Of a stretch of DNA of 64,000 nt, positions 1 to 64,000 are shown in pieces. Where the stretch lies: contig NZ_CP011393.1 of NCBI RefSeq assembly GCF_001644665.1, forward strand, positions 1,882,001 to 1,946,000. Direction: 5' to 3'. A program made the position numbers and the translations under genes. The number at the start of each line of letters is the position of its first letter. Position 1 is the stretch's first letter. The DNA comes from Fervidobacterium pennivorans. Lineage in GTDB: Bacteria; Thermotogota; Thermotogae; Thermotogales; Fervidobacteriaceae. Below the pieces are notes generated by a model, which made no database searches, had not been told where the DNA came from, and saw only the letters and a list, made by a program, of their open reading frames with translations.

Positions 1-1067
1 TATATCTTCTCCACTTCACTTACATGAACAGTAACTGGTGTTTCTCTACCAAATATGGTAATATTAACCTTGAGTTCTTGTTTTTCTTCGTCAACCTCTT
101 TTACTACACCAACAAAACCTTCAAACGGACCTGTTATAATCTTTACAGAATCGCCAGGTTGTATTTCCAATTCTACCTTTGTAATCTGCGTTTTTGCTTC
201 GTGATGTATTTCCTCAAGACCTGCTAATCTCTTAATATAGTGCACTTCCTGTGGTTTCAACGGGAGCGGTCTTCCACCTGCTGAAACAAAACCCATTACA
301 AATGGAGTACTTCTAACAAATTCCCACGTATGGTCGTTCATTATCATCTCAACAAAAAGATACCCCGGATAGAGCTTTCTTTTCTTTGTCTTTTGGATGA
401 CTATCTCCTTTCTAGTTGGATACTCCACAATAGCAACTCTTCCACTGCTCTTTGCATATATTTTCCTACCCTCAGCTAACACTTGACCAGCCTTAACCAC
501 AACGCCCTTTTTACAAACACTCGGATTGAAAACATCAACATGAATTATATAAACATCTTCATCGCCAAGAATAGTCCTAACAACTACCTTTTTGACCTTT
601 TCATTTATAGCAACCTTACCATCTACGTCACAGATATATTCATCCGATGCTGCCAAAAACGTTCCCTGGAATACATTTGCACCCACCCGAAGTCCAGAGA
701 CAGGTTTGGCAGATTCCGGGATTACGTAAGTCTTTGAAAATTTCTTGTCTGTAGTTTCAATAACTATCCTTCTGGCGTTTGTAACGTCAACTATTGTTCC
801 ATCTCTCCTAACCTTAACAGCCGGTTCTTCAGCAATCAGGTCACCTTTTTCTACATCCATTCCGTTACTAACATGTAATTTAGCATCATGACTTACGATA
901 TGTCTTTCAAGAGACTTACTCGAAGTGTCTATAACGGTCTCTTCCAAAACAACAACATTAGGGATTATGTTTTCGTATCCCTGTGCTTTTATTTTTGCTT
1001 CCAGGTTCTCCTTAACCTTGTTTTCATACCCTGTGATGGTATGAATTATGTACCATTCTTTTTTCAT
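1..1067 (-). CDS. nusG: Transcription termination/antitermination factor NusG (C-terminal end cut by window)
   Basis: NusG binds RNA polymerase and modulates pausing, Rho termination and transcription-translation coupling. About 355 codons are visible, starting MKKEWYIIHTITGYENKVKE. The NGN domain is split: after roughly residue 45 there is an insertion of nearly 190 residues, then the NGN resumes at KKRKLYPGYLFVEM. A KOW domain follows (LEIQPGDSVKIITGPFEGF). The large insertion is the known hallmark of Thermotogales NusG, whose usual length is about 350, so only the last residue or two should be missing. Followed (upstream on the minus strand) by secE after 12 bp, the standard secE-nusG pair that normally precedes the ribosomal protein L11 operon. 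Confidence 0.96.
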   Translation of the reverse strand, partial: MKKEWYIIHTITGYENKVKENLEAKIKAQGYENIIPNVVVLEETVIDTSSKSLERHIVSHDAKLHVSNGMDVEKGDLIAEEPAVKVRRDGTIVDVTNARRIVIETTDKKFSKTYVIPESAKPVSGLRVGANVFQGTFLAASDEYICDVDGKVAINEKVKKVVVRTILGDEDVYIIHVDVFNPSVCKKGVVVKAGQVLAEGRKIYAKSSGRVAIVEYPTRKEIVIQKTKKRKLYPGYLFVEMIMNDHTWEFVRSTPFVMGFVSAGGRPLPLKPQEVHYIKRLAGLEEIHHEAKTQITKVELEIQPGDSVKIITGPFEGFVGVVKEVDEEKQELKVNITIFGRETPVTVHVSEVEKI

Positions 1068-1079
1068 TAGTTATTCACC

Positions 1080-1268
1080 TCAAAATTTCTTAAGCAGCAC
1101 GCCAAGTGTTCCAGAAAAGAACAAGTCGACTAAGAAAAGATAAATTGACGAGACTGCCAAAATAAACAAAACTACTCCTGTCGACACCAGGAGTTCTTCT
1201 CTGTTAGGCCACGTTGTCTTCTTCGCTTCTGCGATAACTTCTCTAAAGAACTTCTTCAGTTTTTCCAT
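1080..1268 (-). CDS. secE: Preprotein translocase subunit SecE
   Basis: Small 62-residue subunit that clamps SecY in the SecYEG protein-conducting channel of the inner membrane. The N-terminal amphipathic helix (KKFFREVIAEAKKTTWPNRE) with the conserved KKTTWP signature is followed by a single membrane segment at about residues 29-50. The length is normal for the short bacterial SecE. GGGGGAGATAACT precedes the ATG. It lies between tRNA-Trp and nusG, as in other Thermotogae. Confidence 0.95.
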   Translation of the reverse strand: MEKLKKFFREVIAEAKKTTWPNREELLVSTGVVLFILAVSSIYLFLVDLFFSGTLGVLLKKF

Positions 1269-1335
1269 AGTTATCTCCCCCGATAGCCTTTATATTTAGG
1301 TACGGTAGTGTTGTGTTTTATAATATTAGAAAATT

Positions 1336-1411
1336 TGGCAGGGGCGGCAGGACTTGAACCCGCAACACCCGATTTTGGAGACCGGTGCTCTGCCAGTTGA
1401 GCTACGCCCCT
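1336..1411 (-). tRNA. tRNA-Trp (CCA)
   Basis: A 76-nt cloverleaf on the minus strand with acceptor AGGGGCG paired to CGCCCCT, discriminator G and encoded CCA. The anticodon loop CTCCAAA gives anticodon CCA. It sits between rpmG and secE, so it is probably cut out of the same transcript. Confidence 0.95.
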
Positions 1412-1454
1412 GCGAAAATAGTCATATTAATAAATCCACCTTAAGTTTTAACTA

Positions 1455-1604
1455 TTAGACCTTCGTTTCGGTATGGAATGTGTGTTTGTTACATTTTGGA
1501 CAGTATTTTCTGAGTCTGAGTTTATCTTTCTTACTTTTTTCTTTTGTTGTGTAATAATTTCTTGTGCCACACTCTTCACACTTGAGTCCTATCTGAACTC
1601 TCAT
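1455..1604 (-). CDS. rpmG: 50S ribosomal protein L33
   Basis: Large-subunit ribosomal protein of 49 residues starting [20 protein letters not shown]. Two CxxC pairs (CEEC and CPKC) form the zinc ribbon of the zinc-binding type of L33. The open frame extends further upstream into tRNA sequence; I place the start at 1604 because AGGAGG lies 10 nt before that ATG and the protein then has normal family length. Co-transcribed with the flanking tRNAs, secE and nusG. Confidence 0.95.
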
Positions 1605-1638
1605 CGTCGTCCAGCCTCCTATATTATAAAAAAATATC

Positions 1639-1725
1639 TGGTGGTGAGGGAAGGATTTGAACCTTCGAAGGCATTCTGCCAGCGGATTTACAGTCCGCCC
1701 CCTTTGGCCACTCGGGCACCTCACC
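1639..1725 (-). tRNA. tRNA-Tyr (GTA)
   Basis: An 87-nt class II tRNA with a long variable arm. Acceptor GGTGAGG pairs with CCTCACC, discriminator A, encoded CCA. The anticodon arm GCGGA-CTGTAAA-TCCGC gives GTA. Confidence 0.95.
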
Positions 1726-1739
1726 ACACATTCAGTGGC

Positions 1740-1816
1740 TGGAGCCAACGGAGGGACTTGAACCCTCAACCTGCTGATTACAAGTCAGCCGCTCTAGCCG
1801 GTTGAGCTACGTTGGC
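1740..1816 (-). tRNA. tRNA-Thr (TGT)
   Basis: A 77-nt tRNA, acceptor GCCAACG paired to CGTTGGC, discriminator T, encoded CCA. The anticodon loop CTTGTAA gives TGT. It is the first gene behind the promoter at 1834-1862. Confidence 0.95.
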
Positions 1817-1833
1817 TCGCTTATGCGTTAGTT

Positions 1834-1862
1834 ATTATACCTGAGGGGGGCAAATTTGTCAA
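1834..1862 (-). promoter_or_regulatory. Sigma-A type promoter for the tRNA-Thr/Tyr, rpmG, tRNA-Trp, secE, nusG unit
   Basis: On the minus strand, TTGACA (1862-1857), a 17-bp spacer and TATAAT (1839-1834): both hexamers match the consensus. The start site would fall just ahead of tRNA-Thr. Confidence 0.88.
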
Positions 1863-2036
1863 CGTTTCATCTGAGTTTAAGTATGTTACATTTTTTCAAA
1901 GACACTCATCAATTGCCAGTCAATATAATACCATAATCTCTCAGAATTTCAAGGGAGAATTTAGTATTTACACAGTTTAGAGTGTAAACTCAACAGTAGT
2001 GTGCCAATAAAAATCCGTGTCATAACGATAGAAGCA

Positions 2037-2372
2037 AAAAACATCACTCATTTACACCTATATCCCATAAGTTAACAGTATTGCTTAAGTTCCCTCTGAA
2101 CTTTGCCCAAGAATTTTCAGCTATTCCGAAATATTTCGTTTGAACGGCTTAAATCTTCCAATCTTCCCCACCAAAACATACGGTTCCATCCATACTCAAT
2201 GTTGGAGATGACCATATTTTACACCATATGTTAACACGCCACTTTTATGTTCCATTAGAATCAAGTGCATGATATAGCAATTATCAACACTAATAGTGCC
2301 AAAGTAGATAGTGCCATCTGAAGATATAGCCGGAGCCGAGTAAATGCTTTCACTCATGCCAGGCGCACAAAA
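2037..2372 (-). pseudogene. Remnant of a PQQ/BamB-like beta-propeller protein (C-terminal end)
   Basis: Three minus-strand frame fragments join into one propeller-like sequence: SESIYSAPAISSDGTIYFG, then after a frameshift ALDSNGT-stop-KWRVNIW, WSSPTLSMDGTVCFGGED, then a further stop and SWAKFRGNLSNTVN. The repeated blade pattern (SSP-x-x-S-x-DGT-x-x-FG) and the final SW-x-x-FRGN-x-x-NT tail are typical of PQQ-repeat proteins. At least one frameshift near 2263 and two stops break it. The N-terminal part is gone and the left-over end runs into the terminator of the OsmC gene. Positions 1863-2036 hold nothing I can assign. Confidence 0.72.
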
Positions 2373-2398
2373 AGAAAAGCCATCCCTCAAGGGATGGC
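2371..2398 (-). terminator. Intrinsic terminator of the OsmC gene
   Basis: Perfect stem GCCATCCC-TCAA-GGGATGGC at 2379-2398, followed on the minus strand by a T-rich run, 26 nt after the OsmC stop codon. Confidence 0.85.
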
Positions 2399-2423
2399 TC
2401 CAGACAAGAATTTTTGTTTAGCT

Positions 2424-2849
2424 TTACTCGTATATAATCTCCCAAGTGAATTCTGGCACTGCCTTTTTCAACATTGCCGAAACACCACAATATTTGTCTT
2501 GGGAAAGTGTGACTGCTTTTTCCACTTGTTCTCTTGGTGGTTCACCGTTAAATTTGAAATGGTATTTTAGATGAATTTTTGTGTAAACTTTTGGATGGTC
2601 TTGTGATTGCTCGTACTCTACCTCCATCCAAAAGCTTTCCATTTTGTCAATCACTTTCATTTTCCTTAGCAAAGACACAACATCCATACCCGTACATCCC
2701 ATGAGTGAATATAGCATTAACTCTTTAGGTCTTGGTCCTGCATCCCGACCACCAGCCGAGGGGTCTGAATCGATAACCAAATCATGACCAGACAATGTTT
2801 TGGAATAAAAAAGCATTCCAGAATAAAAATCCATACGTGCTGTTGCCAT
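2424..2849 (-). CDS. OsmC/Ohr-family protein
   Basis: 141-residue protein of the OsmC family, thiol-dependent peroxidases or related redox proteins. The family cysteine in the central helix ([16 protein letters not shown], about residue 52) and the second one near residue 121 ([14 protein letters not shown]) are both present, as is the LMGCTGMD pattern of the YhfA-like branch. The start follows GGAGGTTAGACT. It is the last gene of a leftward thiol-redox block and ends at its own terminator. The exact substrate is not readable; a role in detoxifying organic hydroperoxides is inferred from the family. Confidence 0.85.
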
Positions 2850-2873
2850 AGTCTAACCTCCTAACATAAGATT

Positions 2874-3521
2874 TTAAACCTTCATTTTTCCAAGCAATAT
2901 GAGAACCCCAAGGATTATCATAAACGCTCCACCGATATATTTGATCCACATCTCCCATTTCGGTTTTCCAAAACCAACCGTAAGAGCCTTTGAGAGCACA
3001 GCACCTATTGTTAGAAATGGTATGGAAATACCAAGAGAATAAATAAAAAGTAAGAAAATCCCTTTTGACACACTCTTTTGCGCAGCGATGAGTAATATGG
3101 AAGCAAGAACAGGGCTACTGCACGGAATCCATACAAATCCAATTGCACCACCAAGCACAAGTCCACCAACAAAACCCGCATTTCTGAACTTCCAAACGTT
3201 TGCACTCTTACCTCTGAAAAATTGGATTTCTAGCATGTATAATATTCCCAGAGTTATTATACCAATTCCAATAATCTTTTCCAAAATGTTACCGTATTTT
3301 GCCAAAAATGTGCCAAGGAGCGAGGAAAAACCTCCGAGCATGCTGAATATAACAGAGAAGCCTATGAAAAACCCAATAAGTCTTTGAAATCTCTTTTCCC
3401 CGCCAAGGACTATCCCTATGAATCCCGGAATAAGAGGCAAGACACAAGGACTAAAGAATGAAAGCAAACCATGAACAAGAGCAACCCAAATACTGACATC
3501 AGTTTGACTAAGTGAGACCAT
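2874..3521 (-). CDS. ccdA: CcdA/DsbD-type transmembrane thiol electron carrier
   Basis: Polytopic membrane protein of about 215 residues that moves reducing equivalents from cytosolic thioredoxin to thiols outside the membrane. The first helix ends in FFSPCVLPLIPGF and the fourth region has FVWIPCSSPVLASIL, the paired Pro-Cys motifs whose cysteines form the redox switch. Six membrane segments are apparent. I start at ATG 3521 behind GGTGAG; an in-frame GTG three codons earlier is possible. It lies directly downstream of the secreted thioredoxin-like gene, its probable partner. Confidence 0.9.
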   Translation of the reverse strand: MVSLSQTDVSIWVALVHGLLSFFSPCVLPLIPGFIGIVLGGEKRFQRLIGFFIGFSVIFSMLGGFSSLLGTFLAKYGNILEKIIGIGIITLGILYMLEIQFFRGKSANVWKFRNAGFVGGLVLGGAIGFVWIPCSSPVLASILLIAAQKSVSKGIFLLFIYSLGISIPFLTIGAVLSKALTVGFGKPKWEMWIKYIGGAFMIILGVLILLGKMKV

Positions 3522-3544
3522 ATCTCTCACCAGCTTTCAAAAAA

Positions 3545-4243
3545 CTACCGATTTTCAACGAGCAAAACCCTTACTACGCCCGTTTCTTTCAGCTTGTTGG
3601 CAATTTCGACGCTTGTTGTTACGTAAACCGTATTTATGTCAACATTACTTGGGATACTATCAACTCGCTTGGCGTTCTTATCGTAATTCAAAACGAACTG
3701 CGCATCATTTTGCTTAATTTTTACAATCGTTGGTCTCCCTTTGTAGTCGTCTTTCTTTTTAGAATACGCTTCGAAACTTTCTTTGTAATTTTCTTCAACA
3801 ACCTTTACTATAAACCTTAATGCTTTGAGGAAATTCTCCGCTGGCATATAACCAGGTACTTGTGTTATTTGAGTTTTGTCTTTAAGAAACACAAAAGTTG
3901 GTGTACCTCGAACACCAAAGGCTCCAAAAAGTTCGTTGTTAGTGTAGGTTTTACCTAAGAACGAGGTTTTATCGTTTCCGGGTTCTATTCTGACAAATAT
4001 ATAGTTACCCCTTAGAAAATCCTGGACTTGTTTGTTTGTAAGTACCTCTTTGTCAAAAAGCCTACAGTAATAACAAGATTCAGATGTAAAGGCTATCAAA
4101 ACCATTTTTCCCTCAATATTCGCTACTTTGTGTGCAGTACCAAGGTCTCTAAATTCAAACTCGTAGGCATACGTTGTAACAGCAGAGATTGAAAGAGTAA
4201 AAAATGCAACCAATACTAGAAATCTTCTAAGACGGTTAAGCAT
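3545..4243 (-). CDS. Secreted thioredoxin-like protein with CYYC active site
   Basis: Thioredoxin-fold protein with an N-terminal signal sequence (RRFLVLVAFFTLSISAVTTYA), so it should work outside the cytoplasmic membrane. The active site is ESCYYCRLF, and the cis-proline is in RGTPTFVFL, both expected for a working SoxW/thioredoxin_2-type fold. About 60 residues follow the fold; this C-terminal extension has no motif I recognise. Start at ATG 4243 is preferred over the GTG at 4252 because the GGGAAG ribosome site is too close to the latter. It sits just before ccdA, which would keep its CxxC reduced. Confidence 0.85.
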   Translation of the reverse strand: MLNRLRRFLVLVAFFTLSISAVTTYAYEFEFRDLGTAHKVANIEGKMVLIAFTSESCYYCRLFDKEVLTNKQVQDFLRGNYIFVRIEPGNDKTSFLGKTYTNNELFGAFGVRGTPTFVFLKDKTQITQVPGYMPAENFLKALRFIVKVVEENYKESFEAYSKKKDDYKGRPTIVKIKQNDAQFVLNYDKNAKRVDSIPSNVDINTVYVTTSVEIANKLKETGVVRVLLVENR

Positions 4244-4248
4244 ACATA

Positions 4249-4338
4249 TCACTTCCCTTTAACTACTGTGGGTTTGACTTTGAATCTCTTCATGAAAAAT
4301 TTTGACAAAAAACGCAGTAACGGACAACTGAACTTCAT
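4249..4338 (-). CDS. Small basic ORF, 29 residues, unknown
   Basis: Short frame with an excellent ribosome site, GGGGAGGTTGATTG directly before ATG 4338. The predicted peptide begins MKFSCPLLRFLSKFFMKRFK and ends KPTVVKGK; it is strongly basic, with one cysteine and an amphipathic-looking first half. Its stop lies 5 nt before the start of the secreted thioredoxin-like gene, an arrangement that suggests translational coupling or a leader peptide. No relative is recognised. Confidence in translation is moderate because so short a frame can arise by chance, but the ribosome site is among the best in the region. Confidence 0.5.
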   Translation of the reverse strand: MKFSCPLLRFLSKFFMKRFKVKPTVVKGK

Positions 4339-4373
4339 TCAATCAACCTCCCCTTTATAAAGAAACACTGCTT

Positions 4374-4415
4374 GAAGAAAAAAAGTATAGGGAAGGCTAT
4401 TGATAACCTTCCCTA
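4374..4415 (-). terminator. Intrinsic terminator after the trxB-glutaredoxin genes
   Basis: TAGGGAAGG paired with CCTTCCCTA (4388-4415) followed on the minus strand by TACTTTTTTTC. It separates the glutaredoxin gene from the small ORF and thioredoxin-like/ccdA genes. Confidence 0.85.
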
Positions 4416-4427
4416 CATTCTTCGCTC

Positions 4428-4670
4428 TTAGCTTATTCCAAGTATTCTATCGATTCTTGCTTTGTCAAAACCGACAATTATCTGGTTTCCTATTTCTATA
4501 ACTGGAACCCCCATCTGCCCAGATTTTCTTATCATTTCTTCTGCACCTTTTCTATCTCTGGAAACATCGACTTCAGTGAAAGGAATCCCAAGTTGCTTAA
4601 AGTATTCTTTCGCTCTCCTGCACCATGGACAAGTTGGTGTTGTATAAATCTTTACTTTGACATGTGCCAT
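4428..4670 (-). CDS. Glutaredoxin-like protein (NrdH/Grx type)
   Basis: 80-residue glutaredoxin fold with active site TPTCPWCRRAKEYF near the N-terminus and the GVPVIEIGNQIIVGFD segment holding the cis-proline and the following glycine loop. It should reduce disulfides using thioredoxin reductase or glutathione-like thiols in the cytosol. Start at 4670 is set by GGGAGGTGAG 6 nt upstream; a longer in-frame start would place the ribosome site inside the gene. It lies 31 bp downstream of trxB, so TrxB is the likely electron donor. Confidence 0.9.
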   Translation of the reverse strand: MAHVKVKIYTTPTCPWCRRAKEYFKQLGIPFTEVDVSRDRKGAEEMIRKSGQMGVPVIEIGNQIIVGFDKARIDRILGIS

Positions 4671-4701
4671 AGTCTCACCTCCCAAGATTTATTTTTTTAA
4701 A

Positions 4702-5658
4702 TTAGAAGTATTTCTTGGCAGCATGTTCGACAGCTATTGCACCGTCTGCTGCTGCAGTAACTATCTGCCTTAGGTTTTTGACCCTGATATCGCCAACCGC
4801 GTAGATACCCGGAACGTTTGTTTCCATGTTCTCATCAGTAATTATGTAACCATAGTCATTCATATCAACAAGACCTTTAAATATTTGGGTTTGTGGAACA
4901 AGTCCAACGTAGATAAATACTCCGTCAGCTTTTATAACCTGTTCCTCTTTTGTTTCGTTATTCACAATAACAACTTCTTCGACTTTGTTTGACCCTCTAA
5001 TTTCTTTCACAACGTGATTTGTTATTACCTTAATCTTTGGGTTGTTCAGAACCCTGTCCTGCAATACCTTTGCCGCTGTCAGGTATGGTAAGTTCTGAAC
5101 CATCGTAATGCTCTTTACTATTTTCGATAAGAAGTGCGACTCATCACATGCACTGTCCCCACCGCCAACTACAACAACATCCTTATCTTTGAACAAATAT
5201 CCATCACAAGCGGCACAATAAGTAACACCTCTACCTCTAAATTCTGCTTCACCAGGAACTCCGAGTTTCCTTGGTTCCGTTCCTGTTGCCAAAATAACAA
5301 CTCGTCCTTTGACTTTGTTACCATCGTCGAGTTCTACAACTTTGTAATCTCCATCCACGTAAACTTTCTGCGCGAATGCGTAATGGAACTCCGCTCCAAA
5401 ATGCTTTGCATGCTCTGCAAATTTTTGACCTAACGCTTGACCTTCGATGCTTATTTCACCGGGCCAGTTTTCTACAACATGCGTTTGTGTTACTGCTCCA
5501 CCTTCAAGTGCTTTTTCTATGACAAGTGCAGTTAAACCTGCTCTCCTAGCATATATAGCAGCCGTAAGACCTGCAGGTCCTCCACCTATTATTACAACAT
5601 CGTAGTAATCTTTTAAATTCGAGCCAAAACTACCAACTTCAAACTCAAATCCAGTCAT
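4702..5658 (-). CDS. trxB: Thioredoxin reductase
   Basis: 318-residue flavoprotein that passes electrons from NAD(P)H to thioredoxin-like proteins. The FAD site is VVIIGGGPAGLTAAIYARRAGL, the redox centre is CAACDG, the pyridine nucleotide site is VVVGGGDSACDE and the C-terminal FAD motif is GIYAVGDIR. The HRRxxxR stretch that binds the NADPH phosphate in classical enzymes is replaced by MVQNLPYLTAAK, so NADH use is plausible. GGAGGGATTAGG precedes the ATG. Downstream is the glutaredoxin gene; upstream, after a terminator, is the disulfide oxidoreductase, another probable substrate. Confidence 0.95.
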   Translation of the reverse strand: MTGFEFEVGSFGSNLKDYYDVVIIGGGPAGLTAAIYARRAGLTALVIEKALEGGAVTQTHVVENWPGEISIEGQALGQKFAEHAKHFGAEFHYAFAQKVYVDGDYKVVELDDGNKVKGRVVILATGTEPRKLGVPGEAEFRGRGVTYCAACDGYLFKDKDVVVVGGGDSACDESHFLSKIVKSITMVQNLPYLTAAKVLQDRVLNNPKIKVITNHVVKEIRGSNKVEEVVIVNNETKEEQVIKADGVFIYVGLVPQTQIFKGLVDMNDYGYIITDENMETNVPGIYAVGDIRVKNLRQIVTAAADGAIAVEHAAKKYF

Positions 5659-5704
5659 CCTAATCCCTCCTCTTAAATACTCTTTGCTGTAGCATCGCTT
5701 TCTA

Positions 5705-5736
5705 AAAATTCAGGGCACAAGTGCTTGTGCCCTGAA
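5705..5736 (-). terminator. Intrinsic terminator of the disulfide oxidoreductase gene
   Basis: Stem CAGGGCACAA/TTGTGCCCTG (5711-5734) with a T-run on the minus-strand side, 45 nt after the stop of the upstream gene. Confidence 0.8.
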
Positions 5737-5778
5737 AGTTTTAACTACTGTAAAACCGTATCTTTTTCCTAATCTTGG

Positions 5779-6429
5779 TTAGTCTGCCAAATCGAGAACT
5801 TGCTGCAAGAACTGTGGTTCTGGATAAGCACCTATAAAGAACCTGTCTGGATTTCTGTTGATTGCTATGTGAGGAACCGAAGAAACACCAAACTGTTCGC
5901 TTAAATCAAAGAATTCATTTGCTTCAATAACTTCAGCTGTTACCATATCGCTCGCAAGAGCCATGTTGTGTGCTGTAAGTGCTGCCCTTGGACAGTACGG
6001 ACATGTTGGTGTAACAAATACGCTTATTTTCACAGGTTTGTCAAGTGATTGAAGTTTTGCAATAGTTTCCGGTGAAAGCTGTGGTTTCGCACCATTCCCA
6101 AATGTGATTATGTCTTGAATAAGCGTTCCAAACTCGTGCCCCGATGGAATCCCGTAGAATCTGACACCTCTATCTTTTCCATCTTCGAGCGTGAGAATCA
6201 ATGCAGGTGCAAATTCAACGTTGTATTCCTTACCTTTGTCACTGTCTTTGTGATACTTTTCGACAACGATTTTATCGGAAAGTTCCTGCACCTCGTCGAG
6301 CAATTGGCTCTCTAAATCACAGTATTCACAGTCTTCTCCATGAAAGAAAATCAACTTCACGTTGTTTTTAAGTTCTTTCGCGAACAAGTCCTTTAAATAC
6401 TTCCTATCCTTTTCCTGTAATAATGCCAT
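5779..6429 (-). CDS. Protein disulfide oxidoreductase, two glutaredoxin-like folds
   Basis: Cytosolic 216-residue protein made of two thioredoxin folds, each with a CxxC: CEYC at residues 34-37 and CPYC at about 145-148. This is the PDO family, typical of thermophiles, which makes and shuffles intracellular disulfides and is reduced by thioredoxin reductase; trxB is the next gene downstream. The second fold keeps its cis-proline (SVPHIAINR). Start at 6429 rather than the in-frame ATG 15 nt upstream because GGAGGTGTTTTAT precedes it and the longer form would begin inside the ribosome site. Confidence 0.93.
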   Translation of the reverse strand: MALLQEKDRKYLKDLFAKELKNNVKLIFFHGEDCEYCDLESQLLDEVQELSDKIVVEKYHKDSDKGKEYNVEFAPALILTLEDGKDRGVRFYGIPSGHEFGTLIQDIITFGNGAKPQLSPETIAKLQSLDKPVKISVFVTPTCPYCPRAALTAHNMALASDMVTAEVIEANEFFDLSEQFGVSSVPHIAINRNPDRFFIGAYPEPQFLQQVLDLAD

Positions 6430-6559
6430 ATAAAACACCTCCAAGTTCGATTTGCAATATTATTATAGCCCATAACCTCTGAATTAGGGTTAACTAAGTG
6501 TTAAAATTAGACAAATTTTGTCTATTTTTATTTGACCACACACAATACTCAAAAAAACG

Positions 6560-7318
6560 TTAGCTCTTAAGCCACTCAATAACAGCTTTTGTAACTTCCT
6601 CTTTCTCAACATCATTGCTAAGCACATGCCCTGATTTTTCAAACACAAGCAATTTACGTTTTTCTGAGCTTATATTCTTATATATAAATTCAGCAGCAGA
6701 TAGTGGAACTGTATTATCGTTCTTTGCTGCAACAACAAGAGTATCGCTAACTATTCTATGTACACTTTTTCTTGCCATCTTCATTAGTTTATAAAGTTCT
6801 GCTGCCTGCTTAGGCCAATTAAATGACCAGTACTGATCCTTTAAATACTCCAAATCTGGGTCGTCATATTTTTCATCATTTTCCCGTGTCATTTTCTCGG
6901 TGAAAAGAGAAATCAGTGATGCAAATTTTATCCTCTTATCGAATGTATGAGTTGCAGCTGCAAGGGTGACGAGTTTTTTGGGCTTTAAGTGAGCAGCTAA
7001 GATAAGTGCTATTACACCGCCCATTGAAAGTCCTACAATGTAAATCTCTTTACATATGGCACTCAAGTCGTAATAGGCATCGTAGACTCTCCTTAGCCAG
7101 TCATGATGAGTTGTTGTTAGAAAATCTTTGCCACATGTGCCATGTCCGGGAAGTCTTGGAACAGAAACCGTAAACCCGGCTTTGTGAAGTTCATGAGCCA
7201 TATATTCAAAATCATGTGGTGAACCTGTAAAACCGTGAATTAACAATACCCCTTCTTCGCCACCTTGCAAAAATATAGGCAAAGACTTCTTAACTGTTTT
7301 ACAGTTGACAAACTCCAT
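6560..7318 (-). CDS. Alpha/beta hydrolase, carboxylesterase/monoacylglycerol lipase type
   Basis: 252-residue cytosolic esterase. HGFTGSPHD supplies the oxyanion loop, GLSMGG the nucleophilic serine elbow, AAKNDNTVP the acid residue and KSGHVLSND the histidine. The layout matches short-chain carboxylesterases such as Est30 and monoacylglycerol lipases. GGGGGATTCAGT precedes the ATG. It is the last gene of the leftward run behind the metal transporter but has its own likely promoter region at 7344-7372, so joint regulation is uncertain. Confidence 0.88.
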   Translation of the reverse strand: MEFVNCKTVKKSLPIFLQGGEEGVLLIHGFTGSPHDFEYMAHELHKAGFTVSVPRLPGHGTCGKDFLTTTHHDWLRRVYDAYYDLSAICKEIYIVGLSMGGVIALILAAHLKPKKLVTLAAATHTFDKRIKFASLISLFTEKMTRENDEKYDDPDLEYLKDQYWSFNWPKQAAELYKLMKMARKSVHRIVSDTLVVAAKNDNTVPLSAAEFIYKNISSEKRKLLVFEKSGHVLSNDVEKEEVTKAVIEWLKS

Positions 7319-7343
7319 ACTGAATCCCCCTATTCTTTATGAG

Positions 7344-7437
7344 TTCGATATAAATAATTATATCATACAAACTTATAGCGTTTGCATGTTCCTTGTCTTC
7401 GAATATTTTTCAATATAGATAATCATATCATACAAAC
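7344..7437. repeat. Imperfect 29-bp direct repeat flanking the metal permease end and the esterase promoter
   Basis: 7344-7372 and 7409-7437 match at 26 of 29 positions; shared core ATCATACAAAC. The second unit overlaps the stop codon of the permease gene; the first holds a TATAAT on the minus strand in the esterase leader. Confidence 0.75.
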
Positions 7438-8237
7438 CTTTCTAATAATAAAGAGCACAAGAAAGCAAAGAATAAACAAAGAACTATAGCTGGACCTGGT
7501 GGAAGGTCAAAGTAGTACGCAGTAGCAAAACCAATTAATGAAAACGTCATATTAAATAGTGTGGCAGTAGCAAGTGCATTTTTAAACGATTTTGCCCTCT
7601 GTTTCGCAAAGACACCGGGTAACACTAAGAACGCACCCATAACAATCACGCCTGCAAGTTTTAAAGCGGATACAACAACCGTTGAAACAAGCATGAGCAC
7701 TAAAAGTCTAATTATATGTGTTTTTATACCATAAAATTTTGCCATTGTTTCGTCGGCAAGCCAGTAAGAGATTTCATAATGTTTCAAGCTTAGCATTACT
7801 ATAGTAAACACAAGAACAAAAAACATAAAATAGATATCATGCTTGGAAATAAGCAAGATGTTTCCGAATAGATAAGACGTCACATCCGCTGTGTAACGAG
7901 GTGACTTAGAAAAGAGTATCACTCCAATGGACATAAACACAGGCAATAGCATACCTATGGCTGTGCTTTCAGCAATTCCTGGGTCGTTACTTAATACATA
8001 TACCAGGTATGCGAAAAACAACGTTGCCAGGACTGAACCGAGCAAAACGTTAAAATCAAATATAACAGCAAACGCAACACCGGCAAAGATTGCATGCGCA
8101 AGTCCATCACCTATAAACTCCAACCTTTTGTAGACAATAATGGGTGAAACCATACCTGTCACAAATGAGATTAACACATTTGCAATCAACGCATTTCTCA
8201 AGAATTCGTAGTTCATCAAATCAGTAATGAAAGTCAT
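7428..8237 (-). CDS. znuB: Metal ABC transporter permease, ZnuB/MntB family
   Basis: 269-residue ABC-3 type permease with about eight or nine membrane helices. The GDGLAHAIFAGVAFA segment near residue 42 and the LKLAGVIVMGAFLVLPG segment near residue 195 are typical of zinc and manganese importers. It follows the ATPase gene by 11 bp. With the solute-binding and ATPase genes upstream it makes a complete importer; zinc is the favoured substrate because of the histidine-rich linker of the binding protein and the Fur-family regulator at the head. Confidence 0.93.
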   Translation of the reverse strand: MTFITDLMNYEFLRNALIANVLISFVTGMVSPIIVYKRLEFIGDGLAHAIFAGVAFAVIFDFNVLLGSVLATLFFAYLVYVLSNDPGIAESTAIGMLLPVFMSIGVILFSKSPRYTADVTSYLFGNILLISKHDIYFMFFVLVFTIVMLSLKHYEISYWLADETMAKFYGIKTHIIRLLVLMLVSTVVVSALKLAGVIVMGAFLVLPGVFAKQRAKSFKNALATATLFNMTFSLIGFATAYYFDLPPGPAIVLCLFFAFLCSLLLERFV

Positions 8238-8248
8238 CGTATCACACC

Positions 8249-9010
8249 CTATTTCTTTTCTTCCAGATTTGAGAAATCAGGATTTTCATGCACGTGTTCT
8301 ACTTCATAGTGTGAATGAGCCCTGATCCAAATGTCAAACTCACCAAAGAGCTTCTTAACATCCTCTGGCTTAATCTCTTTTGTTGGTCCGTGACAGTGCA
8401 ACGTTTTATTGAGGCACATCACCGTTTTGCATTTCTCGAAGACCATACCAATATCGTGACTCACCATTAATATCGTAATTCCCAGGTCTTCATTCAGCTC
8501 ATATAGAAGGTCGTAAAAACGTGCTTTTCCCATTTCGTCCACACCAGATTCTGGCTCGTCAAGTATCACAATATCAGGCTTGCCTACAATTGCCCTCGCT
8601 AATGATGCCCTTTGATACTGACCGCCAGAAAGCGTTCCAACAAGCCTTTTTCCAAACCCTTCAAGCCCTACCTTGGTCAGCGTTTCGTCAACAATCACTT
8701 TCCAATTTTTCTCTTTTCTAACAGGTAATCTGACGAAATCATAAACACTAATAGGAAACTCCCGGTTAAACGAAGAAAGCTGAGGCATGTACCCTACTTT
8801 TCCATTTAATATGACTTCACCCTCGTAGGGTATCATCCCAAGAATAGACCTGATAAGTGTAGATTTCCCAGCGCCATTAGGACCAATAATTCCCACAAAA
8901 TCTTTTCTGTAGACTTTGAAATTTATGTCCCTTAAAACCTCTATCTCTCCGAACTTAACAGAGAGATTCTTTACAACTACCACAGCTTCATTATTTGAAC
9001 TACTTGCCAT
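8249..9010 (-). CDS. znuC: Metal ABC transporter ATP-binding protein, ZnuC family
   Basis: 253-residue ATPase powering the metal importer on the cytosolic face. Walker A is GPNGAGKST, the signature LSGGQ and Walker B VILDEPESGVD. The frame is open further upstream, but ATG 9010 (MASSSNNEAVVVVKN) gives the normal family length and overlaps the stop of the binding-protein gene by 11 bp, indicating translational coupling. The C-terminal tail has HSHYEVEHVHE, a possible metal-contacting cluster. Confidence 0.93.
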   Translation of the reverse strand: MASSSNNEAVVVVKNLSVKFGEIEVLRDINFKVYRKDFVGIIGPNGAGKSTLIRSILGMIPYEGEVILNGKVGYMPQLSSFNREFPISVYDFVRLPVRKEKNWKVIVDETLTKVGLEGFGKRLVGTLSGGQYQRASLARAIVGKPDIVILDEPESGVDEMGKARFYDLLYELNEDLGITILMVSHDIGMVFEKCKTVMCLNKTLHCHGPTKEIKPEDVKKLFGEFDIWIRAHSHYEVEHVHENPDFSNLEEKK

Positions 9011-9848
9011 AAACTGCCTCCTTGATTGAGTTATAGGCATTCTCAAACAAGTCAGATATCGTTTTTGCTTTACTTCCCAGTGGGTCAAGAATCTTGTATT
9101 GCCTTTCCAATTCGCTTGAAACAACCCTTATTGCTTCGGCTTTGAACTGCGGACCTACGAATACTCCTATCAAATTACTCTTCTTTGCCAGTTCAATTAC
9201 ATTCTTTAAATGTCCTGCCGAAGGTTCTTTCCCATGACCTTCTTCCAAAGCAAGAACTTGTATACCATATTTTTTAAACAAGTATACGTAAGAAGGATGC
9301 TCTAAGATAACGACTGCACCTTTCTTGTCCTTGAGAAGTTGGTCAAATTTTTTTGATACTTCTTTTAGTGAGTTTATAATCACTCCTGCATTTTTATCGT
9401 AAATCTTTGCGTTTTGTTTATCCATCCGAACTAACTCGTCTCTTATTGTAGGAATGATGTAATCTGTCAAAAAATCAATAGAGAGCCACACGTGTGGATT
9501 GAATGTCTTTCCATCGTGTCCATCTTCTTCGCCTGATTCGACCAAATATTTTGCCGGTATACGTTCGCCAACAAAAAGCACATTTCTATAATTTTTCAAA
9601 TACGCATTATCAAGCCCCAGTCCATTCGCAACAATCAAATCTGCCTTCGAAAGCGCTTTGACATCACTGATGGTCGGATTAAAAGTGTGAGGGTCACTCC
9701 CCGGTTTTATGAGCAAACTCACGTCTGATTTCTCACCTACAATCTGTTTAACAATAAGATAATACGGATTGATAGTAGTAACAATGTTTAACGCAAAAAC
9801 CCAGGTAAATAACAGCAAAGCAAACCCTATAGCTAATGGTTTCTTCAT
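9000..9848 (-). CDS. znuA: Metal ABC transporter substrate-binding protein, ZnuA family
   Basis: 282-residue secreted binding protein with signal peptide AIGFALLLFTWVFA. Metal ligands expected for cluster A-I proteins are present: His in GSDPHTFNPTISD, His in NPHVWLSIDF and His in ILEHPSYVYLF. Short histidine/acid stretches (GEEDGHDGK and EEGHGKEPSAGH) fit a zinc-type protein rather than manganese. It is preceded by GAGGTGATAGT and sits 16 bp after the Fur-family regulator gene. Confidence 0.93.
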   Translation of the reverse strand: MKKPLAIGFALLLFTWVFALNIVTTINPYYLIVKQIVGEKSDVSLLIKPGSDPHTFNPTISDVKALSKADLIVANGLGLDNAYLKNYRNVLFVGERIPAKYLVESGEEDGHDGKTFNPHVWLSIDFLTDYIIPTIRDELVRMDKQNAKIYDKNAGVIINSLKEVSKKFDQLLKDKKGAVVILEHPSYVYLFKKYGIQVLALEEGHGKEPSAGHLKNVIELAKKSNLIGVFVGPQFKAEAIRVVSSELERQYKILDPLGSKAKTISDLFENAYNSIKEAVYGK

Positions 9849-9864
9849 ACTATCACCTCTTCAG

Positions 9865-10227
9865 TTATACTTCCTTCTTATAGCATTCCTCGCATAACCC
9901 ACTAAATAAAACGAAATGCTCCTGGATTTTGAATTTGAAATGTCCAGAGAGATAATTTTCATACTCATCCATGTGGCATTCATCTATTGGAAACAGTCTT
10001 CCACATTTCACACATCTGAAAAAATGTCTGTGAACAGAGGATGAGTAATAGTACGTGTAATTATCAAGAGAAAAACGTTTTAGATAGCCACTTTGGTGCA
10101 AATACTCAAGCGCGCGATATACTGTGGTTAAGCTCATATCCTTAAGCCGCTCACTCACTTCATACGCCGTCAAAGGAACGGAAGAGTTTATTATTTCTTT
10201 GTAAACCTGTTCTCGGTTCTTAGTCAT
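9865..10227 (-). CDS. Fur-family metal regulator (Zur-like)
   Basis: 121-residue regulator with an N-terminal winged helix (VPLTAYEVSERLKDMSLTTVYRALEYL) and a C-terminal metal and dimer domain. Regulatory ligands sit in HRHFF, and two CxxC pairs (CVKC and CEEC) make the structural zinc site. As first gene of the znuACB operon it most likely represses import when metal is plentiful. Start at ATG 10227 follows GGAAGG; an in-frame GTG two codons earlier is less well placed. Zur versus Fur cannot be decided from sequence alone, but the operon content favours zinc. Confidence 0.9.
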   Translation of the reverse strand: MTKNREQVYKEIINSSVPLTAYEVSERLKDMSLTTVYRALEYLHQSGYLKRFSLDNYTYYYSSSVHRHFFRCVKCGRLFPIDECHMDEYENYLSGHFKFKIQEHFVLFSGLCEECYKKEV

Positions 10228-10276
10228 CCGCACCTTCCATACCCCCCGTTAATGCTCAATGTGTCTTACAATTTGC

Positions 10277-10291
10277 AAATGATTTTCATTT
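10277..10291. promoter_or_regulatory. Probable Fur/Zur operator
   Basis: Perfect interrupted palindrome AAATGA-TTT-TCATTT, 50 bp before the regulator start. The spacing and the AATGA/TCATT arms resemble Fur-family boxes. Binding is inferred. Confidence 0.6.
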
Positions 10292-10431
10292 CCAATCTAA
10301 ATATATCACGCATCTTAGACTTGTCAACTCTATTTTCGAAAACCTATACCAATCATCACACAATTAATGTCTTAGAATACAGAAAATAAATCTTCTCGTT
10401 GAACATTTTCAAAAAAATTCTCTTAGACCAC

Positions 10432-10460
10432 TTGACACTTAAAAACCCTTGTGGTATTAT
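10432..10460 (+). promoter_or_regulatory. Promoter of the tRNA-Lys/Leu/Gly cluster
   Basis: TTGACA (10432-10437), 17-bp spacer, TATTAT (10455-10460), 37 bp before tRNA-Lys. Confidence 0.88.
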
Positions 10461-10497
10461 GTTTATCGGCACGTCAAGCCAACGCTGCCAAAGAGGT

Positions 10498-10573
10498 GAC
10501 CTGGTAGCTCAGCAGGTAGAGCACCTGACTTTTAATCAGGGGGTCGCGGGTTCGAATCCCGCCCGGGTCACCA
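10498..10573 (+). tRNA. tRNA-Lys (TTT)
   Basis: 76 nt, acceptor GACCTGG/CCGGGTC with one G-T pair, discriminator A, encoded CCA; anticodon loop CTTTTAA. Confidence 0.96.
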
Positions 10574-10582
10574 GAGAGAGGT

Positions 10583-10672
<90 letters not shown>

Positions 10673-10687
10673 GGGGAAGGTTAACGA

Positions 10688-10762
10688 GCGGGTGTAGCTC
10701 AGCGGTAGAGCACTTGCTTGCCAAGCAAGGGGTCGCGGGTTCGAAACCCGTCACCCGCTCCA
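10688..10762 (+). tRNA. tRNA-Gly (GCC)
   Basis: 75 nt, acceptor GCGGGTG/CACCCGC, discriminator T, encoded CCA; anticodon stem-loop CTTGC-TTGCCAA-GCAAG. Confidence 0.96.
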
Positions 10763-10777
10763 GAAACAGATAGGTGC

Positions 10778-10800
10778 GAGCGCACATGCGCTCTTTTTTT
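10778..10800 (+). terminator. Intrinsic terminator of the first tRNA cluster
   Basis: Stem GAGCGC-ACAT-GCGCTC followed by a run of T. Confidence 0.85.
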
Positions 10801-10856
10801 ATCGAAAGAATCAATATCCAGTTGTTTGGCTTGTAAGCAAAAAGGCAGAAGGGTTC

Positions 10857-10885
10857 TTGACGAAAGTTGAGTTGTGTGGTATAAT
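10857..10885 (+). promoter_or_regulatory. Promoter of tRNA-Leu (GAG)
   Basis: TTGACG, 17-bp spacer, TATAAT (10880-10885), 30 bp upstream of the tRNA. Confidence 0.85.
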
Positions 10886-10915
10886 ATATAGCGAAAATGA
10901 CAAAGGAAAACAGAT

Positions 10916-11003
10916 GCCGAGGTGGCGGAATTGGCAGACGCACATGGTTGAGGGCCATGCGGTCATTGGGACCGTGCGGGTTCAAATCCCGCCCTCGGCA
11001 CCA
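10916..11003 (+). tRNA. tRNA-Leu (GAG)
   Basis: 88-nt class II tRNA, acceptor GCCGAGG/CCTCGGC, discriminator A, encoded CCA; anticodon loop TTGAGGG gives GAG. It has its own promoter and terminator. Confidence 0.95.
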
Positions 11004-11015
11004 AAAACGATAAGG

Positions 11016-11041
11016 GCGCCCTTTAAAGGGCGTTGTTTTTT
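11016..11041 (+). terminator. Intrinsic terminator after tRNA-Leu (GAG)
   Basis: CGCCCTTTAAAGGGCG stem followed by TTGTTTTTT. Confidence 0.85.
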
Positions 11042-11134
11042 CGATAACGTAAATCAAACTGCTTTGAACGAAATTGTGAAAAAGTAAGTCTAAATATATG
11101 GTAGATAAAAGAACGGTATTAGTTTAAAAACAAA

Positions 11135-11494
11135 GGGGGCGAACGGTCTCGACGGGGGTAAGCCCTCTTTGGAAGCGAGCCGAGGTTGCCTGCCGTCCTC
11201 GTAAAAAAACGGCAGGGAAAAGATAAGTGCCAACGAATACGTTCCTCTCGCTGCCTAATTAACAGGTAGCCGTCCACTACGAGGTTTGGCCAGCGCCTCG
11301 TAGTTGGGCGTGACCCAGCTGGCCAGGTAGCTCAGATGCGCCTCACGTCTGAAGCTACCTTACCTAGTGAGGCTGGTCAGTCAGTAGCCTGTCTGTGGGC
11401 GACTGACTGACGAGAATCAAAACACAGACTGCGCTCGGAGATGCCAAAGAGGGTTTACTTTCGGACGCGGGTTCGATTCCCGCCGCCTCCACCA
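11135..11494 (+). ncRNA. ssrA: Transfer-messenger RNA (tmRNA)
   Basis: 360-nt tmRNA that rescues stalled ribosomes. The tRNA-like ends pair as GGGGGCG with CGCCTCC, followed by discriminator A and encoded CCA. GAACGGTCTCGACGGGG at the 5' end and GGTTCGATTCCCGCC near the 3' end are the conserved D-like and T arms. The tag frame at 11229-11258 reads ANEYVPLAA followed by TAA, so the degradation tag is A-ANEYVPLAA. It is one uninterrupted piece, not permuted. Confidence 0.97.
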
Positions 11495-11510
11495 GAATTA
11501 AGCATAAGTA

Positions 11511-11541
11511 AAAAAGCCCTGAGAAAAATCAGGGCTTTTTT
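11511..11541. terminator. Bidirectional terminator between tmRNA and the aldo/keto reductase gene
   Basis: AAAAAAGCCCTGA-GAAAAA-TCAGGGCTTTTTT: A-run and T-run on either side serve both converging units. Confidence 0.88.
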
Positions 11542-11561
11542 AAATGCATTTGGAATTTTCT

Positions 11562-12491
11562 TTACCATGGTAAGTTAAGCGGTTTGATTTCCTCTTCATA
11601 TAATCTTTCTAATTCCCGTTTCAGTTCATCACTTAGTTTAAATTCAGAAGCTTTGATATTTGTCTCAAGCTGTTGAATATTTTTAACACCGGTTATAACA
11701 GTCGTTACTGCATCAAAGCTTAGTATAAACCCAATAGCGTATTTAACTAAATCCTCATCTTTGACAATAGCTTTGATTTTGTCAACTATCATTGCCCTTT
11801 TTAAAATGACATCTTGACTCCAGCGTGCACGTATACCTTCGAATTTACTATTTGAATTGTACTTGCCTGTCAACCAACCTGAATCCAATGGAACTTTGAT
11901 TGCTAAGAGAATTCCTCTTTCCTTGACTTTGTCGAAGAGATATTTCGGCGATTGGTGCATGATGTTGAAAAGAATTTCGATAACATCAACATCCCAATTG
12001 CTCAGTACAAGCTCAAGCTCTTCTAAAGTGTCTATACTTACTCCGTAGCCACGTATTTTTCCCATGCGTTTAATCCTTTGAAATTCTTCTTCATGCTTTG
12101 TTTTGCCTTCAAGAATTTCTCGAGGTGGATTGTGAAGAATCACACTATCGATGTACGTCGTTTGGAGCCTTTGCAAGCTTTCGTTTATTGATCTTTCTAT
12201 CGCTTCTTCACTAAAATCTGTTTCACCAAGGGCGTTGTGACCGAATTTTGTGTTGATAAAAACATTTTCCCGAACATCTTTTAAAGCTTCACCTATGATT
12301 CTTTCGCTTAAGCCATTGGAGTAACCAGGCGCTGTATCAAAGAAATTTATACCTTTTTCATACGCTGCCCTGACAAGTTCTATACCTTCTTCGTAGGTCA
12401 TAGACCCCCAAAGGGGATTAGCTAACTGCCAGCCACCGAATCCTATTTCGCTTATATAAACATTGAACCTTCTCACGTATCTTTTGTTCAT
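11562..12491 (-). CDS. Aldo/keto reductase
   Basis: 309-residue NAD(P)H-dependent oxidoreductase with a TIM barrel. The catalytic tetrad is visible: Asp and Tyr in FFDTAPGYSNGLSE, Lys in INTKFGHNA and His in DSVILHNPP. The N-terminal GFGGWQLANPLWGS and C-terminal SFDAVTTVITGVKN match the AKR group near YajO and l-glyceraldehyde-3-phosphate reductases. GGAGGAGGTGTTAGGTT precedes the ATG. It is a monocistronic unit with a divergent neighbour; its substrate is not decided by the sequence. Confidence 0.9.
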   Translation of the reverse strand: MNKRYVRRFNVYISEIGFGGWQLANPLWGSMTYEEGIELVRAAYEKGINFFDTAPGYSNGLSERIIGEALKDVRENVFINTKFGHNALGETDFSEEAIERSINESLQRLQTTYIDSVILHNPPREILEGKTKHEEEFQRIKRMGKIRGYGVSIDTLEELELVLSNWDVDVIEILFNIMHQSPKYLFDKVKERGILLAIKVPLDSGWLTGKYNSNSKFEGIRARWSQDVILKRAMIVDKIKAIVKDEDLVKYAIGFILSFDAVTTVITGVKNIQQLETNIKASEFKLSDELKRELERLYEEEIKPLNLPW

Positions 12492-12549
12492 AACCTAACA
12501 CCTCCTCCAATGTTGAAATGTTGAAATTGATATTACCTTAAGTTATATT

Positions 12550-12578
12550 ATAATATCTCTATATCAACTCCCTGTCAA
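12550..12578 (-). promoter_or_regulatory. Promoter of the aldo/keto reductase gene
   Basis: On the minus strand TTGACA (12578-12573), 17-bp spacer, TATTAT (12555-12550). Confidence 0.8.
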
Positions 12579-12599
12579 TGAATTGTAATCGTAAATAGC

Positions 12600-12628
12600 T
12601 TGTTGAAAATTGTTTGATTTGCTAAAAT
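12600..12628 (+). promoter_or_regulatory. Promoter of the radical SAM/SPASM gene
   Basis: TTGTTG (12600-12605), 17-bp spacer, TAAAAT (12623-12628), 45 bp before the start codon. Confidence 0.65.
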
Positions 12629-12673
12629 GTGATCTAGAAAGTAAATAAAATCTTTCCGAAAGGGAGGCTCTAT

Positions 12674-13618
12674 ATGTCTCGAGAAAGGCCACGTAATATC
12701 GAGTTTGAGATTACAACAGCTTGTAATTATCAATGTATCCACTGCTATTGCAACGCTGGTCCAAAGTCAAAGAATGAACTTTCTACTGAGCAAGTAGAGA
12801 GCGTTATAGACCAGCTTGTTGAAGCCAACGCAGAGTTACTTGATATTGTTGGTGGAGAACCACTTGTTCGTCCGGATATCTACGAGATACTTTCGTATGG
12901 TTATAAAAAAGGGTTGCAAATGATGATGAATACCAATGCCTCGTTGGTAACAAAAGAAGTAGCAAGAAAGCTCAAGCTAGCTTGCCCAAGCTTGCTAATT
13001 GGTGTCTCACTCGACGGTCCAACGCCGGAAATCCATGAAAAGATACGTGGAAAGGGAACTTTCGAGAAGACGATGAAAGGTATGCTAAATTTGCTCAACG
13101 AAGGTTTTGATGTTACTATTCTCTTCGTTGTGAATGCTTTGAACTATAAATACATCGATGACATGCTCAAACTTGCTGAAAGATTGGGAACACACTTATA
13201 CGTCGACCGCTTCGTTCCTGTTGGGAGAGGATTCTTCCACAAAGACTTATTGATGCCGACAAAGGAACAAATTCAATATGTTGCCGAAAAGCTGGAAGAA
13301 TACAATGGAAACGTCCAGCTATTTATAGAAGAGAATATCTTTGGTGGAGAGTGTACTGCAGGAAAAACACATGCGTCTATCTTAGTTGATGGAACCGTTG
13401 TCCCTTGCGGTCATTTCAGATACAGTCCAAAATTCTACATGGGAAATATAAATGAGAAACCATTTAAAGAGATTTGGTACAGCTATGACCCACAACACGT
13501 TGTTCCAAAACAGTGCTCATCCTGTTCACTTTACAAAACAAGTTGTGAGGCAGGGTGTTTTGCATATTCACATTTGATATACTCAAGTTGCGATGAATTA
13601 ATTTGTAAACTCGTATAA
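12674..13618 (+). CDS. Radical SAM protein with SPASM domain
   Basis: 314-residue enzyme of the peptide-modification or haem-related SPASM branch. The SAM-cleaving 4Fe-4S cluster is bound by CNYQCIHC at residues 17-24; GGEPLVRPD follows as the SAM-contacting GGE motif. The C-terminal SPASM region has many cysteines (ECTAGKTHASILVDGTVVPC, CSSCSLYKTSCEAGC) for auxiliary clusters. GGGAGG precedes the ATG. No small precursor peptide gene is seen nearby, and the neighbours on both sides are unrelated, so the substrate is unknown. Confidence 0.88.
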   Translation: MSRERPRNIEFEITTACNYQCIHCYCNAGPKSKNELSTEQVESVIDQLVEANAELLDIVGGEPLVRPDIYEILSYGYKKGLQMMMNTNASLVTKEVARKLKLACPSLLIGVSLDGPTPEIHEKIRGKGTFEKTMKGMLNLLNEGFDVTILFVVNALNYKYIDDMLKLAERLGTHLYVDRFVPVGRGFFHKDLLMPTKEQIQYVAEKLEEYNGNVQLFIEENIFGGECTAGKTHASILVDGTVVPCGHFRYSPKFYMGNINEKPFKEIWYSYDPQHVVPKQCSSCSLYKTSCEAGCFAYSHLIYSSCDELICKLV

Positions 13619-13633
13619 AAGTAAAAGTTGAAT

Positions 13634-13665
13634 TAAAAGAGCCCCGGTTAACCGGGGCTTTCTTT
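13634..13665. terminator. Bidirectional terminator between the SPASM gene and porB
   Basis: AGCCCCGGTTAACCGGGGCT (13640-13659), a perfect 20-nt palindrome with A-run before and T-run after. Confidence 0.88.
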
Positions 13666-13680
13666 ACATTTTAATCACCA

Positions 13681-14655
13681 TTATCTAATTGGTTTGTCTT
13701 TCGTCACTTCTTCGAGTGCAAGAAGCCTTTCGTACCTAATTTTAACATATTCTTGAAGTTCGTCTATAATCTCCTGAGCATCTGGCCTTGAAAGTAAAGG
13801 TTTGAACCTTCCCTGAGCCTTTATGTATTCTGCAACTGGTTTCGGATTTGTGATTTTCTTTGTTACACGATATACTCCTCTTTCAACTTCGTAAAGTGGC
13901 CAGTATAGTGTTTCTATTGCTAGCCTGCTAACCTCAACAGACTTATCATCGTTAACTCTCCAGAACCTAACACACGGTGAGTACGCTGCTATGAACGAAG
14001 GTCCATCGAATTCAAGAGCTTTCTCTATTTTCTTCATGAAATCCATAGGTTCTGAAATGGAAACTGTTGCAACGTATACATTCTCGTGTGCTGCCATTAT
14101 CTCGACAAGGTTCTTTTTAAGCTGTAGTTTTCCAGGAAGTTTCTTTCCAACAGGAGCCGTTGTTGTATCTGAACCCGGAGGCGTCGCGCCTGACCTTTGG
14201 TTACCTGTGTTCATATATCCTTCGTTATCGTAAACAATGTAGATGAATTTGTGGCCTCTTTCGACTGCTCCGGAGAGTGATTGCAATCCTATATCGTATG
14301 TTCCACCATCTCCACCAAATGCAAAGAATGCATATTTCTTATCTTTATCAATTTCTCCCTTTTTTACAAGCGCTCTGTAAGCTGTCTCTACTCCGCTTAT
14401 TGTTGCAGCAACGTTTTCAAACGCGTTGTGAATGTATGGAACGTTCCAAGATGTGTAAGGATAAATGGTAGTAGAGACCTCCAAACAGCCAGTTGCAAGA
14501 CCAACAACAGGTTCGTATCCTTTAGCTATAGCGGTCATAAGAGCAAATCTTACAACATTTGGAGCTGCACATCCTGGACACATTCTGTGTCCCTGTGTCA
14601 TTCCAGGATTTTTATCGTGGAACAACTTTGCAAGTTCTATAGCGTTAAGTGGCAT
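13681..14655 (-). CDS. porB: Pyruvate:ferredoxin oxidoreductase, beta subunit
   Basis: 324-residue subunit that binds thiamine diphosphate and a 4Fe-4S cluster. The TPP/Mg site is FGGDGGTYDIG plus YDNEGYMNTGNQ; cysteines in HRMCPGCAAP, in GLATGCLEVS and in AAYSPCVRFWR are the cluster ligands. The enzyme splits pyruvate to acetyl-CoA and CO2 with reduction of ferredoxin, the main route for reducing power in Thermotogae sugar fermentation. AGGAGGTGTAATAG precedes the ATG; it is the last gene of porCDAB. Confidence 0.96.
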   Translation of the reverse strand: MPLNAIELAKLFHDKNPGMTQGHRMCPGCAAPNVVRFALMTAIAKGYEPVVGLATGCLEVSTTIYPYTSWNVPYIHNAFENVAATISGVETAYRALVKKGEIDKDKKYAFFAFGGDGGTYDIGLQSLSGAVERGHKFIYIVYDNEGYMNTGNQRSGATPPGSDTTTAPVGKKLPGKLQLKKNLVEIMAAHENVYVATVSISEPMDFMKKIEKALEFDGPSFIAAYSPCVRFWRVNDDKSVEVSRLAIETLYWPLYEVERGVYRVTKKITNPKPVAEYIKAQGRFKPLLSRPDAQEIIDELQEYVKIRYERLLALEEVTKDKPIR

Positions 14656-14668
14656 CTATTACACCTCC

Positions 14669-15838
14669 TTATTCTCTTAATCCAAGGTATCTTTCTTCAT
14701 CAGCAATCAAGTTGCCTTTGAAGGCATCTTCAAATGCCTGTCTGATGTGTTCTGGAGTTATGTCTCTTCCACCAAGACCGTAAACATAGCTACCCATCTG
14801 CGGTCTTACTGCAACTTCATAGAGCGCTGATTTTACTGCTTCGTAGAGTGGAGCTTCGGCACCGAAGGATGCAGACCTGTCAAGAACAACTACACCTTTT
14901 CTTGCGTTAAGCACTCTTTGGAATTCGGACTTTACAAAAGGTCTGAAGACCCATGGTTTTACGAGTCCGACCTTCTTACCTTCTGCTCTAAGTTCCTTTA
15001 TTGTGTGTTTAATTGTTCCGGCTGTTGAACCAAGAGCAACCATTATATATTCAGCGTCCTCTACCATGAATTCGTCAAGAAGGTCGTATTTTCTTCCAGA
15101 AATCTTTGCAAATTCTTCCGCAACTTCTTTGAATACTCTCGGAACGTGCTTCATTGCTTCTATCTGTTGCCTCTTGTGTTCAAAGTAATAATCATAAAGG
15201 TCAAGTGGACCGTATGTTACTGGTTTGGATGTATCAAGTAATGGATACATTTTGATGGGTTTTCCAACAAAGTTTTTAACTACATCATCATCAAGTGTTT
15301 CGACTACTTCAACGCCGTGAGAGATTATGAATCCATCGAAATTGACCATGACTGGAAGTCTTACATCTGGATGTTCAGCTATCCTGTATGCCATTACCGT
15401 ATAATCGTAGGCTTCTTGAGCGTTTTCTGCCCAAAGTTGAATCCATCCACTGTCTCGTTCTGCCATCGCATCGCTATGGTCACAGTGGATGTTGATTGGA
15501 CCAGAAAGTGCTCTGTTGGCAACCGCCATAACGATTGGAAGTCTCAAAGAAGCGGCAATAAATACGACTTCGTGCATAAGTGCAAGACCAACAGCGGCAG
15601 TTGCGGTAAATGCCCTTGCTCCTGCAGCTGCTGCGCCAACAACAGCACTCATGGCTGAGTGTTCACTCTCAACAGGAATCATTTCTGTATCAACAACACC
15701 ATCAGCCACGTATTTGGCAAAGTACTCAACAACAGGTGTTTGTGGAGTAATTGGATATGCAGCAACAACATCTGGATTTATCTGTTTCATTGCGTAAGCT
15801 ATCGCTTCCGCACCTGTAATTGCTTGTTTTAAAGGCAT
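14669..15838 (-). CDS. porA: Pyruvate:ferredoxin oxidoreductase, alpha subunit
   Basis: 389-residue subunit carrying the pyrimidine-binding and CoA-side domains. It opens with AITGAEAIAYAMKQINPDVV and has the conserved AAYPITPQTPVVEYF region that contacts pyruvate, plus ESEHSAMSAVVGAAAAGAR with the TPP-activating glutamate. The family length is normal. Directly follows porD by 12 bp with a strong AGGAGGTGCG site. Confidence 0.96.
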   Translation of the reverse strand: MPLKQAITGAEAIAYAMKQINPDVVAAYPITPQTPVVEYFAKYVADGVVDTEMIPVESEHSAMSAVVGAAAAGARAFTATAAVGLALMHEVVFIAASLRLPIVMAVANRALSGPINIHCDHSDAMAERDSGWIQLWAENAQEAYDYTVMAYRIAEHPDVRLPVMVNFDGFIISHGVEVVETLDDDVVKNFVGKPIKMYPLLDTSKPVTYGPLDLYDYYFEHKRQQIEAMKHVPRVFKEVAEEFAKISGRKYDLLDEFMVEDAEYIMVALGSTAGTIKHTIKELRAEGKKVGLVKPWVFRPFVKSEFQRVLNARKGVVVLDRSASFGAEAPLYEAVKSALYEVAVRPQMGSYVYGLGGRDITPEHIRQAFEDAFKGNLIADEERYLGLRE

Positions 15839-15850
15839 TTTCGCACCTCC

Positions 15851-16201
15851 TTACTCTTCAGCAAATTCTGTTTCTGGTTTCATGACTATAGCTCTCTTAT
15901 CTTCGGGAGCAGGTTGTTTTGTCTTTGGATCTGTACTTTTTGGACAGACATTTGCACAGAGGCCGCAACCTTTACAGTAGTAATAGTTGTAACCTCTCAT
16001 CTTTGGTTTTCCATCAACGATTTCAACTACTATTGCCTGATCCGGACAGTACAACCAGCATTGCATACAGTGGATACAGTTTTCTGGTTGGTAAACAGGT
16101 CTCATTACTCTCCAAGTCCCTGTTTTGTATTGTTTTGAATTTCCTGGTTCAACAATTAAGCCTCCGATCGGTATTTCCTTCCATCCCTTGAGTTCAGGCA
16201 C
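15851..16201 (-). CDS. porD: Pyruvate:ferredoxin oxidoreductase, delta subunit
   Basis: 116-residue ferredoxin-like subunit with two 4Fe-4S sites, CIHCMQCWLYCP and CKGCGLCANVCP, that relays electrons from the TPP centre to free ferredoxin. It starts at GTG 16201 (GGAGGTGACCTGCA ahead) and overlaps the end of porC by 8 bp, indicating coupled translation. Confidence 0.96.
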   Translation of the reverse strand: MPELKGWKEIPIGGLIVEPGNSKQYKTGTWRVMRPVYQPENCIHCMQCWLYCPDQAIVVEIVDGKPKMRGYNYYYCKGCGLCANVCPKSTDPKTKQPAPEDKRAIVMKPETEFAEE

Positions 16202-16769
16202 TGCAGGTCACCTCCTCATATCCTCTGTGAAGTGCCCTAATGTTCTTTTGAACAACTTCCTCACCAAACTTCTTTAGGAACATGTCCCTAATCTTATCTT
16301 CTACATACTTCAGCTCAATAATACCCGTTACCCTTGCAATTGCACCAAGAACAACTGTATTTGGTGTACCTCTTCCAAGTTCTTCAAGCGCGATATCCGT
16401 TGCTTTTACAACGCAAATTTTTCCTTGAAATCCCGTTTTTTGCCTTACCCACTCGATAGGTTTAACGGTATTCACTATGAGTACCGTCTCAGATGTTGTC
16501 CCTGCCAATATATCTGGGTTACCTAACAGTGTGTCATCAATGACTACAACAAGGTTGGGCTTCTCAACGGAGCAGTGGAGTAGAATAGGTTCGTCAGAAA
16601 TTCTGTTGAAGGCTTTCATCGGAGCTCCAGTTCTTTCCGCACCGTACTCTGGGAATGCCTGAACGTATTTTCCCATGTCAAGTGCGGCTTCTGCAAGCAT
16701 TTGGGACGCACTCTTTGCACCCTGACCAGCTCTTCCATGCCATCTGATTTCGAATATCTTCGCCGGCAC
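16194..16769 (-). CDS. porC: Pyruvate:ferredoxin oxidoreductase, gamma subunit
   Basis: 191-residue CoA-binding gamma subunit, first gene of the por operon. IRWHGRAGQGAKSASQMLAEAA at the N-terminus is the family signature; the frame is open further upstream, but GTG 16769 behind AAGGAGG fits the family start. The gamma-delta-alpha-beta order is that of the Thermotoga maritima operon. The leader (16770-16880) contains a TTGTGAAAT half-site resembling Rex operators, only a suggestion of redox control. Confidence 0.94.
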   Translation of the reverse strand: MPAKIFEIRWHGRAGQGAKSASQMLAEAALDMGKYVQAFPEYGAERTGAPMKAFNRISDEPILLHCSVEKPNLVVVIDDTLLGNPDILAGTTSETVLIVNTVKPIEWVRQKTGFQGKICVVKATDIALEELGRGTPNTVVLGAIARVTGIIELKYVEDKIRDMFLKKFGEEVVQKNIRALHRGYEEVTCSA

Positions 16770-16881
16770 GTTTTTTACCTCCTTTCGAATTTGCGGGATT
16801 TTGGAACTTTTGTGAAATGTGCTGTGATTTTGATTGATAAAACTTTCACATTTATTGACAAAACATTCTTCCAAGACACAA

Positions 16882-16910
16882 CCCCCGAGATGAGATTACC
16901 ATCTCGGGGG
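16882..16910 (-). terminator. Intrinsic terminator after the GH57 gene
   Basis: Stem CCCCCGAGATG/CATCTCGGGGG with a 7-nt loop between the GH57 stop and the por operon; the following T-tract is poor. Confidence 0.75.
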
Positions 16911-16953
16911 AGGTTATCTTTCCAGAGACCCGAAGCTTTAAATTGACATCAGT

Positions 16954-18555
16954 TTATATTTTTAAATACATCTTGTAATCTGCATCAGGGAATATATCGT
17001 CAACGTACTCGAGCCTCTGTAACTCCCCAATATCTATATTACCACTCTTTAGCATATCATACAAGTTTAAGAATCGTTTAATATGCGTTTTGGTTCTGTT
17101 AACTGCATATTCCACACTTGTTCCTGTGGTCATTATAAACGCCCAGTCACTCGATTGTGCAAGTAACAGTTCCCTAACCATCTGATTCAACACGCGAATC
17201 TTTAATGGGTCGGTTTCATCTGCATGCTCTTTTGCAACTTCTGTCATCCTCTCAACCATTTCATGAAGGTGCGGGTAAATCCAGTCGTTTGTTCCATTCA
17301 ACCATACTTCGTTGTAACCGTTCGCACCCCAACTTGAAGCAGCAGGTGTAAGTATCTGAACTTTCTCAATCCAATCGACAACATCACATGCTCTAACAAC
17401 TCTGAGTTTTTGACTCTTAGCTGCCTCCCTCATAAAGTATTCCAAAAAGAACGGTCCTTCGTACCACCAATGACCAAATAATTCAGCATCAAATGGTGCA
17501 ACAATTATTGGTTCAAGACCTTCGAAGAGGTTTAATAGGTAGTCTATCTGAGCTTCTTTCTTTCTTAAAAAATCTTTGGCATGTTCGTATGCGGTCGTTT
17601 TTGCTTCGTCGATATCGTAATAATCTTTTTTATCAAGAGGTGTATCTTTCGAGGTGATTTTGTGGTATTTTATACCCGTGTTCGTCCTAACTCCACTTGG
17701 ATCTATATAAGGCCTTATATATTCGTATTCCCTATCGAATCCAATATCTCTGTAGAACTCTCTGTACCTTGAGTCTCCGGGATAACCAATTTGTGCGCTC
17801 CATACCTGTTCTGAGCTTTCCGGATCTCTTGCAAATGCAAAAACGTTATTTGGAGTAACAATGGGTCTATAGACTCCGTACCGTGGTCTTTCATCAGCAT
17901 ACCAAAATGCGTGTGAATCAACAAAGAAATACTCAAGCCCATATTCCGCCAAGTATCTATCAAGTCCTGGGAAGTAAGCGCATTCCGCCAACCATATACC
18001 GCGCGGTTTAACTCCTATGTGTCTTTCGTAGGTTTTGACTGCTTGTTCTAACTGAGCACGAATTGCCTGCGGATATTGTTCCATAAATGGTAGATATCCA
18101 TGTGTCGCGTTGCAGGTAATAATGTCCAGGTATCCTCTTGCCATGTATTCTTTGAAACCGTTAAGGATATTTTTCTTGTATTGCTCACGGAATATGTAAA
18201 GTGTATCTTCGAGATGTTGCAAGTAATACTGAGCCATTTTGTGCTTTCGCGGATGTTCGTTTGCAGTTCTAGCAACTTCTTTGCGAGCCAATTCTATAAG
18301 TTTTTCTAAACGTTTTTCGTATTTATTTTGAAGGTCTGGATTAGCGAGCATCTCCATTAAGGGAGGAGTTATCGACATTGTGAGTTTTACAGGAACTTTG
18401 TCTTGCTCTAAGTTTCTGAACATCCTCAATAACGGTATATAAGTCTCCGTAATAGCTTCAAATAACCAGTGCTCTTCCAAGAAAAACGGATACTCTGGGT
18501 GATGAACGTAAGGCAAGTGTGCGTGAAGAACAAACATCATCTGTCCTCGTGGCAT
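16954..18555 (-). CDS. GH57 family 1,4-alpha-glucan branching enzyme
   Basis: 533-residue glycoside hydrolase family 57 protein with an N-terminal DUF1957-type start (MMFVLHAHLPYVHHPEYPFF). The nucleophile glutamate is in GIWLAECAYFPG and the acid/base aspartate in APFDAELFGHWWYEG. The C-terminal helical domain (VNRTKTHIKRFLNLYDML) is the one seen in GH57 branching enzymes such as those of Thermus and Thermotoga AmyC. It introduces alpha-1,6 branches in storage glucan, in the cytosol. It starts 3 bp from the end of the DUF4912 gene, so both are made together. Confidence 0.92.
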   Translation of the reverse strand: MPRGQMMFVLHAHLPYVHHPEYPFFLEEHWLFEAITETYIPLLRMFRNLEQDKVPVKLTMSITPPLMEMLANPDLQNKYEKRLEKLIELARKEVARTANEHPRKHKMAQYYLQHLEDTLYIFREQYKKNILNGFKEYMARGYLDIITCNATHGYLPFMEQYPQAIRAQLEQAVKTYERHIGVKPRGIWLAECAYFPGLDRYLAEYGLEYFFVDSHAFWYADERPRYGVYRPIVTPNNVFAFARDPESSEQVWSAQIGYPGDSRYREFYRDIGFDREYEYIRPYIDPSGVRTNTGIKYHKITSKDTPLDKKDYYDIDEAKTTAYEHAKDFLRKKEAQIDYLLNLFEGLEPIIVAPFDAELFGHWWYEGPFFLEYFMREAAKSQKLRVVRACDVVDWIEKVQILTPAASSWGANGYNEVWLNGTNDWIYPHLHEMVERMTEVAKEHADETDPLKIRVLNQMVRELLLAQSSDWAFIMTTGTSVEYAVNRTKTHIKRFLNLYDMLKSGNIDIGELQRLEYVDDIFPDADYKMYLKI

Positions 18556-18557
18556 AC

Positions 18558-19346
18558 TTATATCCCCTTCCCACTAAGTCGAATAACACTGATGCTTCCA
18601 GCACTCGAAATCCGAAAAAGGTGCTCCAAACCTTGGACCGAGCCACTAATTCTTTCAACAATAGGTGTTAGCATACCTTCAGATGGCATAACTATTCTCC
18701 GCCTCTTTCTGAGGTCTAACCATCTTTCCCTCGTAGACTGACTTGGAGAATTCACTGGAACCCGGCAGAGGTTAGATCTTAGCAAATATTTGTAATTGCC
18801 GTTTGAATCGTAGTAGCCAAGTTCAGCCAAGTAATGTGCTCCAGGCATCGGGACGTTCATATAGTAATTCTTTAAAGAAAGCACATCTACAGTGACCTCA
18901 AATGTTCTATGCGCATTTGTTCCATTAAATTCTATGAATGTTACATCGTAAACCCTCAAAACAACTTTTTTTACTTCATGGGACTTCAAAAATTCTTTGT
19001 TTGCAAGGCTTAGGTCCCAGTAAATGTGCATCCAAAACGGATTGACAGGCATCGCAACAAGTTTATCTTTGTTGTAGGTGTCGGGAATGGATACATCTTC
19101 TTTAATTGGTTGTAATGATGTCTGGACTTGACCTGCGGAGGAAGTAGACGAAGAGGGTCTTGACTGCTCTGTTTCTTCAGGTTGGACGGCTTTTATTCTT
19201 TCGATATACCTCTCGATAAGCTTGCGCACATCGCTTTTTGTCATCTGCTTTTTAACCGCTAAACCAAGCTCTTTTGCTTTCGCTTTCAGTTCCTGAATCG
19301 TCCGTTCCTGACTTAACCATTCTTCCAAGTGCTTTACAATACTCAT
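18558..19346 (-). CDS. DUF4912 protein with N-terminal SAP/Rho-N-like domain
   Basis: 262-residue protein of unknown role. Residues 1-45 look like a helix-extended-loop DNA or RNA-binding motif (TIQELKAKAKELGLAVKKQ then KSDVRKLIERYI). A low-complexity serine/threonine linker follows, then DUF4912 starting around DTYNKDKLVAMPVNPFWMHI. The DUF is often found next to glycogen or GH57 genes, as here, and its fold resembles carbohydrate-binding modules. A role in handling or sensing glucan is an inference. GGGGGGTGAACCTGGT precedes the ATG. Confidence 0.82.
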   Translation of the reverse strand: MSIVKHLEEWLSQERTIQELKAKAKELGLAVKKQMTKSDVRKLIERYIERIKAVQPEETEQSRPSSSTSSAGQVQTSLQPIKEDVSIPDTYNKDKLVAMPVNPFWMHIYWDLSLANKEFLKSHEVKKVVLRVYDVTFIEFNGTNAHRTFEVTVDVLSLKNYYMNVPMPGAHYLAELGYYDSNGNYKYLLRSNLCRVPVNSPSQSTRERWLDLRKRRRIVMPSEGMLTPIVERISGSVQGLEHLFRISSAGSISVIRLSGKGI

Positions 19347-19562
19347 ACCAGGTTCACCCCCCAGGCTTTTGTTGTAGTTTGACCTTCATGTAAAATGTTA
19401 CTACAACCCGTTGTTATTGTAAAACGTTGTAAAAGCAAGATTTTTACATTTATTTCTGTATAATTACTAACATTGTTCATTTTTTGTCAATAAGTGTATT
19501 ATTACAACATACTTACTGTAATTTAAAAATGTATTTCCTCTCGTAAAATTGTGAATTTATGA

Positions 19563-19590
19563 GAAAAAAGGAGCCCAAACAATGAGCTCC
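19563..19590 (-). terminator. Intrinsic terminator of the amino-acid ABC operon
   Basis: On the minus strand GGAGC-loop-GCTCC followed by TTTTTT. The rest of 19347-19633 is AT-rich leader without a gene. Confidence 0.75.
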
Positions 19591-19633
19591 TGTGATACTA
19601 AATTTTAAGAATATTTAAAAAAGATGCATCAAG

Positions 19634-20416
19634 CTATTCTAGTATTCTTCTTAGAAATTCCCTTGTTCTCGGTTTTTTAGGATTTCTCAAAATTTCTTCC
19701 GGTGGTCCTTCTTCCTCCACAACACCTTGAGAAATAAACACGATCCGGTCAGCCACGTCACGGGCAAAACCCATTTCGTGTGTTACAACAAGCATGGTCA
19801 TGCCACTGCGTGCAAGGTCTTTCATGACATCAAGGACCTCACCCACAAGTTCAGGGTCTAGTGCAGATGTAGGTTCATCAAAAAGCATGATTTCAGGGTC
19901 CATCATCAATGCTCTCGCGATTGCTACTCTTTGTTTTTGACCACCGGAAAGTTGTTCTGGATAGGCATCTATTTTATCAAGTAACCCAACCCTACTAAGT
20001 AATGCTTTTGCCTTCTCAATTGCTTGTTCTCTTGGCATTTTTTTCACCTTAGTTGGAGCAAGGATTAGATTTTCCAGTACGTTCATGTGGGGAAACAGAT
20101 TAAATTGTTGGAAGACCATACCTATTCTTGTTCTGAGCTGATTTACGTCGTATTTATCAATATCCACACCGTCTAAGTATATCTTTCCACCTTGGTATTC
20201 TTCTAGTTTGTTTATACATCTCAAAAGTGTGCTTTTTCCCCCGCCACTGGGACCGATGATAACAATTGTTTCTCCTTTTTTGACTAGTAGGTTTATTCCT
20301 TTCAAAACTTCAAGTTTTCCAAAACGTTTCACCAAGTTCTCTATCTTAATAATGATTTTTTCCGAGCTATTATTTAACTTGCTCATTTCATTAATTGACC
20401 CATTGTTAGTATTCAT
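19634..20416 (-). CDS. Polar amino-acid ABC transporter ATP-binding protein
   Basis: 260-residue ATPase of the GlnQ/HisP family. Walker [11 protein letters not shown]-loop [11 protein letters not shown], signature LSGGQKQR and Walker [15 protein letters not shown] are intact. Its ATG overlaps the stop of the permease gene (ATGA). The N-terminal 14 residues are an asparagine/serine-rich addition; a later start at [10 protein letters not shown] is possible. It energises import of polar amino acids together with the next two genes. Confidence 0.94.
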
Positions 20417-21063
20417 GCTGTAGCCATCCTCCTTTCAATATACCTAACTATGCGGGAGATGACAAATGTCATGATAAAGTATATGAACGCTATTCCAAAG
20501 TAGATGGAGAATGTTTGAAATGTTCGAGATATTATGAATTGCCCGCTTCTCATCAATTCGGAAACACCTATAACAGATGCAAGGGAACTATCTTTTGTCA
20601 GGGTTATGAATTCGTTACCAAGTGCTGGTAAAATGTTTCTAAATGCTTGTGGAAGGATTATGTACCTCATCGTTTGCCAATGAGTTAATCCCAGTGAACG
20701 CGCAGCCTCGTACTGACCTCTTGGAATAGATTGAATACCTGCACGAACAATTTCGGCGATATAAGCTCCACTGTTTAATCCAAGTGCTGTTATTGCTGCA
20801 GGATAAGGTGCTAGTTGTATCCCTAGCTGAGGTAAGCCGAAATAGATAATTGATATCTGAACGAGCAGAGGGGTTCCACGCAAAAACTCTACATACGCGG
20901 TGCAAGGGTAATTTATTAGTTTTATTTTAGATAACCTGCCCATACCGATGAAGGTTCCTAAGATTAACCCTATACCAACGGAAAAAGCTGTGAGTTTAAG
21001 CGTTTCCCACGCACCTACAAAAAGAAAAGGAAAACTTTTCAGTAACTCTATCAACGCTTCCAC
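20413..21063 (-). CDS. Polar amino-acid ABC transporter permease
   Basis: HisM/GlnP-type permease of about 216 residues. [16 protein letters not shown] starts the transmembrane domain, and [22 protein letters not shown] is the EAA loop that docks the ATPase. About five membrane segments. I place the start at GTG 21063 because GGGAGGG lies 6 nt before it; a longer GTG start at 21078 is possible. Only one permease gene is present, so it probably acts as a homodimer. Confidence 0.93.
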
Positions 21064-21130
21064 AATTTTCCCTCCCACATCAAGACTCTAAACTGTTTCT
21101 ACATCTCACAAAAAGAACAAAAAACAAAGA

Positions 21131-21162
21131 AGCCCCCTTTATGTGGAAGCATAAAGGGGGCT
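21131..21162 (-). terminator. Terminator/attenuator between binding protein and permease genes
   Basis: AGCCCCCTTTATG/CATAAAGGGGGCT, a perfect 13-bp stem with a T-rich 3' side, inside the operon. It should lower permease and ATPase expression relative to the binding protein. Confidence 0.85.
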
Positions 21163-21171
21163 TTTAGCTCA

Positions 21172-21924
21172 TTATTCAAACCACTTCTGAATTAATTTGT
21201 TGTAAGTTCCCGAACTCTTTAAAATATCAAGGGTTTGATTTACGAAATTCAGTAGTTCCTTGTTTCCTTTTTTAACTGCGATTCCGTAAGTTTCTCCGGT
21301 ATCTACAACAGTACTTATCAAGAATTTTGGGAATTTCTTTACGTAAGCTTTTGCTGGTGCTTCGTCAAGTACTACCGCATCAACACGACCGTTTTGCAAT
21401 TCTAAAAACGCATCAGTGAATTTTTGGAACCTAACAACTTGGACTCCGTTAATTTCGCTGACAACCAAGTCCCCTGTAGTTCCAAGCTGAACTGCGACCT
21501 TTTTACCAACAAGTTCTTCTAACTTCTTTGGTTCAAACTTTCCGTCCTTTCTTACAACTATCGCTTGGTTTGCCTCGAAGTAAGGCTTTGAAAAATCAAC
21601 AACCTTGGCCCTTTCTTCAGTAATAGTCATACCTGCAATGATTAAATCAATCTTCCCTTGCAATAGAGCTGGAATTAAACTATCAAACGGTAGGTTCACA
21701 ATCTCAAGTTTAACACCGAGTCTTTTTGCTAGTTCATTAGCGATGTCCATATCAAAACCGACAACTTGGTTTTTTTCATCGACGAACTCAAAAGGCGGGA
21801 ACGTTGGCTCAGTACCCACAATCAGCTTTCCTCTTTTCTTAATCTCTGTGAGGCTTTGCGCAAAACTCAGTGTTACAACTATCACCATACCAATAAGTAA
21901 AACTACCACAGCGACCCTTTTCAT
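21172..21924 (-). CDS. Polar amino-acid ABC transporter substrate-binding protein
   Basis: 250-residue secreted binding protein of family 3. Signal peptide VAVVVLLIGMVIVVTLSFAQ; mature part opens with KKRGKLIVGTEPTFPPFEFV and GFDMDIANELAKRLGVK, then GKIDLIIAGMTITEERAKVV, the classical family 3 signature. Ligand is not decided: the basic-amino-acid or glutamine types are equally plausible. The ribosome site GGGGAGGG is intact, although a mobile element lies 24 bp before the ATG. Confidence 0.94.
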   Translation of the reverse strand: MKRVAVVVLLIGMVIVVTLSFAQSLTEIKKRGKLIVGTEPTFPPFEFVDEKNQVVGFDMDIANELAKRLGVKLEIVNLPFDSLIPALLQGKIDLIIAGMTITEERAKVVDFSKPYFEANQAIVVRKDGKFEPKKLEELVGKKVAVQLGTTGDLVVSEINGVQVVRFQKFTDAFLELQNGRVDAVVLDEAPAKAYVKKFPKFLISTVVDTGETYGIAVKKGNKELLNFVNQTLDILKSSGTYNKLIQKWFE

Positions 21925-21940
21925 ACCACATCCCTCCCCA

Positions 21941-22374
21941 TGTTATAAGATAATGTTAACTAAAAGTATTGAAACTTTCCAAAAACCGCATTATCCTTTA
22001 AATAGGGACCACCCCCCAACCAACTCTTAACAAAAGCAGGTTTCCCAAAATGCATAACCCAATGCTTTCTTGCCTAAGAAGAATACGAAGAATTTAGTGA
22101 TATATATTCAAAGGTTTTTGTGTAGTGAAGAATCCTTGGAAAATGCATAATGGCAATATCAATCGCATTCTTTTACGATTATACTCTTTCATCACTACAA
22201 GTTAACAGTATCAACGCAAAAACTTCCCTTTCCCTTATCCCAAATGCACTTCTTGTGGTAAGTCTAAGGGCTTTGTGTAGTGAAGAATCTTTGGAAAACG
22301 CACAACGGTAATATCAATCACTTTCTTTCACACTACACTCTTTCATCACTACAAGTTAACACTATCTGTTATAA
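21941..22374 (-). mobile_element. Composite copy of a small non-coding inverted-repeat element with target duplication
   Basis: Element body 21949-22366 (418 bp) flanked by the 8-bp direct repeat TGTTATAA (21941-21948 and 22367-22374). 21949-22212 is a 264-bp unit that, read as reverse complement, looks identical to 29827-30090. 22213-22366 adds a diverged second left end, beginning on the minus strand GATAGTGTTAACT. The 264-bp unit ends in GATAATGTTAACT and AGTTAACAGTATC, a 12 of 13 match as inverted repeats. It has no credible gene. This accounts for the gap between 21925 and 22408. Confidence 0.85.
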
Positions 22375-22408
22375 AATCAAGAAAAGTTTAACAGAGCTAA
22401 TTTAAAAT

Positions 22409-23188
22409 TCACATCTGCGCAGAAACCATCCAGGTAACTTGACCAGTTTGCATATTGTATTTTCCAAGGGCATTAAAGAAAGAATTCGCAACGCCTAATC
22501 CAAGCACCCAGTTACTGTTATCCGGCTGACCGACATATACATAAATCATGCTCACTGGCAACGCAAGTTCCCAAGTGTAAGTAAATGAACCTTCAAAAAC
22601 ACCCTTTACACTTGGAACTGTGAATCTGAATAAGAAGTAATCAACGTCACAGGATTCAACTTTAAAATTAACACTGGCATCTAACCAATCCAAGGAATCG
22701 TTTAGGACAAACTGACCGTCCTGTTTTTTCAAAACTCCCCTGTTTTCGTATGAAAGCTCAAACCGTGACCATGAAGCAAACAAGAAGGACGTCTTTTTGT
22801 AACTCGCGATTCCAAATGCAACAGTTGGTGTTTCGTATGCACTCAAATCTGATATTTGCTCAAAACTCGGGACATTTGAACTAAGTGCAACGAATAGTCC
22901 ACCCATAGAAATCCCCAAACCTACGTATACTGGCTGATTCAGCTCGAAGTTCGGATACTCAACCGTTGTGCCAACTGAGAAGTTGAGTCCAAAAATGTTC
23001 AAATATCCTTCAACTCCTAAAGTATAAATTCCTTCGGAGCTTCCAGGAACAAGTGTAGCCCTGAGCACATAAGGCTGGGCAACTACACTTGAAGGTTTCG
23101 AAACGTTCAGTAACTGAGAGGCATCAACTCCCTGAGCATAGGTAAACACTGTGACAATCACCAAGAATATAAATATAACTTTCTTCAT
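22409..23188 (-). CDS. Secreted or outer-envelope protein of unknown function
   Basis: 259-residue protein with a clear signal peptide (KKVIFIFLVIVTVFTYAQG). The mature part is rich in alternating polar and hydrophobic strands with many Gly, Ser, Val and Tyr residues and ends in VTWMVSAQM, which suggests a beta-rich, possibly barrel-like envelope protein. No domain is recognised. The start is ATG 23188 behind GGGGTGGGAACT. It is separated from the glycyl-tRNA synthetase genes by 31 bp and may form part of their transcript. Confidence 0.7.
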   Translation of the reverse strand: MKKVIFIFLVIVTVFTYAQGVDASQLLNVSKPSSVVAQPYVLRATLVPGSSEGIYTLGVEGYLNIFGLNFSVGTTVEYPNFELNQPVYVGLGISMGGLFVALSSNVPSFEQISDLSAYETPTVAFGIASYKKTSFLFASWSRFELSYENRGVLKKQDGQFVLNDSLDWLDASVNFKVESCDVDYFLFRFTVPSVKGVFEGSFTYTWELALPVSMIYVYVGQPDNSNWVLGLGVANSFFNALGKYNMQTGQVTWMVSAQM

Positions 23189-23219
23189 AGTTCCCACCCC
23201 TTTTCATTAAGATTTTTTA

Positions 23220-25232
23220 TCAAGCTTGGAGCTTTTTTTCAATCAAAGTGAGGTCTCCAAACTCCGAGAATAGTTCATCAATTGTTTTTAGAAATCCAAG
23301 CCTGTTAAGCCTTATATCTTCTTCTTCAACCATCACAAAGACTTTATCAAAGTATTTGTCTATGAACGGCCTAAGTTCTGTTATCTTTCTCAAAGCATCT
23401 TTGTAGTTGAGATGTTTGATGTAATCGAGAACCACGGGTTTTACTTCAAGGTATTTTTCAAAAAGTTCTTTCTCTTCGTCTTGAATGAATTTTGCTGAAT
23501 CAAAATAGTTAGACTCATGCTTCCTGCTTATATTATGGACCCTCTCGAATCCAACCAAAAGATGTTCAAACTCATCAGTGCCGGCTAATTCCATAATCGC
23601 CTGTGCTGAAAGAATACCTCTCAAAGGTTTGTTCCAAAGTTCTCTAACAGCACGCGCGATATCGTATCTCAAACGAGCGTTATAAAGTTCGAATCTGTTT
23701 TCAAAAAACTCAAAAAGTCCTCCTGGCAACTCTTTATTTAGCTCTTCACATGCGGCAAATATGATTGGCTTCAAATCCAAATCCCAAGAGAACTTTTCCA
23801 CAATCAAATAAATGTCATCGACCTTGCTTCTCAATCCGTATGGGTCTTTTGAACCGCTTGGTATATTACCAATCACGAAATTTCCAACAACTGTGTCTAT
23901 CCTATCTGCAATTCCCACAACTGCGCCTTCGATAGTTGTTGGATTGTTAGAATAATGTTCTTCAATTCCCCATGCAACATCGTTTGGTTCTCCATCCTTC
24001 AGAGCGTAGATTCTACCCATTATGCCTTGTAGTTCCGGAAACTCGTATACAACATGTGAACCGATGTCTGCCTTACATAGCCTTGCTGTCCTTAGTATTG
24101 TACCACTTTTCTTTTCCAAACCCAAAACCCCAATTATTCGTTGTGAGAGTTTTTCTATCCTTTGTACTTTATCGTAGAGTGTTCCAAGCTCCTTTTGAAA
24201 CACCATTTCTTTGAGTTTCTCGTTGAAAGTTTCAAGAGAAACCTTTATATCTTTTTCATAATAATATCTGGCATCTTCTAATCGAGCGTTGATAACCCTT
24301 TCGTAACCTTTCCTCGCGTTACCTTTTACATCTTCCGGCATGTCGATGAATGCCAGGAATAAATTGGTTGTCTTTCCATTTCTCTTTACCGTGAAAGACC
24401 TTTGATGGTGTTTAATTGTTGTTCTAATCAATTCTTCTGGAAGCTCTAAATATTTTTCTAAAAACTCACCCTGTATCATCTTTGGGAATTCTGTTAGTAT
24501 TGCAACTTCCTCTATTAAAGACTCATCTTTGTCAACTTCGAACCCCTGCTTTTCAAAATCTTCAAGTTGCTTCACGATGAATTCTCTACGCTTTTCAATT
24601 TGTGGTATGACATAATAATTGTTCATCTTCTCCAAGTAATCCTTATAGGAATTTACCTCAAAGTAGTCATCCTTAACAAAACGATGTCCAATGGTTTTGT
24701 TCGATGATTTCAGCCCAAAAATCTCCATATCAAGAGTTCTTCCGTCGTAAACAGCTAAGACATGGTGAGGGATTCTTACGAATTCGTACTTTCCATCTCC
24801 CCATTTCATAGGTTTTCTGAATTTCAAACTATAAATTATCTGCGGTACGACCTTCTTTAAAACTTCTTCAGTTTTTATACCTTTCTGTATTTTCGTTATG
24901 TAGACATAGTTGTCTACTATTTTGACATCTTCAAGCGTTGATTCGTTCGATTTCAAAAAGCCAAGCAACGCCTTTGTAGGTTGTCCGTCTTTATCATATG
25001 CCACATTCACCGCTGGACCTTTCTTTTCAACAACTCTGTCTGGAGTGGTATCAGAAAGTCCATCCAAGACAAATCCAAATCTTCTTGGAGCCACAAACAC
25101 TTCGAAGTTTTCGAATTGAACTCCTTCACTCTTTAATGTTTCTGGCACCTTCTCTGAAAGCTGTTGAATTATCCCGGGCACTTCCGTTGTTGGAAGCTCT
25201 TCAACTCCTATTTCAAAAAGGAATTCACTCAT
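23220..25232 (-). CDS. glyS: Glycyl-tRNA synthetase beta subunit
   Basis: 670-residue beta chain of the alpha2-beta2 glycyl-tRNA synthetase, which recognises tRNA-Gly. The typical beginning [19 protein letters not shown] is used as start; an open stretch of 12 codons upstream is inside glyQ. The HD-like region and the C-terminal DALRP-type anticodon-binding segment ([20 protein letters not shown]) are present. The start overlaps the end of glyQ by 8 bp, so synthesis of the two subunits is coupled. Confidence 0.96.
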
Positions 25233-26079
25233 TTTTACCACCCTCCGCTTCAACAAATACCTTTGCACATTTACTTGCCATGGCCCTTATGTCTCTTATA
25301 AACGTTTGCCTCTGTGCGACACTTATTGCATTTCGTGCATCAAGCAAGTTGAATGTATGCGAACACTTAAGCAACTGTTCATACGCAGGGAAAAGCAAAC
25401 CTCTTTCCATTAATCTCTCAAACTCTTTTCTGTATATATCGTAAAGTGTAAAGAGTGCATCCGTGTTGGCTTCTTCAAAGTTGTAGATAGAAAACTGTCT
25501 TTCGTTTTCTTTGAAAAGTTCGCCGTATCTAACATCTTTGTTCCACATTACATCATATACGTTATCTACACCCTGCAGATACATTGCTATTCTTTCCACA
25601 CCGTATGTTATTTCCAAAGGAATTTCCGATAGCGAAACGCCCCCAACTTGTTGAAAGTATGTAAACTGAGTAATCTCCATTCCATCGAGCCAAACTTCCC
25701 ACCCAATTCCCCATGCACCAAGCGTTGGCGATTCCCAATTGTCTTCAACAAAGCGTATATCGTGCTCTTTAGGGTCTATTCCGAGTGCTTTTAATGATTC
25801 CAAATAAAGTTCTTGGGACCTTTCTGGATGAGGCTTGAGTATCACTTGGTATTGATAGAATCTTTGCATTCTGTTTGGATTTTCCCCGTACCTACCATCA
25901 GTGGGTCTTCGACTCGGTTGCACAAAAGCGACATTCCAAGGCCTTTTTCTCAATACACCAAAGAAGGTTGACGTATGGAATGTTCCAGCTCCCATTTCCA
26001 TGTCATAAGGTTGTTCAATAAAACAACCTTGGCTTGCCCAAAATTCATCAAGGGTTTTTATCACGTCCTGCAAGTACAC
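25225..26079 (-). CDS. glyQ: Glycyl-tRNA synthetase alpha subunit
   Basis: 284-residue catalytic subunit of the class II glycyl-tRNA synthetase. Motif 2 is in [20 protein letters not shown] and the region [20 protein letters not shown] is diagnostic for GlyQ. The start is GTG 26079 (GGGAGGAACCCGAT ahead). Confidence 0.96.
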
Positions 26080-26123
26080 ATCGGGTTCCTCCCTTCGAAT
26101 TTATAATATTTTACGATTAAAAC

Positions 26124-27008
26124 TCAACCAAAGATTCTCTCGATTACGTATGCCCAAAATGGAAGTGTCACCAACGAAAAAAGAGTTGTAAGAGCGACAG
26201 TCATTCCCGCTTTCGGAACAAGTTCCTTTTTAAAAGCACCTATAACCACAACACTGTTAACACCTATCGGCATAGCACATTCAAGAAGGAACACTTTTGC
26301 TTCAAGCGGTTCAAAAAAGAACGCTATTGGTAGCAACATCAGTGGTATTAACAAAAGTCTTTCGACAACTACAAAGCTGTAACCTTTAATTGATGAGGTC
26401 TCAAATTTTATTCTCGAGATACCAAGACCGACCTGTAACAGTAAAAATGGTATTGCCATTTCCTTAAGCCAGTTAAAAGCTGTAAGGACTCCAGCAGGAA
26501 GTTGTTTATATGAAATTCCCGCTATTCCAAATCCCCAACCCAAAATGATAGCATAAAGGAAAGGGAGCTTCAAAATGTTTTTTAACTCAAGCTTGCCCCT
26601 GATAAGCGCTGGAAGCAAGGTGCTACCTACAAATACATTTACGAATGAATAAACCACGCCAAGTGCAAGTGCTCTTTCTCCCCAAAGTGCCATTAGTACC
26701 GGATAGCCAAGGTAACCAGAGTTCACATACACATTACCCGTGAAGAATATTTCCCTGTCTTCTTTATGCAATCTCGAAATCAAGAATGATATAGCAAACA
26801 TCACGGAAAAGCCCATTCCATAACGCAAGAGTACACCAGCGGTGGGGATGTAGTCGTTCATAAATGCAAATGTTACAATAGGTGCCATCAACCAAGTAGC
26901 AATTTTATTGAAAAGAGTGATATCTTCTTTGAAAAGCTTACCATATATGTAACCAACAAACATCATAATAAAAGAAGGCAATACAGCTCCAAATGCTTGG
27001 TATATCAA
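26124..27008 (-). CDS. AEC-family membrane transporter
   Basis: 294-residue integral membrane protein of the auxin efflux carrier (AEC) family, which exports small organic acids in bacteria. About ten hydrophobic helices; NVYVNSGYLGYPVLMALWGE and the C-terminal ECAMPIGVNSVVVIGAFKKE are the two half-repeat signatures with the crossing-helix glycine/proline breaks. Start at TTG 27008 with GGGGAAG upstream. Its substrate is not predictable. Confidence 0.85.
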   Translation of the reverse strand: MIYQAFGAVLPSFIMMFVGYIYGKLFKEDITLFNKIATWLMAPIVTFAFMNDYIPTAGVLLRYGMGFSVMFAISFLISRLHKEDREIFFTGNVYVNSGYLGYPVLMALWGERALALGVVYSFVNVFVGSTLLPALIRGKLELKNILKLPFLYAIILGWGFGIAGISYKQLPAGVLTAFNWLKEMAIPFLLLQVGLGISRIKFETSSIKGYSFVVVERLLLIPLMLLPIAFFFEPLEAKVFLLECAMPIGVNSVVVIGAFKKELVPKAGMTVALTTLFSLVTLPFWAYVIERIFG

Positions 27009-27039
27009 TAACTCTTCCCCTTTCTTTTCATTATTGGTT

Positions 27040-28464
27040 TTAGAAAGATTTTCGGAAAGAAATCACGACATCTGCTGAAAAGAGTGGTTTATTATTACCT
27101 TTTTGAGGTCTCAGAAGCGGTTTTCTAACATTATCAGAGTTTGCCTCAACAACAGTTGAGGCGTTCCAAATAAAACCTGTGCTGAGGCAAGCTGATACAG
27201 TTAATTCGTTTGAAATGTTACGAACGAAAGATACATTACCAATAGCACGATATTCTTTTACCTCATCATCTAGCAGATGTGTCCCAGGTATATATGTTGT
27301 TCTATCATTCCATGCATTAACAGGTGACCTTTCACCAAGAATGACGAACTCAAAATTTGCGTTAAAACCTGTGATAAAACTTGGAGCGTAACTCACCATA
27401 AACGCCAGGTTGTTTTCACCATATTTGTAACCTGCGTACAACAGTTCAAAAGGTAATACAACGTTCTTTCCATCTTTAGTGTAAACAAAATAAGGATAAT
27501 ACGTATATCCATAGAACATTTGGTTTCCAGATTCCGCTGATGGTTGGAATGTATACTTCGTTGCTCCAGCATGATAAAAGCTAAAAATCCCAATACTTGT
27601 TTTTTGAACCAAACCAAGTGACCAAGCAATTTTGTCTGGGTTTTGGTAACTTTCTGGATGTATGAATCTATTCATGTTTATGTCATCAACAAGAACTTGC
27701 GCATAGTAATACTTGTCAATATCTGTGTAATCCAAAAAGAATCCACTTATATAATTTGTTTCTCCAACACCTTCCGGATATGGCCTTCCAGCATCATTCA
27801 CGTACTGAATGAAAAATGAAGGAATCGGATTTGCGAAATACTCAAAATTAAATCTTTGTCCAACATACACTGTTATGTCTTCGTATCCGAATCTGAGATT
27901 GCCAATCCTCAAAGCATAGACTTTGTAATTTGAGCTCTTTAATCTTTCGCGTTCATCTGTTCCAAATTTGAGTTCACACAGCTGTATCCACCTTGTTATG
28001 TAGATGAACTTCCCATTATCGTACGAAATATCTACTGTATTTCTCGGGATACCGACAGATGAAACGAAAAGAGAATATGGGCTTTGAACAACATCCCCTA
28101 GATGTGTTCTACCTAACGTGACTGAAAAATTACCATTTCTAAGAGATATCGAACCTTCTTTAAAATCAAAATAAAACCCGGCGTAGTATGACTCAGAAAA
28201 TGGATCGCTAAAAAGATCGTCATTTTTTGCAACCATAGAAGCTTTGAATTCGAAAGCATCAGAGAGATGTATGATGCCAACATCAAAAGTCCAGGAGGAT
28301 GAATCGTTGATAACTTCCCTTTCGTTGTACAACGAAAAAAGGTTGCTACCAAAGTTATAGTTACCTGCTAAAGAAAATTCTAAGGCAAAAGCTGAAGTAA
28401 TATATAAAATCCAGGATAAAAATGAAAAGAAAAACTTTAGATTTCTTGTTCCTCCTTTTTCCAT
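27040..28464 (-). CDS. Putative outer-envelope beta-barrel protein
   Basis: 474-residue protein with an N-terminal signal sequence (LKFFFSFLSWILYITSAFALE). The mature part is a long series of aromatic-rich amphipathic strands and ends in a phenylalanine (VVISFRKSF), the terminal residue expected for an outer-membrane barrel. No enzyme motif is seen. Thermotogae have an outer sheath (toga), and this would be a candidate porin-like component. It starts at ATG 28464, which lies within the last 28 bp of the small upstream gene, so translation is coupled. Confidence 0.65.
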   Translation of the reverse strand: MEKGGTRNLKFFFSFLSWILYITSAFALEFSLAGNYNFGSNLFSLYNEREVINDSSSWTFDVGIIHLSDAFEFKASMVAKNDDLFSDPFSESYYAGFYFDFKEGSISLRNGNFSVTLGRTHLGDVVQSPYSLFVSSVGIPRNTVDISYDNGKFIYITRWIQLCELKFGTDERERLKSSNYKVYALRIGNLRFGYEDITVYVGQRFNFEYFANPIPSFFIQYVNDAGRPYPEGVGETNYISGFFLDYTDIDKYYYAQVLVDDINMNRFIHPESYQNPDKIAWSLGLVQKTSIGIFSFYHAGATKYTFQPSAESGNQMFYGYTYYPYFVYTKDGKNVVLPFELLYAGYKYGENNLAFMVSYAPSFITGFNANFEFVILGERSPVNAWNDRTTYIPGTHLLDDEVKEYRAIGNVSFVRNISNELTVSACLSTGFIWNASTVVEANSDNVRKPLLRPQKGNNKPLFSADVVISFRKSF

Positions 28465-28673
28465 ATGACCTTTCCTCCGTGTGTAATGGAGTTTACTTCG
28501 GACGGTATTAAAATCCCTTGATTAATAACTTCAAGTATCAAATCAATAGGAAGCGAGGTTTCAAACCAAATCTCCTCAACCCTGATTTCTTCCCATCCTC
28601 TGTCTGCAAATCTTTGGATGACCTTTTCGACAGCCTTTTTATATTTTTCAAAATCCATTTCGTATTTTCCCAT
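28437..28673 (-). CDS. Small hypothetical protein, 78 residues
   Basis: Predicted helical N-terminal half (FEKYKKAVEKVIQRFADRGW) followed by a compact segment (SLPIDLILEVINQGILIPS) and a strand-like tail, which resembles a winged-helix fragment. I do not recognise the family. A strong site, CGGAGGTGGCGTT, precedes the ATG, and its end overlaps the start of the barrel protein gene, so it is very probably translated. Confidence 0.6.
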   Translation of the reverse strand: MGKYEMDFEKYKKAVEKVIQRFADRGWEEIRVEEIWFETSLPIDLILEVINQGILIPSEVNSITHGGKVIWKKEEQEI

Positions 28674-28710
28674 AACGCCACCTCCGATTTATTTCTTGAA
28701 GACAATTTTA

Positions 28711-29478
28711 TCACGTTGAGCTAACTCTGCAAACCTTTCTAATCTGTGATTTTAAATACCTCCCATAATCATTATCATTCAAATCAGTTATGCTCACACA
28801 CATGTTATGACCATTTGCATGTACAATTTTCCCGTCTCCGATGTACATCATTACATGCCCCTCCATGTAAAGCAAATCACCAGGCATTAATTTTTCATAT
28901 TCATCGACTGTTGCAACCTGTGGATATCTATTTTCCTGGTCACTTGCATCCCTTGGCATGTCGATATTCAATGCAACATCATAAAGCCGATTGACAAAAC
29001 CGGAGCAGTCAAAACCATAAGAAGATGTACCGCCCCAAAGATATGGGCTTCCAATCATCTGGAGTGCCAGTTCAACCACGGAGTTGAAACTCTCATTTGG
29101 TTCATCAACTACATTATAAACGAATCCATTCGGCAGGAAAAAATCTTTTCCATTTTCAGTGTAGAGTCTGCTCCCAAATGGAAGTAAGAAACTCACAGAA
29201 CCGCTTATCCTACAAAACGGAACAGAAACTTTTATAATCCTAAAGTTTTTAATTTGCTCATATTCTTTTTCAGTCATAAAATACAGGGTATTTTTATTTA
29301 CGTAACCTTTATAATCGAGTCTTACATCTCGTATCAAGATGTAATCAAATTTTTCCAAGATTTGAATATCTTCCAAAACCTCCACAATCTCTCCAAAAAC
29401 AAGCTGATGTATCCGTTCGCTTCTGAATCTTCGTTCCGCGCGAACATCTGTAACAGGTACCACGATTATCGCATTCAT
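28711..29478 (-). CDS. NlpC/P60 cell-wall peptidase
   Basis: 255-residue protein with SH3-like N-terminal half and a C-terminal NlpC/P60 domain. The catalytic cysteine is in YGFDCSGFVNRLYD and the histidine in EGHVMMYIGDG, with the third polar residue in IVHANGHN; WGGTSSYG precedes the cysteine as in the family. It cleaves gamma-glutamyl-diaminopimelate type bonds in peptidoglycan. No signal peptide is visible with the start at 29478, so secretion is by another route or a start farther upstream was missed. Confidence 0.88.
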   Translation of the reverse strand: MNAIIVVPVTDVRAERRFRSERIHQLVFGEIVEVLEDIQILEKFDYILIRDVRLDYKGYVNKNTLYFMTEKEYEQIKNFRIIKVSVPFCRISGSVSFLLPFGSRLYTENGKDFFLPNGFVYNVVDEPNESFNSVVELALQMIGSPYLWGGTSSYGFDCSGFVNRLYDVALNIDMPRDASDQENRYPQVATVDEYEKLMPGDLLYMEGHVMMYIGDGKIVHANGHNMCVSITDLNDNDYGRYLKSQIRKVCRVSST

Positions 29479-29651
29479 TCTTGCACATCCTTTTATGATA
29501 TTTTTTCAAGCATATTATATCACATTTCTGTTCTTTACTAGGTTTAATCTTTTTCAAAGAGATTAAGCGAGAAAATCTAACAGTGAAAAAGAACGACCAA
29601 CCATATTAAAGTATTTCTGGCAAAAGTGATACTTTTCAGCTGCTATTCGCT

Positions 29652-29682
29652 TTGCGATTTTCACAGGCCGTTTTGGTAAAAT
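29652..29682 (+). promoter_or_regulatory. Likely native promoter of the sugar ABC importer
   Basis: TTGCGA (29652-29657), 19-bp spacer, TAAAAT (29677-29682). It lies just before a LacI-type palindrome. Moderate match only. Confidence 0.45.
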
Positions 29683-29698
29683 TCTATCAGGAAATTTC

Positions 29699-29710
29699 GG
29701 TAACGTTACC
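29699..29710. promoter_or_regulatory. LacI-family operator upstream of the sugar importer
   Basis: Perfect palindrome GGTAACGTTACC with the central CG typical of LacI-family sites, placed just downstream of the -10 element, where bound repressor would block transcription. The same palindrome stands before the lipase gene, and a one-base variant stands before the broken LacI gene. Confidence 0.7.
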
Positions 29711-29811
29711 AGGAAAGACTGAGGTGCAACAGATAAAAAGACAGGCTCGAAAAAATTTTTTACATTTCACAGACGGCGTGCCGGCGGATTCAAAAGTACT
29801 TCACAACCTTT

Positions 29812-29818
29812 GAGGAGG
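29812..29818 (+). promoter_or_regulatory. Stranded Shine-Dalgarno sequence of the sugar-binding protein gene
   Basis: GAGGAGG lies directly before the left target duplication TGGAAAGT. Removing the element and one duplication restores GAGGAGGTGGAAAGT next to ATG 30099, which shows that this was the original ribosome site. Confidence 0.8.
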
Positions 29819-30098
29819 TGGAAAGTGATACTGTTAACTTGTAGTGATGAAAGAGTATAATCGTAAAAGAATGCGATTGATATTGCCATTATGCATTTTC
29901 CAAGGATTCTTCACTACACAAAAACCTTTGAATATATATCACTAAATTCTTCGTATTCTTCTTAGGCAAGAAAGCATTGGGTTATGCATTTTGGGAAACC
30001 TGCTTTTGTTAAGAGTTGGTTGGGGGGTGGTCCCTATTTAAAGGATAATGCGGTTTTTGGAAAGTTTCAATACTTTTAGTTAACATTATCTGGAAAGT
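29819..30098 (+). mobile_element. 264-bp non-coding inverted-repeat element with 8-bp target duplication
   Basis: Body 29827-30090, flanked by TGGAAAGT at 29819-29826 and 30091-30098. Terminal repeats are GATACTGTTAACT at the left and AGTTAACATTATC at the right. Base by base it appears identical to the reverse complement of 21949-22212, so both moved recently. The left third can fold on itself (GTAGTGA with TCACTAC). There is no transposase, so it depends on an enzyme encoded elsewhere. The GATA-type ends and 8-bp duplication are reminiscent of the IS256 family, an inference only. Confidence 0.88.
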
Positions 30099-31358
30099 AT
30101 GAGGAGGATGTTCGTTAGGATTTTAGTTGTTCTTTTGATTGGTTTGGCGGCTCTGCTGTATGCTGAAAAGGCAAAGATAACCATCTGGGCTTGGGACCCA
30201 AACTTCAACATTCCGATTATGCAAGAAGCTGCGGCTAGGTACAAGAAAATCAACCCTGATGTCGAGTTTGAGATTGTTAACATGGCAAAAGCAGATGTTG
30301 AACAAAAACTGAATACAGTACTTGCATCTGGTGTGAAAACAGGGCTTCCTGAGATAGTACTTATCGAAGATTACAACGCGCAAAAATATCTCCAATCATA
30401 CCCTGGGGCATTTGCTGATTTGACAAAACACTTCACATGGTCGGAATTCGCTCCATACAAAGTAAAACTCATGACTTTAAACAACAAAGTTTACGGTGTT
30501 CCATTTGATTCAGGTGTTGCTGGATTTTTCTACAGAATAGACTACATTGAACAAGCCGGCTTCAAACCATCCGACCTCGAAAACATCACATGGGACAGGT
30601 TCATTGAAATTGGAAAAGTTGTTAAACAAAAGACAGGAAAATACATGATTGCAGCGGACCCATACGATGGAGGTTTGATGAGGATACTTTTGCAATCGGC
30701 TGAAAGTTGGTACTTTGACAAATCCGGAAAGCCGTATATTGCAAATAACCCTGTTTTGAAAGAAGCAGTTAGACTTTACAAGGAAATTAAAGATTCTGGT
30801 ATTGCAAAGGAAGTTTCAGGTTGGAACGAATGGGTAGGTGCATTTAACAGAGGGGAAGTCGCAGCTGTTGTAACCGGTGTATGGATTATTGGTTCCATTA
30901 AAGCTGAAAAAAGTCAGGCAGGCAAGTGGAGAGTTGCACCTGTGCCAAGAATGAACCTTAAGGAATCCGTTAACGCATCGAATCTCGGTGGTTCAAGCTG
31001 GTATGTATTGCAAAACAGCAAATACAGAGATGTTGCTATCGATTTCTTGAAGAAAATATACGCACGCGATGCCGATTTCTATCAAAAGATATTAGTCGAA
31101 CGCGGAGCAGTTGGCACATGGTTACCAGCTCAAGGTGGTTCTGCTTACAAAGCAAAAGACCCGTTCTTTGGCAACCAACAAGTCTTCCAACTCTTCTCAG
31201 AATGGATGAAGAAGATACCACCTGTGGACTTCGGTGTTTACACTTATGAAGCGGACGCTGCAATTATGAGTGTTATGCCCGATGTTTACAGTGGGAAGCT
31301 CTCTATAGACGAAGCTCTGAAGAAAGCAGAACAACAATTTTTAAACTCAATTAAGTGA
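30099..31358 (+). CDS. Sugar ABC transporter substrate-binding protein
   Basis: 419-residue secreted binding protein of family 1 (maltose, lactose and arabinose type). Signal peptide RILVVLLIGLAALLYAEK; the mature part opens ITIWAWDPNFNIPIMQEAA and contains FNRGEVAAVVTGVWIIGS typical of family 1. The substrate is undecided; the ITIWAWDPNFN start is seen in lactose- and arabinose-type proteins. The start codon has lost its ribosome site because of the inserted element; a second ATG at residue 4 is no better placed. The ATPase is not in this cluster. Confidence 0.92.
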   Translation: MRRMFVRILVVLLIGLAALLYAEKAKITIWAWDPNFNIPIMQEAAARYKKINPDVEFEIVNMAKADVEQKLNTVLASGVKTGLPEIVLIEDYNAQKYLQSYPGAFADLTKHFTWSEFAPYKVKLMTLNNKVYGVPFDSGVAGFFYRIDYIEQAGFKPSDLENITWDRFIEIGKVVKQKTGKYMIAADPYDGGLMRILLQSAESWYFDKSGKPYIANNPVLKEAVRLYKEIKDSGIAKEVSGWNEWVGAFNRGEVAAVVTGVWIIGSIKAEKSQAGKWRVAPVPRMNLKESVNASNLGGSSWYVLQNSKYRDVAIDFLKKIYARDADFYQKILVERGAVGTWLPAQGGSAYKAKDPFFGNQQVFQLFSEWMKKIPPVDFGVYTYEADAAIMSVMPDVYSGKLSIDEALKKAEQQFLNSIK

Positions 31359-31372
31359 TTTTGCATCTCATC

Positions 31373-31403
31373 CGGGAAGGTCTCCGGACCTTCCCGTTTT
31401 TTT
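31373..31403 (+). terminator. Terminator/attenuator after the sugar-binding protein gene
   Basis: CGGGAAGG-loop-CCTTCCCG followed by seven T, inside the operon before the permease genes. Confidence 0.87.
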
Positions 31404-31441
31404 AATGCCTTCTTAAACATATCAAGGAGGAATGAAAAAGA

Positions 31442-32356
31442 ATGTCCAAAAGCTATAAAAGAAAAGGTTTAGAATCTGTCTGGGACAAATGGGGCTGGAT
31501 ATTCGTTAGCCTCATGATGGCTGGTGTAATCCTATTCATCTTTTACCCCATTGTATATTCTCTCTATCTTTCAACATTTTCAACGAGAGGTTTTTTAAAA
31601 ACCTTTGTAGGTTTCGGTAATTACACAAAGCTTTTTAGGGACACTTACTTTATTCTTTCACTGAAAAATATCCTAACAATCCTCGTAATCCAAGTCCCCA
31701 TCATGCTGTTCCTTGCTTTAATCTTCGCAACTTTGCTGAATGACCCTAAGGTAAAATTCAAAGCTATTTACCGGACAGCACTTTTTCTTCCTGCAGTTAC
31801 TTCGTTGGTTGCTTATACGGTAATTTTCAGAGTAATGTTCAGTAACGACGGACTTGTGAACCGTGTACTTATGACTATCGGCTTGATAAAAGAACCAATA
31901 AGATGGTTGCTAGATCCTTTTTGGGCAAAGGTGACTTTGATAATAGCTTTGACTTGGAGATGGACGGGTTACAACATGATGTTCTACTTAGCAGGATTAC
32001 AAAATATTCCAATAGAGGTTTACGAAGCCGCCGAAATTGATGGTGCAACAAAAACTGTGCAGTTTTTCAAAATCACTATTCCATTGCTAAAGCCTATTAT
32101 TCTTTTCACAACAATCACGTCTACAATAGGTACTTTGCAACTTTTTGATGAACCGATGAATTTAGCAGCTGGTGTTGTGACAGGTTCAAGCGTTGGACCT
32201 GGGAACTCACTTTTAACGCCTTCGGTTTATATATACAATGTCTGTTTTAAATACTCCCCCAACTTTGGTTATGCCTCTGCTATTTCATACATCATAGTTA
32301 TAATTGCCGCAGTTCTTGCTATTATTCAGTTTAAAGTGGCAGGTGAGAAAGAATGA
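31442..32356 (+). CDS. Sugar ABC transporter permease, MalF type
   Basis: 304-residue permease with six membrane helices. The EAA loop YEAAEIDGATKTVQFFKITI binds the ATPase. It is preceded by AAGGAGGAATGAAAAAG. The stop overlaps the start of the next permease gene by 4 bp (ATGA). Confidence 0.94.
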   Translation: MSKSYKRKGLESVWDKWGWIFVSLMMAGVILFIFYPIVYSLYLSTFSTRGFLKTFVGFGNYTKLFRDTYFILSLKNILTILVIQVPIMLFLALIFATLLNDPKVKFKAIYRTALFLPAVTSLVAYTVIFRVMFSNDGLVNRVLMTIGLIKEPIRWLLDPFWAKVTLIIALTWRWTGYNMMFYLAGLQNIPIEVYEAAEIDGATKTVQFFKITIPLLKPIILFTTITSTIGTLQLFDEPMNLAAGVVTGSSVGPGNSLLTPSVYIYNVCFKYSPNFGYASAISYIIVIIAAVLAIIQFKVAGEKE

Positions 32357-33165
32357 CTAGAAAATTGAGATACATCTTTATATACTTTTTTCTTACAATC
32401 TCAGCTTTCATATCTGTTTTCCCCTTTTACTGGATGATTGTAGGAAGCACCAACAGTTCTGTTGATGTTCTGAAAGGAAAACTTGCTTTCGGAGGGGAAT
32501 TTTTGAACAACTTGAAAAACCTATGGGAAAACTATAACCTAGGGACCGTGCTTCTGAATTCAGCCAAGATATCTCTCTTCGTTGTGGTGTTTTCAATCGT
32601 TGTCTCATCGATGGCCGGCTACGGTTTTGAAATATACGCTTCGAAGTCACGGAACAGAGTATATTCTGCTCTATTACTTACTATGATGATTCCATTTGCT
32701 GCTCTTATGGTTCCACTCTTCAGACTTATGTATTTTTTCAATCTAATCGATTCTCATTGGGGTGTCATACTACCGATGATTCCTTCTGTATTTCTAACAT
32801 TTTTCTTCAGGCAAAGTTTTAAGCAGTATCCGAAAGAAATCATAATGGCAGCGAGGGTTGATGGTGCAAACGAGTTGAGGATATTTTTCTCGATAGTCTT
32901 GCCGTCCATGAAGTCGTCATACGCAGCAGCAGCAATATATGCTTTTATGACAAGTTGGAATGCATATCTCTGGCCACTTGTCATCATACAAAGCGAGCAA
33001 AATAAAACTATCGTTCTCATGATTTCCAGCATTGCGTCAGGTTACACACCTGATTTTGGAGTTGTTATGATGGCAGTTGTTATCGCAACCTTACCAATGC
33101 TTGTTGTCTTCTTTGCTTTGCAGAAACAATTCGTTCAAGGCGTTCTTGGTTCTGTGAAACAATGA
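32353..33165 (+). CDS. Sugar ABC transporter permease, MalG type
   Basis: 270-residue second permease, also six helices, with EAA-like loop MAARVDGANELRIFFSIVLP. It forms the channel with the MalF-type partner. The operon ends here at a strong bidirectional terminator; a shared ATPase (MsmK-like) must come from elsewhere. Confidence 0.94.
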   Translation: MTRKLRYIFIYFFLTISAFISVFPFYWMIVGSTNSSVDVLKGKLAFGGEFLNNLKNLWENYNLGTVLLNSAKISLFVVVFSIVVSSMAGYGFEIYASKSRNRVYSALLLTMMIPFAALMVPLFRLMYFFNLIDSHWGVILPMIPSVFLTFFFRQSFKQYPKEIIMAARVDGANELRIFFSIVLPSMKSSYAAAAIYAFMTSWNAYLWPLVIIQSEQNKTIVLMISSIASGYTPDFGVVMMAVVIATLPMLVVFFALQKQFVQGVLGSVKQ

Positions 33166-33190
33166 TTTTGGAAGTATTCCACAAAATAGC

Positions 33191-33218
33191 AAAAACGGGG
33201 GCTGAAGCCCCCGTTTTT
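33191..33218. terminator. Bidirectional terminator between the sugar importer and the lipase gene
   Basis: AAAAACGGGGGC-TGAA-GCCCCCGTTTTT. Confidence 0.9.
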
Positions 33219-33238
33219 GCTCCCAGGCGCTCAATCAT

Positions 33239-34687
33239 TTATTTAACAGCATCAAGCTCAAGTTTTGTGTCAATAGCACCTTCAGTATTATTACTACCAA
33301 GTAATTTTTCATCATCTATGCTTAAAGTCTTTCCAAAGAAGAAGTAAAAAGCTTTACTGATTACCGTTGGATTGCTGGCTAAATCTGCATGAGTATAGCC
33401 ATAGAGAATTTCCGTATTCCCAAAAGCGCTCGCACTTTGGAGTGGTACCGCACCGTCGCTCTTGGAAAAATCTGCCCCAAACACTTTAATCATTAGTGAA
33501 GCCACTATGGAATGTCCTAAGACGTTCGTAATACCATTGGACCAAGCACTGCTTACGAGCGAACCAAGATCCGATGTTGGAACAACTCCTGCAAACGTCT
33601 TGTAAATTACTCCCGAAGGTATTAGAGGATGGCTGACTCCGTAAACCAAGTATCTATAATTCGGTGCTTCAACAAATACTCCAGCCATGTTAGCAAGTAT
33701 AAGTGAATCCTTTATCAATGTCCAGTCACTCCTGTTTGAAAGGTCATTCTTGTTCATAACAACCAAATTTCCCAAAGGACTACCAATGTGTGGTGTTCCA
33801 GAGAACACAACTTTGGCAACATAGCTTCTGAATGTAGAGTCTTGTAGTGCGTACCTCAGCAACAGACCGCCCATACTGTGTGCAAAGAAGTAAAATTTCG
33901 TTCTCATGGCGCTACCAAGCGTACTTATACTTTGAGCTAACACACTAGCGCTATAATCAAGCGGCACATCTAACGTAGGGTATGCAAAGAAATATAAGCC
34001 ATAACCTGCTGGGATATATTTGTTCCATTTTTGTATCATATCGTTCTTATAATCCGTCCACACACCATTTATCTCACTACTGTCGATTCCATGAATAAGA
34101 ACAATTGATGGATAGCCACTGTACGGCTTTCTTATTTCATAGAGAGTGGGTGTGGACCTTATCCAAGATGTTGAATCAAAGCTCGAGTATTCAAAGAATG
34201 GAATAATTTTGTAGAGAGCTTTGTATATCGGTATCACATAAGCCTTGTAGTACGTATAGTAAGTACCGTACGGGTTGAATGTTGTGTAGTAAAGCACGAT
34301 ACCTTTTGTTGTAGAATCAACGACCTGCTCCTTTTCACCTTTCATCACAATTGCTCCGGATGAGTCCACTGCTTCAACGGTGAATTTGTATTTTCCATAC
34401 CCTGGAAGCTCCAAATCGAAGGTTGACTTTGACTTGTCTAAAGTAGATTGTTGGAAAACAACATCACCTTGTTCGTTTCTAACTGTAACTATCACTTTTT
34501 CAACCGAGTCACCGTAAGCTGTCAACCCTGGAGAAACCTTTTCCACTTCTTCGTTATCAGTTGTCTTAACCAACAATGTTACTGGAACTTTACCTGCATC
34601 GTTTTTAAGCACTGTGCTGGTACAAGACGTGAACAGAGAAACTACAACAAGTAGTACAATCACCAAAAAAACTGCCTTAGTTTTCAT
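33239..34687 (-). CDS. Lipoprotein lipase/esterase (PGAP1-like alpha/beta hydrolase)
   Basis: 482-residue exported lipoprotein: a hydrophobic signal (KAVFLVIVLLVVVSLFTSC) ends in the lipobox LFTSC, so it is anchored on the cell surface. After an immunoglobulin-like N-terminal region comes the hydrolase domain: oxyanion loop VLIHGIDSSE, serine elbow FFAHSMGG and late histidine in YGYTHADLAS. Start at ATG 34687 (GAAGGGGG ahead); seven codons upstream in frame are rejected. A LacI-type operator at 34795-34806 suggests that it shares control with the sugar importer. Substrate is unknown. Confidence 0.85.
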   Translation of the reverse strand: MKTKAVFLVIVLLVVVSLFTSCTSTVLKNDAGKVPVTLLVKTTDNEEVEKVSPGLTAYGDSVEKVIVTVRNEQGDVVFQQSTLDKSKSTFDLELPGYGKYKFTVEAVDSSGAIVMKGEKEQVVDSTTKGIVLYYTTFNPYGTYYTYYKAYVIPIYKALYKIIPFFEYSSFDSTSWIRSTPTLYEIRKPYSGYPSIVLIHGIDSSEINGVWTDYKNDMIQKWNKYIPAGYGLYFFAYPTLDVPLDYSASVLAQSISTLGSAMRTKFYFFAHSMGGLLLRYALQDSTFRSYVAKVVFSGTPHIGSPLGNLVVMNKNDLSNRSDWTLIKDSLILANMAGVFVEAPNYRYLVYGVSHPLIPSGVIYKTFAGVVPTSDLGSLVSSAWSNGITNVLGHSIVASLMIKVFGADFSKSDGAVPLQSASAFGNTEILYGYTHADLASNPTVISKAFYFFFGKTLSIDDEKLLGSNNTEGAIDTKLELDAVK

Positions 34688-34717
34688 AGTTTTAGACCCC
34701 CTTCCCATTTTGTGAGC

Positions 34718-34740
34718 TAAAGTACTCTAAAGTACTCTAA
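34718..34740. repeat. Short tandem repeat in the lipase leader
   Basis: Two and a half copies of the decamer TAAAGTACTC between the operator and the start codon. Confidence 0.8.
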
Positions 34741-34794
34741 ATTCATTGAGTTCATATACCTTAGGAATTGTAAAACCGAAATATGACGAATATC

Positions 34795-34806
34795 GGTAAC
34801 GTTACC
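34795..34806. promoter_or_regulatory. LacI-family operator upstream of the lipase gene
   Basis: GGTAACGTTACC, the same palindrome as at 29699-29710, 108 bp before the lipase start codon. Confidence 0.65.
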
Positions 34807-35064
34807 ACACTGTTCACAGCATTTTATCATTTTGGACTCTTTTTAACAGAAATCAGTTCTTAAAAACTATTGGCGAATAAGTGTTATGAATTGAAAATAG
34901 CACAAAAAAAATTTAAATTTCTCGTCAAACCTTCTTTTTTATTCTTTTAGTGCATCTTTTATCATCCATAATTGTCAAAAATTGTCAAAATTCATATCTT
35001 GGGATTTGGAAAGGTGATATAATTATTGCTGGAAGTTTTTACAAAAATAGGAGTGTGGAAATCT

Positions 35065-36072
35065 GTGAGACAAGAGCAAAGTGATGAAGTATCTAAGAAA
35101 ATAACCAATGGACATAAATTCAAAATCAGAATAATTGTGATATTCAAATTTTTCCTATACCTGTTTTCATTATTCATAGCTTTCGGTAATTTCTTTATTT
35201 TCTTGATTGTTTTTCTTATGTTAAACACACCAATTATTAGGAAGTCGATATTTGGCAGATTACCCACAGATTCAAAAGAACTCAGGAAACGAAATGTCAT
35301 AAAATACCGCGAAACTTTTGAATATTTGCCGGGGTTGTTGCTTGACATATTTTATCCGTCTTCTCTGGAATCAATGAGTAGGACACAAAGTATAAAAGGG
35401 GTTGTTTTATTCGCACATGGCGGCGGATGGATAAGTGGATACAGAAGACAACCAAATAACATTTCTTGGTACAGGTATCTTGTAAGTAAAGGGTTCATCG
35501 TAGCAACTATAGATTACGAAAGAGGATATAAAGCCGGTATCGAAAAGTTAATTGCTGAACTACTCCAAGCGGTTGTTTTTTTGGAAAACCATTTAGCAAA
35601 TAAACATGGGATAAATGAAAAGGTTTCACTAATGGGATTATCGGCAGGTGGTCATCTTGCTTTATTAGCTGCTAGTCGTATCCCCGAAAAGGTTAAAAAC
35701 GTTGTAGCCTACTATTCACCTTGCGACTTGCTTGATATATGGACTTCTACGTCTATTTTTGCTAGACTTGCTGCTGCAACAACGTTAAAAAGACTGCCTA
35801 CAAGAGCAAAAGACATGTATGAAAGATATTCTCCCATCAACAACATTACAAAGAACTATCCTCCAACACTTCTTGTGCATGGATTGAAAGATTCTGTTGT
35901 GCCATACATCTCCTCTGTGAAAATGTTTAAGAGACTTCGGGAGAAAGGATTAATAGCAAAACTTCTTCTCCATCCAAAAGGTAATCATGGTTTCGAGTTT
36001 GTTTTGAGAGACCTAAAGACTGTTGATATAATAGAGAAAACAGCACAGTTTTTGGAGGGAAAGTTATGGTGA
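35065..36072 (+). CDS. Alpha/beta hydrolase, hormone-sensitive-lipase-like, membrane anchored
   Basis: About 335 residues. An N-terminal hydrophobic segment (FFLYLFSLFIAFGNFFIFLI) should anchor it. HGGGW is the oxyanion motif, GLSAGGH the serine elbow, HGLKDSVVP the acid and KGNHGFEF the histidine region. I start at GTG 35065 behind GGAG; the longer frame would begin at the end of a TATAAT at 35018-35023, which looks like its own promoter. The downstream hydrolase gene overlaps its end by 7 bp. Confidence 0.82.
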   Translation: MRQEQSDEVSKKITNGHKFKIRIIVIFKFFLYLFSLFIAFGNFFIFLIVFLMLNTPIIRKSIFGRLPTDSKELRKRNVIKYRETFEYLPGLLLDIFYPSSLESMSRTQSIKGVVLFAHGGGWISGYRRQPNNISWYRYLVSKGFIVATIDYERGYKAGIEKLIAELLQAVVFLENHLANKHGINEKVSLMGLSAGGHLALLAASRIPEKVKNVVAYYSPCDLLDIWTSTSIFARLAAATTLKRLPTRAKDMYERYSPINNITKNYPPTLLVHGLKDSVVPYISSVKMFKRLREKGLIAKLLLHPKGNHGFEFVLRDLKTVDIIEKTAQFLEGKLW

Positions 36073-37085
36073 GTTTCAATTACACAGGTAAAATCGCTGA
36101 TTTCACACAAGGATATATAATGAAATCGAAGAAGTTTCGTGGTATATACACTCGTTTTAACACACTTTACTCTAATCCAGAGAGAGGTACAGAAATTGTT
36201 GAATACTATCTTTTTGACCCAAAGGAGGCGCCTGTTGGCATATTGTTTGTCTTGCATGGTCTTGGAACATCCAATATCCCATTTTTACTGTGGATGGCGA
36301 CACACCTTGCAAACGCTAATGTCAGGGTTGTGATGCCAATTTTACCGGGGAACTTTACAAGGGTTGCACACGGTTCTGTTAGTGGAAAAGATTTCTTTGA
36401 CGCAGATGTTGAGAGAGCGACAAAATTTTGGGAACAGGCAGTTGTTGATGTTCTCTCCGTCATTGACCATCTGAAATCTCAGAACCTGTGGGTCGACAAC
36501 GCTCATCTGTTTGGTTTCTGTCTTGGCGGTATGATATCGGTTATGATAAACGCCATTCGAAACGATTTCAAAAAAACCATCCTAATGACTGTTGGTGGAG
36601 AAATGGCAACCCTTATGTGGCATTCACCTACGCTAGCGTATTTTAGAAGAAGTATTGAAAAACTCAAATCAAACGAAAAAACCAAAGGAAAATTAAAACA
36701 CTTTATCGATGACCAGAAGAAAATAAAGGAGATTTTTGAGGAACAATTAAAAATGTTAAAACGGTTCAAATCAGTTGAAGAAATGCAATCGAGCAATATA
36801 CACCCCTACCTAAAATTAGACCCCATTGCATACGCGCAGTTCGTGGATAGAGAAAAGATAATTTTTGTGGAAGCACTTTTTGACAAGGCACTTCCAAAAA
36901 GAAGTAGGAAGTTATTATGGGAGGCACTGGGAAGACCGAAGCGGTATATCATACCAAGTGGACACGTCACATGGCTTCCATTTGGCTTCTTCGTTGGACG
37001 GTTTATATTACAAAACATGGGAATCAAGGAGTTTAAAAAACAAATGGAACTATTGAAGAAAATAGAACTTGAAGAAAAGAAGTAG
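36066..37085 (+). CDS. Alpha/beta hydrolase with a cysteine nucleophile elbow
   Basis: 339-residue hydrolase. The nucleophile elbow is LFGFCLGGM, with Cys in place of Ser, as in dienelactone hydrolases and PHA synthases; the oxyanion loop is VLHGLGTSN and a histidine follows in PSGHVTWLPFG. A lid-like helical insertion lies at about residues 175-255. There is no signal peptide. It overlaps the previous hydrolase gene, with GGAGGGAAAGTT before its ATG, so the two are coupled. The reaction is not known. Confidence 0.78.
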   Translation: MVSFNYTGKIADFTQGYIMKSKKFRGIYTRFNTLYSNPERGTEIVEYYLFDPKEAPVGILFVLHGLGTSNIPFLLWMATHLANANVRVVMPILPGNFTRVAHGSVSGKDFFDADVERATKFWEQAVVDVLSVIDHLKSQNLWVDNAHLFGFCLGGMISVMINAIRNDFKKTILMTVGGEMATLMWHSPTLAYFRRSIEKLKSNEKTKGKLKHFIDDQKKIKEIFEEQLKMLKRFKSVEEMQSSNIHPYLKLDPIAYAQFVDREKIIFVEALFDKALPKRSRKLLWEALGRPKRYIIPSGHVTWLPFGFFVGRFILQNMGIKEFKKQMELLKKIELEEKK

Positions 37086-37098
37086 AAACCAATCTCTT

Positions 37099-37484
37099 TT
37101 AGAAACCGGGCCAACCAAAATCAAATACTGCACCAAAAGGCAATTCTTGTCTGTTTTTTAAGAGCTTAAATTCTACGGAAATATACTTATCGAATTTTGA
37201 TTGTGTAACCGTATGGCAGTCAATTATATATTTTATCGTTCGTTCAAAATCTCCAAAGTTCACTTTTAAATAGTAACCGTCTATAGTTAAAGTACTTGGA
37301 CGTGCTTGTGGGATTTCAGGATGAATACTGTCCCAATAACCACCGTTATCGGTGAGAAATTTTGCCCATATGTTTGCAGATGACATTTATTATCGTTGGT
37401 CCAAAGTATCTGCAGCATTTGGACCAGCATTAGTAAGAATGTTAACAAACAAAGGTTAACAACAAACTTTCTCACATATATCAT
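37099..37484 (-). pseudogene. Probable frameshifted small secreted protein
   Basis: A signal-like stretch (MIYVRKFVVNLCLLTFLLML, start 37484, AAGAGAG ahead) runs in one frame, and a 95-residue soluble segment ending AVFDFGWPGF continues in another frame from about 37386. The second part has no ribosome site and two stop codons just before it. Reading them as one damaged gene is the simplest explanation; two separate tiny genes is the alternative. Confidence 0.45.
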
Positions 37485-37497
37485 CTCTCTTGATTTC

Positions 37498-37531
37498 AAT
37501 AATCCCCCGCCAATCCAAGCGGGGGATTATT
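37498..37531. terminator. Hairpin after the dipeptidase gene
   Basis: AATAATCCCCCGC-loop-GCGGGGGATTATT; strong stem but weak T-tract on both sides. Confidence 0.65.
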
Positions 37532-37550
37532 ATCCGTGAAATTGCATGAA

Positions 37551-38942
37551 TTACTCTGTTAACCAAGCATATATAAGTTTCGTGTATATACGTATGTATT
37601 TCTTAAATGATTCCAAAGACCAACATTCATCAGGCTGGTGCATGTGAGTATCTTCTCCTGGGAAGACCGCACCGTATGCTACACCATATGGAACACTTCT
37701 TGCATATGTACCTCCACCTATTGAGATAGGTTCGGAGATGTCTTGAGTTTCTTCGCGGTATATCTTCAGTAGCAATCTCATAAAGTCACTGTCTTTTGAC
37801 ACGTAAAGAGGTTTACTATAACTTGTTCGTTCTACTTCAAAACCTTTCATGGCTTCTTTGATTTGCAATGTTATCATATCCACATTGAAGAATATTGGGT
37901 GTCTAATGTTTATAATCGCTGTTATCGTATCGTTCTCAAGTTTTAGAATTCCGAGGTTGCACGTAAGTTTTTTACTCACATCATCTTGACCGGATATGCC
38001 AAGACCTATACCGTAGTAATCTCTTCCAAGGCGCTCGTATAACGTTCTAATCGTCTCATTTTCCGGACCAAAATCAATTCTTGAAAGTAATTCAAGCATA
38101 CCAGACGCTGCATTAATTCCTGCTTCTGGGTGAGCACCGTGTGCAGATTTGCCAAGTGATTTAATTGTGATTCTGTTACCATCAATCTTGCATTCGTACT
38201 TACACACTCCCACGTAATTAGACACTAAATATGCAATTTCATTCAACTTATCAGACTCTACAATTGCAATACATTCTTCCGGTACAACATTTGCTGCCGT
38301 TCCTGCTCTTAGCTCTACCAATTTTGTTGTGTGTTCTTTTGAAATCTTCTTGCTTATTGAATATGTAACTATACCTTTTTCTGCAAAAACTGCTGGAAAA
38401 TCCCCGTCCGGTGTTACCGCTGCGTCTGGGTAAGGTTCTTTCGTAAAGTAATACTTCAAACATTGAGAACCATTTTCTTCGTTTGTACCAAATATAATAC
38501 GTACCCTATTTTTTGGTTTATCGACCAATTCTGAAGCTATCTTTAATGCAAAAAGTGCGCCAATGCTAGGTCCTTTATCATCAGAAACACCTCTACCATA
38601 CATCTTACCATCTCTAATCACCAGCTCAAACGGGTTACTTGTCCACCTTTCTATATCACCTTCGGGGACAACATCTAAATGCCCAAGTACAGCGTAAATT
38701 TTCCCACCTTCGCCGTATTCCACATGTCCTGCATAGTTATCGATGTTCACACTCTTAAATCCTAGTTCTTCAGCTATCTTCAAGGTTTCATGCAAAGCTT
38801 TTGCAGGACCCTCACCAAAAGGCATTCCATCTTTTGGTTCACTCATCACAGATTTAATCGCTATAACCTTTTTGAGAGCTTCTAAGATTTCATCAAAATA
38901 TTTGTCAACCTTTTCGTTGATGATTTTACTGACATCCGACAT
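37551..38942 (-). CDS. M20 family dipeptidase (PepV/Sapep type)
   Basis: 463-residue cytosolic zinc peptidase. Metal ligands and catalytic residues are in VLGHLDVVPEGD, VSDDKGPSIG and GTNEENGSQ; a late histidine is in FPGEDTHMHQPDE. The lid domain between residues ~180 and 340 is as in PepV. It frees amino acids from dipeptides. GAAAGGGGTATGAGCT precedes the ATG. The gene stands alone between a terminator and the broken regulator. Confidence 0.92.
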   Translation of the reverse strand: MSDVSKIINEKVDKYFDEILEALKKVIAIKSVMSEPKDGMPFGEGPAKALHETLKIAEELGFKSVNIDNYAGHVEYGEGGKIYAVLGHLDVVPEGDIERWTSNPFELVIRDGKMYGRGVSDDKGPSIGALFALKIASELVDKPKNRVRIIFGTNEENGSQCLKYYFTKEPYPDAAVTPDGDFPAVFAEKGIVTYSISKKISKEHTTKLVELRAGTAANVVPEECIAIVESDKLNEIAYLVSNYVGVCKYECKIDGNRITIKSLGKSAHGAHPEAGINAASGMLELLSRIDFGPENETIRTLYERLGRDYYGIGLGISGQDDVSKKLTCNLGILKLENDTITAIINIRHPIFFNVDMITLQIKEAMKGFEVERTSYSKPLYVSKDSDFMRLLLKIYREETQDISEPISIGGGTYARSVPYGVAYGAVFPGEDTHMHQPDECWSLESFKKYIRIYTKLIYAWLTE

Positions 38943-39005
38943 AGCTCATACCCCTTTCTATTTTTTATTCATCAATATTTTACCATAAACATGAAAAACT
39001 TTACA

Positions 39006-39530
39006 CTAAGGATTTCCATTGCCTCGGTTTTTAGTGGAGTTCCTTACTTTTAGTTCAACGGGCAAAATTATCTGAGAAATGGAACCAGTTTCGATATTCT
39101 TTATTAAACTCTTGAACGCTTCTCTTCCCAATCTGATTTTATCTGTAGCTACCGTTGTTAAAGGAGGCTCTATTATCGATGAAAAACTGATGTCATCGAA
39201 GCCAACAATGGAAAGTTCCTCAGGAATTTTAAATCCATTCTCTTTCAACAACTTGATAACCGCGTAAGCAAAGATGTCGTTATAACAGACTACCGCATCA
39301 TACTTGAATTCTTTTTTCATCCTACGGAGAAACATTTGGAAAGTTTCGTAGGCATTTTCGAAACCTTCGTTCGAGTATATGACTTCGAATTCAATTTTGT
39401 TTTCCAAGGTTTGTTCATACTCATTTAGAGCTTTTCTCATCCCCTGTTCCCTAACTCTTGCTGCATATTTGTATTTCTGAGCGTTTAAAAAAAGCACATT
39501 TTTATGTCCAGTGTCTAAAAGGTATTTCAT
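39006..39530 (-). pseudogene. LacI-family regulator lacking its DNA-binding half
   Basis: The 174 remaining residues match the second half of a LacI/GalR repressor: KYLLDTGHKNVLFLNAQ, then YDAVVCYNDIFAYAVIKLL, SIVGFDDISFSSIIEPPLTTVATD and IILPVELKVRNST at the end. A complete protein is about 330 residues, so the helix-turn-helix and first subdomain are missing. In-frame stops lie just upstream, and 39531-39718 shows no helix-turn-helix in any minus frame. The palindrome at 39653-39664 remains in front, consistent with an internal deletion that joined the old promoter to the second half. Confidence 0.8.
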
Positions 39531-39652
39531 TATTCTTATTCATTGAACCAAAGTCAAATAGGTCTAAAAAATTAGGAAAATCAAGTCTGTACTGTTATAA
39601 TGGTAACTAAATATTTGTTTTTTTCAAAATACTTTGAATTTCATTATCATCT

Positions 39653-39664
39653 GGTAACGTTATC
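39653..39664. promoter_or_regulatory. LacI-family operator upstream of the broken regulator
   Basis: GGTAACGTTATC, one base from the perfect palindromes at 29699 and 34795; its position suggests former autoregulation. Confidence 0.6.
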
Positions 39665-39718
39665 ATATTATAAAAAATATAAGGTAGCACTTTACTTAGC
39701 CACTTTACGAAGTTATTC

Positions 39719-40201
39719 TTAAATTTCCCTAACCATATTTTTGTAGATTCCTGGATAGGACCCCTCAATTTCTATTGCATTAACGGTTTTTTTATAATAC
39801 TCAATCGGACCAGGGTCTCCTATAATGGCATAAGCATATCCGACGTTGAACATGTCGTGTAGGCAAGCTAGTAAAAGAGCCTTCCCTATTCCCTTTCCCC
39901 TGTATTCTTCATCAACACCTGTTGGTCCGAAAAATCCGCGCACTGTAGCATCATAACAAGCAAATCCAACGATTTTGTTCGTCTTCTCATCTATAGCTAT
40001 GAACGAAGAAATCGGCTTGTTGGAAAACGTCATATCAGTTTCGCTTGCCCAGTGATTGCCAAACTTCGACCTGACCCATTCAACAACAAAGTATTTCTCT
40101 GGACCGATTGGGCGTTTGATGACAATTCCATTTTTCCTTGCTTCCTCTAATGTGCTATTAAGCTCGGGTAACTCATACAACTTTACTAACATATCACCCA
40201 T
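39719..40201 (-). CDS. GNAT-family N-acetyltransferase
   Basis: 160-residue acetyltransferase. The acetyl-CoA loop is VDEEYRGKGIGKALLLACLH, with IIGDPGPIEYYKKTV as the closing strand and helix. GGGGGTG precedes the ATG. The substrate (amine, protein or antibiotic) cannot be told from the sequence. Confidence 0.85.
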   Translation of the reverse strand: MGDMLVKLYELPELNSTLEEARKNGIVIKRPIGPEKYFVVEWVRSKFGNHWASETDMTFSNKPISSFIAIDEKTNKIVGFACYDATVRGFFGPTGVDEEYRGKGIGKALLLACLHDMFNVGYAYAIIGDPGPIEYYKKTVNAIEIEGSYPGIYKNMVREI

Positions 40202-40223
40202 ACGTTCACCCCCTGCTAAGAGG

Positions 40224-40991
40224 TCAAATTAAGTCCATAAGTATTTTTAAAAAAAGTATTGCGAGAACTCCAAGCATCACAGGTTTGATAATCTTTGCAC
40301 CTTTTTTCAATGCAAGTCCCGAACCGAGCCAGTTGCCCGCAATCCCGAAGACGGCTGCAGGCAGTCCTATGGAATACAAAACCTTTTTACCAACGATGAA
40401 AGTAAGAAGTGCACCTACGTTTGAAGCCAAATTGACTATCTTAGCTGTTCCTGATGCACTCACGTGGTCTAAGGACAAAAAACTTACGTAAAGTATTATC
40501 AAAAAAGTGCCAGTTCCTGGTCCAAAGAAGCCATCGTATGTACCTATAGTCAAACCTATCAAACCAGAAACTACAACTGCTCGTGTCTTTGAGACGTTTT
40601 CGACTTCCAGTGTTCTTTCTTTCCTTGGATTTGCCAAAAGAACAATTACAGCCGCTAAAGGTATTAAGAACGCTAAGACAAACTTTAAGACATTATCGCT
40701 CAATACAAGCGCCAACTTTGCACCTATGTGCGAGCCTATAAGCGCTCCAACAACCGAGGGAAAAGCAACAAGGTAAACTATCGCCCTTCCTTTCGCATAT
40801 CTAAGTGTGCTGAAAATTGTCCCTATCGTCGATGAAAGTTTATTTGTAGCAAGCGCGTTGTGACTTGGCAAACCTACGAACAAATAAGCAGGAAGTGAGA
40901 TGAGACCTCCACCCCCAGCTATTGAGTCAACAAATCCTGCTAAGAAAATTAATGGATAAAGTACAATTAAATCTCGAAAAGTTATGTGCAT
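40224..40991 (-). CDS. TSUP (TauE/SafE) family membrane permease
   Basis: About 255 residues with eight membrane helices. The two half-repeats carry AGFVDSIAGGGGLISLPAYL and GTYDGFFGPGTGTFLIILY, the conserved glycine-rich signatures of sulfite/organosulfonate exporters and related carriers. Start at ATG 40991 is chosen over a GTG three codons upstream. The substrate is unknown; sulfur oxyanions are the family guess. Confidence 0.88.
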   Translation of the reverse strand: MHITFRDLIVLYPLIFLAGFVDSIAGGGGLISLPAYLFVGLPSHNALATNKLSSTIGTIFSTLRYAKGRAIVYLVAFPSVVGALIGSHIGAKLALVLSDNVLKFVLAFLIPLAAVIVLLANPRKERTLEVENVSKTRAVVVSGLIGLTIGTYDGFFGPGTGTFLIILYVSFLSLDHVSASGTAKIVNLASNVGALLTFIVGKKVLYSIGLPAAVFGIAGNWLGSGLALKKGAKIIKPVMLGVLAILFLKILMDLI

Positions 40992-41025
40992 TTTAATCAC
41001 TCACTTTTCTACTATAATGAACGCT

Positions 41026-41862
41026 CTATAGTGCCGGAATTTTCACCACTTTTTCCAACAACCAGCCTATTAGATACGCAACTGCTGCCGAAAGCCCACC
41101 AACAAACAACATTTCGAAACCGCCTTTATACCACTTTACACCGGTAACAACCTGGCGCAATGCACCAACGAAAAATAACGTTGCCGCAGTTATTAGACAC
41201 GATGCCAAAAACTGATTTTGAGCCAACAGTTGAGACTGGGACGCAAAGATGTACGCAATCAGTGGCATAAAACCAGCAATGGCAAAAGATAGGAACGTTA
41301 CAACAGCGCTTTTGAGAGGATTCGTATCATCTTCAAAAATCCCAAGTTCCTCGTGTAGCATCGTGTCTACCCATATCTCTTTATTACTTGTGATTACCTC
41401 AACAAGACGTTCTAATTTTTCACCAGTTAGTCCTTTCCTCTTGTAAATCTCTCTAACTTCAAGTTTTTCAGCTTCAGGCATATGTTCTATCTCCCACAAC
41501 TCACGTTCTTTTTCAGATCTTATGTAGTCTTTTTCCGATTTCTCCGATAGGTAGTCCCCTATCGCCATAGAAATACCATCGGCAAAAAGATTTGCCAAAC
41601 CGACAATAATAGCAATCTTGGGATTCAAGTTTGCTCCAGCTATTCCAGAAATTGCAGCAAATGTCGTTACTATACCATCACTTGCACCGTAAACAGCTTG
41701 ACCTATATACTTTCCCTGTTCGGTTTTGTGCCAAGGTTCTTTTCCTATCTCATCAGGTGAGTGTAGCTTTTTGTGAGTTTCTAAATCTCCTTTTTTAAAA
41801 GCTTCACTGGCAAGCCTCGGTCTTGACCTAGGTGTGAGCTTTGAGAATACCCATCTAAACAC
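41026..41862 (-). CDS. VIT1/CCC1-family metal transporter
   Basis: About 278 residues. A soluble N-terminal arm (SEAFKKGDLETHKKLHSPDE) leads into AVYGASDGIVTTFAAISGIAG and LFADGISMAIGDYLSEKSE, the paired motifs of vacuolar iron and manganese transporter relatives; an acidic cytosolic loop and three more helices follow. GTG 41862 with GGGAGG 9 nt upstream is taken as start; the frame opens 18 codons earlier but that part contains a TATAAT and reads like promoter. It probably exports ferrous iron or manganese. Confidence 0.87.
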   Translation of the reverse strand: MFRWVFSKLTPRSRPRLASEAFKKGDLETHKKLHSPDEIGKEPWHKTEQGKYIGQAVYGASDGIVTTFAAISGIAGANLNPKIAIIVGLANLFADGISMAIGDYLSEKSEKDYIRSEKERELWEIEHMPEAEKLEVREIYKRKGLTGEKLERLVEVITSNKEIWVDTMLHEELGIFEDDTNPLKSAVVTFLSFAIAGFMPLIAYIFASQSQLLAQNQFLASCLITAATLFFVGALRQVVTGVKWYKGGFEMLFVGGLSAAVAYLIGWLLEKVVKIPAL

Positions 41863-42012
41863 TTCTCGATGCCTCCCTTCTGCAAGTTTACTTATCTCAT
41901 TATACCATATATGCACAATCTAGCGCACAAAAAACAGTGTATTAACTTGCTTCGTAGTTACTAGATACAAAATGTTAACCTTTTCTTTTCATTAAAACTT
42001 ATTCAAAACCAC

Positions 42013-42040
42013 TTGACAAAAAATTTTTCTTTGGTATTAT
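42013..42040 (+). promoter_or_regulatory. Promoter of the tRNA-Glu/Val/Phe cluster
   Basis: TTGACA (42013-42018), 16-bp spacer, TATTAT (42035-42040). Confidence 0.85.
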
Positions 42041-42103
42041 TGGTAACGGTCACTGATTGAAGGACCAAAATTGTGTGGAAAAACACGAAGAAACAAAGGA
42101 AAC

Positions 42104-42179
42104 GCCCCCATCGTCTAGCGGTCTAGGACACTGGCCTTTCAAGCCAGCGGCACGGGTTCGAATCCCGTTGGGGGCGCCA
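42104..42179 (+). tRNA. tRNA-Glu (TTC)
   Basis: 76 nt, acceptor GCCCCCA/TGGGGGC, discriminator G, encoded CCA; anticodon stem-loop CTGGC-CTTTCAA-GCCAG. Confidence 0.96.
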
Positions 42180-42195
42180 GTTTTTAAAATAGGTT

Positions 42196-42270
42196 GGGTG
42201 CGTAGCTCAGAGGGAGAGCGTCTGCCTTACGAGCAGAAGGTCGTAGGTTCAAGTCCTGCCGCACCCACCA
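42196..42270 (+). tRNA. tRNA-Val (TAC)
   Basis: 75 nt, acceptor GGGTGCG/CGCACCC, discriminator A, encoded CCA; anticodon loop CTTACGA. Confidence 0.96.
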
Positions 42271-42314
42271 AGTGGAAAAAATGAATTGAAACGATTATAT
42301 AAAAACTTAATGGT

Positions 42315-42390
42315 GGCCAGGTAGCTCAGTTGGTAGAGCAGTGGACTGAAAATCCACGTGTCGACGGTTCGATTCCGTCCCTGGCCACCA
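42315..42390 (+). tRNA. tRNA-Phe (GAA)
   Basis: 76 nt, acceptor GGCCAGG/CCTGGCC, discriminator A, encoded CCA; anticodon loop CTGAAAA. Confidence 0.96.
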
Positions 42391-42428
42391 GTTTTTTTAT
42401 ATACACGTGGAAACGCTAAAATCATCTG

Positions 42429-42456
42429 TTGAACAACTAGAAAATTTTGGTATAAT
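42429..42456 (+). promoter_or_regulatory. Promoter of the rpmH-rnpA-yidC operon
   Basis: TTGAAC (42429-42434), 16-bp spacer, TATAAT (42451-42456), 41 bp before the L34 start. Confidence 0.82.
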
Positions 42457-42496
42457 CGGAATTAGACCTACAAACATATGAAAAGGAGGAAGTGGT

Positions 42497-42631
42497 ATGA
42501 AGAGAACGTACCAACCGTCTCGAATCAAAAGAAAAAGAACCCATGGATTTCTTGCCAGAAAGTCCACACCTGGCGGAAGAAGAGTTCTAAAGAACAGAAG
42601 AAGAACAGGTAGATGGAGACTCACAGTCTGA
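42497..42631 (+). CDS. rpmH: 50S ribosomal protein L34
   Basis: 44-residue, highly basic ribosomal protein, [20 protein letters not shown] at the start and the usual [11 protein letters not shown] end. AAAAGGAGGAAGTGGT precedes the ATG. The next gene, rnpA, starts 19 bp before its stop. Confidence 0.97.
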
Positions 42632-43008
42632 GAAAGTATACATTCAGAAAAAGAGAGCGCCTGAGACTCAGGAGGGATATATCCCTAGTTTTTAAATACG
42701 GTAAAGCGATTCAAAGTGAAGATTTTGTAGTACTTTACAAAAAGAATGGACTTGATTACAGTAGGTTAGCCATCATCGTGAAGCGAAAATTTGGAAAGGC
42801 GAACCGGAGAAATAAATTGAGAAGATGGATTCGTGAATGTTTTAGATTGAACAAAGATTCTATTCCAAAGGGATATGACTTCATTGTTATAGCAAGAAAA
42901 GCGCTATCCGAAAAGTTTGAAAAAAGTAACTATAAAGTCGTTTGCAAAGCACTTTTGGGGAATTTTGAGAGGTTAATTGATGCGGAAAGCAATACTGGGA
43001 CTTATTAG
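42613..43008 (+). CDS. rnpA: Ribonuclease P protein component
   Basis: 131-residue basic protein that helps RNase P RNA trim the 5' ends of tRNAs. Signature [14 protein letters not shown] is at residues ~72-85, and the N-terminal [18 protein letters not shown] is typical. No start downstream of ATG 42613 suits the family, so the gene overlaps rpmH by 19 bp; the ribosome site AGGT is weak, which points to coupled translation. Confidence 0.93.
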
Positions 43009-43276
43009 ATTTTATCAAAAGTACATTTCTCCTTTAAAACCCCCAACGTGCAGGTTTGAACCAACCTGTTCCACATATGCATATCAAGCTGTGGAAAAGT
43101 TTGGCATTTTTAGGGGGCTCCTCCTGGGTTTCTGGCGCATTCTCAGATGTAATCCTTTGTCAAAAGGTGGATTTGACCCTGTTCCGGAAGAGTTCACACT
43201 GTTCCATCTCCCAAAACACGACAAATCCGTGGAACATCAAAAAATAAATAACATTCGAAGGAGGCGGTCAAGTTGA
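42980..43276 (+). CDS. yidD: Membrane protein insertion efficiency factor YidD
   Basis: 98-residue YidD family protein. [20 protein letters not shown] with [15 protein letters not shown] and [16 protein letters not shown] are the hallmark motifs with conserved cysteines. It assists YidC-dependent membrane insertion. Start at ATG 42980 (GAGAGGTTAATTG ahead); it overlaps rnpA by 29 bp and ends 4 bp inside yidC. Confidence 0.93.
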
Positions 43277-44619
43277 AAAAAATAACCGTCGTTTTTTTGT
43301 TGTTAATAGCAATGCTAACGGGGTTGACACTTTTTGCTGGCTTCTTCGTGGAAGAGCGTGTTGACTCTATAGTCATCACCTCAAGATATCTCCAAGTAGA
43401 ATTGGGAAAAGATGGCAATTTACAGAAGGTTACTCATATGTTGGGCAGAGCGTATTTATTTTTTATAAACGACAACGACGGGTTCAATTTGTTTGATATA
43501 CAAGGTAAGGAAATTTCCGTTGCAACACCAACATACAACATACAATACGGGGAGAAATCGAAAGATTTGAAGGACTCATACGAAAGTGTCAAAGTCATTT
43601 TCCGTTACGAAAACGGTGTTGAAAAGGTTTACTCCTTTGACCAAAGGTTTTACACCTACACTTTTGATGTAGAAATTCGCTCTCCCGAGGAAGTAAAAGT
43701 TGCCCTACCGTTAATCTGGGACAAATCAACCGTACGCTCAGCGGTGAATTTCTTTGTCTCATTCAGACCCGATAGAGACTACTCGTCCATCGTCAAATTC
43801 TCGGGCAAGTTAGACCAAACACAAGTCATCGGAAAGGATTTGAAATTCACAGTTTACATGGGACCATACAAAAAGGTTGTCGTCAAGCATGTTTTCGGAG
43901 AAGACTATGAAAGACTTGCGACACTTATAAGAACCATCCCTGGTGTAGGGACCTGGTACAGTTTTATATCCGATGGTCTCAACGAATTCTTTAGTTGGAT
44001 AAATTCATTTACAAAAAACTTCGGTTTAACGATTATTATCTTCACAATTATAGTTAGGCTTATCCTTTACCCGTTCTATCATGCACAAACAAAACAGATG
44101 ATTCAAATGAGAAAACTACAACCAGCTGTAGATGCTATAAAAAAGAAATACAAAGACCCGCAGAAACAACAAGAAGAATTGATGAAACTCTACAAGGAAA
44201 ATAAGATAAATCCATCAAGTGGTTGTTTGATGTTACTTATTCAGTTACCAATTTTCATGTTACTTTACGGAGTTATTCAAAGCTATCAGGAACTCTTTTC
44301 AGTATCTCAAGGTTTCTTGATTTGGAGGGACCTTTCCGTAGGTGGCTGGTCAAACAACTGGCTCTTCTTAGTAATCACAATATTGACAAGTTACTATCTT
44401 GCGCTTATCACCAGCCAGGACAGTAGAACTGCTTGGCAACAGATACTCATGGGTGCCATATTCCCATTCTTCTTTATAAGTTTACCAAGCGGTATATTCC
44501 TTTACTGGACTATGAACTCGATAATTCAGCTTGTCATCACATACTACATATACAGACGTTACAAGATAAAAGGCATTTCTCAACACGAACTTTGGGGAAT
44601 CCAAAAAAAGAAGGTATAA
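43273..44619 (+). CDS. yidC: Membrane protein insertase YidC
   Basis: 448-residue insertase with a long periplasmic-side domain after the first helix (residues ~30-220) and the conserved five-helix core. [19 protein letters not shown] carries the arginine in the hydrophilic groove, and [20 protein letters not shown] is the next core segment. Starts at TTG 43273 after GGAGGCGGTCAAG. It places single-span and multi-span proteins in the inner membrane. Confidence 0.95.
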
Positions 44620-44670
44620 AACCAACAAGCCAAACAACAAACCACGCAGTAAGAAAAAGGGGTGGGTGAC

Positions 44671-45336
44671 TTGAAGACGATAAACTACGTAGGTAAAAGT
44701 GTCGAGGAAATCCTTGAACAATTCAAAAGTGAACACGATGTTTTGGAAGGGGAGTATGAAGTCAACGTTATTGACAAAGGGACGCACGGAATTTTCGGAC
44801 TTTTTGCAAGGGATGCAGTGGTAGAGATTACAATCACTAATAAGTACTATGAAAGAAAGTTAAAAGAGTTTTTAGAAGAGATCTTTAAACGCTTTGGAGC
44901 TGATTATTACATTGAAATAGCAAGCCGTGGGAAAACGTTTATAGCAACATGCCATAGTGAAGAGATTGGTAAACTAATAGGAAAGCATGGAAAGGGCTTG
45001 GGGGCTTTGCAACATCTTGCCAATATATACCTAAACAGGTTAACAGACACAAAAGTTACTGTAATAATCGACGCAGGAAATTACCGCGAGAAGAGAAGAG
45101 AACAGTTGGTGAAGATTGTAGAAGCGGCTGTTGAAAGAGCACGAAAATTCGGCAAAGTAAAGTTAGACCCTATGTTTGCATTTGAAAGGAAAATAGTTCA
45201 TGAGTTGGCAAAAAAACATAAAGATATACACACGTACTCTGAAGGTTTGGAACCTTACAGGTACGTTGTCATTGAGGCAAGAAGGAGGGGGCGAAACAAT
45301 GAAGATAGGAAGCATTTCAGAAATGCAACCACTTGA
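44671..45336 (+). CDS. jag: Jag/KhpB-like RNA-binding protein (Jag-N, KH, R3H)
   Basis: 221-residue protein. Jag-N domain at residues 1-50 (KTINYVGKSVEEILEQFKSE), KH domain with IGKHGKGLGALQHLANIYLN, and R3H at the end (FERKIVHELAKKHKDIHTYS). It binds RNA and is a partner of YidC and KhpA in cell-envelope control. TTG 44671 behind AAGGGGTGG is taken as start; GTG 44662 is an alternative. The last 38 bp overlap the cupin gene. Confidence 0.9.
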   Translation: MKTINYVGKSVEEILEQFKSEHDVLEGEYEVNVIDKGTHGIFGLFARDAVVEITITNKYYERKLKEFLEEIFKRFGADYYIEIASRGKTFIATCHSEEIGKLIGKHGKGLGALQHLANIYLNRLTDTKVTVIIDAGNYREKRREQLVKIVEAAVERARKFGKVKLDPMFAFERKIVHELAKKHKDIHTYSEGLEPYRYVVIEARRRGRNNEDRKHFRNATT

Positions 45337-45637
45337 AATTGACGGCGGAAAGATTTTAAAACGTGTTTTGATTGGTCCAAGAGACGGTGCTCCAAACTTT
45401 GTAATGAGACTATTTACATTGAAACCAGGAGCTTCAACACCATACCACACTCACCCATGGGAGCATGAAATATTTGTCGTCGATGGCGAGCTCGAAGTTG
45501 TAAGTAAAAACGGAAGAACAAGGGTATCTAAAGGTTCTTTTGTCTTTGTGGAACCAAACGAAGAACACCAATTCCACAACTTCACGGATAAAGAAACGTC
45601 GTTCATCTGTGTCATTCCAAAAGAAGGCGGAGAATAA
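45299..45637 (+). CDS. Cupin-domain protein
   Basis: 112-residue single-domain cupin. Metal motif 1 is TPYHTHPWEHEIFVVDGELE and motif 2 EPNEEHQFHNF, with three histidines and one glutamate placed to bind a metal. No reaction is implied. AGGAGGGGGCGAAACA precedes the ATG; the gene begins inside the end of jag. Confidence 0.9.
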   Translation: MKIGSISEMQPLEIDGGKILKRVLIGPRDGAPNFVMRLFTLKPGASTPYHTHPWEHEIFVVDGELEVVSKNGRTRVSKGSFVFVEPNEEHQFHNFTDKETSFICVIPKEGGE

Positions 45638-45700
45638 CACGTTGTTGTATAGTTGCCTTTATCAACACAAATTTAACGTAGTTTTATATGTATCGTTTAC

Positions 45701-45729
45701 TTGACACTCTAAAACGTGTGTGCTATAAT
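45701..45729 (+). promoter_or_regulatory. Promoter of the tRNA-Pro/Gly/Arg/His/Arg cluster
   Basis: TTGACA (45701-45706), 17-bp spacer, TATAAT (45724-45729). Confidence 0.9.
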
Positions 45730-45748
45730 AACTCACGGTCCTTCACGT

Positions 45749-45825
45749 CGGGGCGTAGCGCAGTTGGCTAGCGCGCCGGTCTTGGGAACCGGAGGACGCT
45801 GGTTCAAGTCCAGTCGCCCCGACCA
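45749..45825 (+). tRNA. tRNA-Pro (TGG)
   Basis: 77 nt, acceptor CGGGGCG/CGCCCCG, discriminator A, encoded CCA; anticodon loop CTTGGGA. Confidence 0.96.
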
Positions 45826-45830
45826 GTGGT

Positions 45831-45907
<77 letters not shown>

Positions 45908-45941
45908 ATTTATTGGTAATACTGACGCCGAAAGGCAGGTT

Positions 45942-46018
45942 GCGGCCGTAGCTCAACAGGATAGAGCATCGGACTTCTAATCCGAGGGTTGTGGGTTCGA
46001 GTCCCGCCGGCCGCGCCA
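45942..46018 (+). tRNA. tRNA-Arg (TCT)
   Basis: 77 nt, acceptor GCGGCCG/CGGCCGC, discriminator G, encoded CCA; anticodon loop CTTCTAA. Confidence 0.96.
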
Positions 46019-46048
46019 AAAAGAAAAATCAATAAAACAACTATTTGT

Positions 46049-46125
46049 GGTGGCTATAGCTCAGCTGGCAGAGCGCCTGACTGTGGATCAGGTGGTCGAG
46101 GGTTCAAATCCCTCTAGCCACCCCA
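46049..46125 (+). tRNA. tRNA-His (GTG)
   Basis: 77 nt including the extra G at position -1 (46049) opposite discriminator C; acceptor GTGGCTA/TAGCCAC, encoded CCA; anticodon loop CTGTGGA. Confidence 0.96.
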
Positions 46126-46154
46126 GTTTTTTATATAGTGTGATTATCACGGAC

Positions 46155-46231
46155 GCGCTCGTAGCTCAACTGGATAGAGCGTCGGACTTCGGATCCGATG
46201 GTTGCGGGTTCAAGTCCTGCCGGGCGCGCCA
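46155..46231 (+). tRNA. tRNA-Arg (TCG)
   Basis: 77 nt, acceptor GCGCTCG/CGGGCGC, discriminator G, encoded CCA; anticodon loop CTTCGGA. Confidence 0.95.
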
Positions 46232-46352
46232 AACTTTGAAGAAAAATCCCTGTTCGTTTTTTAAACAGCGATTATAACATAAGGTACGATATTCACCGGT
46301 GCTTAGAACAAACTACTGAGCTATCAAGCGCCAAAGAAGGGGAGGTAGAACT

Positions 46353-46616
46353 ATGGAAGTACTAAAAGTCTCTTCAAAATCAAATCCAAACAAGGTTGCA
46401 GGTGCGTTAGCAGGTGTTATCAGAGAAAAAGGAAAGGCGGAAATTCAAGCTATCGGTGCAGGCGCTGTTAACCAAGCAGTCAAGGCAATTGCAATCGCAA
46501 GAGGGTACCTCGCACCAAGTGGATACGACCTTGTCTGCGTTCCGGCATTTACGGATGTAACAGTGGAAAATGAAACAAGAACAGCGCTTAAGTTCATAGT
46601 CTTCCCCAGAGAATAA
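46353..46616 (+). CDS. spoVS: Stage V sporulation protein S homologue
   Basis: 87-residue Alba-like small protein. EVLKVSSKSNPNKVAGALAG, the central QAIGAGAVNQAVKAIAIARG and the final RTALKFIVFPRE are almost invariant in the family. In sporulators it affects spore coat and cortex formation; in Thermotogae and Thermus, which do not sporulate, its job is unknown and may be nucleic-acid binding. AAGGGGAGGTAGAACT precedes the ATG, and a terminator follows. Confidence 0.95.
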   Translation: MEVLKVSSKSNPNKVAGALAGVIREKGKAEIQAIGAGAVNQAVKAIAIARGYLAPSGYDLVCVPAFTDVTVENETRTALKFIVFPRE

Positions 46617-46642
46617 GTATAAAATTGAAAGTTAAAAAACAG

Positions 46643-46669
46643 AGCGGTCCGAAAATGGACCGCTTTTTA
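46643..46669 (+). terminator. Intrinsic terminator of spoVS
   Basis: AGCGGTCC-GAAAAT-GGACCGCT followed by TTTT. Confidence 0.88.
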
Positions 46670-46759
46670 TGTTTGTTTTGTATTTATTTTGTATTTATTA
46701 TCAATATCTATTTAAGAGAGCTGTCTTAAATGTTTTACCAAACATAGTTCGCACCTCCT

Positions 46760-48049
46760 CTAGACAACTTCAAAAGTTTCTAAAGTCCCGCTTAAAGAAC
46801 TTACGTACGCATTCAAATCAAAATATCCATGTCCGGAAAGTGTGAAGACAATTGTCTTTTTCTCATTCTTTTTCGCTTCCTTAATCACATATGCTATCGC
46901 GTGTGCTGATTCGGGTGCTGGAACAATTCCCTCCACTTTTGCAAAGAGTTTTCCGGCTTCGAAGACCTCATCCTGACTGACAGCTGCAGCTGATATCAGT
47001 TTCTCGTAGAGTAACTTTGAAACAATTGGAGCTGCCCCGTGGTATCTTAATCCACCTGCGTGAATTGATGGCGGAACAAAATCTTTGCCAAGTGTGTACA
47101 TTTTCATCATCGGTGTCAAACCTGCGCTATCTCCAAAGTCATATCGGTACTCGCCTTTAGTCAGAGATGGACAACTCTCGGGTTCCACCGCAATAATTTT
47201 TATATGTTTCCCCTCAAGAATATCAGGAATGAAAGGCAGTATTGTCCCACCGAAGTTGGAACCTCCACCGTGGCATGCAACAATCATATCTGGTATGATT
47301 CCTAACTTTTTTAATTGTTCCTTCAGCTCAAGTCCAATTATCGTTTGGTGTAGCAATACGTGGTTCAAAACACTTCCAAGTGCATACTTTGCACCCTGTT
47401 CTTTAAAGACAGTTTCAATAGCTTCTGAAATCGCTATACCAAGCGTTCCAGGATGCTCTTCATCGAACGTCTGACCAAATTGTGTTAACTTGCTCGGACT
47501 TGGGACAACGTTACCGTTGAATATATTCATGAGTACCTTTCTGAAAGGTTTTTGATTATAGCTAATTTTTACCATGAAGACTCGAACTTCCAAACCAAAC
47601 TTCGCTCCTGCATACGAAAGTGCACTCCCCCATTGACCTGCACCCGTTTCAGTTACCAAAATTCTTGTCCCTGAGATTTTGTTGTAGTAAGCCTGTGCAA
47701 GTGCAGTATTCACCTTGTGACTACCAGTAGGGCTGACCCCTTCGTATTTGTAATAAATCCGTGTACGCGTTCCAAGGTATTCTTCCAGAAAGTTTGCTCG
47801 GATAAGTGGGGTGGGTCTGTAAACTGCGTATTCTTTCAAAACAGGTTCCGGAATAGGGATGAATCTTTTGTCACTTATCTCTTGTTCAAGCAATGGTTCC
47901 GGGAATATGCTGAGCAACTTCTCAGGTTTCATAGGTTGCCCCGTTTCAGGGTCAAGTGGTAAGTCCAATTTGAATGGTAAATCTGCAAGCACGTTGTAAT
48001 AACTTCTTGGCATTTCCTCAGGCTTCAAGTACACTACTTCCCTGAGCAT
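46760..48049 (-). CDS. trpB: Tryptophan synthase beta chain, TrpB2 type
   Basis: 429-residue PLP enzyme. The lysine site is SPTGSHKVNTALAQAYY and the phosphate-binding loop CHGGGSNFGG. The N-terminal addition and the length place it in the TrpB2 group (COG1350), which acts without a strong TrpA complex and condenses serine with indole. No trpA or other trp gene is adjacent, supporting a stand-alone indole-salvage role. GAGGAGGGGTTAGT precedes the ATG. Confidence 0.92.
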   Translation of the reverse strand: MLREVVYLKPEEMPRSYYNVLADLPFKLDLPLDPETGQPMKPEKLLSIFPEPLLEQEISDKRFIPIPEPVLKEYAVYRPTPLIRANFLEEYLGTRTRIYYKYEGVSPTGSHKVNTALAQAYYNKISGTRILVTETGAGQWGSALSYAGAKFGLEVRVFMVKISYNQKPFRKVLMNIFNGNVVPSPSKLTQFGQTFDEEHPGTLGIAISEAIETVFKEQGAKYALGSVLNHVLLHQTIIGLELKEQLKKLGIIPDMIVACHGGGSNFGGTILPFIPDILEGKHIKIIAVEPESCPSLTKGEYRYDFGDSAGLTPMMKMYTLGKDFVPPSIHAGGLRYHGAAPIVSKLLYEKLISAAAVSQDEVFEAGKLFAKVEGIVPAPESAHAIAYVIKEAKKNEKKTIVFTLSGHGYFDLNAYVSSLSGTLETFEVV

Positions 48050-48194
48050 ACTAACCCCTCCTCGTATAATAAGTTCGGTAAAAATTAAAATTGGTCTTTG
48101 AAAATTGAATGCATATTTTTTAACACCTCTGGTAAAATAGTTTCAGGTTGCCCCTCCTTGAGACTTTGTTCTCTTAAATAAGATTGCCTAACTA

Positions 48195-48269
48195 GAGTAC
48201 AGCTTTTTACTTGCCGGAAAATGTTTTGCCTCGTTTTCTTATGTACCGCGAGGTTGTAAGGCTGTACTC
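48195..48269 (+). ncRNA. Candidate IS110 bridge RNA domain
   Basis: Perfect 9-bp outer stem GAGTACAGC (48195-48203) with GCTGTACTC (48261-48269), enclosing an inner stem CCTCG (48229-48233) with CGAGG (48249-48253) and internal loops. A smaller hairpin (GAGA/TCTC) lies upstream near 48160-48175. Position just before the transposase start is where IS110 elements encode the guide RNA that pairs with donor and target DNA. RNA boundaries are not known. Confidence 0.6.
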
Positions 48270-48287
48270 AATCCGGAGGTGATTCCT

Positions 48288-49436
48288 TTGGCTATTTTAG
48301 CTATTGATGTCTCAAAGAACTATCTTTCTTTCTTTTCTGATTTCATCGGTAGTGGGACTGTTGAGAACTCTCCTCAAGGTATTGTTGAACTTTTTAACAA
48401 AGCTTTTGCTTCTTCTTCCGATTTTTCTCTTGTCCTTGAATCAACTGGTGTTTTTTCTTTTAATGTCGCTAACTTCTTCTTTCAAAACAACGTACCTGTC
48501 TTTTGGGTTAAAACTGATAACATTAAGCTCTATCGCAAAATTCTCAATCGTCCTAAAACTGACAAAATCGATGCTGAACTTATTTTCTCTATCGCTTCTA
48601 AATTTCCTGAGTCTTTAGTCCCTTTTGTCAATAACTCATATATCATCTCTGAGCTTCGTAATCTCACCAGACTTTATTTAAAGTTCAACGAAGATATCGC
48701 TCGATTGAAACTTAGGCTCTATTCGTATGTTTCTCTTTATTTCCCTAAACTTGACTTTAAACTAAATAAGACTTTCGAATGCCTGCTTAAAGATTATACA
48801 ATCGAAGAAATCGCAAACATGCCAATTGAAGAGTTATTTGAATATATTGCGAAAATTTCCAGACACAATGTCTCTTCACAAGTCTTAGCAGAAAAACTCC
48901 AAACTCTTGCTAAAGATGCCTTGAGGTTGTCTGTTAATCCTTCAAACACTCTGAGAATATCTATTGTTTCCACTATCGATTTGATACAGCACTATGAAAA
49001 ACAAATCGAACTAGTAAAGAAAGAAATAAGTAAATTACTTAAAGTAATTTCGAACACACTAACAACAGTCAAAGGGATAGGAGAAATAACTGCAGCTGGA
49101 ATTATAGCCGAAATAGGAGACATCAATCGTTTCGAAAAAGCCTCAGCGTTAGCATCATACGCAGGGCTTGTATGGACAATCAATCAAAGTGGAAATTACA
49201 AATCAGAAAACAACCAACTAACGAAAAAAGGGAACAAGTATCTAAGAACATACCTAGTAATGGCAGCGAACGGAGTAAAGACATACGATCCTGTATACAA
49301 AGAATATTATCGCAAAAAGTACGCAGAAGCAACAACACACAAACACATGAGAGCGCTAATATTAACTGCAAGGAAATTAGTAAATTTAGTGTATTATTTA
49401 CTAAAGAACAACGTACCGTATGTACCGATGAAATAG
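48288..49436 (+). CDS. IS110-family transposase
   Basis: 382-residue recombinase. The N-terminal RuvC-like DEDD domain shows AIDVSK, LESTGVFS and PKTDKIDAELIF; the C-terminal transposase_20 domain has TTVKGIGEITAAGIIAEIGD with the later serine-containing helix (LASYAGLVWTINQSGNYKSE). Starts at TTG 48288, because GGAGG lies 7 nt upstream. The first 500 bp are T-rich on the coding strand and the rest A-rich. The frame is intact, so the element may be active. Confidence 0.93.
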   Translation: MAILAIDVSKNYLSFFSDFIGSGTVENSPQGIVELFNKAFASSSDFSLVLESTGVFSFNVANFFFQNNVPVFWVKTDNIKLYRKILNRPKTDKIDAELIFSIASKFPESLVPFVNNSYIISELRNLTRLYLKFNEDIARLKLRLYSYVSLYFPKLDFKLNKTFECLLKDYTIEEIANMPIEELFEYIAKISRHNVSSQVLAEKLQTLAKDALRLSVNPSNTLRISIVSTIDLIQHYEKQIELVKKEISKLLKVISNTLTTVKGIGEITAAGIIAEIGDINRFEKASALASYAGLVWTINQSGNYKSENNQLTKKGNKYLRTYLVMAANGVKTYDPVYKEYYRKKYAEATTHKHMRALILTARKLVNLVYYLLKNNVPYVPMK

Positions 49437-49583
49437 GTAAAAAGAACGAAATCAAGTATGTGAAGAATGAAAGTGAAATATTAAGTTATTGAAAGTCAAA
49501 GTGTTGACTAGGTTTTTTATTTTTCTATTTTTTCTCCTCTTGACTTATTACCGGAAATCTCGTAGGTTGAATGTAGATTAAAT

Positions 49584-49617
49584 AAAAAAGCCGGGTACGA
49601 TTTTACACGTACCCGGC
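49584..49617 (-). terminator. Intrinsic terminator of the candidate ncRNA
   Basis: GCCGGGTACG-loop-CGTACCCGGC followed on the minus strand by TTTTTTATTT. Confidence 0.88.
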
Positions 49618-49805
49618 GATTGTCCACACTTTGTATGTCTTGTTGCTGCCTATTTTCTCCTTAGGTATGGCAACAACAAACTGGTGGACAACCACCGGTT
49701 GTCCACCACCAGAACTTTGTTGAATTCATTTGATAATGGTTGACAATCAAAGAAAATCTAATTCTACTTACCAAAACCACACACCGCCCGTTGCCTTTAG
49801 ATTTT
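49584..49805 (-). ncRNA. Candidate structured non-coding RNA of about 220 nt, unknown family
   Basis: Reading 5' to 3' on the minus strand: stem AAAATCTAA/TTAGATTTT (49805-49797 with 49761-49753) begins at the predicted start site; small stem TTTGAT/ATCAAA (49751-49746 with 49734-49729); perfect 12-bp stem TGGTGGACAACC/GGTTGTCCACCA with a 3-nt loop (49708-49682); 11-bp stem TTGTTGTTGCC/GGCAGCAACAA with one wobble and an 18-nt loop containing AAGGAG (49679-49640); terminator hairpin and T-run (49617-49584). No open frame of note. It is not 6S-like (no end-to-end rod) and not one of the common RNAs I know. Confidence 0.68.
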
Positions 49806-49810
49806 GAGGT

Positions 49811-49840
49811 ATTTTATCACAAATTTTTGGGAAAAGTCAA
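49811..49840 (-). promoter_or_regulatory. Promoter of the candidate ncRNA
   Basis: On the minus strand TTGACT (49840-49835), 18-bp spacer, TAAAAT (49816-49811). The start site 6-7 nt on coincides with the first base of the 5' stem. It lies after the stop of the small gene at 49877. Confidence 0.72.
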
Positions 49841-49876
49841 GAGAAAATTTTTCCACTTATATTCTATGTTTCAACT

Positions 49877-50176
49877 TCACTGCTGTGCTTTGCACTTCTC
49901 AATTAACTCAGTCATATATTTATCTATCATCTCTTCTACCTTTTCCTTCATTCCTGGCATTCCGAGAAATGAAGAATCAACGGTGATTATGATTCTGTCT
50001 TTTTGAACCTCTATCGTTCCTTTTCCAAAGATACTAACCTTTGCTTCAAAGATGTTCTCGCTTATTCTAGATATCTTCACGTTGAACTTAGAGATGTACG
50101 GTTCTGCTTCTTTCATAGCAACTTCGTAAAGCTTTTCCGGCTCGCAAGAATGCACGTATTCCTTTCTTATCGTCAT
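49877..50176 (-). CDS. Hypothetical protein, 99 residues
   Basis: Predicted alpha/beta protein: an N-terminal strand-helix (HSCEPEKLYEVAMKEAEPYI), a set of strands (FEAKVSIFGKGTIEVQKDRI) and a C-terminal helix (MKEKVEEMIDKYMTELIEK). The pattern loosely recalls the PHA-granule-associated small proteins, too weakly to name it. GGGGGGAAGAGGG precedes the ATG. It starts 14 bp after the B12/radical SAM gene and is probably co-transcribed with it. Confidence 0.7.
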   Translation of the reverse strand: MTIRKEYVHSCEPEKLYEVAMKEAEPYISKFNVKISRISENIFEAKVSIFGKGTIEVQKDRIIITVDSSFLGMPGMKEKVEEMIDKYMTELIEKCKAQQ

Positions 50177-50190
50177 CCCTCTTCCCCCCT

Positions 50191-51390
50191 TTAAAGTTCA
50201 TTTCCAACCCTGATACGCATATTTTGAACAGCCTTTTTGGCGAGTTGTTCTTGTTTCAACCAATATCCGTCAAGAATACCTTTTGAAGCAAGTTGTCCAA
50301 GAAATTTGTAATGGAAATCTTTCAAAACACCTGGTCCGACGTTTGAAAGAGGTGTGCCTGGGAGAGGCATAAAAGTGTGGGCATGAATCTTTGCATTGTA
50401 CTTCTTAACAATCTTCTCAATGAAATTGAACGTTTGTTCTACATCTTCTTTTGTTTCAAACGGAAATCCGAATATGAAATCTACTTTCGCATAAAAACCG
50501 TTGTCAGCTAATATCTCAAGCGCTTCTTCTACCTTTTCAACTGTATGTCCGCGACGTATAAGTTGTAGTATCCTATTGCTTCCACTTTGCGCACCTATAA
50601 CGATATAATCATGGTTTACGTATTTTTTGATAACTTTGACCATATCATCGGTAACGCTCTCAGGTCTGACATCAGATGGAAACGTTCCAAAGTATATCTC
50701 TTTCACACCTGTAGATTTTATCTTAAAGAGCAATTCGTCAACAATTTCTGGGTTGGGAGTAACTCCATTCTTGCTACCATACCCAAATGCATTTGGTGTA
50801 ATAAATCGTGCAATCGTTTTTCCATGCTTTACAGAAATTTTTTCGTATTCAACAATTTGTTCTATGCTTCTATGCCTAACTATCTTGCCAGCTAATCTTG
50901 GTGTTTGGCAGTATCCACAATCAAAAGGACATCCACGGGAAATCTCTATTGGCATGAAGAGCTTCTTCTTCTCACATATGGGAGGGTACTTATTCAAATC
51001 GACACGATTTTTCACTCCGTCGAAGATTCTATTCTCCGGTAATTCACCTTTCAAGAACTTGATGATATTTTCTTCCCCATCACCAACAAAAACATAATCA
51101 AAACCAAGCTCTAATAGTTCGAAAGGTAGTGCCGTTGCATGTGGACCACCAGCAATTACAGTGTAGCCGTGTTTTTTCAGTACCTTAAGTTCTTCTACTA
51201 CAGTATCCAAATCGAAGGTCATAAATGAAAAAGCAACTGCAGTATCCGATACCGGATACTGCAAGATATCAGCGACATTTTTAGTTTCAAAAATCTCCAT
51301 ATTTTCAATCTCACTAAGCACAGCAGAAACAAGCGCAGCAACACTGTAACGATTATGCTTGGTCGTTCTGAATATGAGCCTTTTAAACAT
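50191..51390 (-). CDS. B12-binding domain/radical SAM protein, MJ_1487-like
   Basis: About 399 residues. N-terminal cobalamin-binding-like Rossmann domain (VIAGGPHATALPFELLELGF and YVFVGDGEENI), then a radical SAM domain with RGCPFDCGYC. The end has LPGTPLSNVGPG. The family (TIGR04013 type) has no established reaction; B12-radical SAM enzymes usually methylate or rearrange carbon skeletons. Start at ATG 51390; the longer frame would start inside the upstream gene. Confidence 0.85.
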   Translation of the reverse strand: MFKRLIFRTTKHNRYSVAALVSAVLSEIENMEIFETKNVADILQYPVSDTAVAFSFMTFDLDTVVEELKVLKKHGYTVIAGGPHATALPFELLELGFDYVFVGDGEENIIKFLKGELPENRIFDGVKNRVDLNKYPPICEKKKLFMPIEISRGCPFDCGYCQTPRLAGKIVRHRSIEQIVEYEKISVKHGKTIARFITPNAFGYGSKNGVTPNPEIVDELLFKIKSTGVKEIYFGTFPSDVRPESVTDDMVKVIKKYVNHDYIVIGAQSGSNRILQLIRRGHTVEKVEEALEILADNGFYAKVDFIFGFPFETKEDVEQTFNFIEKIVKKYNAKIHAHTFMPLPGTPLSNVGPGVLKDFHYKFLGQLASKGILDGYWLKQEQLAKKAVQNMRIRVGNEL

Positions 51391-51422
51391 ACTTACCTTT
51401 TTAAGATTACCTCCAATTATCG

Positions 51423-51662
51423 TTAACCCCAAATCTTTTTTCTAACTTCAAGAGCAGGTTCAGCAAGCAGTAATGAATGACCGCTATCCATAAAGACTAT
51501 AGATTTACACTCTTTACCATAAGCTAAATTGACCATTTTTCCACCAAGCTGGCTACTCGCTCTTATACGCCTGGAGACTGTTGACGTAACAGGAACAACC
51601 GCAATAACCCTGTCTCTTACAATATACACGTTCTCGTTTATTCTTGCAACTGCTTCGGACAT
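51423..51662 (-). CDS. RemA/DUF370-family regulator
   Basis: 79-residue protein matching the RemA family: VIAVVPVTSTVSRRI, then GGKMVNLAYGKECKSIVFMD and SGHSLLLAEP. In Bacillus RemA is a DNA-binding activator of biofilm and osmoprotection genes that forms ring-like oligomers. Here it lies between ychF and the B12/radical SAM gene in one leftward run. Its targets in Thermotogae are unknown. Confidence 0.82.
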   Translation of the reverse strand: MSEAVARINENVYIVRDRVIAVVPVTSTVSRRIRASSQLGGKMVNLAYGKECKSIVFMDSGHSLLLAEPALEVRKKIWG

Positions 51663-51695
51663 ATTTCTAACCCCCTCTTCGTTACGTTTTTACTT

Positions 51696-52760
51696 TCATA
51701 CGTTGAACCTTATCGTTATTATATCACCATCTTCAACAATGTAATCTCTTCCAACAAGCTTCATTAATCCGGCATCTTTAACCGCCTTCTCGGAACCAAG
51801 CCGAACCAGGTCATCGTACTTTATAACCTCGGCTCGAATAAAACCTCTTGCCAAGTCGCTATGAATAACGCCTGCTGCATCGACTGCTGTTGCACCTTTT
51901 CTGAGCGTCCATGCGCGTACTTCGTCTTTACCAACAGTAAAGAAGGAAATCAATCCAAATTGTGTGTAGAGTGCTCTGGATAGTCTTTCTATACCTGTTT
52001 CATCTGTGCCCAATTCTTTGAGAAACTCCATCTTCTCTTCTTCGCTCAAGGCGTTCAGCTCCATTTCAAGCTTACCACATAGTTCGACATACGCAAACCC
52101 GTTGTCTTGACAAAGTTTTATAACTTCATCCTTTGTTTCATAACTCTTTTCAGAGAACTGTTCCTCATCGACGTTTACTACTACACCTATCGGTTTCAAG
52201 GTAGTAAGTGAAAACCCTCCAAGCATCTTTTTTTCTTCATCCGTAAGTCCAATTTTCGATAAAAGTTGCTCGTTCTCTAACGCCTCCTGTATGCGTTTTA
52301 ACAACTTTAACTCTATCTCTTCCTTTGGTTCGAGCTTTCTCTTTGCGTTTTCTAATCTACCAATCCTATTTGTCACTACATCAAGGTCCCTGAAAAGGAA
52401 TTCATTCAAAGTTGCTTTGAGCTGGTCAATAGGTTTTTCTACCTCAGGGTATGGTACACTATCGCTTTTAAATGCTCTAACCACGATAAGCATTGCTTCA
52501 ACATTTTGAATTGCGTTAAATACCGCCGTTCGTTCCTTGATATCTTTTATCTTCAAAGCCAGCGTATCGAAAAACTCTAAAGTTGCATAAGTCACCTTCT
52601 TTGGTTCATACATCTTTGCAAGAATATCCACTCGCTTATCATGGACCTTTGCAGTTCCTTTTTGATGCTCTTGAGAAAAGAGGTCTACCTCAAGTCCTGT
52701 GAGCAAAGAAAATATTGTCGTCTTACCAACCTGCGAAAGTCCAACAATACCTACTTTCAT
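51696..52760 (-). CDS. ychF: YchF-family nucleotide-binding protein (Obg-like ATPase)
   Basis: 354-residue P-loop protein that binds ribosomes. Walker A is GLSQVGKTTI; VGVVVNVDEEQF stands where GTPases have NKxD, the feature behind ATP preference in this family. The C-terminal TGS domain is present (LRKGATAVDAAGVIHSDLAR). It is shorter in the G-domain than most YchF (about 363 residues). Confidence 0.93.
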   Translation of the reverse strand: MKVGIVGLSQVGKTTIFSLLTGLEVDLFSQEHQKGTAKVHDKRVDILAKMYEPKKVTYATLEFFDTLALKIKDIKERTAVFNAIQNVEAMLIVVRAFKSDSVPYPEVEKPIDQLKATLNEFLFRDLDVVTNRIGRLENAKRKLEPKEEIELKLLKRIQEALENEQLLSKIGLTDEEKKMLGGFSLTTLKPIGVVVNVDEEQFSEKSYETKDEVIKLCQDNGFAYVELCGKLEMELNALSEEEKMEFLKELGTDETGIERLSRALYTQFGLISFFTVGKDEVRAWTLRKGATAVDAAGVIHSDLARGFIRAEVIKYDDLVRLGSEKAVKDAGLMKLVGRDYIVEDGDIITIRFNV

Positions 52761-52762
52761 TC

Positions 52763-53725
52763 CTACTCCTCCTTAAACACCTTTATTAGTGTTGCGATGC
52801 GTTCGTTTCTGTTATGTTTTTTGAGTGTCTCCATGAATTCAGAATTCCTCTCAGCACGAGCAATTGCTATTAATTTTCCGTTATGAAAAACCTGGATTAT
52901 TTGGTCCTTTTTGAAATTTTCGTATTCTACAATGTCTTCAACCTTTGGCTGAACACCGTTATAAATTTTCTCTTGGCTTTTCACAACTATTCTTGGGAAA
53001 TCAAGCACTTTTTCCAACGGAATTAAGCTTTTGATAATCAGCTCCCGTAAACTTTCAAAAACTTGGATATCTAAATTCTTTACTTCCGGTATCATTATCG
53101 CATCATCGACTACAAATCTTCCAACTGATAATCTTCTGAGCTCTGTTGCAGTTGCTCCGCACCCCAACTTGTAACCTATATCCATGCATAGGCTTCTTAC
53201 ATAAGTACCAGAAGAGACCTTAGTAACAAATTCAACCTCAGGTAAGTTAATTTTTACGTCCCATATGTCGTATATTGTTACTTCACGCGGTGGAAGATTT
53301 ATAATCTTCCCTTCTCGTGCAAGTTCGTACAGCTTTTTGCCTTGATACTTCTTAGCCGAGTATGCTGGTGGAACTTGTCTGTATGTTCCTATAAAAGATT
53401 TTATCGCACCCAAGACTTCCCCTTCAGAAAGTTTCGAAACCTCATCAGAATGTTCTTCCATTATTTGACCAGTTATATCAAAGGTATCGGTGATTACACC
53501 CAATTTGAACTTTACCTTGTAGACTTTGTCTTCATGTTGAAGATACTCAAGTAACTTTGTCGCCTTTCCCACACCAACCACAAGAAGACCCGTTGCGAAC
53601 GGGTCGAGCGTTCCAGCATGTCCAACTTGTTTTATTCGAAGCAGTTTTCTCACTCTCTCAACAATATCGTGAGACGTTGGTCCTTTTTCTTTATCCACAA
53701 GTAGTATTCCCGAAACTGTTGACAC
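52763..53725 (-). CDS. truB: tRNA pseudouridine(55) synthase
   Basis: 320-residue TruB. The catalytic aspartate is in GHAGTLDPFATGLL; KGPTSHDIVERVRKLL and the C-terminal PUA-like part are typical. It makes the T-loop pseudouridine 55 found in nearly all tRNAs. The start is GTG 53725; ychF follows after 2 bp. Confidence 0.95.
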   Translation of the reverse strand: MSTVSGILLVDKEKGPTSHDIVERVRKLLRIKQVGHAGTLDPFATGLLVVGVGKATKLLEYLQHEDKVYKVKFKLGVITDTFDITGQIMEEHSDEVSKLSEGEVLGAIKSFIGTYRQVPPAYSAKKYQGKKLYELAREGKIINLPPREVTIYDIWDVKINLPEVEFVTKVSSGTYVRSLCMDIGYKLGCGATATELRRLSVGRFVVDDAIMIPEVKNLDIQVFESLRELIIKSLIPLEKVLDFPRIVVKSQEKIYNGVQPKVEDIVEYENFKKDQIIQVFHNGKLIAIARAERNSEFMETLKKHNRNERIATLIKVFKEE

Positions 53726-53758
53726 ACCATCACTCCAAGTCTTGCTTATACTATTAAA

Positions 53759-54760
53759 TTACCAGTTTTCCAAGAACCTGATATCGTTTCTAACCAAGTC
53801 CCTGATATCTTTTACACCATATTTCACCATTGCAATTCTTTCTATACCAAGTCCAAAAGCTAGTCCACGCCATTCTTCAGGGTCGTAGCCCACGTTCTTA
53901 AATACGTTAGGATGAACCATTCCTGCACCAAGCACCTCAAACCATCTGTTGTTAAAGTATATATCAACCTCAAAACTCGGTTCAGTGAATGGGAAGTAAC
54001 TTGGTCGGAGTCTTACCTTTGTATGTTCACCGAGTAACCTTCTTGCAAATTCTTCCAAGAAATACTTCAAGTGCTTTACCGTAACATCATGGTCAACGTA
54101 CAAACCTTCCATCTGTGTAAACATTGGAAGGTGTGTGGCATCGTAGTCTCTTCTGTAAACTCTACCTGGTGCGACTATTGCAAGAGGCGGTTTCCTTGAG
54201 AGCATGGTACGTATCTGGACAGGCGAGGTATGTGTTCTTAACATGTACTCATCGTTGATATAGAAAGAATCGTGCGCATCCCTTGCAGGATGCCATTCTG
54301 GAGTGTTGAGCGCATCAAAATTAAACCAAGGCTGTTCGATTTCCGGACCTTCAACCACGGAAAAACCCATCGAAATGAATATATCCTCTAATTCTTTCTG
54401 GACCTTTGTAATTATATGCAGATGTCCACGAGACCTGCGTGCTCCAGGCATTGTTGGGTCAACCCAGAGTTTCTTGTAAAGCTGCTGTTTCTCGGTTTCC
54501 ATTAACTGACTCTTTCTTTCCTCAAGTAAAACTTCTATTTGGTCCTTTAGCTCATTAACAACCTTTCCAAAGTTCGGTCTTTCTTCAGGTGGTAAATCCT
54601 TGAGCTTTTTCATCAACGAAGTAACAACACCTGATTTTCCAAGGTACTTTACCCTCAAGTCATTGAGTTGTTTACTATCTGTTGCATTTGAAATCTCGCT
54701 TTTTGCGTTTTCAAGCATACTTTTGAGTTCTTCAGAGTATCCGGAGTATTCAGAAACCAT
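53759..54760 (-). CDS. pheS: Phenylalanyl-tRNA synthetase alpha subunit
   Basis: 333-residue catalytic subunit. Coiled-coil N-terminus (residues 1-85) binds tRNA-Phe; [29 protein letters not shown] and [13 protein letters not shown] are motifs 1-3 of the class II core. The usual partner pheT is not next to it: truB follows on the same strand, so the beta subunit must be coded elsewhere. Confidence 0.95.
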
Positions 54761-54791
54761 GTGTACGCCCCCTTGTTTATTTTACAGAAAT

Positions 54792-55625
54792 TTATCTTTC
54801 AAATTTTCCGAGTGCGTAAACAACTAATCCACCAACAGCAATCCAAAGAAGCATTCCGAAAACGTTACCTGAACCATGATAAGCCGGGGTTATGGGATAA
54901 AGTGAACCGGCAAGTAATCCCAGGATAAAATTCAAAACAGAGAGTTTGGCTTTTTCAAACCAAACCTTCAGAACTTTCGAAATAATTCCTATCCCTATCA
55001 AAACACCTATTCCAAGGGTGAGTAAAAAAAGGAAATCGGAAATAAGGAGCCCTCCGGTTAAAACTTTTGTCAACTTAGACACGGTCTTAATAGCTGCTTC
55101 GTAATATCCCATGAGCATCAGCAGTAGTGAACCACTAACTCCAGGTAAGACCATCGCCGCTCCCGCGATAACGCCAGCAAGAGCTAAAAAGACGTAGCCG
55201 AATCCACCTTCTACAGAAGTTACGTTCGATTGACCGCTTTTAAAAAGATACGGAGCCACAACTATCAGAAAACCAGCTACAAACTCAAAAAATCGAAATT
55301 GAGAAACCTCATTTCTGAAATTCCATAAAGAGAAAAGTATAAGCCCAAAGAAAAAACTGTAAGTGTAAAACGAATGATTTTGAAATGCCCATGTAAGTAA
55401 TTTACTTCCGGTTATAATGCCAACGGCAATTCCTAAGACAAGCGTTGCTATAAAATTGATATCTTTCCTACTAATTTTAAACGCCATTATATTGTTTATA
55501 ACATCGATAAACCTTTCAAAAATGCCCATTATAACAGCTATTGTTCCACCGCTGATACCTGGAATCACATTCGCCCAGCCCATGAATAGACCCGCCACGA
55601 TTGGTCTAAAAATTTCATCGTACAT
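54792..55625 (-). CDS. DUF368 family membrane protein
   Basis: 277-residue polytopic protein with about eight helices. WANVIPGISGGTIAVIMG and AAMVLPGVSGSLLLMLMGYY are the twin PG-x-SG signatures of DUF368. Members of this family have been linked to undecaprenyl-phosphate translocation (PopT/UptA group); that role is inferred here. It starts 11 bp inside the end of the phosphoesterase gene. Confidence 0.88.
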   Translation of the reverse strand: MYDEIFRPIVAGLFMGWANVIPGISGGTIAVIMGIFERFIDVINNIMAFKISRKDINFIATLVLGIAVGIITGSKLLTWAFQNHSFYTYSFFFGLILFSLWNFRNEVSQFRFFEFVAGFLIVVAPYLFKSGQSNVTSVEGGFGYVFLALAGVIAGAAMVLPGVSGSLLLMLMGYYEAAIKTVSKLTKVLTGGLLISDFLFLLTLGIGVLIGIGIISKVLKVWFEKAKLSVLNFILGLLAGSLYPITPAYHGSGNVFGMLLWIAVGGLVVYALGKFER

Positions 55626-56250
55626 CCCTGCAGTCCTCCTTTATAACGACTTTTTCGTTTACTTCAATCGCTGTCAATTTTCCACCGTACACACATCCTG
55701 TGTCTACACCTATTTTATCTTCGCCAAAATAAACATCTTCAAAGGGTGTATGTCCAAAAATAACTATAAAATCCAGGTTGTGTCGTTTAAGTATAAACTC
55801 CTCCCTAATCCATATCAAATCCCTCCGATCCTGTTTCTCAATTGGCACATTTGGTCTAACACCACCGTGAACAAATAAATATTTCCCTTCAATATGGTAG
55901 TATTTAGTGTTTCTGTAGAAATTCATGTGCTCTTCATTTGTTTCTAATTGAATAAGATTTCCGTAACTTCGAATTGTCGCCTGTGCTCCGTTTAAGTTCC
56001 ACAAGAAGATGTCGTCGTTATTATCGATAACATCAAGCAACATCTGTTCGTGGTTTCCTCTTAAAAAGACACACTGCGTTCTCCTAGAGAGTTGGAGCAA
56101 AAAGTCAACAACGCCCTTCGCATCTGGTCCTCTGTCTATGTAATCGCCAAGGAAGATTAACTTATCATACTCACCCGGTGATATCCTTTCTATCAATCTT
56201 TCTAGAGCTCTTAAACAACCGTGTATATCACCTATCGCCCATACTCCCAT
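55615..56250 (-). CDS. Metallophosphoesterase of the PPP type
   Basis: 211-residue phosphatase. Metal motifs GDIHGC, GDYIDRG, RGNHEQ and the later VHGGVRP and FGHTPF occur in the order seen in PrpA/ApaH-like serine/threonine phosphatases. It removes phosphate from proteins or from dinucleotide tetraphosphates. It lies 33 bp downstream of topA. Confidence 0.92.
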   Translation of the reverse strand: MGVWAIGDIHGCLRALERLIERISPGEYDKLIFLGDYIDRGPDAKGVVDFLLQLSRRTQCVFLRGNHEQMLLDVIDNNDDIFLWNLNGAQATIRSYGNLIQLETNEEHMNFYRNTKYYHIEGKYLFVHGGVRPNVPIEKQDRRDLIWIREEFILKRHNLDFIVIFGHTPFEDVYFGEDKIGVDTGCVYGGKLTAIEVNEKVVIKEDCRDVR

Positions 56251-56283
56251 TTAACCGAACTCCTCATCGATATTTTGTTTTTG

Positions 56284-58356
56284 TTATTTTTTCTTTCTTT
56301 TTTTGTAATTTCTTTTTTTACTGTATTTACTTGATGAATTCTTTCTTTGCGTATCACTTTCTTTGTTGGCTGCTTGCTGACTTTCTTGCTCTAACTCATC
56401 CTGTTCGTTTGAACTCTGCTCTTTCACCACATAAAGCTTATTACCATCTATGACTCCGAATATATCCGATTTTAAAGCCTTGTTTGTTTTACAATGTGGA
56501 CAGTGTAAGTATAAGCCGAACTTTCCAACTTTGAGCTTGTAGTTACCTGAACAATCTTCACACTGGATATCCGTATCAAAATCTATAGCGAAAAACTCAT
56601 TCTTGGCTTTTTCCAAATCTTTGTTGAATTCCTTAAGGAACGTCCTGACAACCTCTTTCCAATCCCTCTTACCGTTCTCAATTTCGTCGAGGTCCTTTTC
56701 CATCTCTGCGGTAAATCCTTTGTCCACTATGTCAGGAAACCTCTGCTCAAGATAATGGTTCACAACAAATCCAAGAATTGTGGGAACCAGTGTCTTTCTT
56801 TTCTTAACAACGTATCCTCTATCCAGAAGAGTTTGAATAATCGTTGCATACGTGCTTGGTCGACCTATACCTTCTGCTTCTAACGTTTTAACGAGTGAAG
56901 CTTCCGTGTATCTATCAGGAGGTGTTGTTTGTGATTCCGCTGTTTTAACTTCGACCGAGTACTCTTCGTTAACCTTAAGTTCCTTATGTTCTTCACTGGG
57001 TTCGTTGTCCAATGTGTAAATTTTTTCGAATCCATCAAATATCCGTTCTCTTATACTTGCCTCAAAAACGTAATTACCACTCTCAAAACCGTAGCTGTAC
57101 TGTTTGTAAACTGCGCTACTCATTTGCGATGCAATGAATCGCTTCCAAATCAGTTCGTATAATTTACGGTGGTCGCTATCCAACAGTTCTTTCGCCTTTT
57201 CTGGGGTGATATTTATATCAACTGGTCTAATACACTCGTGCGCATCCTGTATTTTTCCCTTCGTCTTCGAGCTTTTCTTAGAAGTTTCGCTTGCAATTTC
57301 ATTTAGGTATTCTTTCCCGAAATTTCTCAAAATGAACGCTTCTGCAGCCTCTTTCGCCTCGTCAGAAACTCTCGTTGAATCTGTTCTCATGTAGGTTATA
57401 AACGCTATGTGACCTTCTTTTGTATCAACGCCTTCGTACAGTTCTTGAGCTATTCGCATCGTTTTGGAAACTGGGAAGCCGAGCTTGCTTGCCGCATCTT
57501 GTTGCAACGTACTGGTTATAAACGGTGCAGGTGGATTTTTCTTTACTTCCTTGATATCTATATCCACTAAACGGACGCTTTTTACGTGCTTGACTACATC
57601 TTTTGCAATCTCTTCATTTATGTCTGTGGGTTTCACCTTTTTACCGTCTATCTTTGTTAAGTAAGCTTTTAAACCCGCGATATCTATCCAAACCTTGAAA
57701 TACTTCTGCGGGACAAATCTAAGCCTTTCCCTTTCGCGTTCACAGATTATCTTCAGAGCTGCCGATTGGACTCTTCCCGCACTCTTTGCATCCTTTATGA
57801 TACGCCAAAGAAGAGGGCTAATCATGTAACCCACTATTCTGTCAAGCACTCTTCGAGCAAGCTGTGCATTGACTTTGTTCATGTCTATCTCCCTTGGGTT
57901 CTTAACAGCTTCCTTTATCGCGCGCTCGGTAATTTCGGTGAATGTAATCCTGTTCCTTCCCTTAACCCCAAGGATTGTCGAGAGATGCCAAGCAATAGCT
58001 TCCCCTTCCCTGTCCTGGTCGGAAGCGAGTAATACTTCTTTCCCTGAAGTTATCTTCTTTATCTGTTCGACAACACTCTCTTTGCCGGGTATAATCTCAA
58101 AGTCTAGTTTAAGCGAATCAAGGTCTACACCGAACTGTTTTTGTGGAAGGTCTCGGATGTGACCTTTTGAAGATATGACTTGATAATCACTTCCAAGAAT
58201 TCGCTCTATTGTTTTCGCTTTCGCGGGTGATTCAACGATAATAACTTTTTTCTTTTCAGTCTTTGAATCTTCGTTTCCGTGTTGTTCCTCTGTACCCCGT
58301 CGGCGGTTCTGTTTCTCTAATTCGTCTCTTTTATCTTTGGTCTTAGATTTTGCCAT
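56284..58356 (-). CDS. topA: DNA topoisomerase I
   Basis: 690-residue type IA topoisomerase that relaxes negative supercoils. TOPRIM motifs VESPAKAKTIERIL and DQDREGEAIAWHL; the active tyrosine is in IAFITYMRTDSTR. A single C-terminal zinc ribbon (CEDC and CPHC) follows, then a long lysine/serine-rich tail to the end. Highly charged N-terminal extension of ~35 residues. Start at ATG 58356 (AGTAGGTGA ahead). Confidence 0.95.
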   Translation of the reverse strand: MAKSKTKDKRDELEKQNRRRGTEEQHGNEDSKTEKKKVIIVESPAKAKTIERILGSDYQVISSKGHIRDLPQKQFGVDLDSLKLDFEIIPGKESVVEQIKKITSGKEVLLASDQDREGEAIAWHLSTILGVKGRNRITFTEITERAIKEAVKNPREIDMNKVNAQLARRVLDRIVGYMISPLLWRIIKDAKSAGRVQSAALKIICERERERLRFVPQKYFKVWIDIAGLKAYLTKIDGKKVKPTDINEEIAKDVVKHVKSVRLVDIDIKEVKKNPPAPFITSTLQQDAASKLGFPVSKTMRIAQELYEGVDTKEGHIAFITYMRTDSTRVSDEAKEAAEAFILRNFGKEYLNEIASETSKKSSKTKGKIQDAHECIRPVDINITPEKAKELLDSDHRKLYELIWKRFIASQMSSAVYKQYSYGFESGNYVFEASIRERIFDGFEKIYTLDNEPSEEHKELKVNEEYSVEVKTAESQTTPPDRYTEASLVKTLEAEGIGRPSTYATIIQTLLDRGYVVKKRKTLVPTILGFVVNHYLEQRFPDIVDKGFTAEMEKDLDEIENGKRDWKEVVRTFLKEFNKDLEKAKNEFFAIDFDTDIQCEDCSGNYKLKVGKFGLYLHCPHCKTNKALKSDIFGVIDGNKLYVVKEQSSNEQDELEQESQQAANKESDTQRKNSSSKYSKKRNYKKRKKK

Positions 58357-58460
58357 AACTTTCACCTACTTCCTTATCATTACATATGCATATAACATTT
58401 CAAAGTCGAGCAAACAACAATTCAAGATTCACATAACCACATTTGTTTTTTTATTTTCAT

Positions 58461-59444
58461 TTATTTAAGGAAGAATCTTCTGCTAAGATTGGAGTCGTAT
58501 TCGCTCCAATCTTTTTCCTTATCCTCCTTGTCTATTATCTGCATTACACGATTAATCTTGGAATCCATATTTTCAATAAAATGAAGCACAAGTGCCTCGG
58601 GAGTTTTTGGTAACACAGGTGAACCCCACTCAAATTCACCATGGTGGGACGCGATAAGGTGTTTTAATTTTAAGAACTTCTCATAGGATATTCCCCTTGC
58701 CTTTTGAGCAAGCATTTCGATTCCTATGACGATATGTCCTACCAATTCGCCTTCAGTTGTCACTTCTATACCATTGGAGTTAACTGCATATTCCTTAACC
58801 TTTCCAATATCATGTAACAATGCACCTGTTACGAGCAAATCTCTATCAAGTTGATTGTAAATCCTACAGACACTATCCACAAGTTTCGCAACAGACAACG
58901 AATGCTCCAACAATCCACCTTTGTACGCATGATGTATCCTCATTCCAGCTGGTGAACTTTTAAACATCTCCACAAAATTTTTGTCTTCGACAAAGAATCT
59001 TTGAAGAATTGTCTTGTAATCTTCGTCTCGGATTGTATCAATCAGCCTTAGAACTGATTTATACATTTCTTCAACATTTTCAGCGCTCCTAACAAAACGC
59101 TCAATATCGTATTCGTTTTCAGAAAGTTTCTTTATAGCGTCTTGCTCGTTTAAAACATTTATCTGTACACGCTCTTCGAAATACACAACTTTTCCTCTGA
59201 CATTAACAACGTGCCCAACCTGGAGTTTTTCGTCGTTAGCTTCGGCGTTGTACCAGTCAACAGCTCGGACGCTTCCGGTTCTGTCTTCCAACGTTAAGAG
59301 AAGAAACTTCTTACCATCTTTTGCTTCTTGGAGTTTTTTGCTCTTAATCTTGTATATTCCATCGATTTCTTTGTCAATCCAGTTTCTCAATTCCTCCACG
59401 TAAGGAGACCTAAGCTTTTCTAGAGCCTCTCTAAATCCGTTCAC
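58461..59444 (-). CDS. YhaM-like 3'-5' exoribonuclease (OB fold plus HD domain)
   Basis: 327 residues. OB-fold at residues ~30-110 (LTLEDRTGSVRAVDWYNAEA), then an HD domain with GGLLEHSLSVAKLVD, GALLHDIGKVKEY, and HHGEFEWGSP, the ordering seen in Bacillus YhaM. It trims RNA 3' ends or single-stranded DNA. GTG start 59444 overlaps the alr stop by 4 bp, so both are made together. Confidence 0.9.
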   Translation of the reverse strand: MNGFREALEKLRSPYVEELRNWIDKEIDGIYKIKSKKLQEAKDGKKFLLLTLEDRTGSVRAVDWYNAEANDEKLQVGHVVNVRGKVVYFEERVQINVLNEQDAIKKLSENEYDIERFVRSAENVEEMYKSVLRLIDTIRDEDYKTILQRFFVEDKNFVEMFKSSPAGMRIHHAYKGGLLEHSLSVAKLVDSVCRIYNQLDRDLLVTGALLHDIGKVKEYAVNSNGIEVTTEGELVGHIVIGIEMLAQKARGISYEKFLKLKHLIASHHGEFEWGSPVLPKTPEALVLHFIENMDSKINRVMQIIDKEDKEKDWSEYDSNLSRRFFLK

Positions 59445-60535
59445 AATTCCAACCCCTCGTATTTTCTTGGTACCCGTTCGGAAATTCTGCAGGTTACCTC
59501 GTAGTTTATCGTACCTACTAGTTTTGCTATTTCTTCAGCAGTAATTTGGTTAACGCCTTGCTTGCCAATCAAAACAACCTCATCGCCTATCTTAACATCT
59601 TCCAAATGGCTAACGTCTACCATAAACTGGTCCATACAGACTCTTCCAACGATTGGACATTTTTCCCCGTGTATTAATACATATCCCTTGTTCGATAAAC
59701 TTCTCCAATATCCATCAGCGTATCCAACAGGAATAGTCGCAATTCTCATTTCAGTATATGCGGTGAACGTTCTACCGTAACTTACCGTGTCTCCAGGTTT
59801 TATGGTTTTCACGTGTGAAACAACTGTTTTCCATGAGAGTACGGGTTTCAATTTATCGCTCCTGACGGTATCACCTGGTTGTAAACCGTAACTTGCAATA
59901 CCAACCCTGACGTAATCGAAGCAATTGGCAACTTTTGATATACCAGCACCACTGTTGCAAACATGTTTTATCTTGACATCCAAATCGAGCTTCGAAAACT
60001 CTTCTGCCTGCTTTTTAGTAAATGCTACATCCGACTCTTCCAAACTATCAGCCACAGCAAAGTGAGTATAGGCTCCCTCAACTTCAAATCCGGCTTTCCG
60101 TGCCGCTTCAACAAACTCTGTCGCTTCGGCAGGAAGAATACCTAATCTGCGCATTCCAGTGTCTATTTTTACGTGACATTTTGGCTTGAATGCTTCTTTC
60201 GAATACCGCCAAAGTTGTTCCCAAGAGTAAAGTGTTATGGTTATATTTTGTTTGTAAGCTATTTGAAGCATGTCTGGTTCTATGTAATTAAAAACTAGAA
60301 TGTTAGACTTCAAACCGTGTTTTCGCAATTCAACTGCTTCTTCTAAGAATGCTACCGCAAAATAGTCTATTCCTGCCCGCTCTGCTGCTTTGGACAGTAT
60401 AACTGCACCATGGCCATACGCATTTGCTTTAACAACAGGCATAACCTTTGCTGGTGCACAATGCTCTTGGAAGAAACGGAGGTTGTCGATATAATTTCTA
60501 ACATTTATCACAGCGTATGTTCTTCTACTTTCCAC
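59441..60535 (-). CDS. alr: Alanine racemase
   Basis: 364-residue PLP enzyme that supplies D-alanine for peptidoglycan. The PLP lysine is in PVVKANAYGHGA and the catalytic tyrosine in DTVSYGRTFTAY; AGIDYFAVAFLEEA and RVGIASYGLQPGD are also conserved. GTG start 60535 (GGAGGCGCTGCTT ahead). Confidence 0.95.
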   Translation of the reverse strand: MESRRTYAVINVRNYIDNLRFFQEHCAPAKVMPVVKANAYGHGAVILSKAAERAGIDYFAVAFLEEAVELRKHGLKSNILVFNYIEPDMLQIAYKQNITITLYSWEQLWRYSKEAFKPKCHVKIDTGMRRLGILPAEATEFVEAARKAGFEVEGAYTHFAVADSLEESDVAFTKKQAEEFSKLDLDVKIKHVCNSGAGISKVANCFDYVRVGIASYGLQPGDTVRSDKLKPVLSWKTVVSHVKTIKPGDTVSYGRTFTAYTEMRIATIPVGYADGYWRSLSNKGYVLIHGEKCPIVGRVCMDQFMVDVSHLEDVKIGDEVVLIGKQGVNQITAEEIAKLVGTINYEVTCRISERVPRKYEGLEL

Positions 60536-60556
60536 AAGCAGCGCCTCCCAATCCTT

Positions 60557-60913
60557 CTATTTAACCATATTTCTCGAACTGTTTGGAAAAACCACCTTCA
60601 CACCCTCAATAGGTGGTAGTCTATACACCTTCCACCGTGTTCTTATCCTTGTTTCGAAAAACCCGTCTTCAACGTCAATTATATCACTTAAGGGGATTGA
60701 AAAGTATATTGTTGAAAGTTTGTCCTTTGAAACCTCCAACTTTAATATAAAACTCTCTATCAAAAAGAAGACGAGTCCAGCGTAAGCTGTCAGAAGTGCA
60801 AAGAGCATTAAATTCGATAACTGCAAAGAAAAAAGATAGAGCACAACAGGTGTGCTCAAAATTATCGCTAAAAGTATTAAAGCTTTATACCAGTTTTTTA
60901 CTCTCAAAACCAT
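60557..60913 (-). CDS. Small membrane protein with PH-like tail, unknown
   Basis: About 118 residues with two membrane helices (LILLAIILSTPVVLYLFSLQ and MLFALLTAYAGLVFFLIESF) and a C-terminal beta-rich stretch (DKLSTIYFSIPLSDIIDVED) like small bPH-type proteins. The ribosome site is weak. Lies between rpmB and alr; no family is recognised. Confidence 0.6.
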   Translation of the reverse strand: MVLRVKNWYKALILLAIILSTPVVLYLFSLQLSNLMLFALLTAYAGLVFFLIESFILKLEVSKDKLSTIYFSIPLSDIIDVEDGFFETRIRTRWKVYRLPPIEGVKVVFPNSSRNMVK

Positions 60914-60934
60914 AATCATCACTCATTTGCTTTC

Positions 60935-60960
60935 AAAAAAAGCGGGGTGTTTCCCCGCTT
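60935..60960 (-). terminator. Intrinsic terminator after rpmB
   Basis: AGCGGGG-TGTTT-CCCCGCT with T-run on the minus strand side, just after the L28 stop codon. Confidence 0.85.
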
Positions 60961-60961
60961 T

Positions 60962-61183
60962 TTATGCCTCTACCGCTACGGATTGTGATTTGCTTACGTA
61001 CCTTTTGACCTTACCTGCTTTTAAACAGCTTGTACAAACGTTCATCCTTTTCACCGTTCCGTCTTCAAGTAGAACTCTCACTTTTTGAACATTCGGCTTG
61101 AACCATCTGTTTGTGTGCCTGTTGGAGTGGCTGACATTCTTACCTGCTCTTGGTTCTTTTCCGCAAATTTCACACTTTGCCAT
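60962..61183 (-). CDS. rpmB: 50S ribosomal protein L28
   Basis: 73-residue ribosomal protein. [20 protein letters not shown] and HRWFKPN-type loop ([18 protein letters not shown]) followed by [12 protein letters not shown]; two CxxC pairs form a zinc site. AAAGGAGGAAGCGGTC precedes the ATG. Its leader holds a hairpin (ACCACG/CGTGGT near 61235-61258). Confidence 0.96.
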
Positions 61184-61260
61184 GACCGCTTCCTCCTTTA
61201 TTTTGATTTTAATTGCTATATCAGTCGAGTAACACCACGGTAGGAACCACTACGTGGTAT

Positions 61261-61288
61261 ATTATACCAATTCTCTTTGCAAATTCAA
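61261..61288 (-). promoter_or_regulatory. Promoter of rpmB
   Basis: On the minus strand TTGAAT (61288-61283), 16-bp spacer, TATAAT (61266-61261). Confidence 0.75.
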
Positions 61289-61317
61289 GTAGTTTTTTTT
61301 TGGCACCTAGGTTAATT

Positions 61318-62733
61318 TTATTTGATTTCTTGGACCTGGACCGTATTTGTTGTCCCTGGTTTACCCCAAGGAATACCAGCAACAATGACAACCTTATCAC
61401 CAGGCTGAACAAACCCTAATTCTTTAGCCTTTTTCGTAACCTCTTCTATCATTTCATCCGTTGTTAAGCTTTTTTCGAGCATTACAGGAACCACACCCCA
61501 AACTAACGATAACCTACAGAACGTTTCATAGGAATTTGTTGCAGCCATTATGGGTATCGATGGTTTGTATTTAGAGACATGGATAGCAGTTGTTCCTGTT
61601 CCTGTTGCAGTTATTATGAGCTTCGCATCGATGTTTTTAGCAAGATTCGTCGCTGCGTAGGAAATGGCACTTGGAAGATCCAAACTCGATGAATACTCCT
61701 TTAGCCAATCAAGTCTAAATGCTTCATATTCCTCCATAAAGGATTCTGTATTCTTAGCTACTTCATCCATAACTTGTACAGCTTCGCATGGGTACTTACC
61801 AATTGAGGTCTCCGCCGAAAGCATTACGGCATCCGTTCCATCTAAAATTGCGTTCGATATATCAGTTACTTCTGCTCTCGTCGGAGTGGCGCTATTTATC
61901 ATACTTTCGAGCATTTGAGTTGCGGTAATTACAGGTTTTTTATAGAGGTTCGCAACTTCTATTATCCGTTTTTGAGCAATTGGCACCTGAGCTACAGGAA
62001 TTTCAACTCCAAGGTCCCCACGTGCAACCATCACTGCATCCGCTTTGATTACAATCTCTTCAAGGTTATTTAAAGCTTGTGCGGTCTCTATCTTCGCCAC
62101 TATAGGGATGTCTGTTAGGCTTTTCGCATCCTCGACATCTTTTGCCTTTCTGACAAATGAAAGTGCGAAGTAATCTATCCTTTCCTCATTTCCAAGTTTG
62201 ATAAATTCCTTGTCCCTGTCTGTAACAGATGGTATAGAGATGTCAACACCTGGAAGATTGACACCTCTTTTGTGCGTTATCGTTCCTCCACGTTCAATTA
62301 CGCATAGTATGGCTTTTCTGGACTTATCGACGTCCTTAACCGTTAAAGAAACTGCCCCATCATTAATTAATATCTTTTCCCCAGGTTTGATTTCCTCGTA
62401 GAGCTTATCGTAGTTTATCCAAAAACGTTGGGCATTTCCAATAAATTCCTCACCACATACAATCTCTACTTCTTTCCCATCTTCAAGCGTTACGTAATCA
62501 GTTTCAAATTTTCCCGTCCTTATCTTTGGACCAGCTAAGTCTAAGAGTATGGCAAATTGATATCCTTTTTCTCTTACCTTTTTCAGTCTTTTAATCCTTT
62601 CTCTGTGAATCTCTATTGTCTCATGTGATGAATTTAACCTGAAGACATTAACTCCGCATTCTAAGAGTTTAACAATATTCTCCTCTGATTCACTTGCCGG
62701 TCCAATAGTCGCAACAATCTTCGTCTTTCTCAC
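61318..62733 (-). CDS. pyk: Pyruvate kinase
   Basis: 471-residue glycolytic enzyme that makes pyruvate and ATP from phosphoenolpyruvate. Starts VRKTKIVATIGPASES at GTG 62733 behind GGAGG; the frame runs on upstream but that part carries the terminator and is non-coding. The active-site region is IPIVAKIETAQALNN with ARGDLGVEIP and TATQMLESMINSATPTRAEV. Pyruvate feeds the por enzyme coded at 13681-16769. Confidence 0.95.
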   Translation of the reverse strand: MRKTKIVATIGPASESEENIVKLLECGVNVFRLNSSHETIEIHRERIKRLKKVREKGYQFAILLDLAGPKIRTGKFETDYVTLEDGKEVEIVCGEEFIGNAQRFWINYDKLYEEIKPGEKILINDGAVSLTVKDVDKSRKAILCVIERGGTITHKRGVNLPGVDISIPSVTDRDKEFIKLGNEERIDYFALSFVRKAKDVEDAKSLTDIPIVAKIETAQALNNLEEIVIKADAVMVARGDLGVEIPVAQVPIAQKRIIEVANLYKKPVITATQMLESMINSATPTRAEVTDISNAILDGTDAVMLSAETSIGKYPCEAVQVMDEVAKNTESFMEEYEAFRLDWLKEYSSSLDLPSAISYAATNLAKNIDAKLIITATGTGTTAIHVSKYKPSIPIMAATNSYETFCRLSLVWGVVPVMLEKSLTTDEMIEEVTKKAKELGFVQPGDKVVIVAGIPWGKPGTTNTVQVQEIK

Positions 62734-62824
62734 ATTCACACCTCCAATCTTCTTTTTGCTTGAGAAAGCTTTATATTTTCCAGGTATTGCCTTTTTCATA
62801 TTATACCACAAATTCGATAGAAAA

Positions 62825-62855
62825 AAGCCCGCGACTTGTTGTTGTCACGGGCTTT
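62825..62855 (-). terminator. Intrinsic terminator ahead of pyk
   Basis: AAGCCCG(T)GAC/GTC(G)CGGGCTT type stem with TTTTTT on the minus strand; it ends the unit at 62882. Confidence 0.8.
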
Positions 62856-62881
62856 CTTATCGACTTATTCTACCTGAAGAA

Positions 62882-63319
62882 TTATTCAATGTTCCATTTC
62901 ATTACACCGACGATAATCACTATAACGTAAGCCCATGTAATTGAGAAAAGCGGTATAAGTGCTGCGCTTTTTACCCAGAAAATGTCAATAACATTCAGAA
63001 CAATCATTATTGCACCCATTAAGACTGCTTTTCTCATACCTTGTCTGACTCTCAACTCGCCAAAATCCTTGGCAATTAGGAAAGTAAAAACAGCCAAAAT
63101 TACGTAGGCTACTGGCGATATAGAGAGTCCTAACTTTGAGAAGAAAAGCTTGAAATCTCCTGAAAAGAAACCAAGGGAGATAAGAATGTAGACTGCTGAA
63201 ACAACGTTTGCAATATTCATAGATGCCTTTGCTTGTTGTATCACCGCTAGTAGTATAGGCACTGCTAAAACTATGTTCGCTATGAACATCAAAACAGAAT
63301 ATGCGTTCACATTTGTCAT
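62882..63319 (-). CDS. Hypothetical membrane protein, 145 residues
   Basis: Four to five hydrophobic helices (LMFIANIVLAVPILLAVIQQ and AVLMGAIMIVLNVIDIFWV among them). No domain recognised. It follows gcvH by 21 bp on the same strand and ends at a terminator. Confidence 0.65.
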   Translation of the reverse strand: MTNVNAYSVLMFIANIVLAVPILLAVIQQAKASMNIANVVSAVYILISLGFFSGDFKLFFSKLGLSISPVAYVILAVFTFLIAKDFGELRVRQGMRKAVLMGAIMIVLNVIDIFWVKSAALIPLFSITWAYVIVIIVGVMKWNIE

Positions 63320-63340
63320 TTATACCACATCCTTATGACC

Positions 63341-63694
63341 TTACAATGAGGCTTTGTATTCATCTTCTGTCAAAAGCTCGTCAAGTTCTGCAGGATTCGA
63401 TATCTCTATTTGAACGAGCCAACCTTCACCTTCTGGGTCTTGGTTTATCAATTCTGGTGTTGCGTTTACCTTCTCGTTGACTGCCACTATCTTACCGCTG
63501 ACTGGGGCATACACATCGCCAGCTGCCTTGACGCTCTCAAGTGATACTATTCTATCTCCTTTTTTAACTTCCTTACCAACAGCTGGAAGTTCTACGTAAA
63601 CAATATCCCCAAGTTGTTCCTGCGCGTAGTTTGAGACTCCTACTTTTCCTGTTTCCGTATCGATCCATTCGTGAGTTTTTGTGTACTTCTTCAT
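63341..63694 (-). CDS. gcvH: Glycine cleavage system H protein
   Basis: 117-residue lipoyl carrier. The lipoylated lysine is in VSLESVKAAGDVYAP near residue 57; the N-terminal KYTKTHEWIDTETGKVGVSN is typical. It shuttles the aminomethyl group between the P, T and L proteins; none of those genes is in view. Confidence 0.95.
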   Translation of the reverse strand: MKKYTKTHEWIDTETGKVGVSNYAQEQLGDIVYVELPAVGKEVKKGDRIVSLESVKAAGDVYAPVSGKIVAVNEKVNATPELINQDPEGEGWLVQIEISNPAELDELLTEDEYKASL

Positions 63695-63762
63695 CCCATC
63701 ATACCTCCCTTGAGCTTTGTTGTGAATTTATTTGCTAATTAATTATAGCACATCTTGTAAGA

Positions 63763-64000
63763 TTATCCAACATCCAAAAACCTGATTCGCTCTCCATAAA
63801 TCTCATATACCTCTCTTATTATCTCACTATCTGGATAATTTTCAACTATGCGCTTAGCATCTTCCCGAGCTATTAACATTAGCTCTGTATCTGATATAAT
63901 ATCTGCCACTTTGAACTCTGGAAGGCCGTGTTGGCGCGTTCCAAAGAATTCACCTGGTCCTCGCAATCTCAAGTCGTATTCTGATATCTTGAAACCATCA
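63763..64000 (-). CDS. recG: ATP-dependent DNA helicase RecG, C-terminal end
   Basis: The last ~78 codons, running off the window. DLRLRGPGEFFGTRQHGLPE is the diagnostic RecG signature in the final helicase domain. RecG remodels stalled replication forks and Holliday junctions. Confidence 0.93.
   Translation of the reverse strand, partial: DGFKISEYDLRLRGPGEFFGTRQHGLPEFKVADIISDTELMLIAREDAKRIVENYPDSEIIREVYEIYGERIRFLDVG

What the first reader, a model, noticed from the sequence alone, without database searches (positions are those of the whole stretch)
49584..49840. A probable independent structured RNA of unknown family, with its own promoter and terminator
On the minus strand a TTGACT-18-TAAAAT promoter is followed, exactly at the expected start site, by a 9-bp stem; then three more stems, including a perfect 12-bp one, and a strong intrinsic terminator. 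All the pieces of an autonomous RNA gene of about 220 nt are there, and no reading frame explains the structure. It does not look like 6S, SRP, RNase P, tmRNA or a T-box. An 18-nt loop exposes AAGGAG.
Basis: partly seen in the sequence, partly recalled or inferred. Interest (0 to 1): 0.75.

Follow-up and report, generated by a model that had tools for sequence, protein, structure and literature searches.

The report
Tryptophan attenuator of trpB2, IS-split
The 'unknown RNA' is the leader of a tryptophan-synthase gene (trpB2): a short peptide with three tryptophan codons and two rival hairpins that should switch the gene on when tryptophan runs out, here recently cut off from its gene by a jumping element.

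Summary
The promoter, hairpins and terminator are real, but this is not a frame-free RNA gene. A minus-strand leader ORF (49780-49661) reads ...WWWTTGGCPPVCCCHT*. The 'perfect 12-bp stem' is three tandem Trp codons plus the segment after them. That segment can instead pair over 15 bp with a sequence running into the terminator's 5' arm. This is the anatomy of ribosome-mediated trp attenuation.

The gene it controls is trpB2 (standalone tryptophan synthase beta; 46760-48049, minus). In the window an IS110 element (about 48063-49560) lies between them; a congener has the empty site, with the leader directly upstream of trpB2. In the order, 30 of 38 genomes with TrpB2 carry such a leader, including all 28 without trpA. 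The 8 without it (genus g7 and one other) have trpA and trpC. Three sequence versions share the same logic, and the antiterminator shows compensatory changes.

The window's genome lacks trpA, trpC and chorismate synthase, so TrpB2 is probably its only Trp-making step (indole salvage). Similar leaders precede trpB2 in Marinitoga and several other phyla. The mechanism is classical; this family is absent from Rfam, and I found no description of it in the papers I could search. Regulation itself is inferred, not measured.

The parts
49811..49840 (-). promoter: TTGACT-18-TAAAAT with TG before the -10
   Evidence: same hexamers and spacing in G004
49661..49780 (-). leader peptide ORF, GTG start (uncertain; alternative ATG at 49729), V/MVLVSRIRFSLIVNHYQMNSTKFWWWTTGGCPPVCCCHT*
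   Evidence: same frame open in G004; same C-terminal WWW(W)TTGGCPP in G008, G007, G006, G003, G013
49703..49711 (-). three tandem Trp codons (TGG TGG TGG), the sensing codons
   Evidence: 3-4 tandem Trp codons in all 30 leaders
49697..49708 (-). segment 1: pairs with segment 2 (12-bp 1:2 hairpin, -20.2 kcal/mol), overlaps the Trp codons
   Evidence: inner pairs lost in genera g3/g5
49684..49698 (-). segment 2: CCGGTGGTTGTCCAC, pairs either with segment 1 or with segment 3
49669..49679 (-). 5' arm of the third stem (Cys codons TGT TGT TGC of the leader)
49640..49650 (-). 3' arm of the third stem
49613..49627 (-). segment 3: GTGGACAATCGCCGG, 15-bp antiterminator with segment 2; last 5 nt are the base of the terminator 5' arm
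49590..49617 (-). terminator hairpin (10 bp, 8 GC; -19.9 kcal/mol)
49584..49589 (-). T-run of the terminator
48063..49560 (+). IS110-family element inserted between attenuator and trpB2
   Evidence: near-identical copies in the genome; empty site in G004
48279..49436 (+). IS110 transposase gene
   Evidence: PF01548/PF02371, NF033542
46760..48049 (-). trpB2, standalone tryptophan synthase beta, the gene controlled by the attenuator in relatives
   Evidence: NF009057, TIGR01415; PDB relatives named tryptophan synthase beta chain 1/2
48057..48062 (-). Shine-Dalgarno AGGAGG of trpB2, the IS110 target

Best explanation
A classical, ribosome-mediated tryptophan attenuator of trpB2. Transcription starts near 49804 and the leader peptide is translated. 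If charged tRNA-Trp is scarce, the ribosome stalls at the first Trp codon and covers segment 1. Segment 2 is then free to pair with segment 3; this sequesters the base of the terminator's 5' arm and polymerase reads into trpB2. If tRNA-Trp is charged, the ribosome moves on through segment 2 to the stop codon, which lies beyond it; segment 3 is left to pair with segment 4 and transcription ends at the T-run. Without translation the 1:2 hairpin forms and the terminator also wins. The product relieves the shortage by making Trp from indole and serine. Shown by sequence: ORF, Trp codons, the alternative helices, terminator, position before trpB2 in relatives, absence of the rest of the Trp pathway. 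Inferred: translation, stalling, antitermination, the indole substrate. In this genome an IS110 insertion has recently separated the intact attenuator from trpB2, so control here is probably lost or weakened.
For: Leader ORF with 3-4 tandem Trp codons upstream of trpB2 in 30 of 38 order genomes with TrpB2; within 450 nt upstream, shuffles give about 0. A strong hairpin with T-run follows in every case. Antiterminator overlaps the terminator's 5' arm in three sequence families: GGTTGTCC:GGACAACC/AATC, CAATTGTCC:GGACAATTG, CCCCGATTCG:CGAATCGGGG. Compensatory changes in the antiterminator: A1 88% of cells paired against 25-48% when slid, 8 double-change cells, 1 of 500 shuffles as high; A2 98% against 20-54%, 4 of 500. 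Terminator covaries too. All 28 TrpB2 genomes without TrpA have the leader; the 8 without it have TrpA and IGPS. Own genome lacks TrpA, IGPS and chorismate synthase. G030 has a WWW leader with the same logic before trpE. In G007 the leader heads an operon of a substrate-binding protein and trpB2.
Against: No expression data. The focal start codon is GTG with only a poor Shine-Dalgarno match (GGGCGGTGT, very close), and the downstream ATG is not conserved in G004. With segment 1 masked from the second Trp codon, the minimum-energy fold keeps the terminator beside a 10-bp part of the 2:3 helix. Full exclusion therefore needs stalling at the first Trp codon and kinetic control. In the window the IS lies between leader and gene, so the leader cannot control trpB2 simply.
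Confidence: 0.94

Rival explanations
1. An autonomous small RNA gene of unknown family acting in trans.
For: Own promoter and terminator, strong fold; in this genome no gene follows directly because of the IS.
Against: Leader ORF with Trp codons, alternative rather than single structure, and constant position before trpB2 in 30 genomes. The 5' '9-bp stem' is not conserved. The terminated leader could still have trans effects, as shown for other attenuator RNAs (own knowledge); not tested.
Confidence: 0.03
2. The bridge RNA of the adjacent IS110 element.
For: Lies 23 nt from an IS110 end; IS110 elements carry a structured bridge RNA (own knowledge).
Against: It is outside the element: the other copies match only up to 49560-49563. 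It is present in congeners without the IS. The IS's own non-coding end, 48063-48278, is the likely bridge RNA site.
Confidence: 0.005
3. A Trp-responsive leader of another mechanism: T-box, TRAP-like protein attenuation, or a riboswitch; the tandem Trp codons are incidental.
For: Terminator and antiterminator are shared by those mechanisms.
Against: No T-box or any Rfam match. Three unrelated sequence versions share only the Trp codons and the alternative-pairing logic, not an aptamer.
Confidence: 0.02

Closest known systems
E. coli trp operon attenuator (trpL; Rfam RF00513 Trp_leader)
   Same: Leader peptide with tandem Trp codons, 1:2, 2:3 and 3:4 alternative pairings, intrinsic terminator, Trp biosynthetic gene downstream.
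   Different: No sequence match to RF00513. Controls a standalone trpB2. Leader stop lies beyond segment 2, so the translating ribosome crosses segment 2 instead of stopping between 1 and 2 (E. coli layout from own knowledge).
Classical trp attenuators of Actinobacteria (Seliverstov et al. 2005, PMC1262725)
   Same: Double or triple UGG codons, GC-rich terminator, antiterminator; also one upstream of a trpB2A operon in Corynebacterium diphtheriae.
   Different: Different phylum, different sequence, solitary gene. Whether that 'trpB2' is the TIGR01415 type was not checked.
TrpB2 of Thermotoga maritima (Hettwer and Sterner 2002, as cited in PMC1854888 and PMC11917138)
   Same: Same protein family; trpB2 of the Thermotoga-like genus g7 is about 71% identical to the focal one.
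   Different: In that genus trpB2 has no attenuator and a complete trp pathway is present.

Membership tests
classical ribosome-mediated trp attenuator | short leader ORF with tandem Trp codons | tested here: met
   WWW in the window; 30 of 38 order genomes with TrpB2
classical ribosome-mediated trp attenuator | intrinsic terminator before the structural gene | tested here: met
classical ribosome-mediated trp attenuator | antiterminator mutually exclusive with the terminator and conserved | tested here: met
   15 bp, shares 5 nt with the terminator arm; covariation
classical ribosome-mediated trp attenuator | segment 1 overlaps the Trp codons and pairs with segment 2 | tested here: met
   12 bp in the window; core kept, inner pairs lost in g3/g5
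classical ribosome-mediated trp attenuator | leader ORF has a ribosome binding site | tested here: inconclusive
   good in many relatives (AGAGGTG, AGGAGG), poor in the window
classical ribosome-mediated trp attenuator | a Trp-related gene directly downstream | tested here: met
   trpB2 in relatives, directly or as second gene (G007); in the window displaced by IS110
classical ribosome-mediated trp attenuator | read-through depends on tRNA-Trp charging | not testable with these tools
   needs expression data
Rfam RF00513 Trp_leader | score above the family cut-off | tested here: not met
   no match at gathering or at E<=10
T-box | T-box covariance model match | tested here: not met
autonomous non-coding RNA | no coding function explains the structure | tested here: not met
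   leader ORF
IS110 bridge RNA | encoded inside the element | tested here: not met
   element ends at 49560

The most novel reading that the evidence does not exclude
Trp-codon attenuators dedicated to the standalone trpB2 gene are a widespread, independently re-evolved way of controlling indole salvage, found in Thermotogota and also in Bacteroidota, Ignavibacteriota and Deltaproteobacteria. This makes TrpB2 in vivo a Trp-starvation enzyme and marks co-attenuated genes (the substrate-binding protein in G007) as candidate Trp or indole importers.
Probability: 0.5. Interest if true: 0.6.

Novelty: new member of a known kind. Interest (0 to 1): 0.5.

Why it matters
The physiological role of TrpB2, the 'extra' tryptophan synthase beta subunit, has been open. 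A conserved Trp-tRNA-sensing switch in front of it, in organisms that lack the rest of the pathway, says the cell uses it to make tryptophan, most likely from scavenged indole, and makes that directly testable. It extends leader-peptide attenuation in thermophiles to a solitary gene, for which attenuation had been thought superfluous (PMC2395257). The window also catches an attenuator being cut off from its gene by an insertion element.

Tried and rejected
Rfam at gathering and at E<=10: no match. IS110 bridge RNA: rejected on element borders. First pass over minus-strand loci read the wrong strand, corrected. My automatic state folding picked a wrong U-run in five genomes (G013, G019, G010, G022, G036); those were checked by eye instead. 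Other Trp attenuators in the own genome: 38 TGGTGGTGG sites, no clear excess over the control pattern (32); none of the 34 other stretches looked like a leader before a terminator. trpE upstream regions of G002, G013, G025 and G027 showed no convincing leader. A promoter inside the IS facing trpB2: none at the scan threshold. No paper describing this attenuator was found in the held library, which lacks most subscription papers.

Full report
What is in the sequence. The minus strand of 49584-49840 holds a TTGACT-18-TAAAAT promoter, three stable hairpins and an intrinsic terminator. The fold is much better than shuffles (z = -6.1). From GTG 49780 to TAA 49661 the strand encodes VVLVSRIRFSLIVNHYQMNSTKFWWWTTGGCPPVCCCHT*. 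The frame is open in the congener G004 (MILVSKFRFSLNANQYQINSTNSWWWTTGGCPPVCCCHT*). Before the Trp codons the peptide varies freely (most changes alter the residue). From the Trp codons on the DNA is nearly fixed, as expected if codons and pairing matter and the peptide does not. The start codon is uncertain.

Alternative structures. The '12-bp stem' is segment 1 (49708-49697, overlapping the Trp codons) with segment 2 (49693-49682). Segment 2, extended to CCGGTGGTTGTCCAC (49698-49684), can instead pair over 15 bp, two of them G-U, with GTGGACAATCGCCGG (49627-49613). The last five bases of that segment are the base of the terminator's 5' arm (49617-49608). Energies are of the same order: 1:2 -20.2, 2:3 -23.4 (loop left open), 3:4 -19.9 kcal/mol. 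A ribosome stalled at the first Trp codon leaves segment 2 free; one that reads on to the stop codon covers it. A caveat: with masking from the second Trp codon, equilibrium folding of the focal sequence shows a 10-bp 2:3 helix beside an intact terminator, so the switch must be kinetic and depend on early stalling.

Relatives. A DNA search of 61 genomes found the element in seven. A TrpB2 search of the order (45 genomes) with reading of the upstream regions found a leader ORF with three or four tandem Trp codons, followed by a terminator, upstream of trpB2 in 30 of 38 genomes with this TrpB2. In one of them, G007, a substrate-binding protein gene lies between leader and trpB2. The eight without it are seven of genus g7 and G025. 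Those eight have trpA and IGPS; of the 30 with the leader only G013 and G030 do. These genomes are related, so this is a strong pattern but not 38 independent events. Three sequence versions exist: WWW(W)TTGGCPP, WWWxxGxCPP and WWW(C/Y)CP(D/N)S or WWWxSPPI. They share no overall sequence, only Trp codons, segment 2, segment 3 and terminator. Pair counts support the antiterminator: A1 88% paired (25-48% when slid), 8 double-change cells, 1 of 500 shuffles as high; A2 98% (20-54%), 4 of 500. They support the terminator too. The inner pairs of the 1:2 stem are lost in genera g3 and g5 while the antiterminator core is kept. The alignments were built from spliced segments (spacer left out), and the helices were defined from these sequences.

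The gene. The 429-aa protein at 46760-48049 is TrpB2 (NF009057, TIGR01415; PDB relatives). The genome, 99.98% complete, lacks trpA, IGPS (only sub-threshold matches) and chorismate synthase. TrpB2 is therefore probably its only Trp-forming step, from indole and serine. That chemistry is from knowledge of the family, not tested here. In G007 the leader is followed by a Peripla_BP_6 substrate-binding protein and, 20 bp on, trpB2: a candidate Trp or indole importer. In G030 a second WWW leader with the same logic precedes trpE.

The insertion. An IS110 element, about 48063-49560, separates leader and trpB2. Near-identical copies occur at six further places; one is only partly readable because the stretch is masked. 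In G004 and G008 the leader's terminator is followed directly by the trpB2 Shine-Dalgarno sequence. No promoter towards trpB2 was seen inside the IS end, so how trpB2 is now expressed is unknown. The leader remains intact, and the insertion is probably recent, since the copies are 99.9-100% identical.

Beyond the order. Among the best other TrpB2 loci, Marinitoga (L050) has a closely similar leader (WWWTPGGC). Leaders with WWW in a short ORF precede trpB2 in Flavobacteriales, Ignavibacteriae, Deltaproteobacteria, Melioribacteraceae, Bacteroidetes and Mesonia loci: 6 of 73 by a strict filter, 0.01 expected from shuffles. Their antiterminators were not examined.

Known or new. The mechanism is the classical one. 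Attenuators of this kind are described in proteobacteria and Actinobacteria (PMC3766115, PMC1262725). PMC2395257 argued that attenuation is superfluous for detached trp genes. I found no description of this one in the held library, and Rfam has no model that matches. I file it as a new member of a known kind. The identity of the organism as Fervidobacterium rests on my recollection of the genome sizes of two congeners, not on a test.

Noticed in passing
window 48057-48063 and IS110 copies L002-L004, L006, L007: All six readable copies of this IS110 element sit at AGGAGG or AGGGGTGG, and five of the six are clearly just upstream of a start codon, leaving the gene's Shine-Dalgarno intact. The element seems to target Shine-Dalgarno sequences. 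The AGGAGG side is target, not IS, because one copy differs there.
   Followed up: partly
window 48063-48278, +: Non-coding left end of the IS110 folds strongly (-56.8 kcal/mol for 48051-48300) and holds CCCCTCCT, the same letters as the target strand: a likely bridge RNA with its target guide.
   Followed up: partly
L138 2042-3205 (G007): LivJ-like substrate-binding protein between the Trp attenuator and trpB2: candidate Trp or indole importer.
   Followed up: partly
L148 about 5000-5210 (G030): Second Trp attenuator with leader ...NWWWLWGMPSL... directly upstream of trpE in the same order.
   Followed up: partly
L054, L058, L064, L068, L084, L097: WWW leader ORFs upstream of trpB2 in Bacteroidota, Ignavibacteriae and Deltaproteobacteria, with terminator-like hairpins in several.
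   Followed up: no
window 49877-50176, -: Small PHA_gran_rgn-like protein (below cut-off), next to a radical SAM/B12-binding protein gene (50191-51432) and conserved beside the attenuator in G004, G008 and G007.
   Followed up: no
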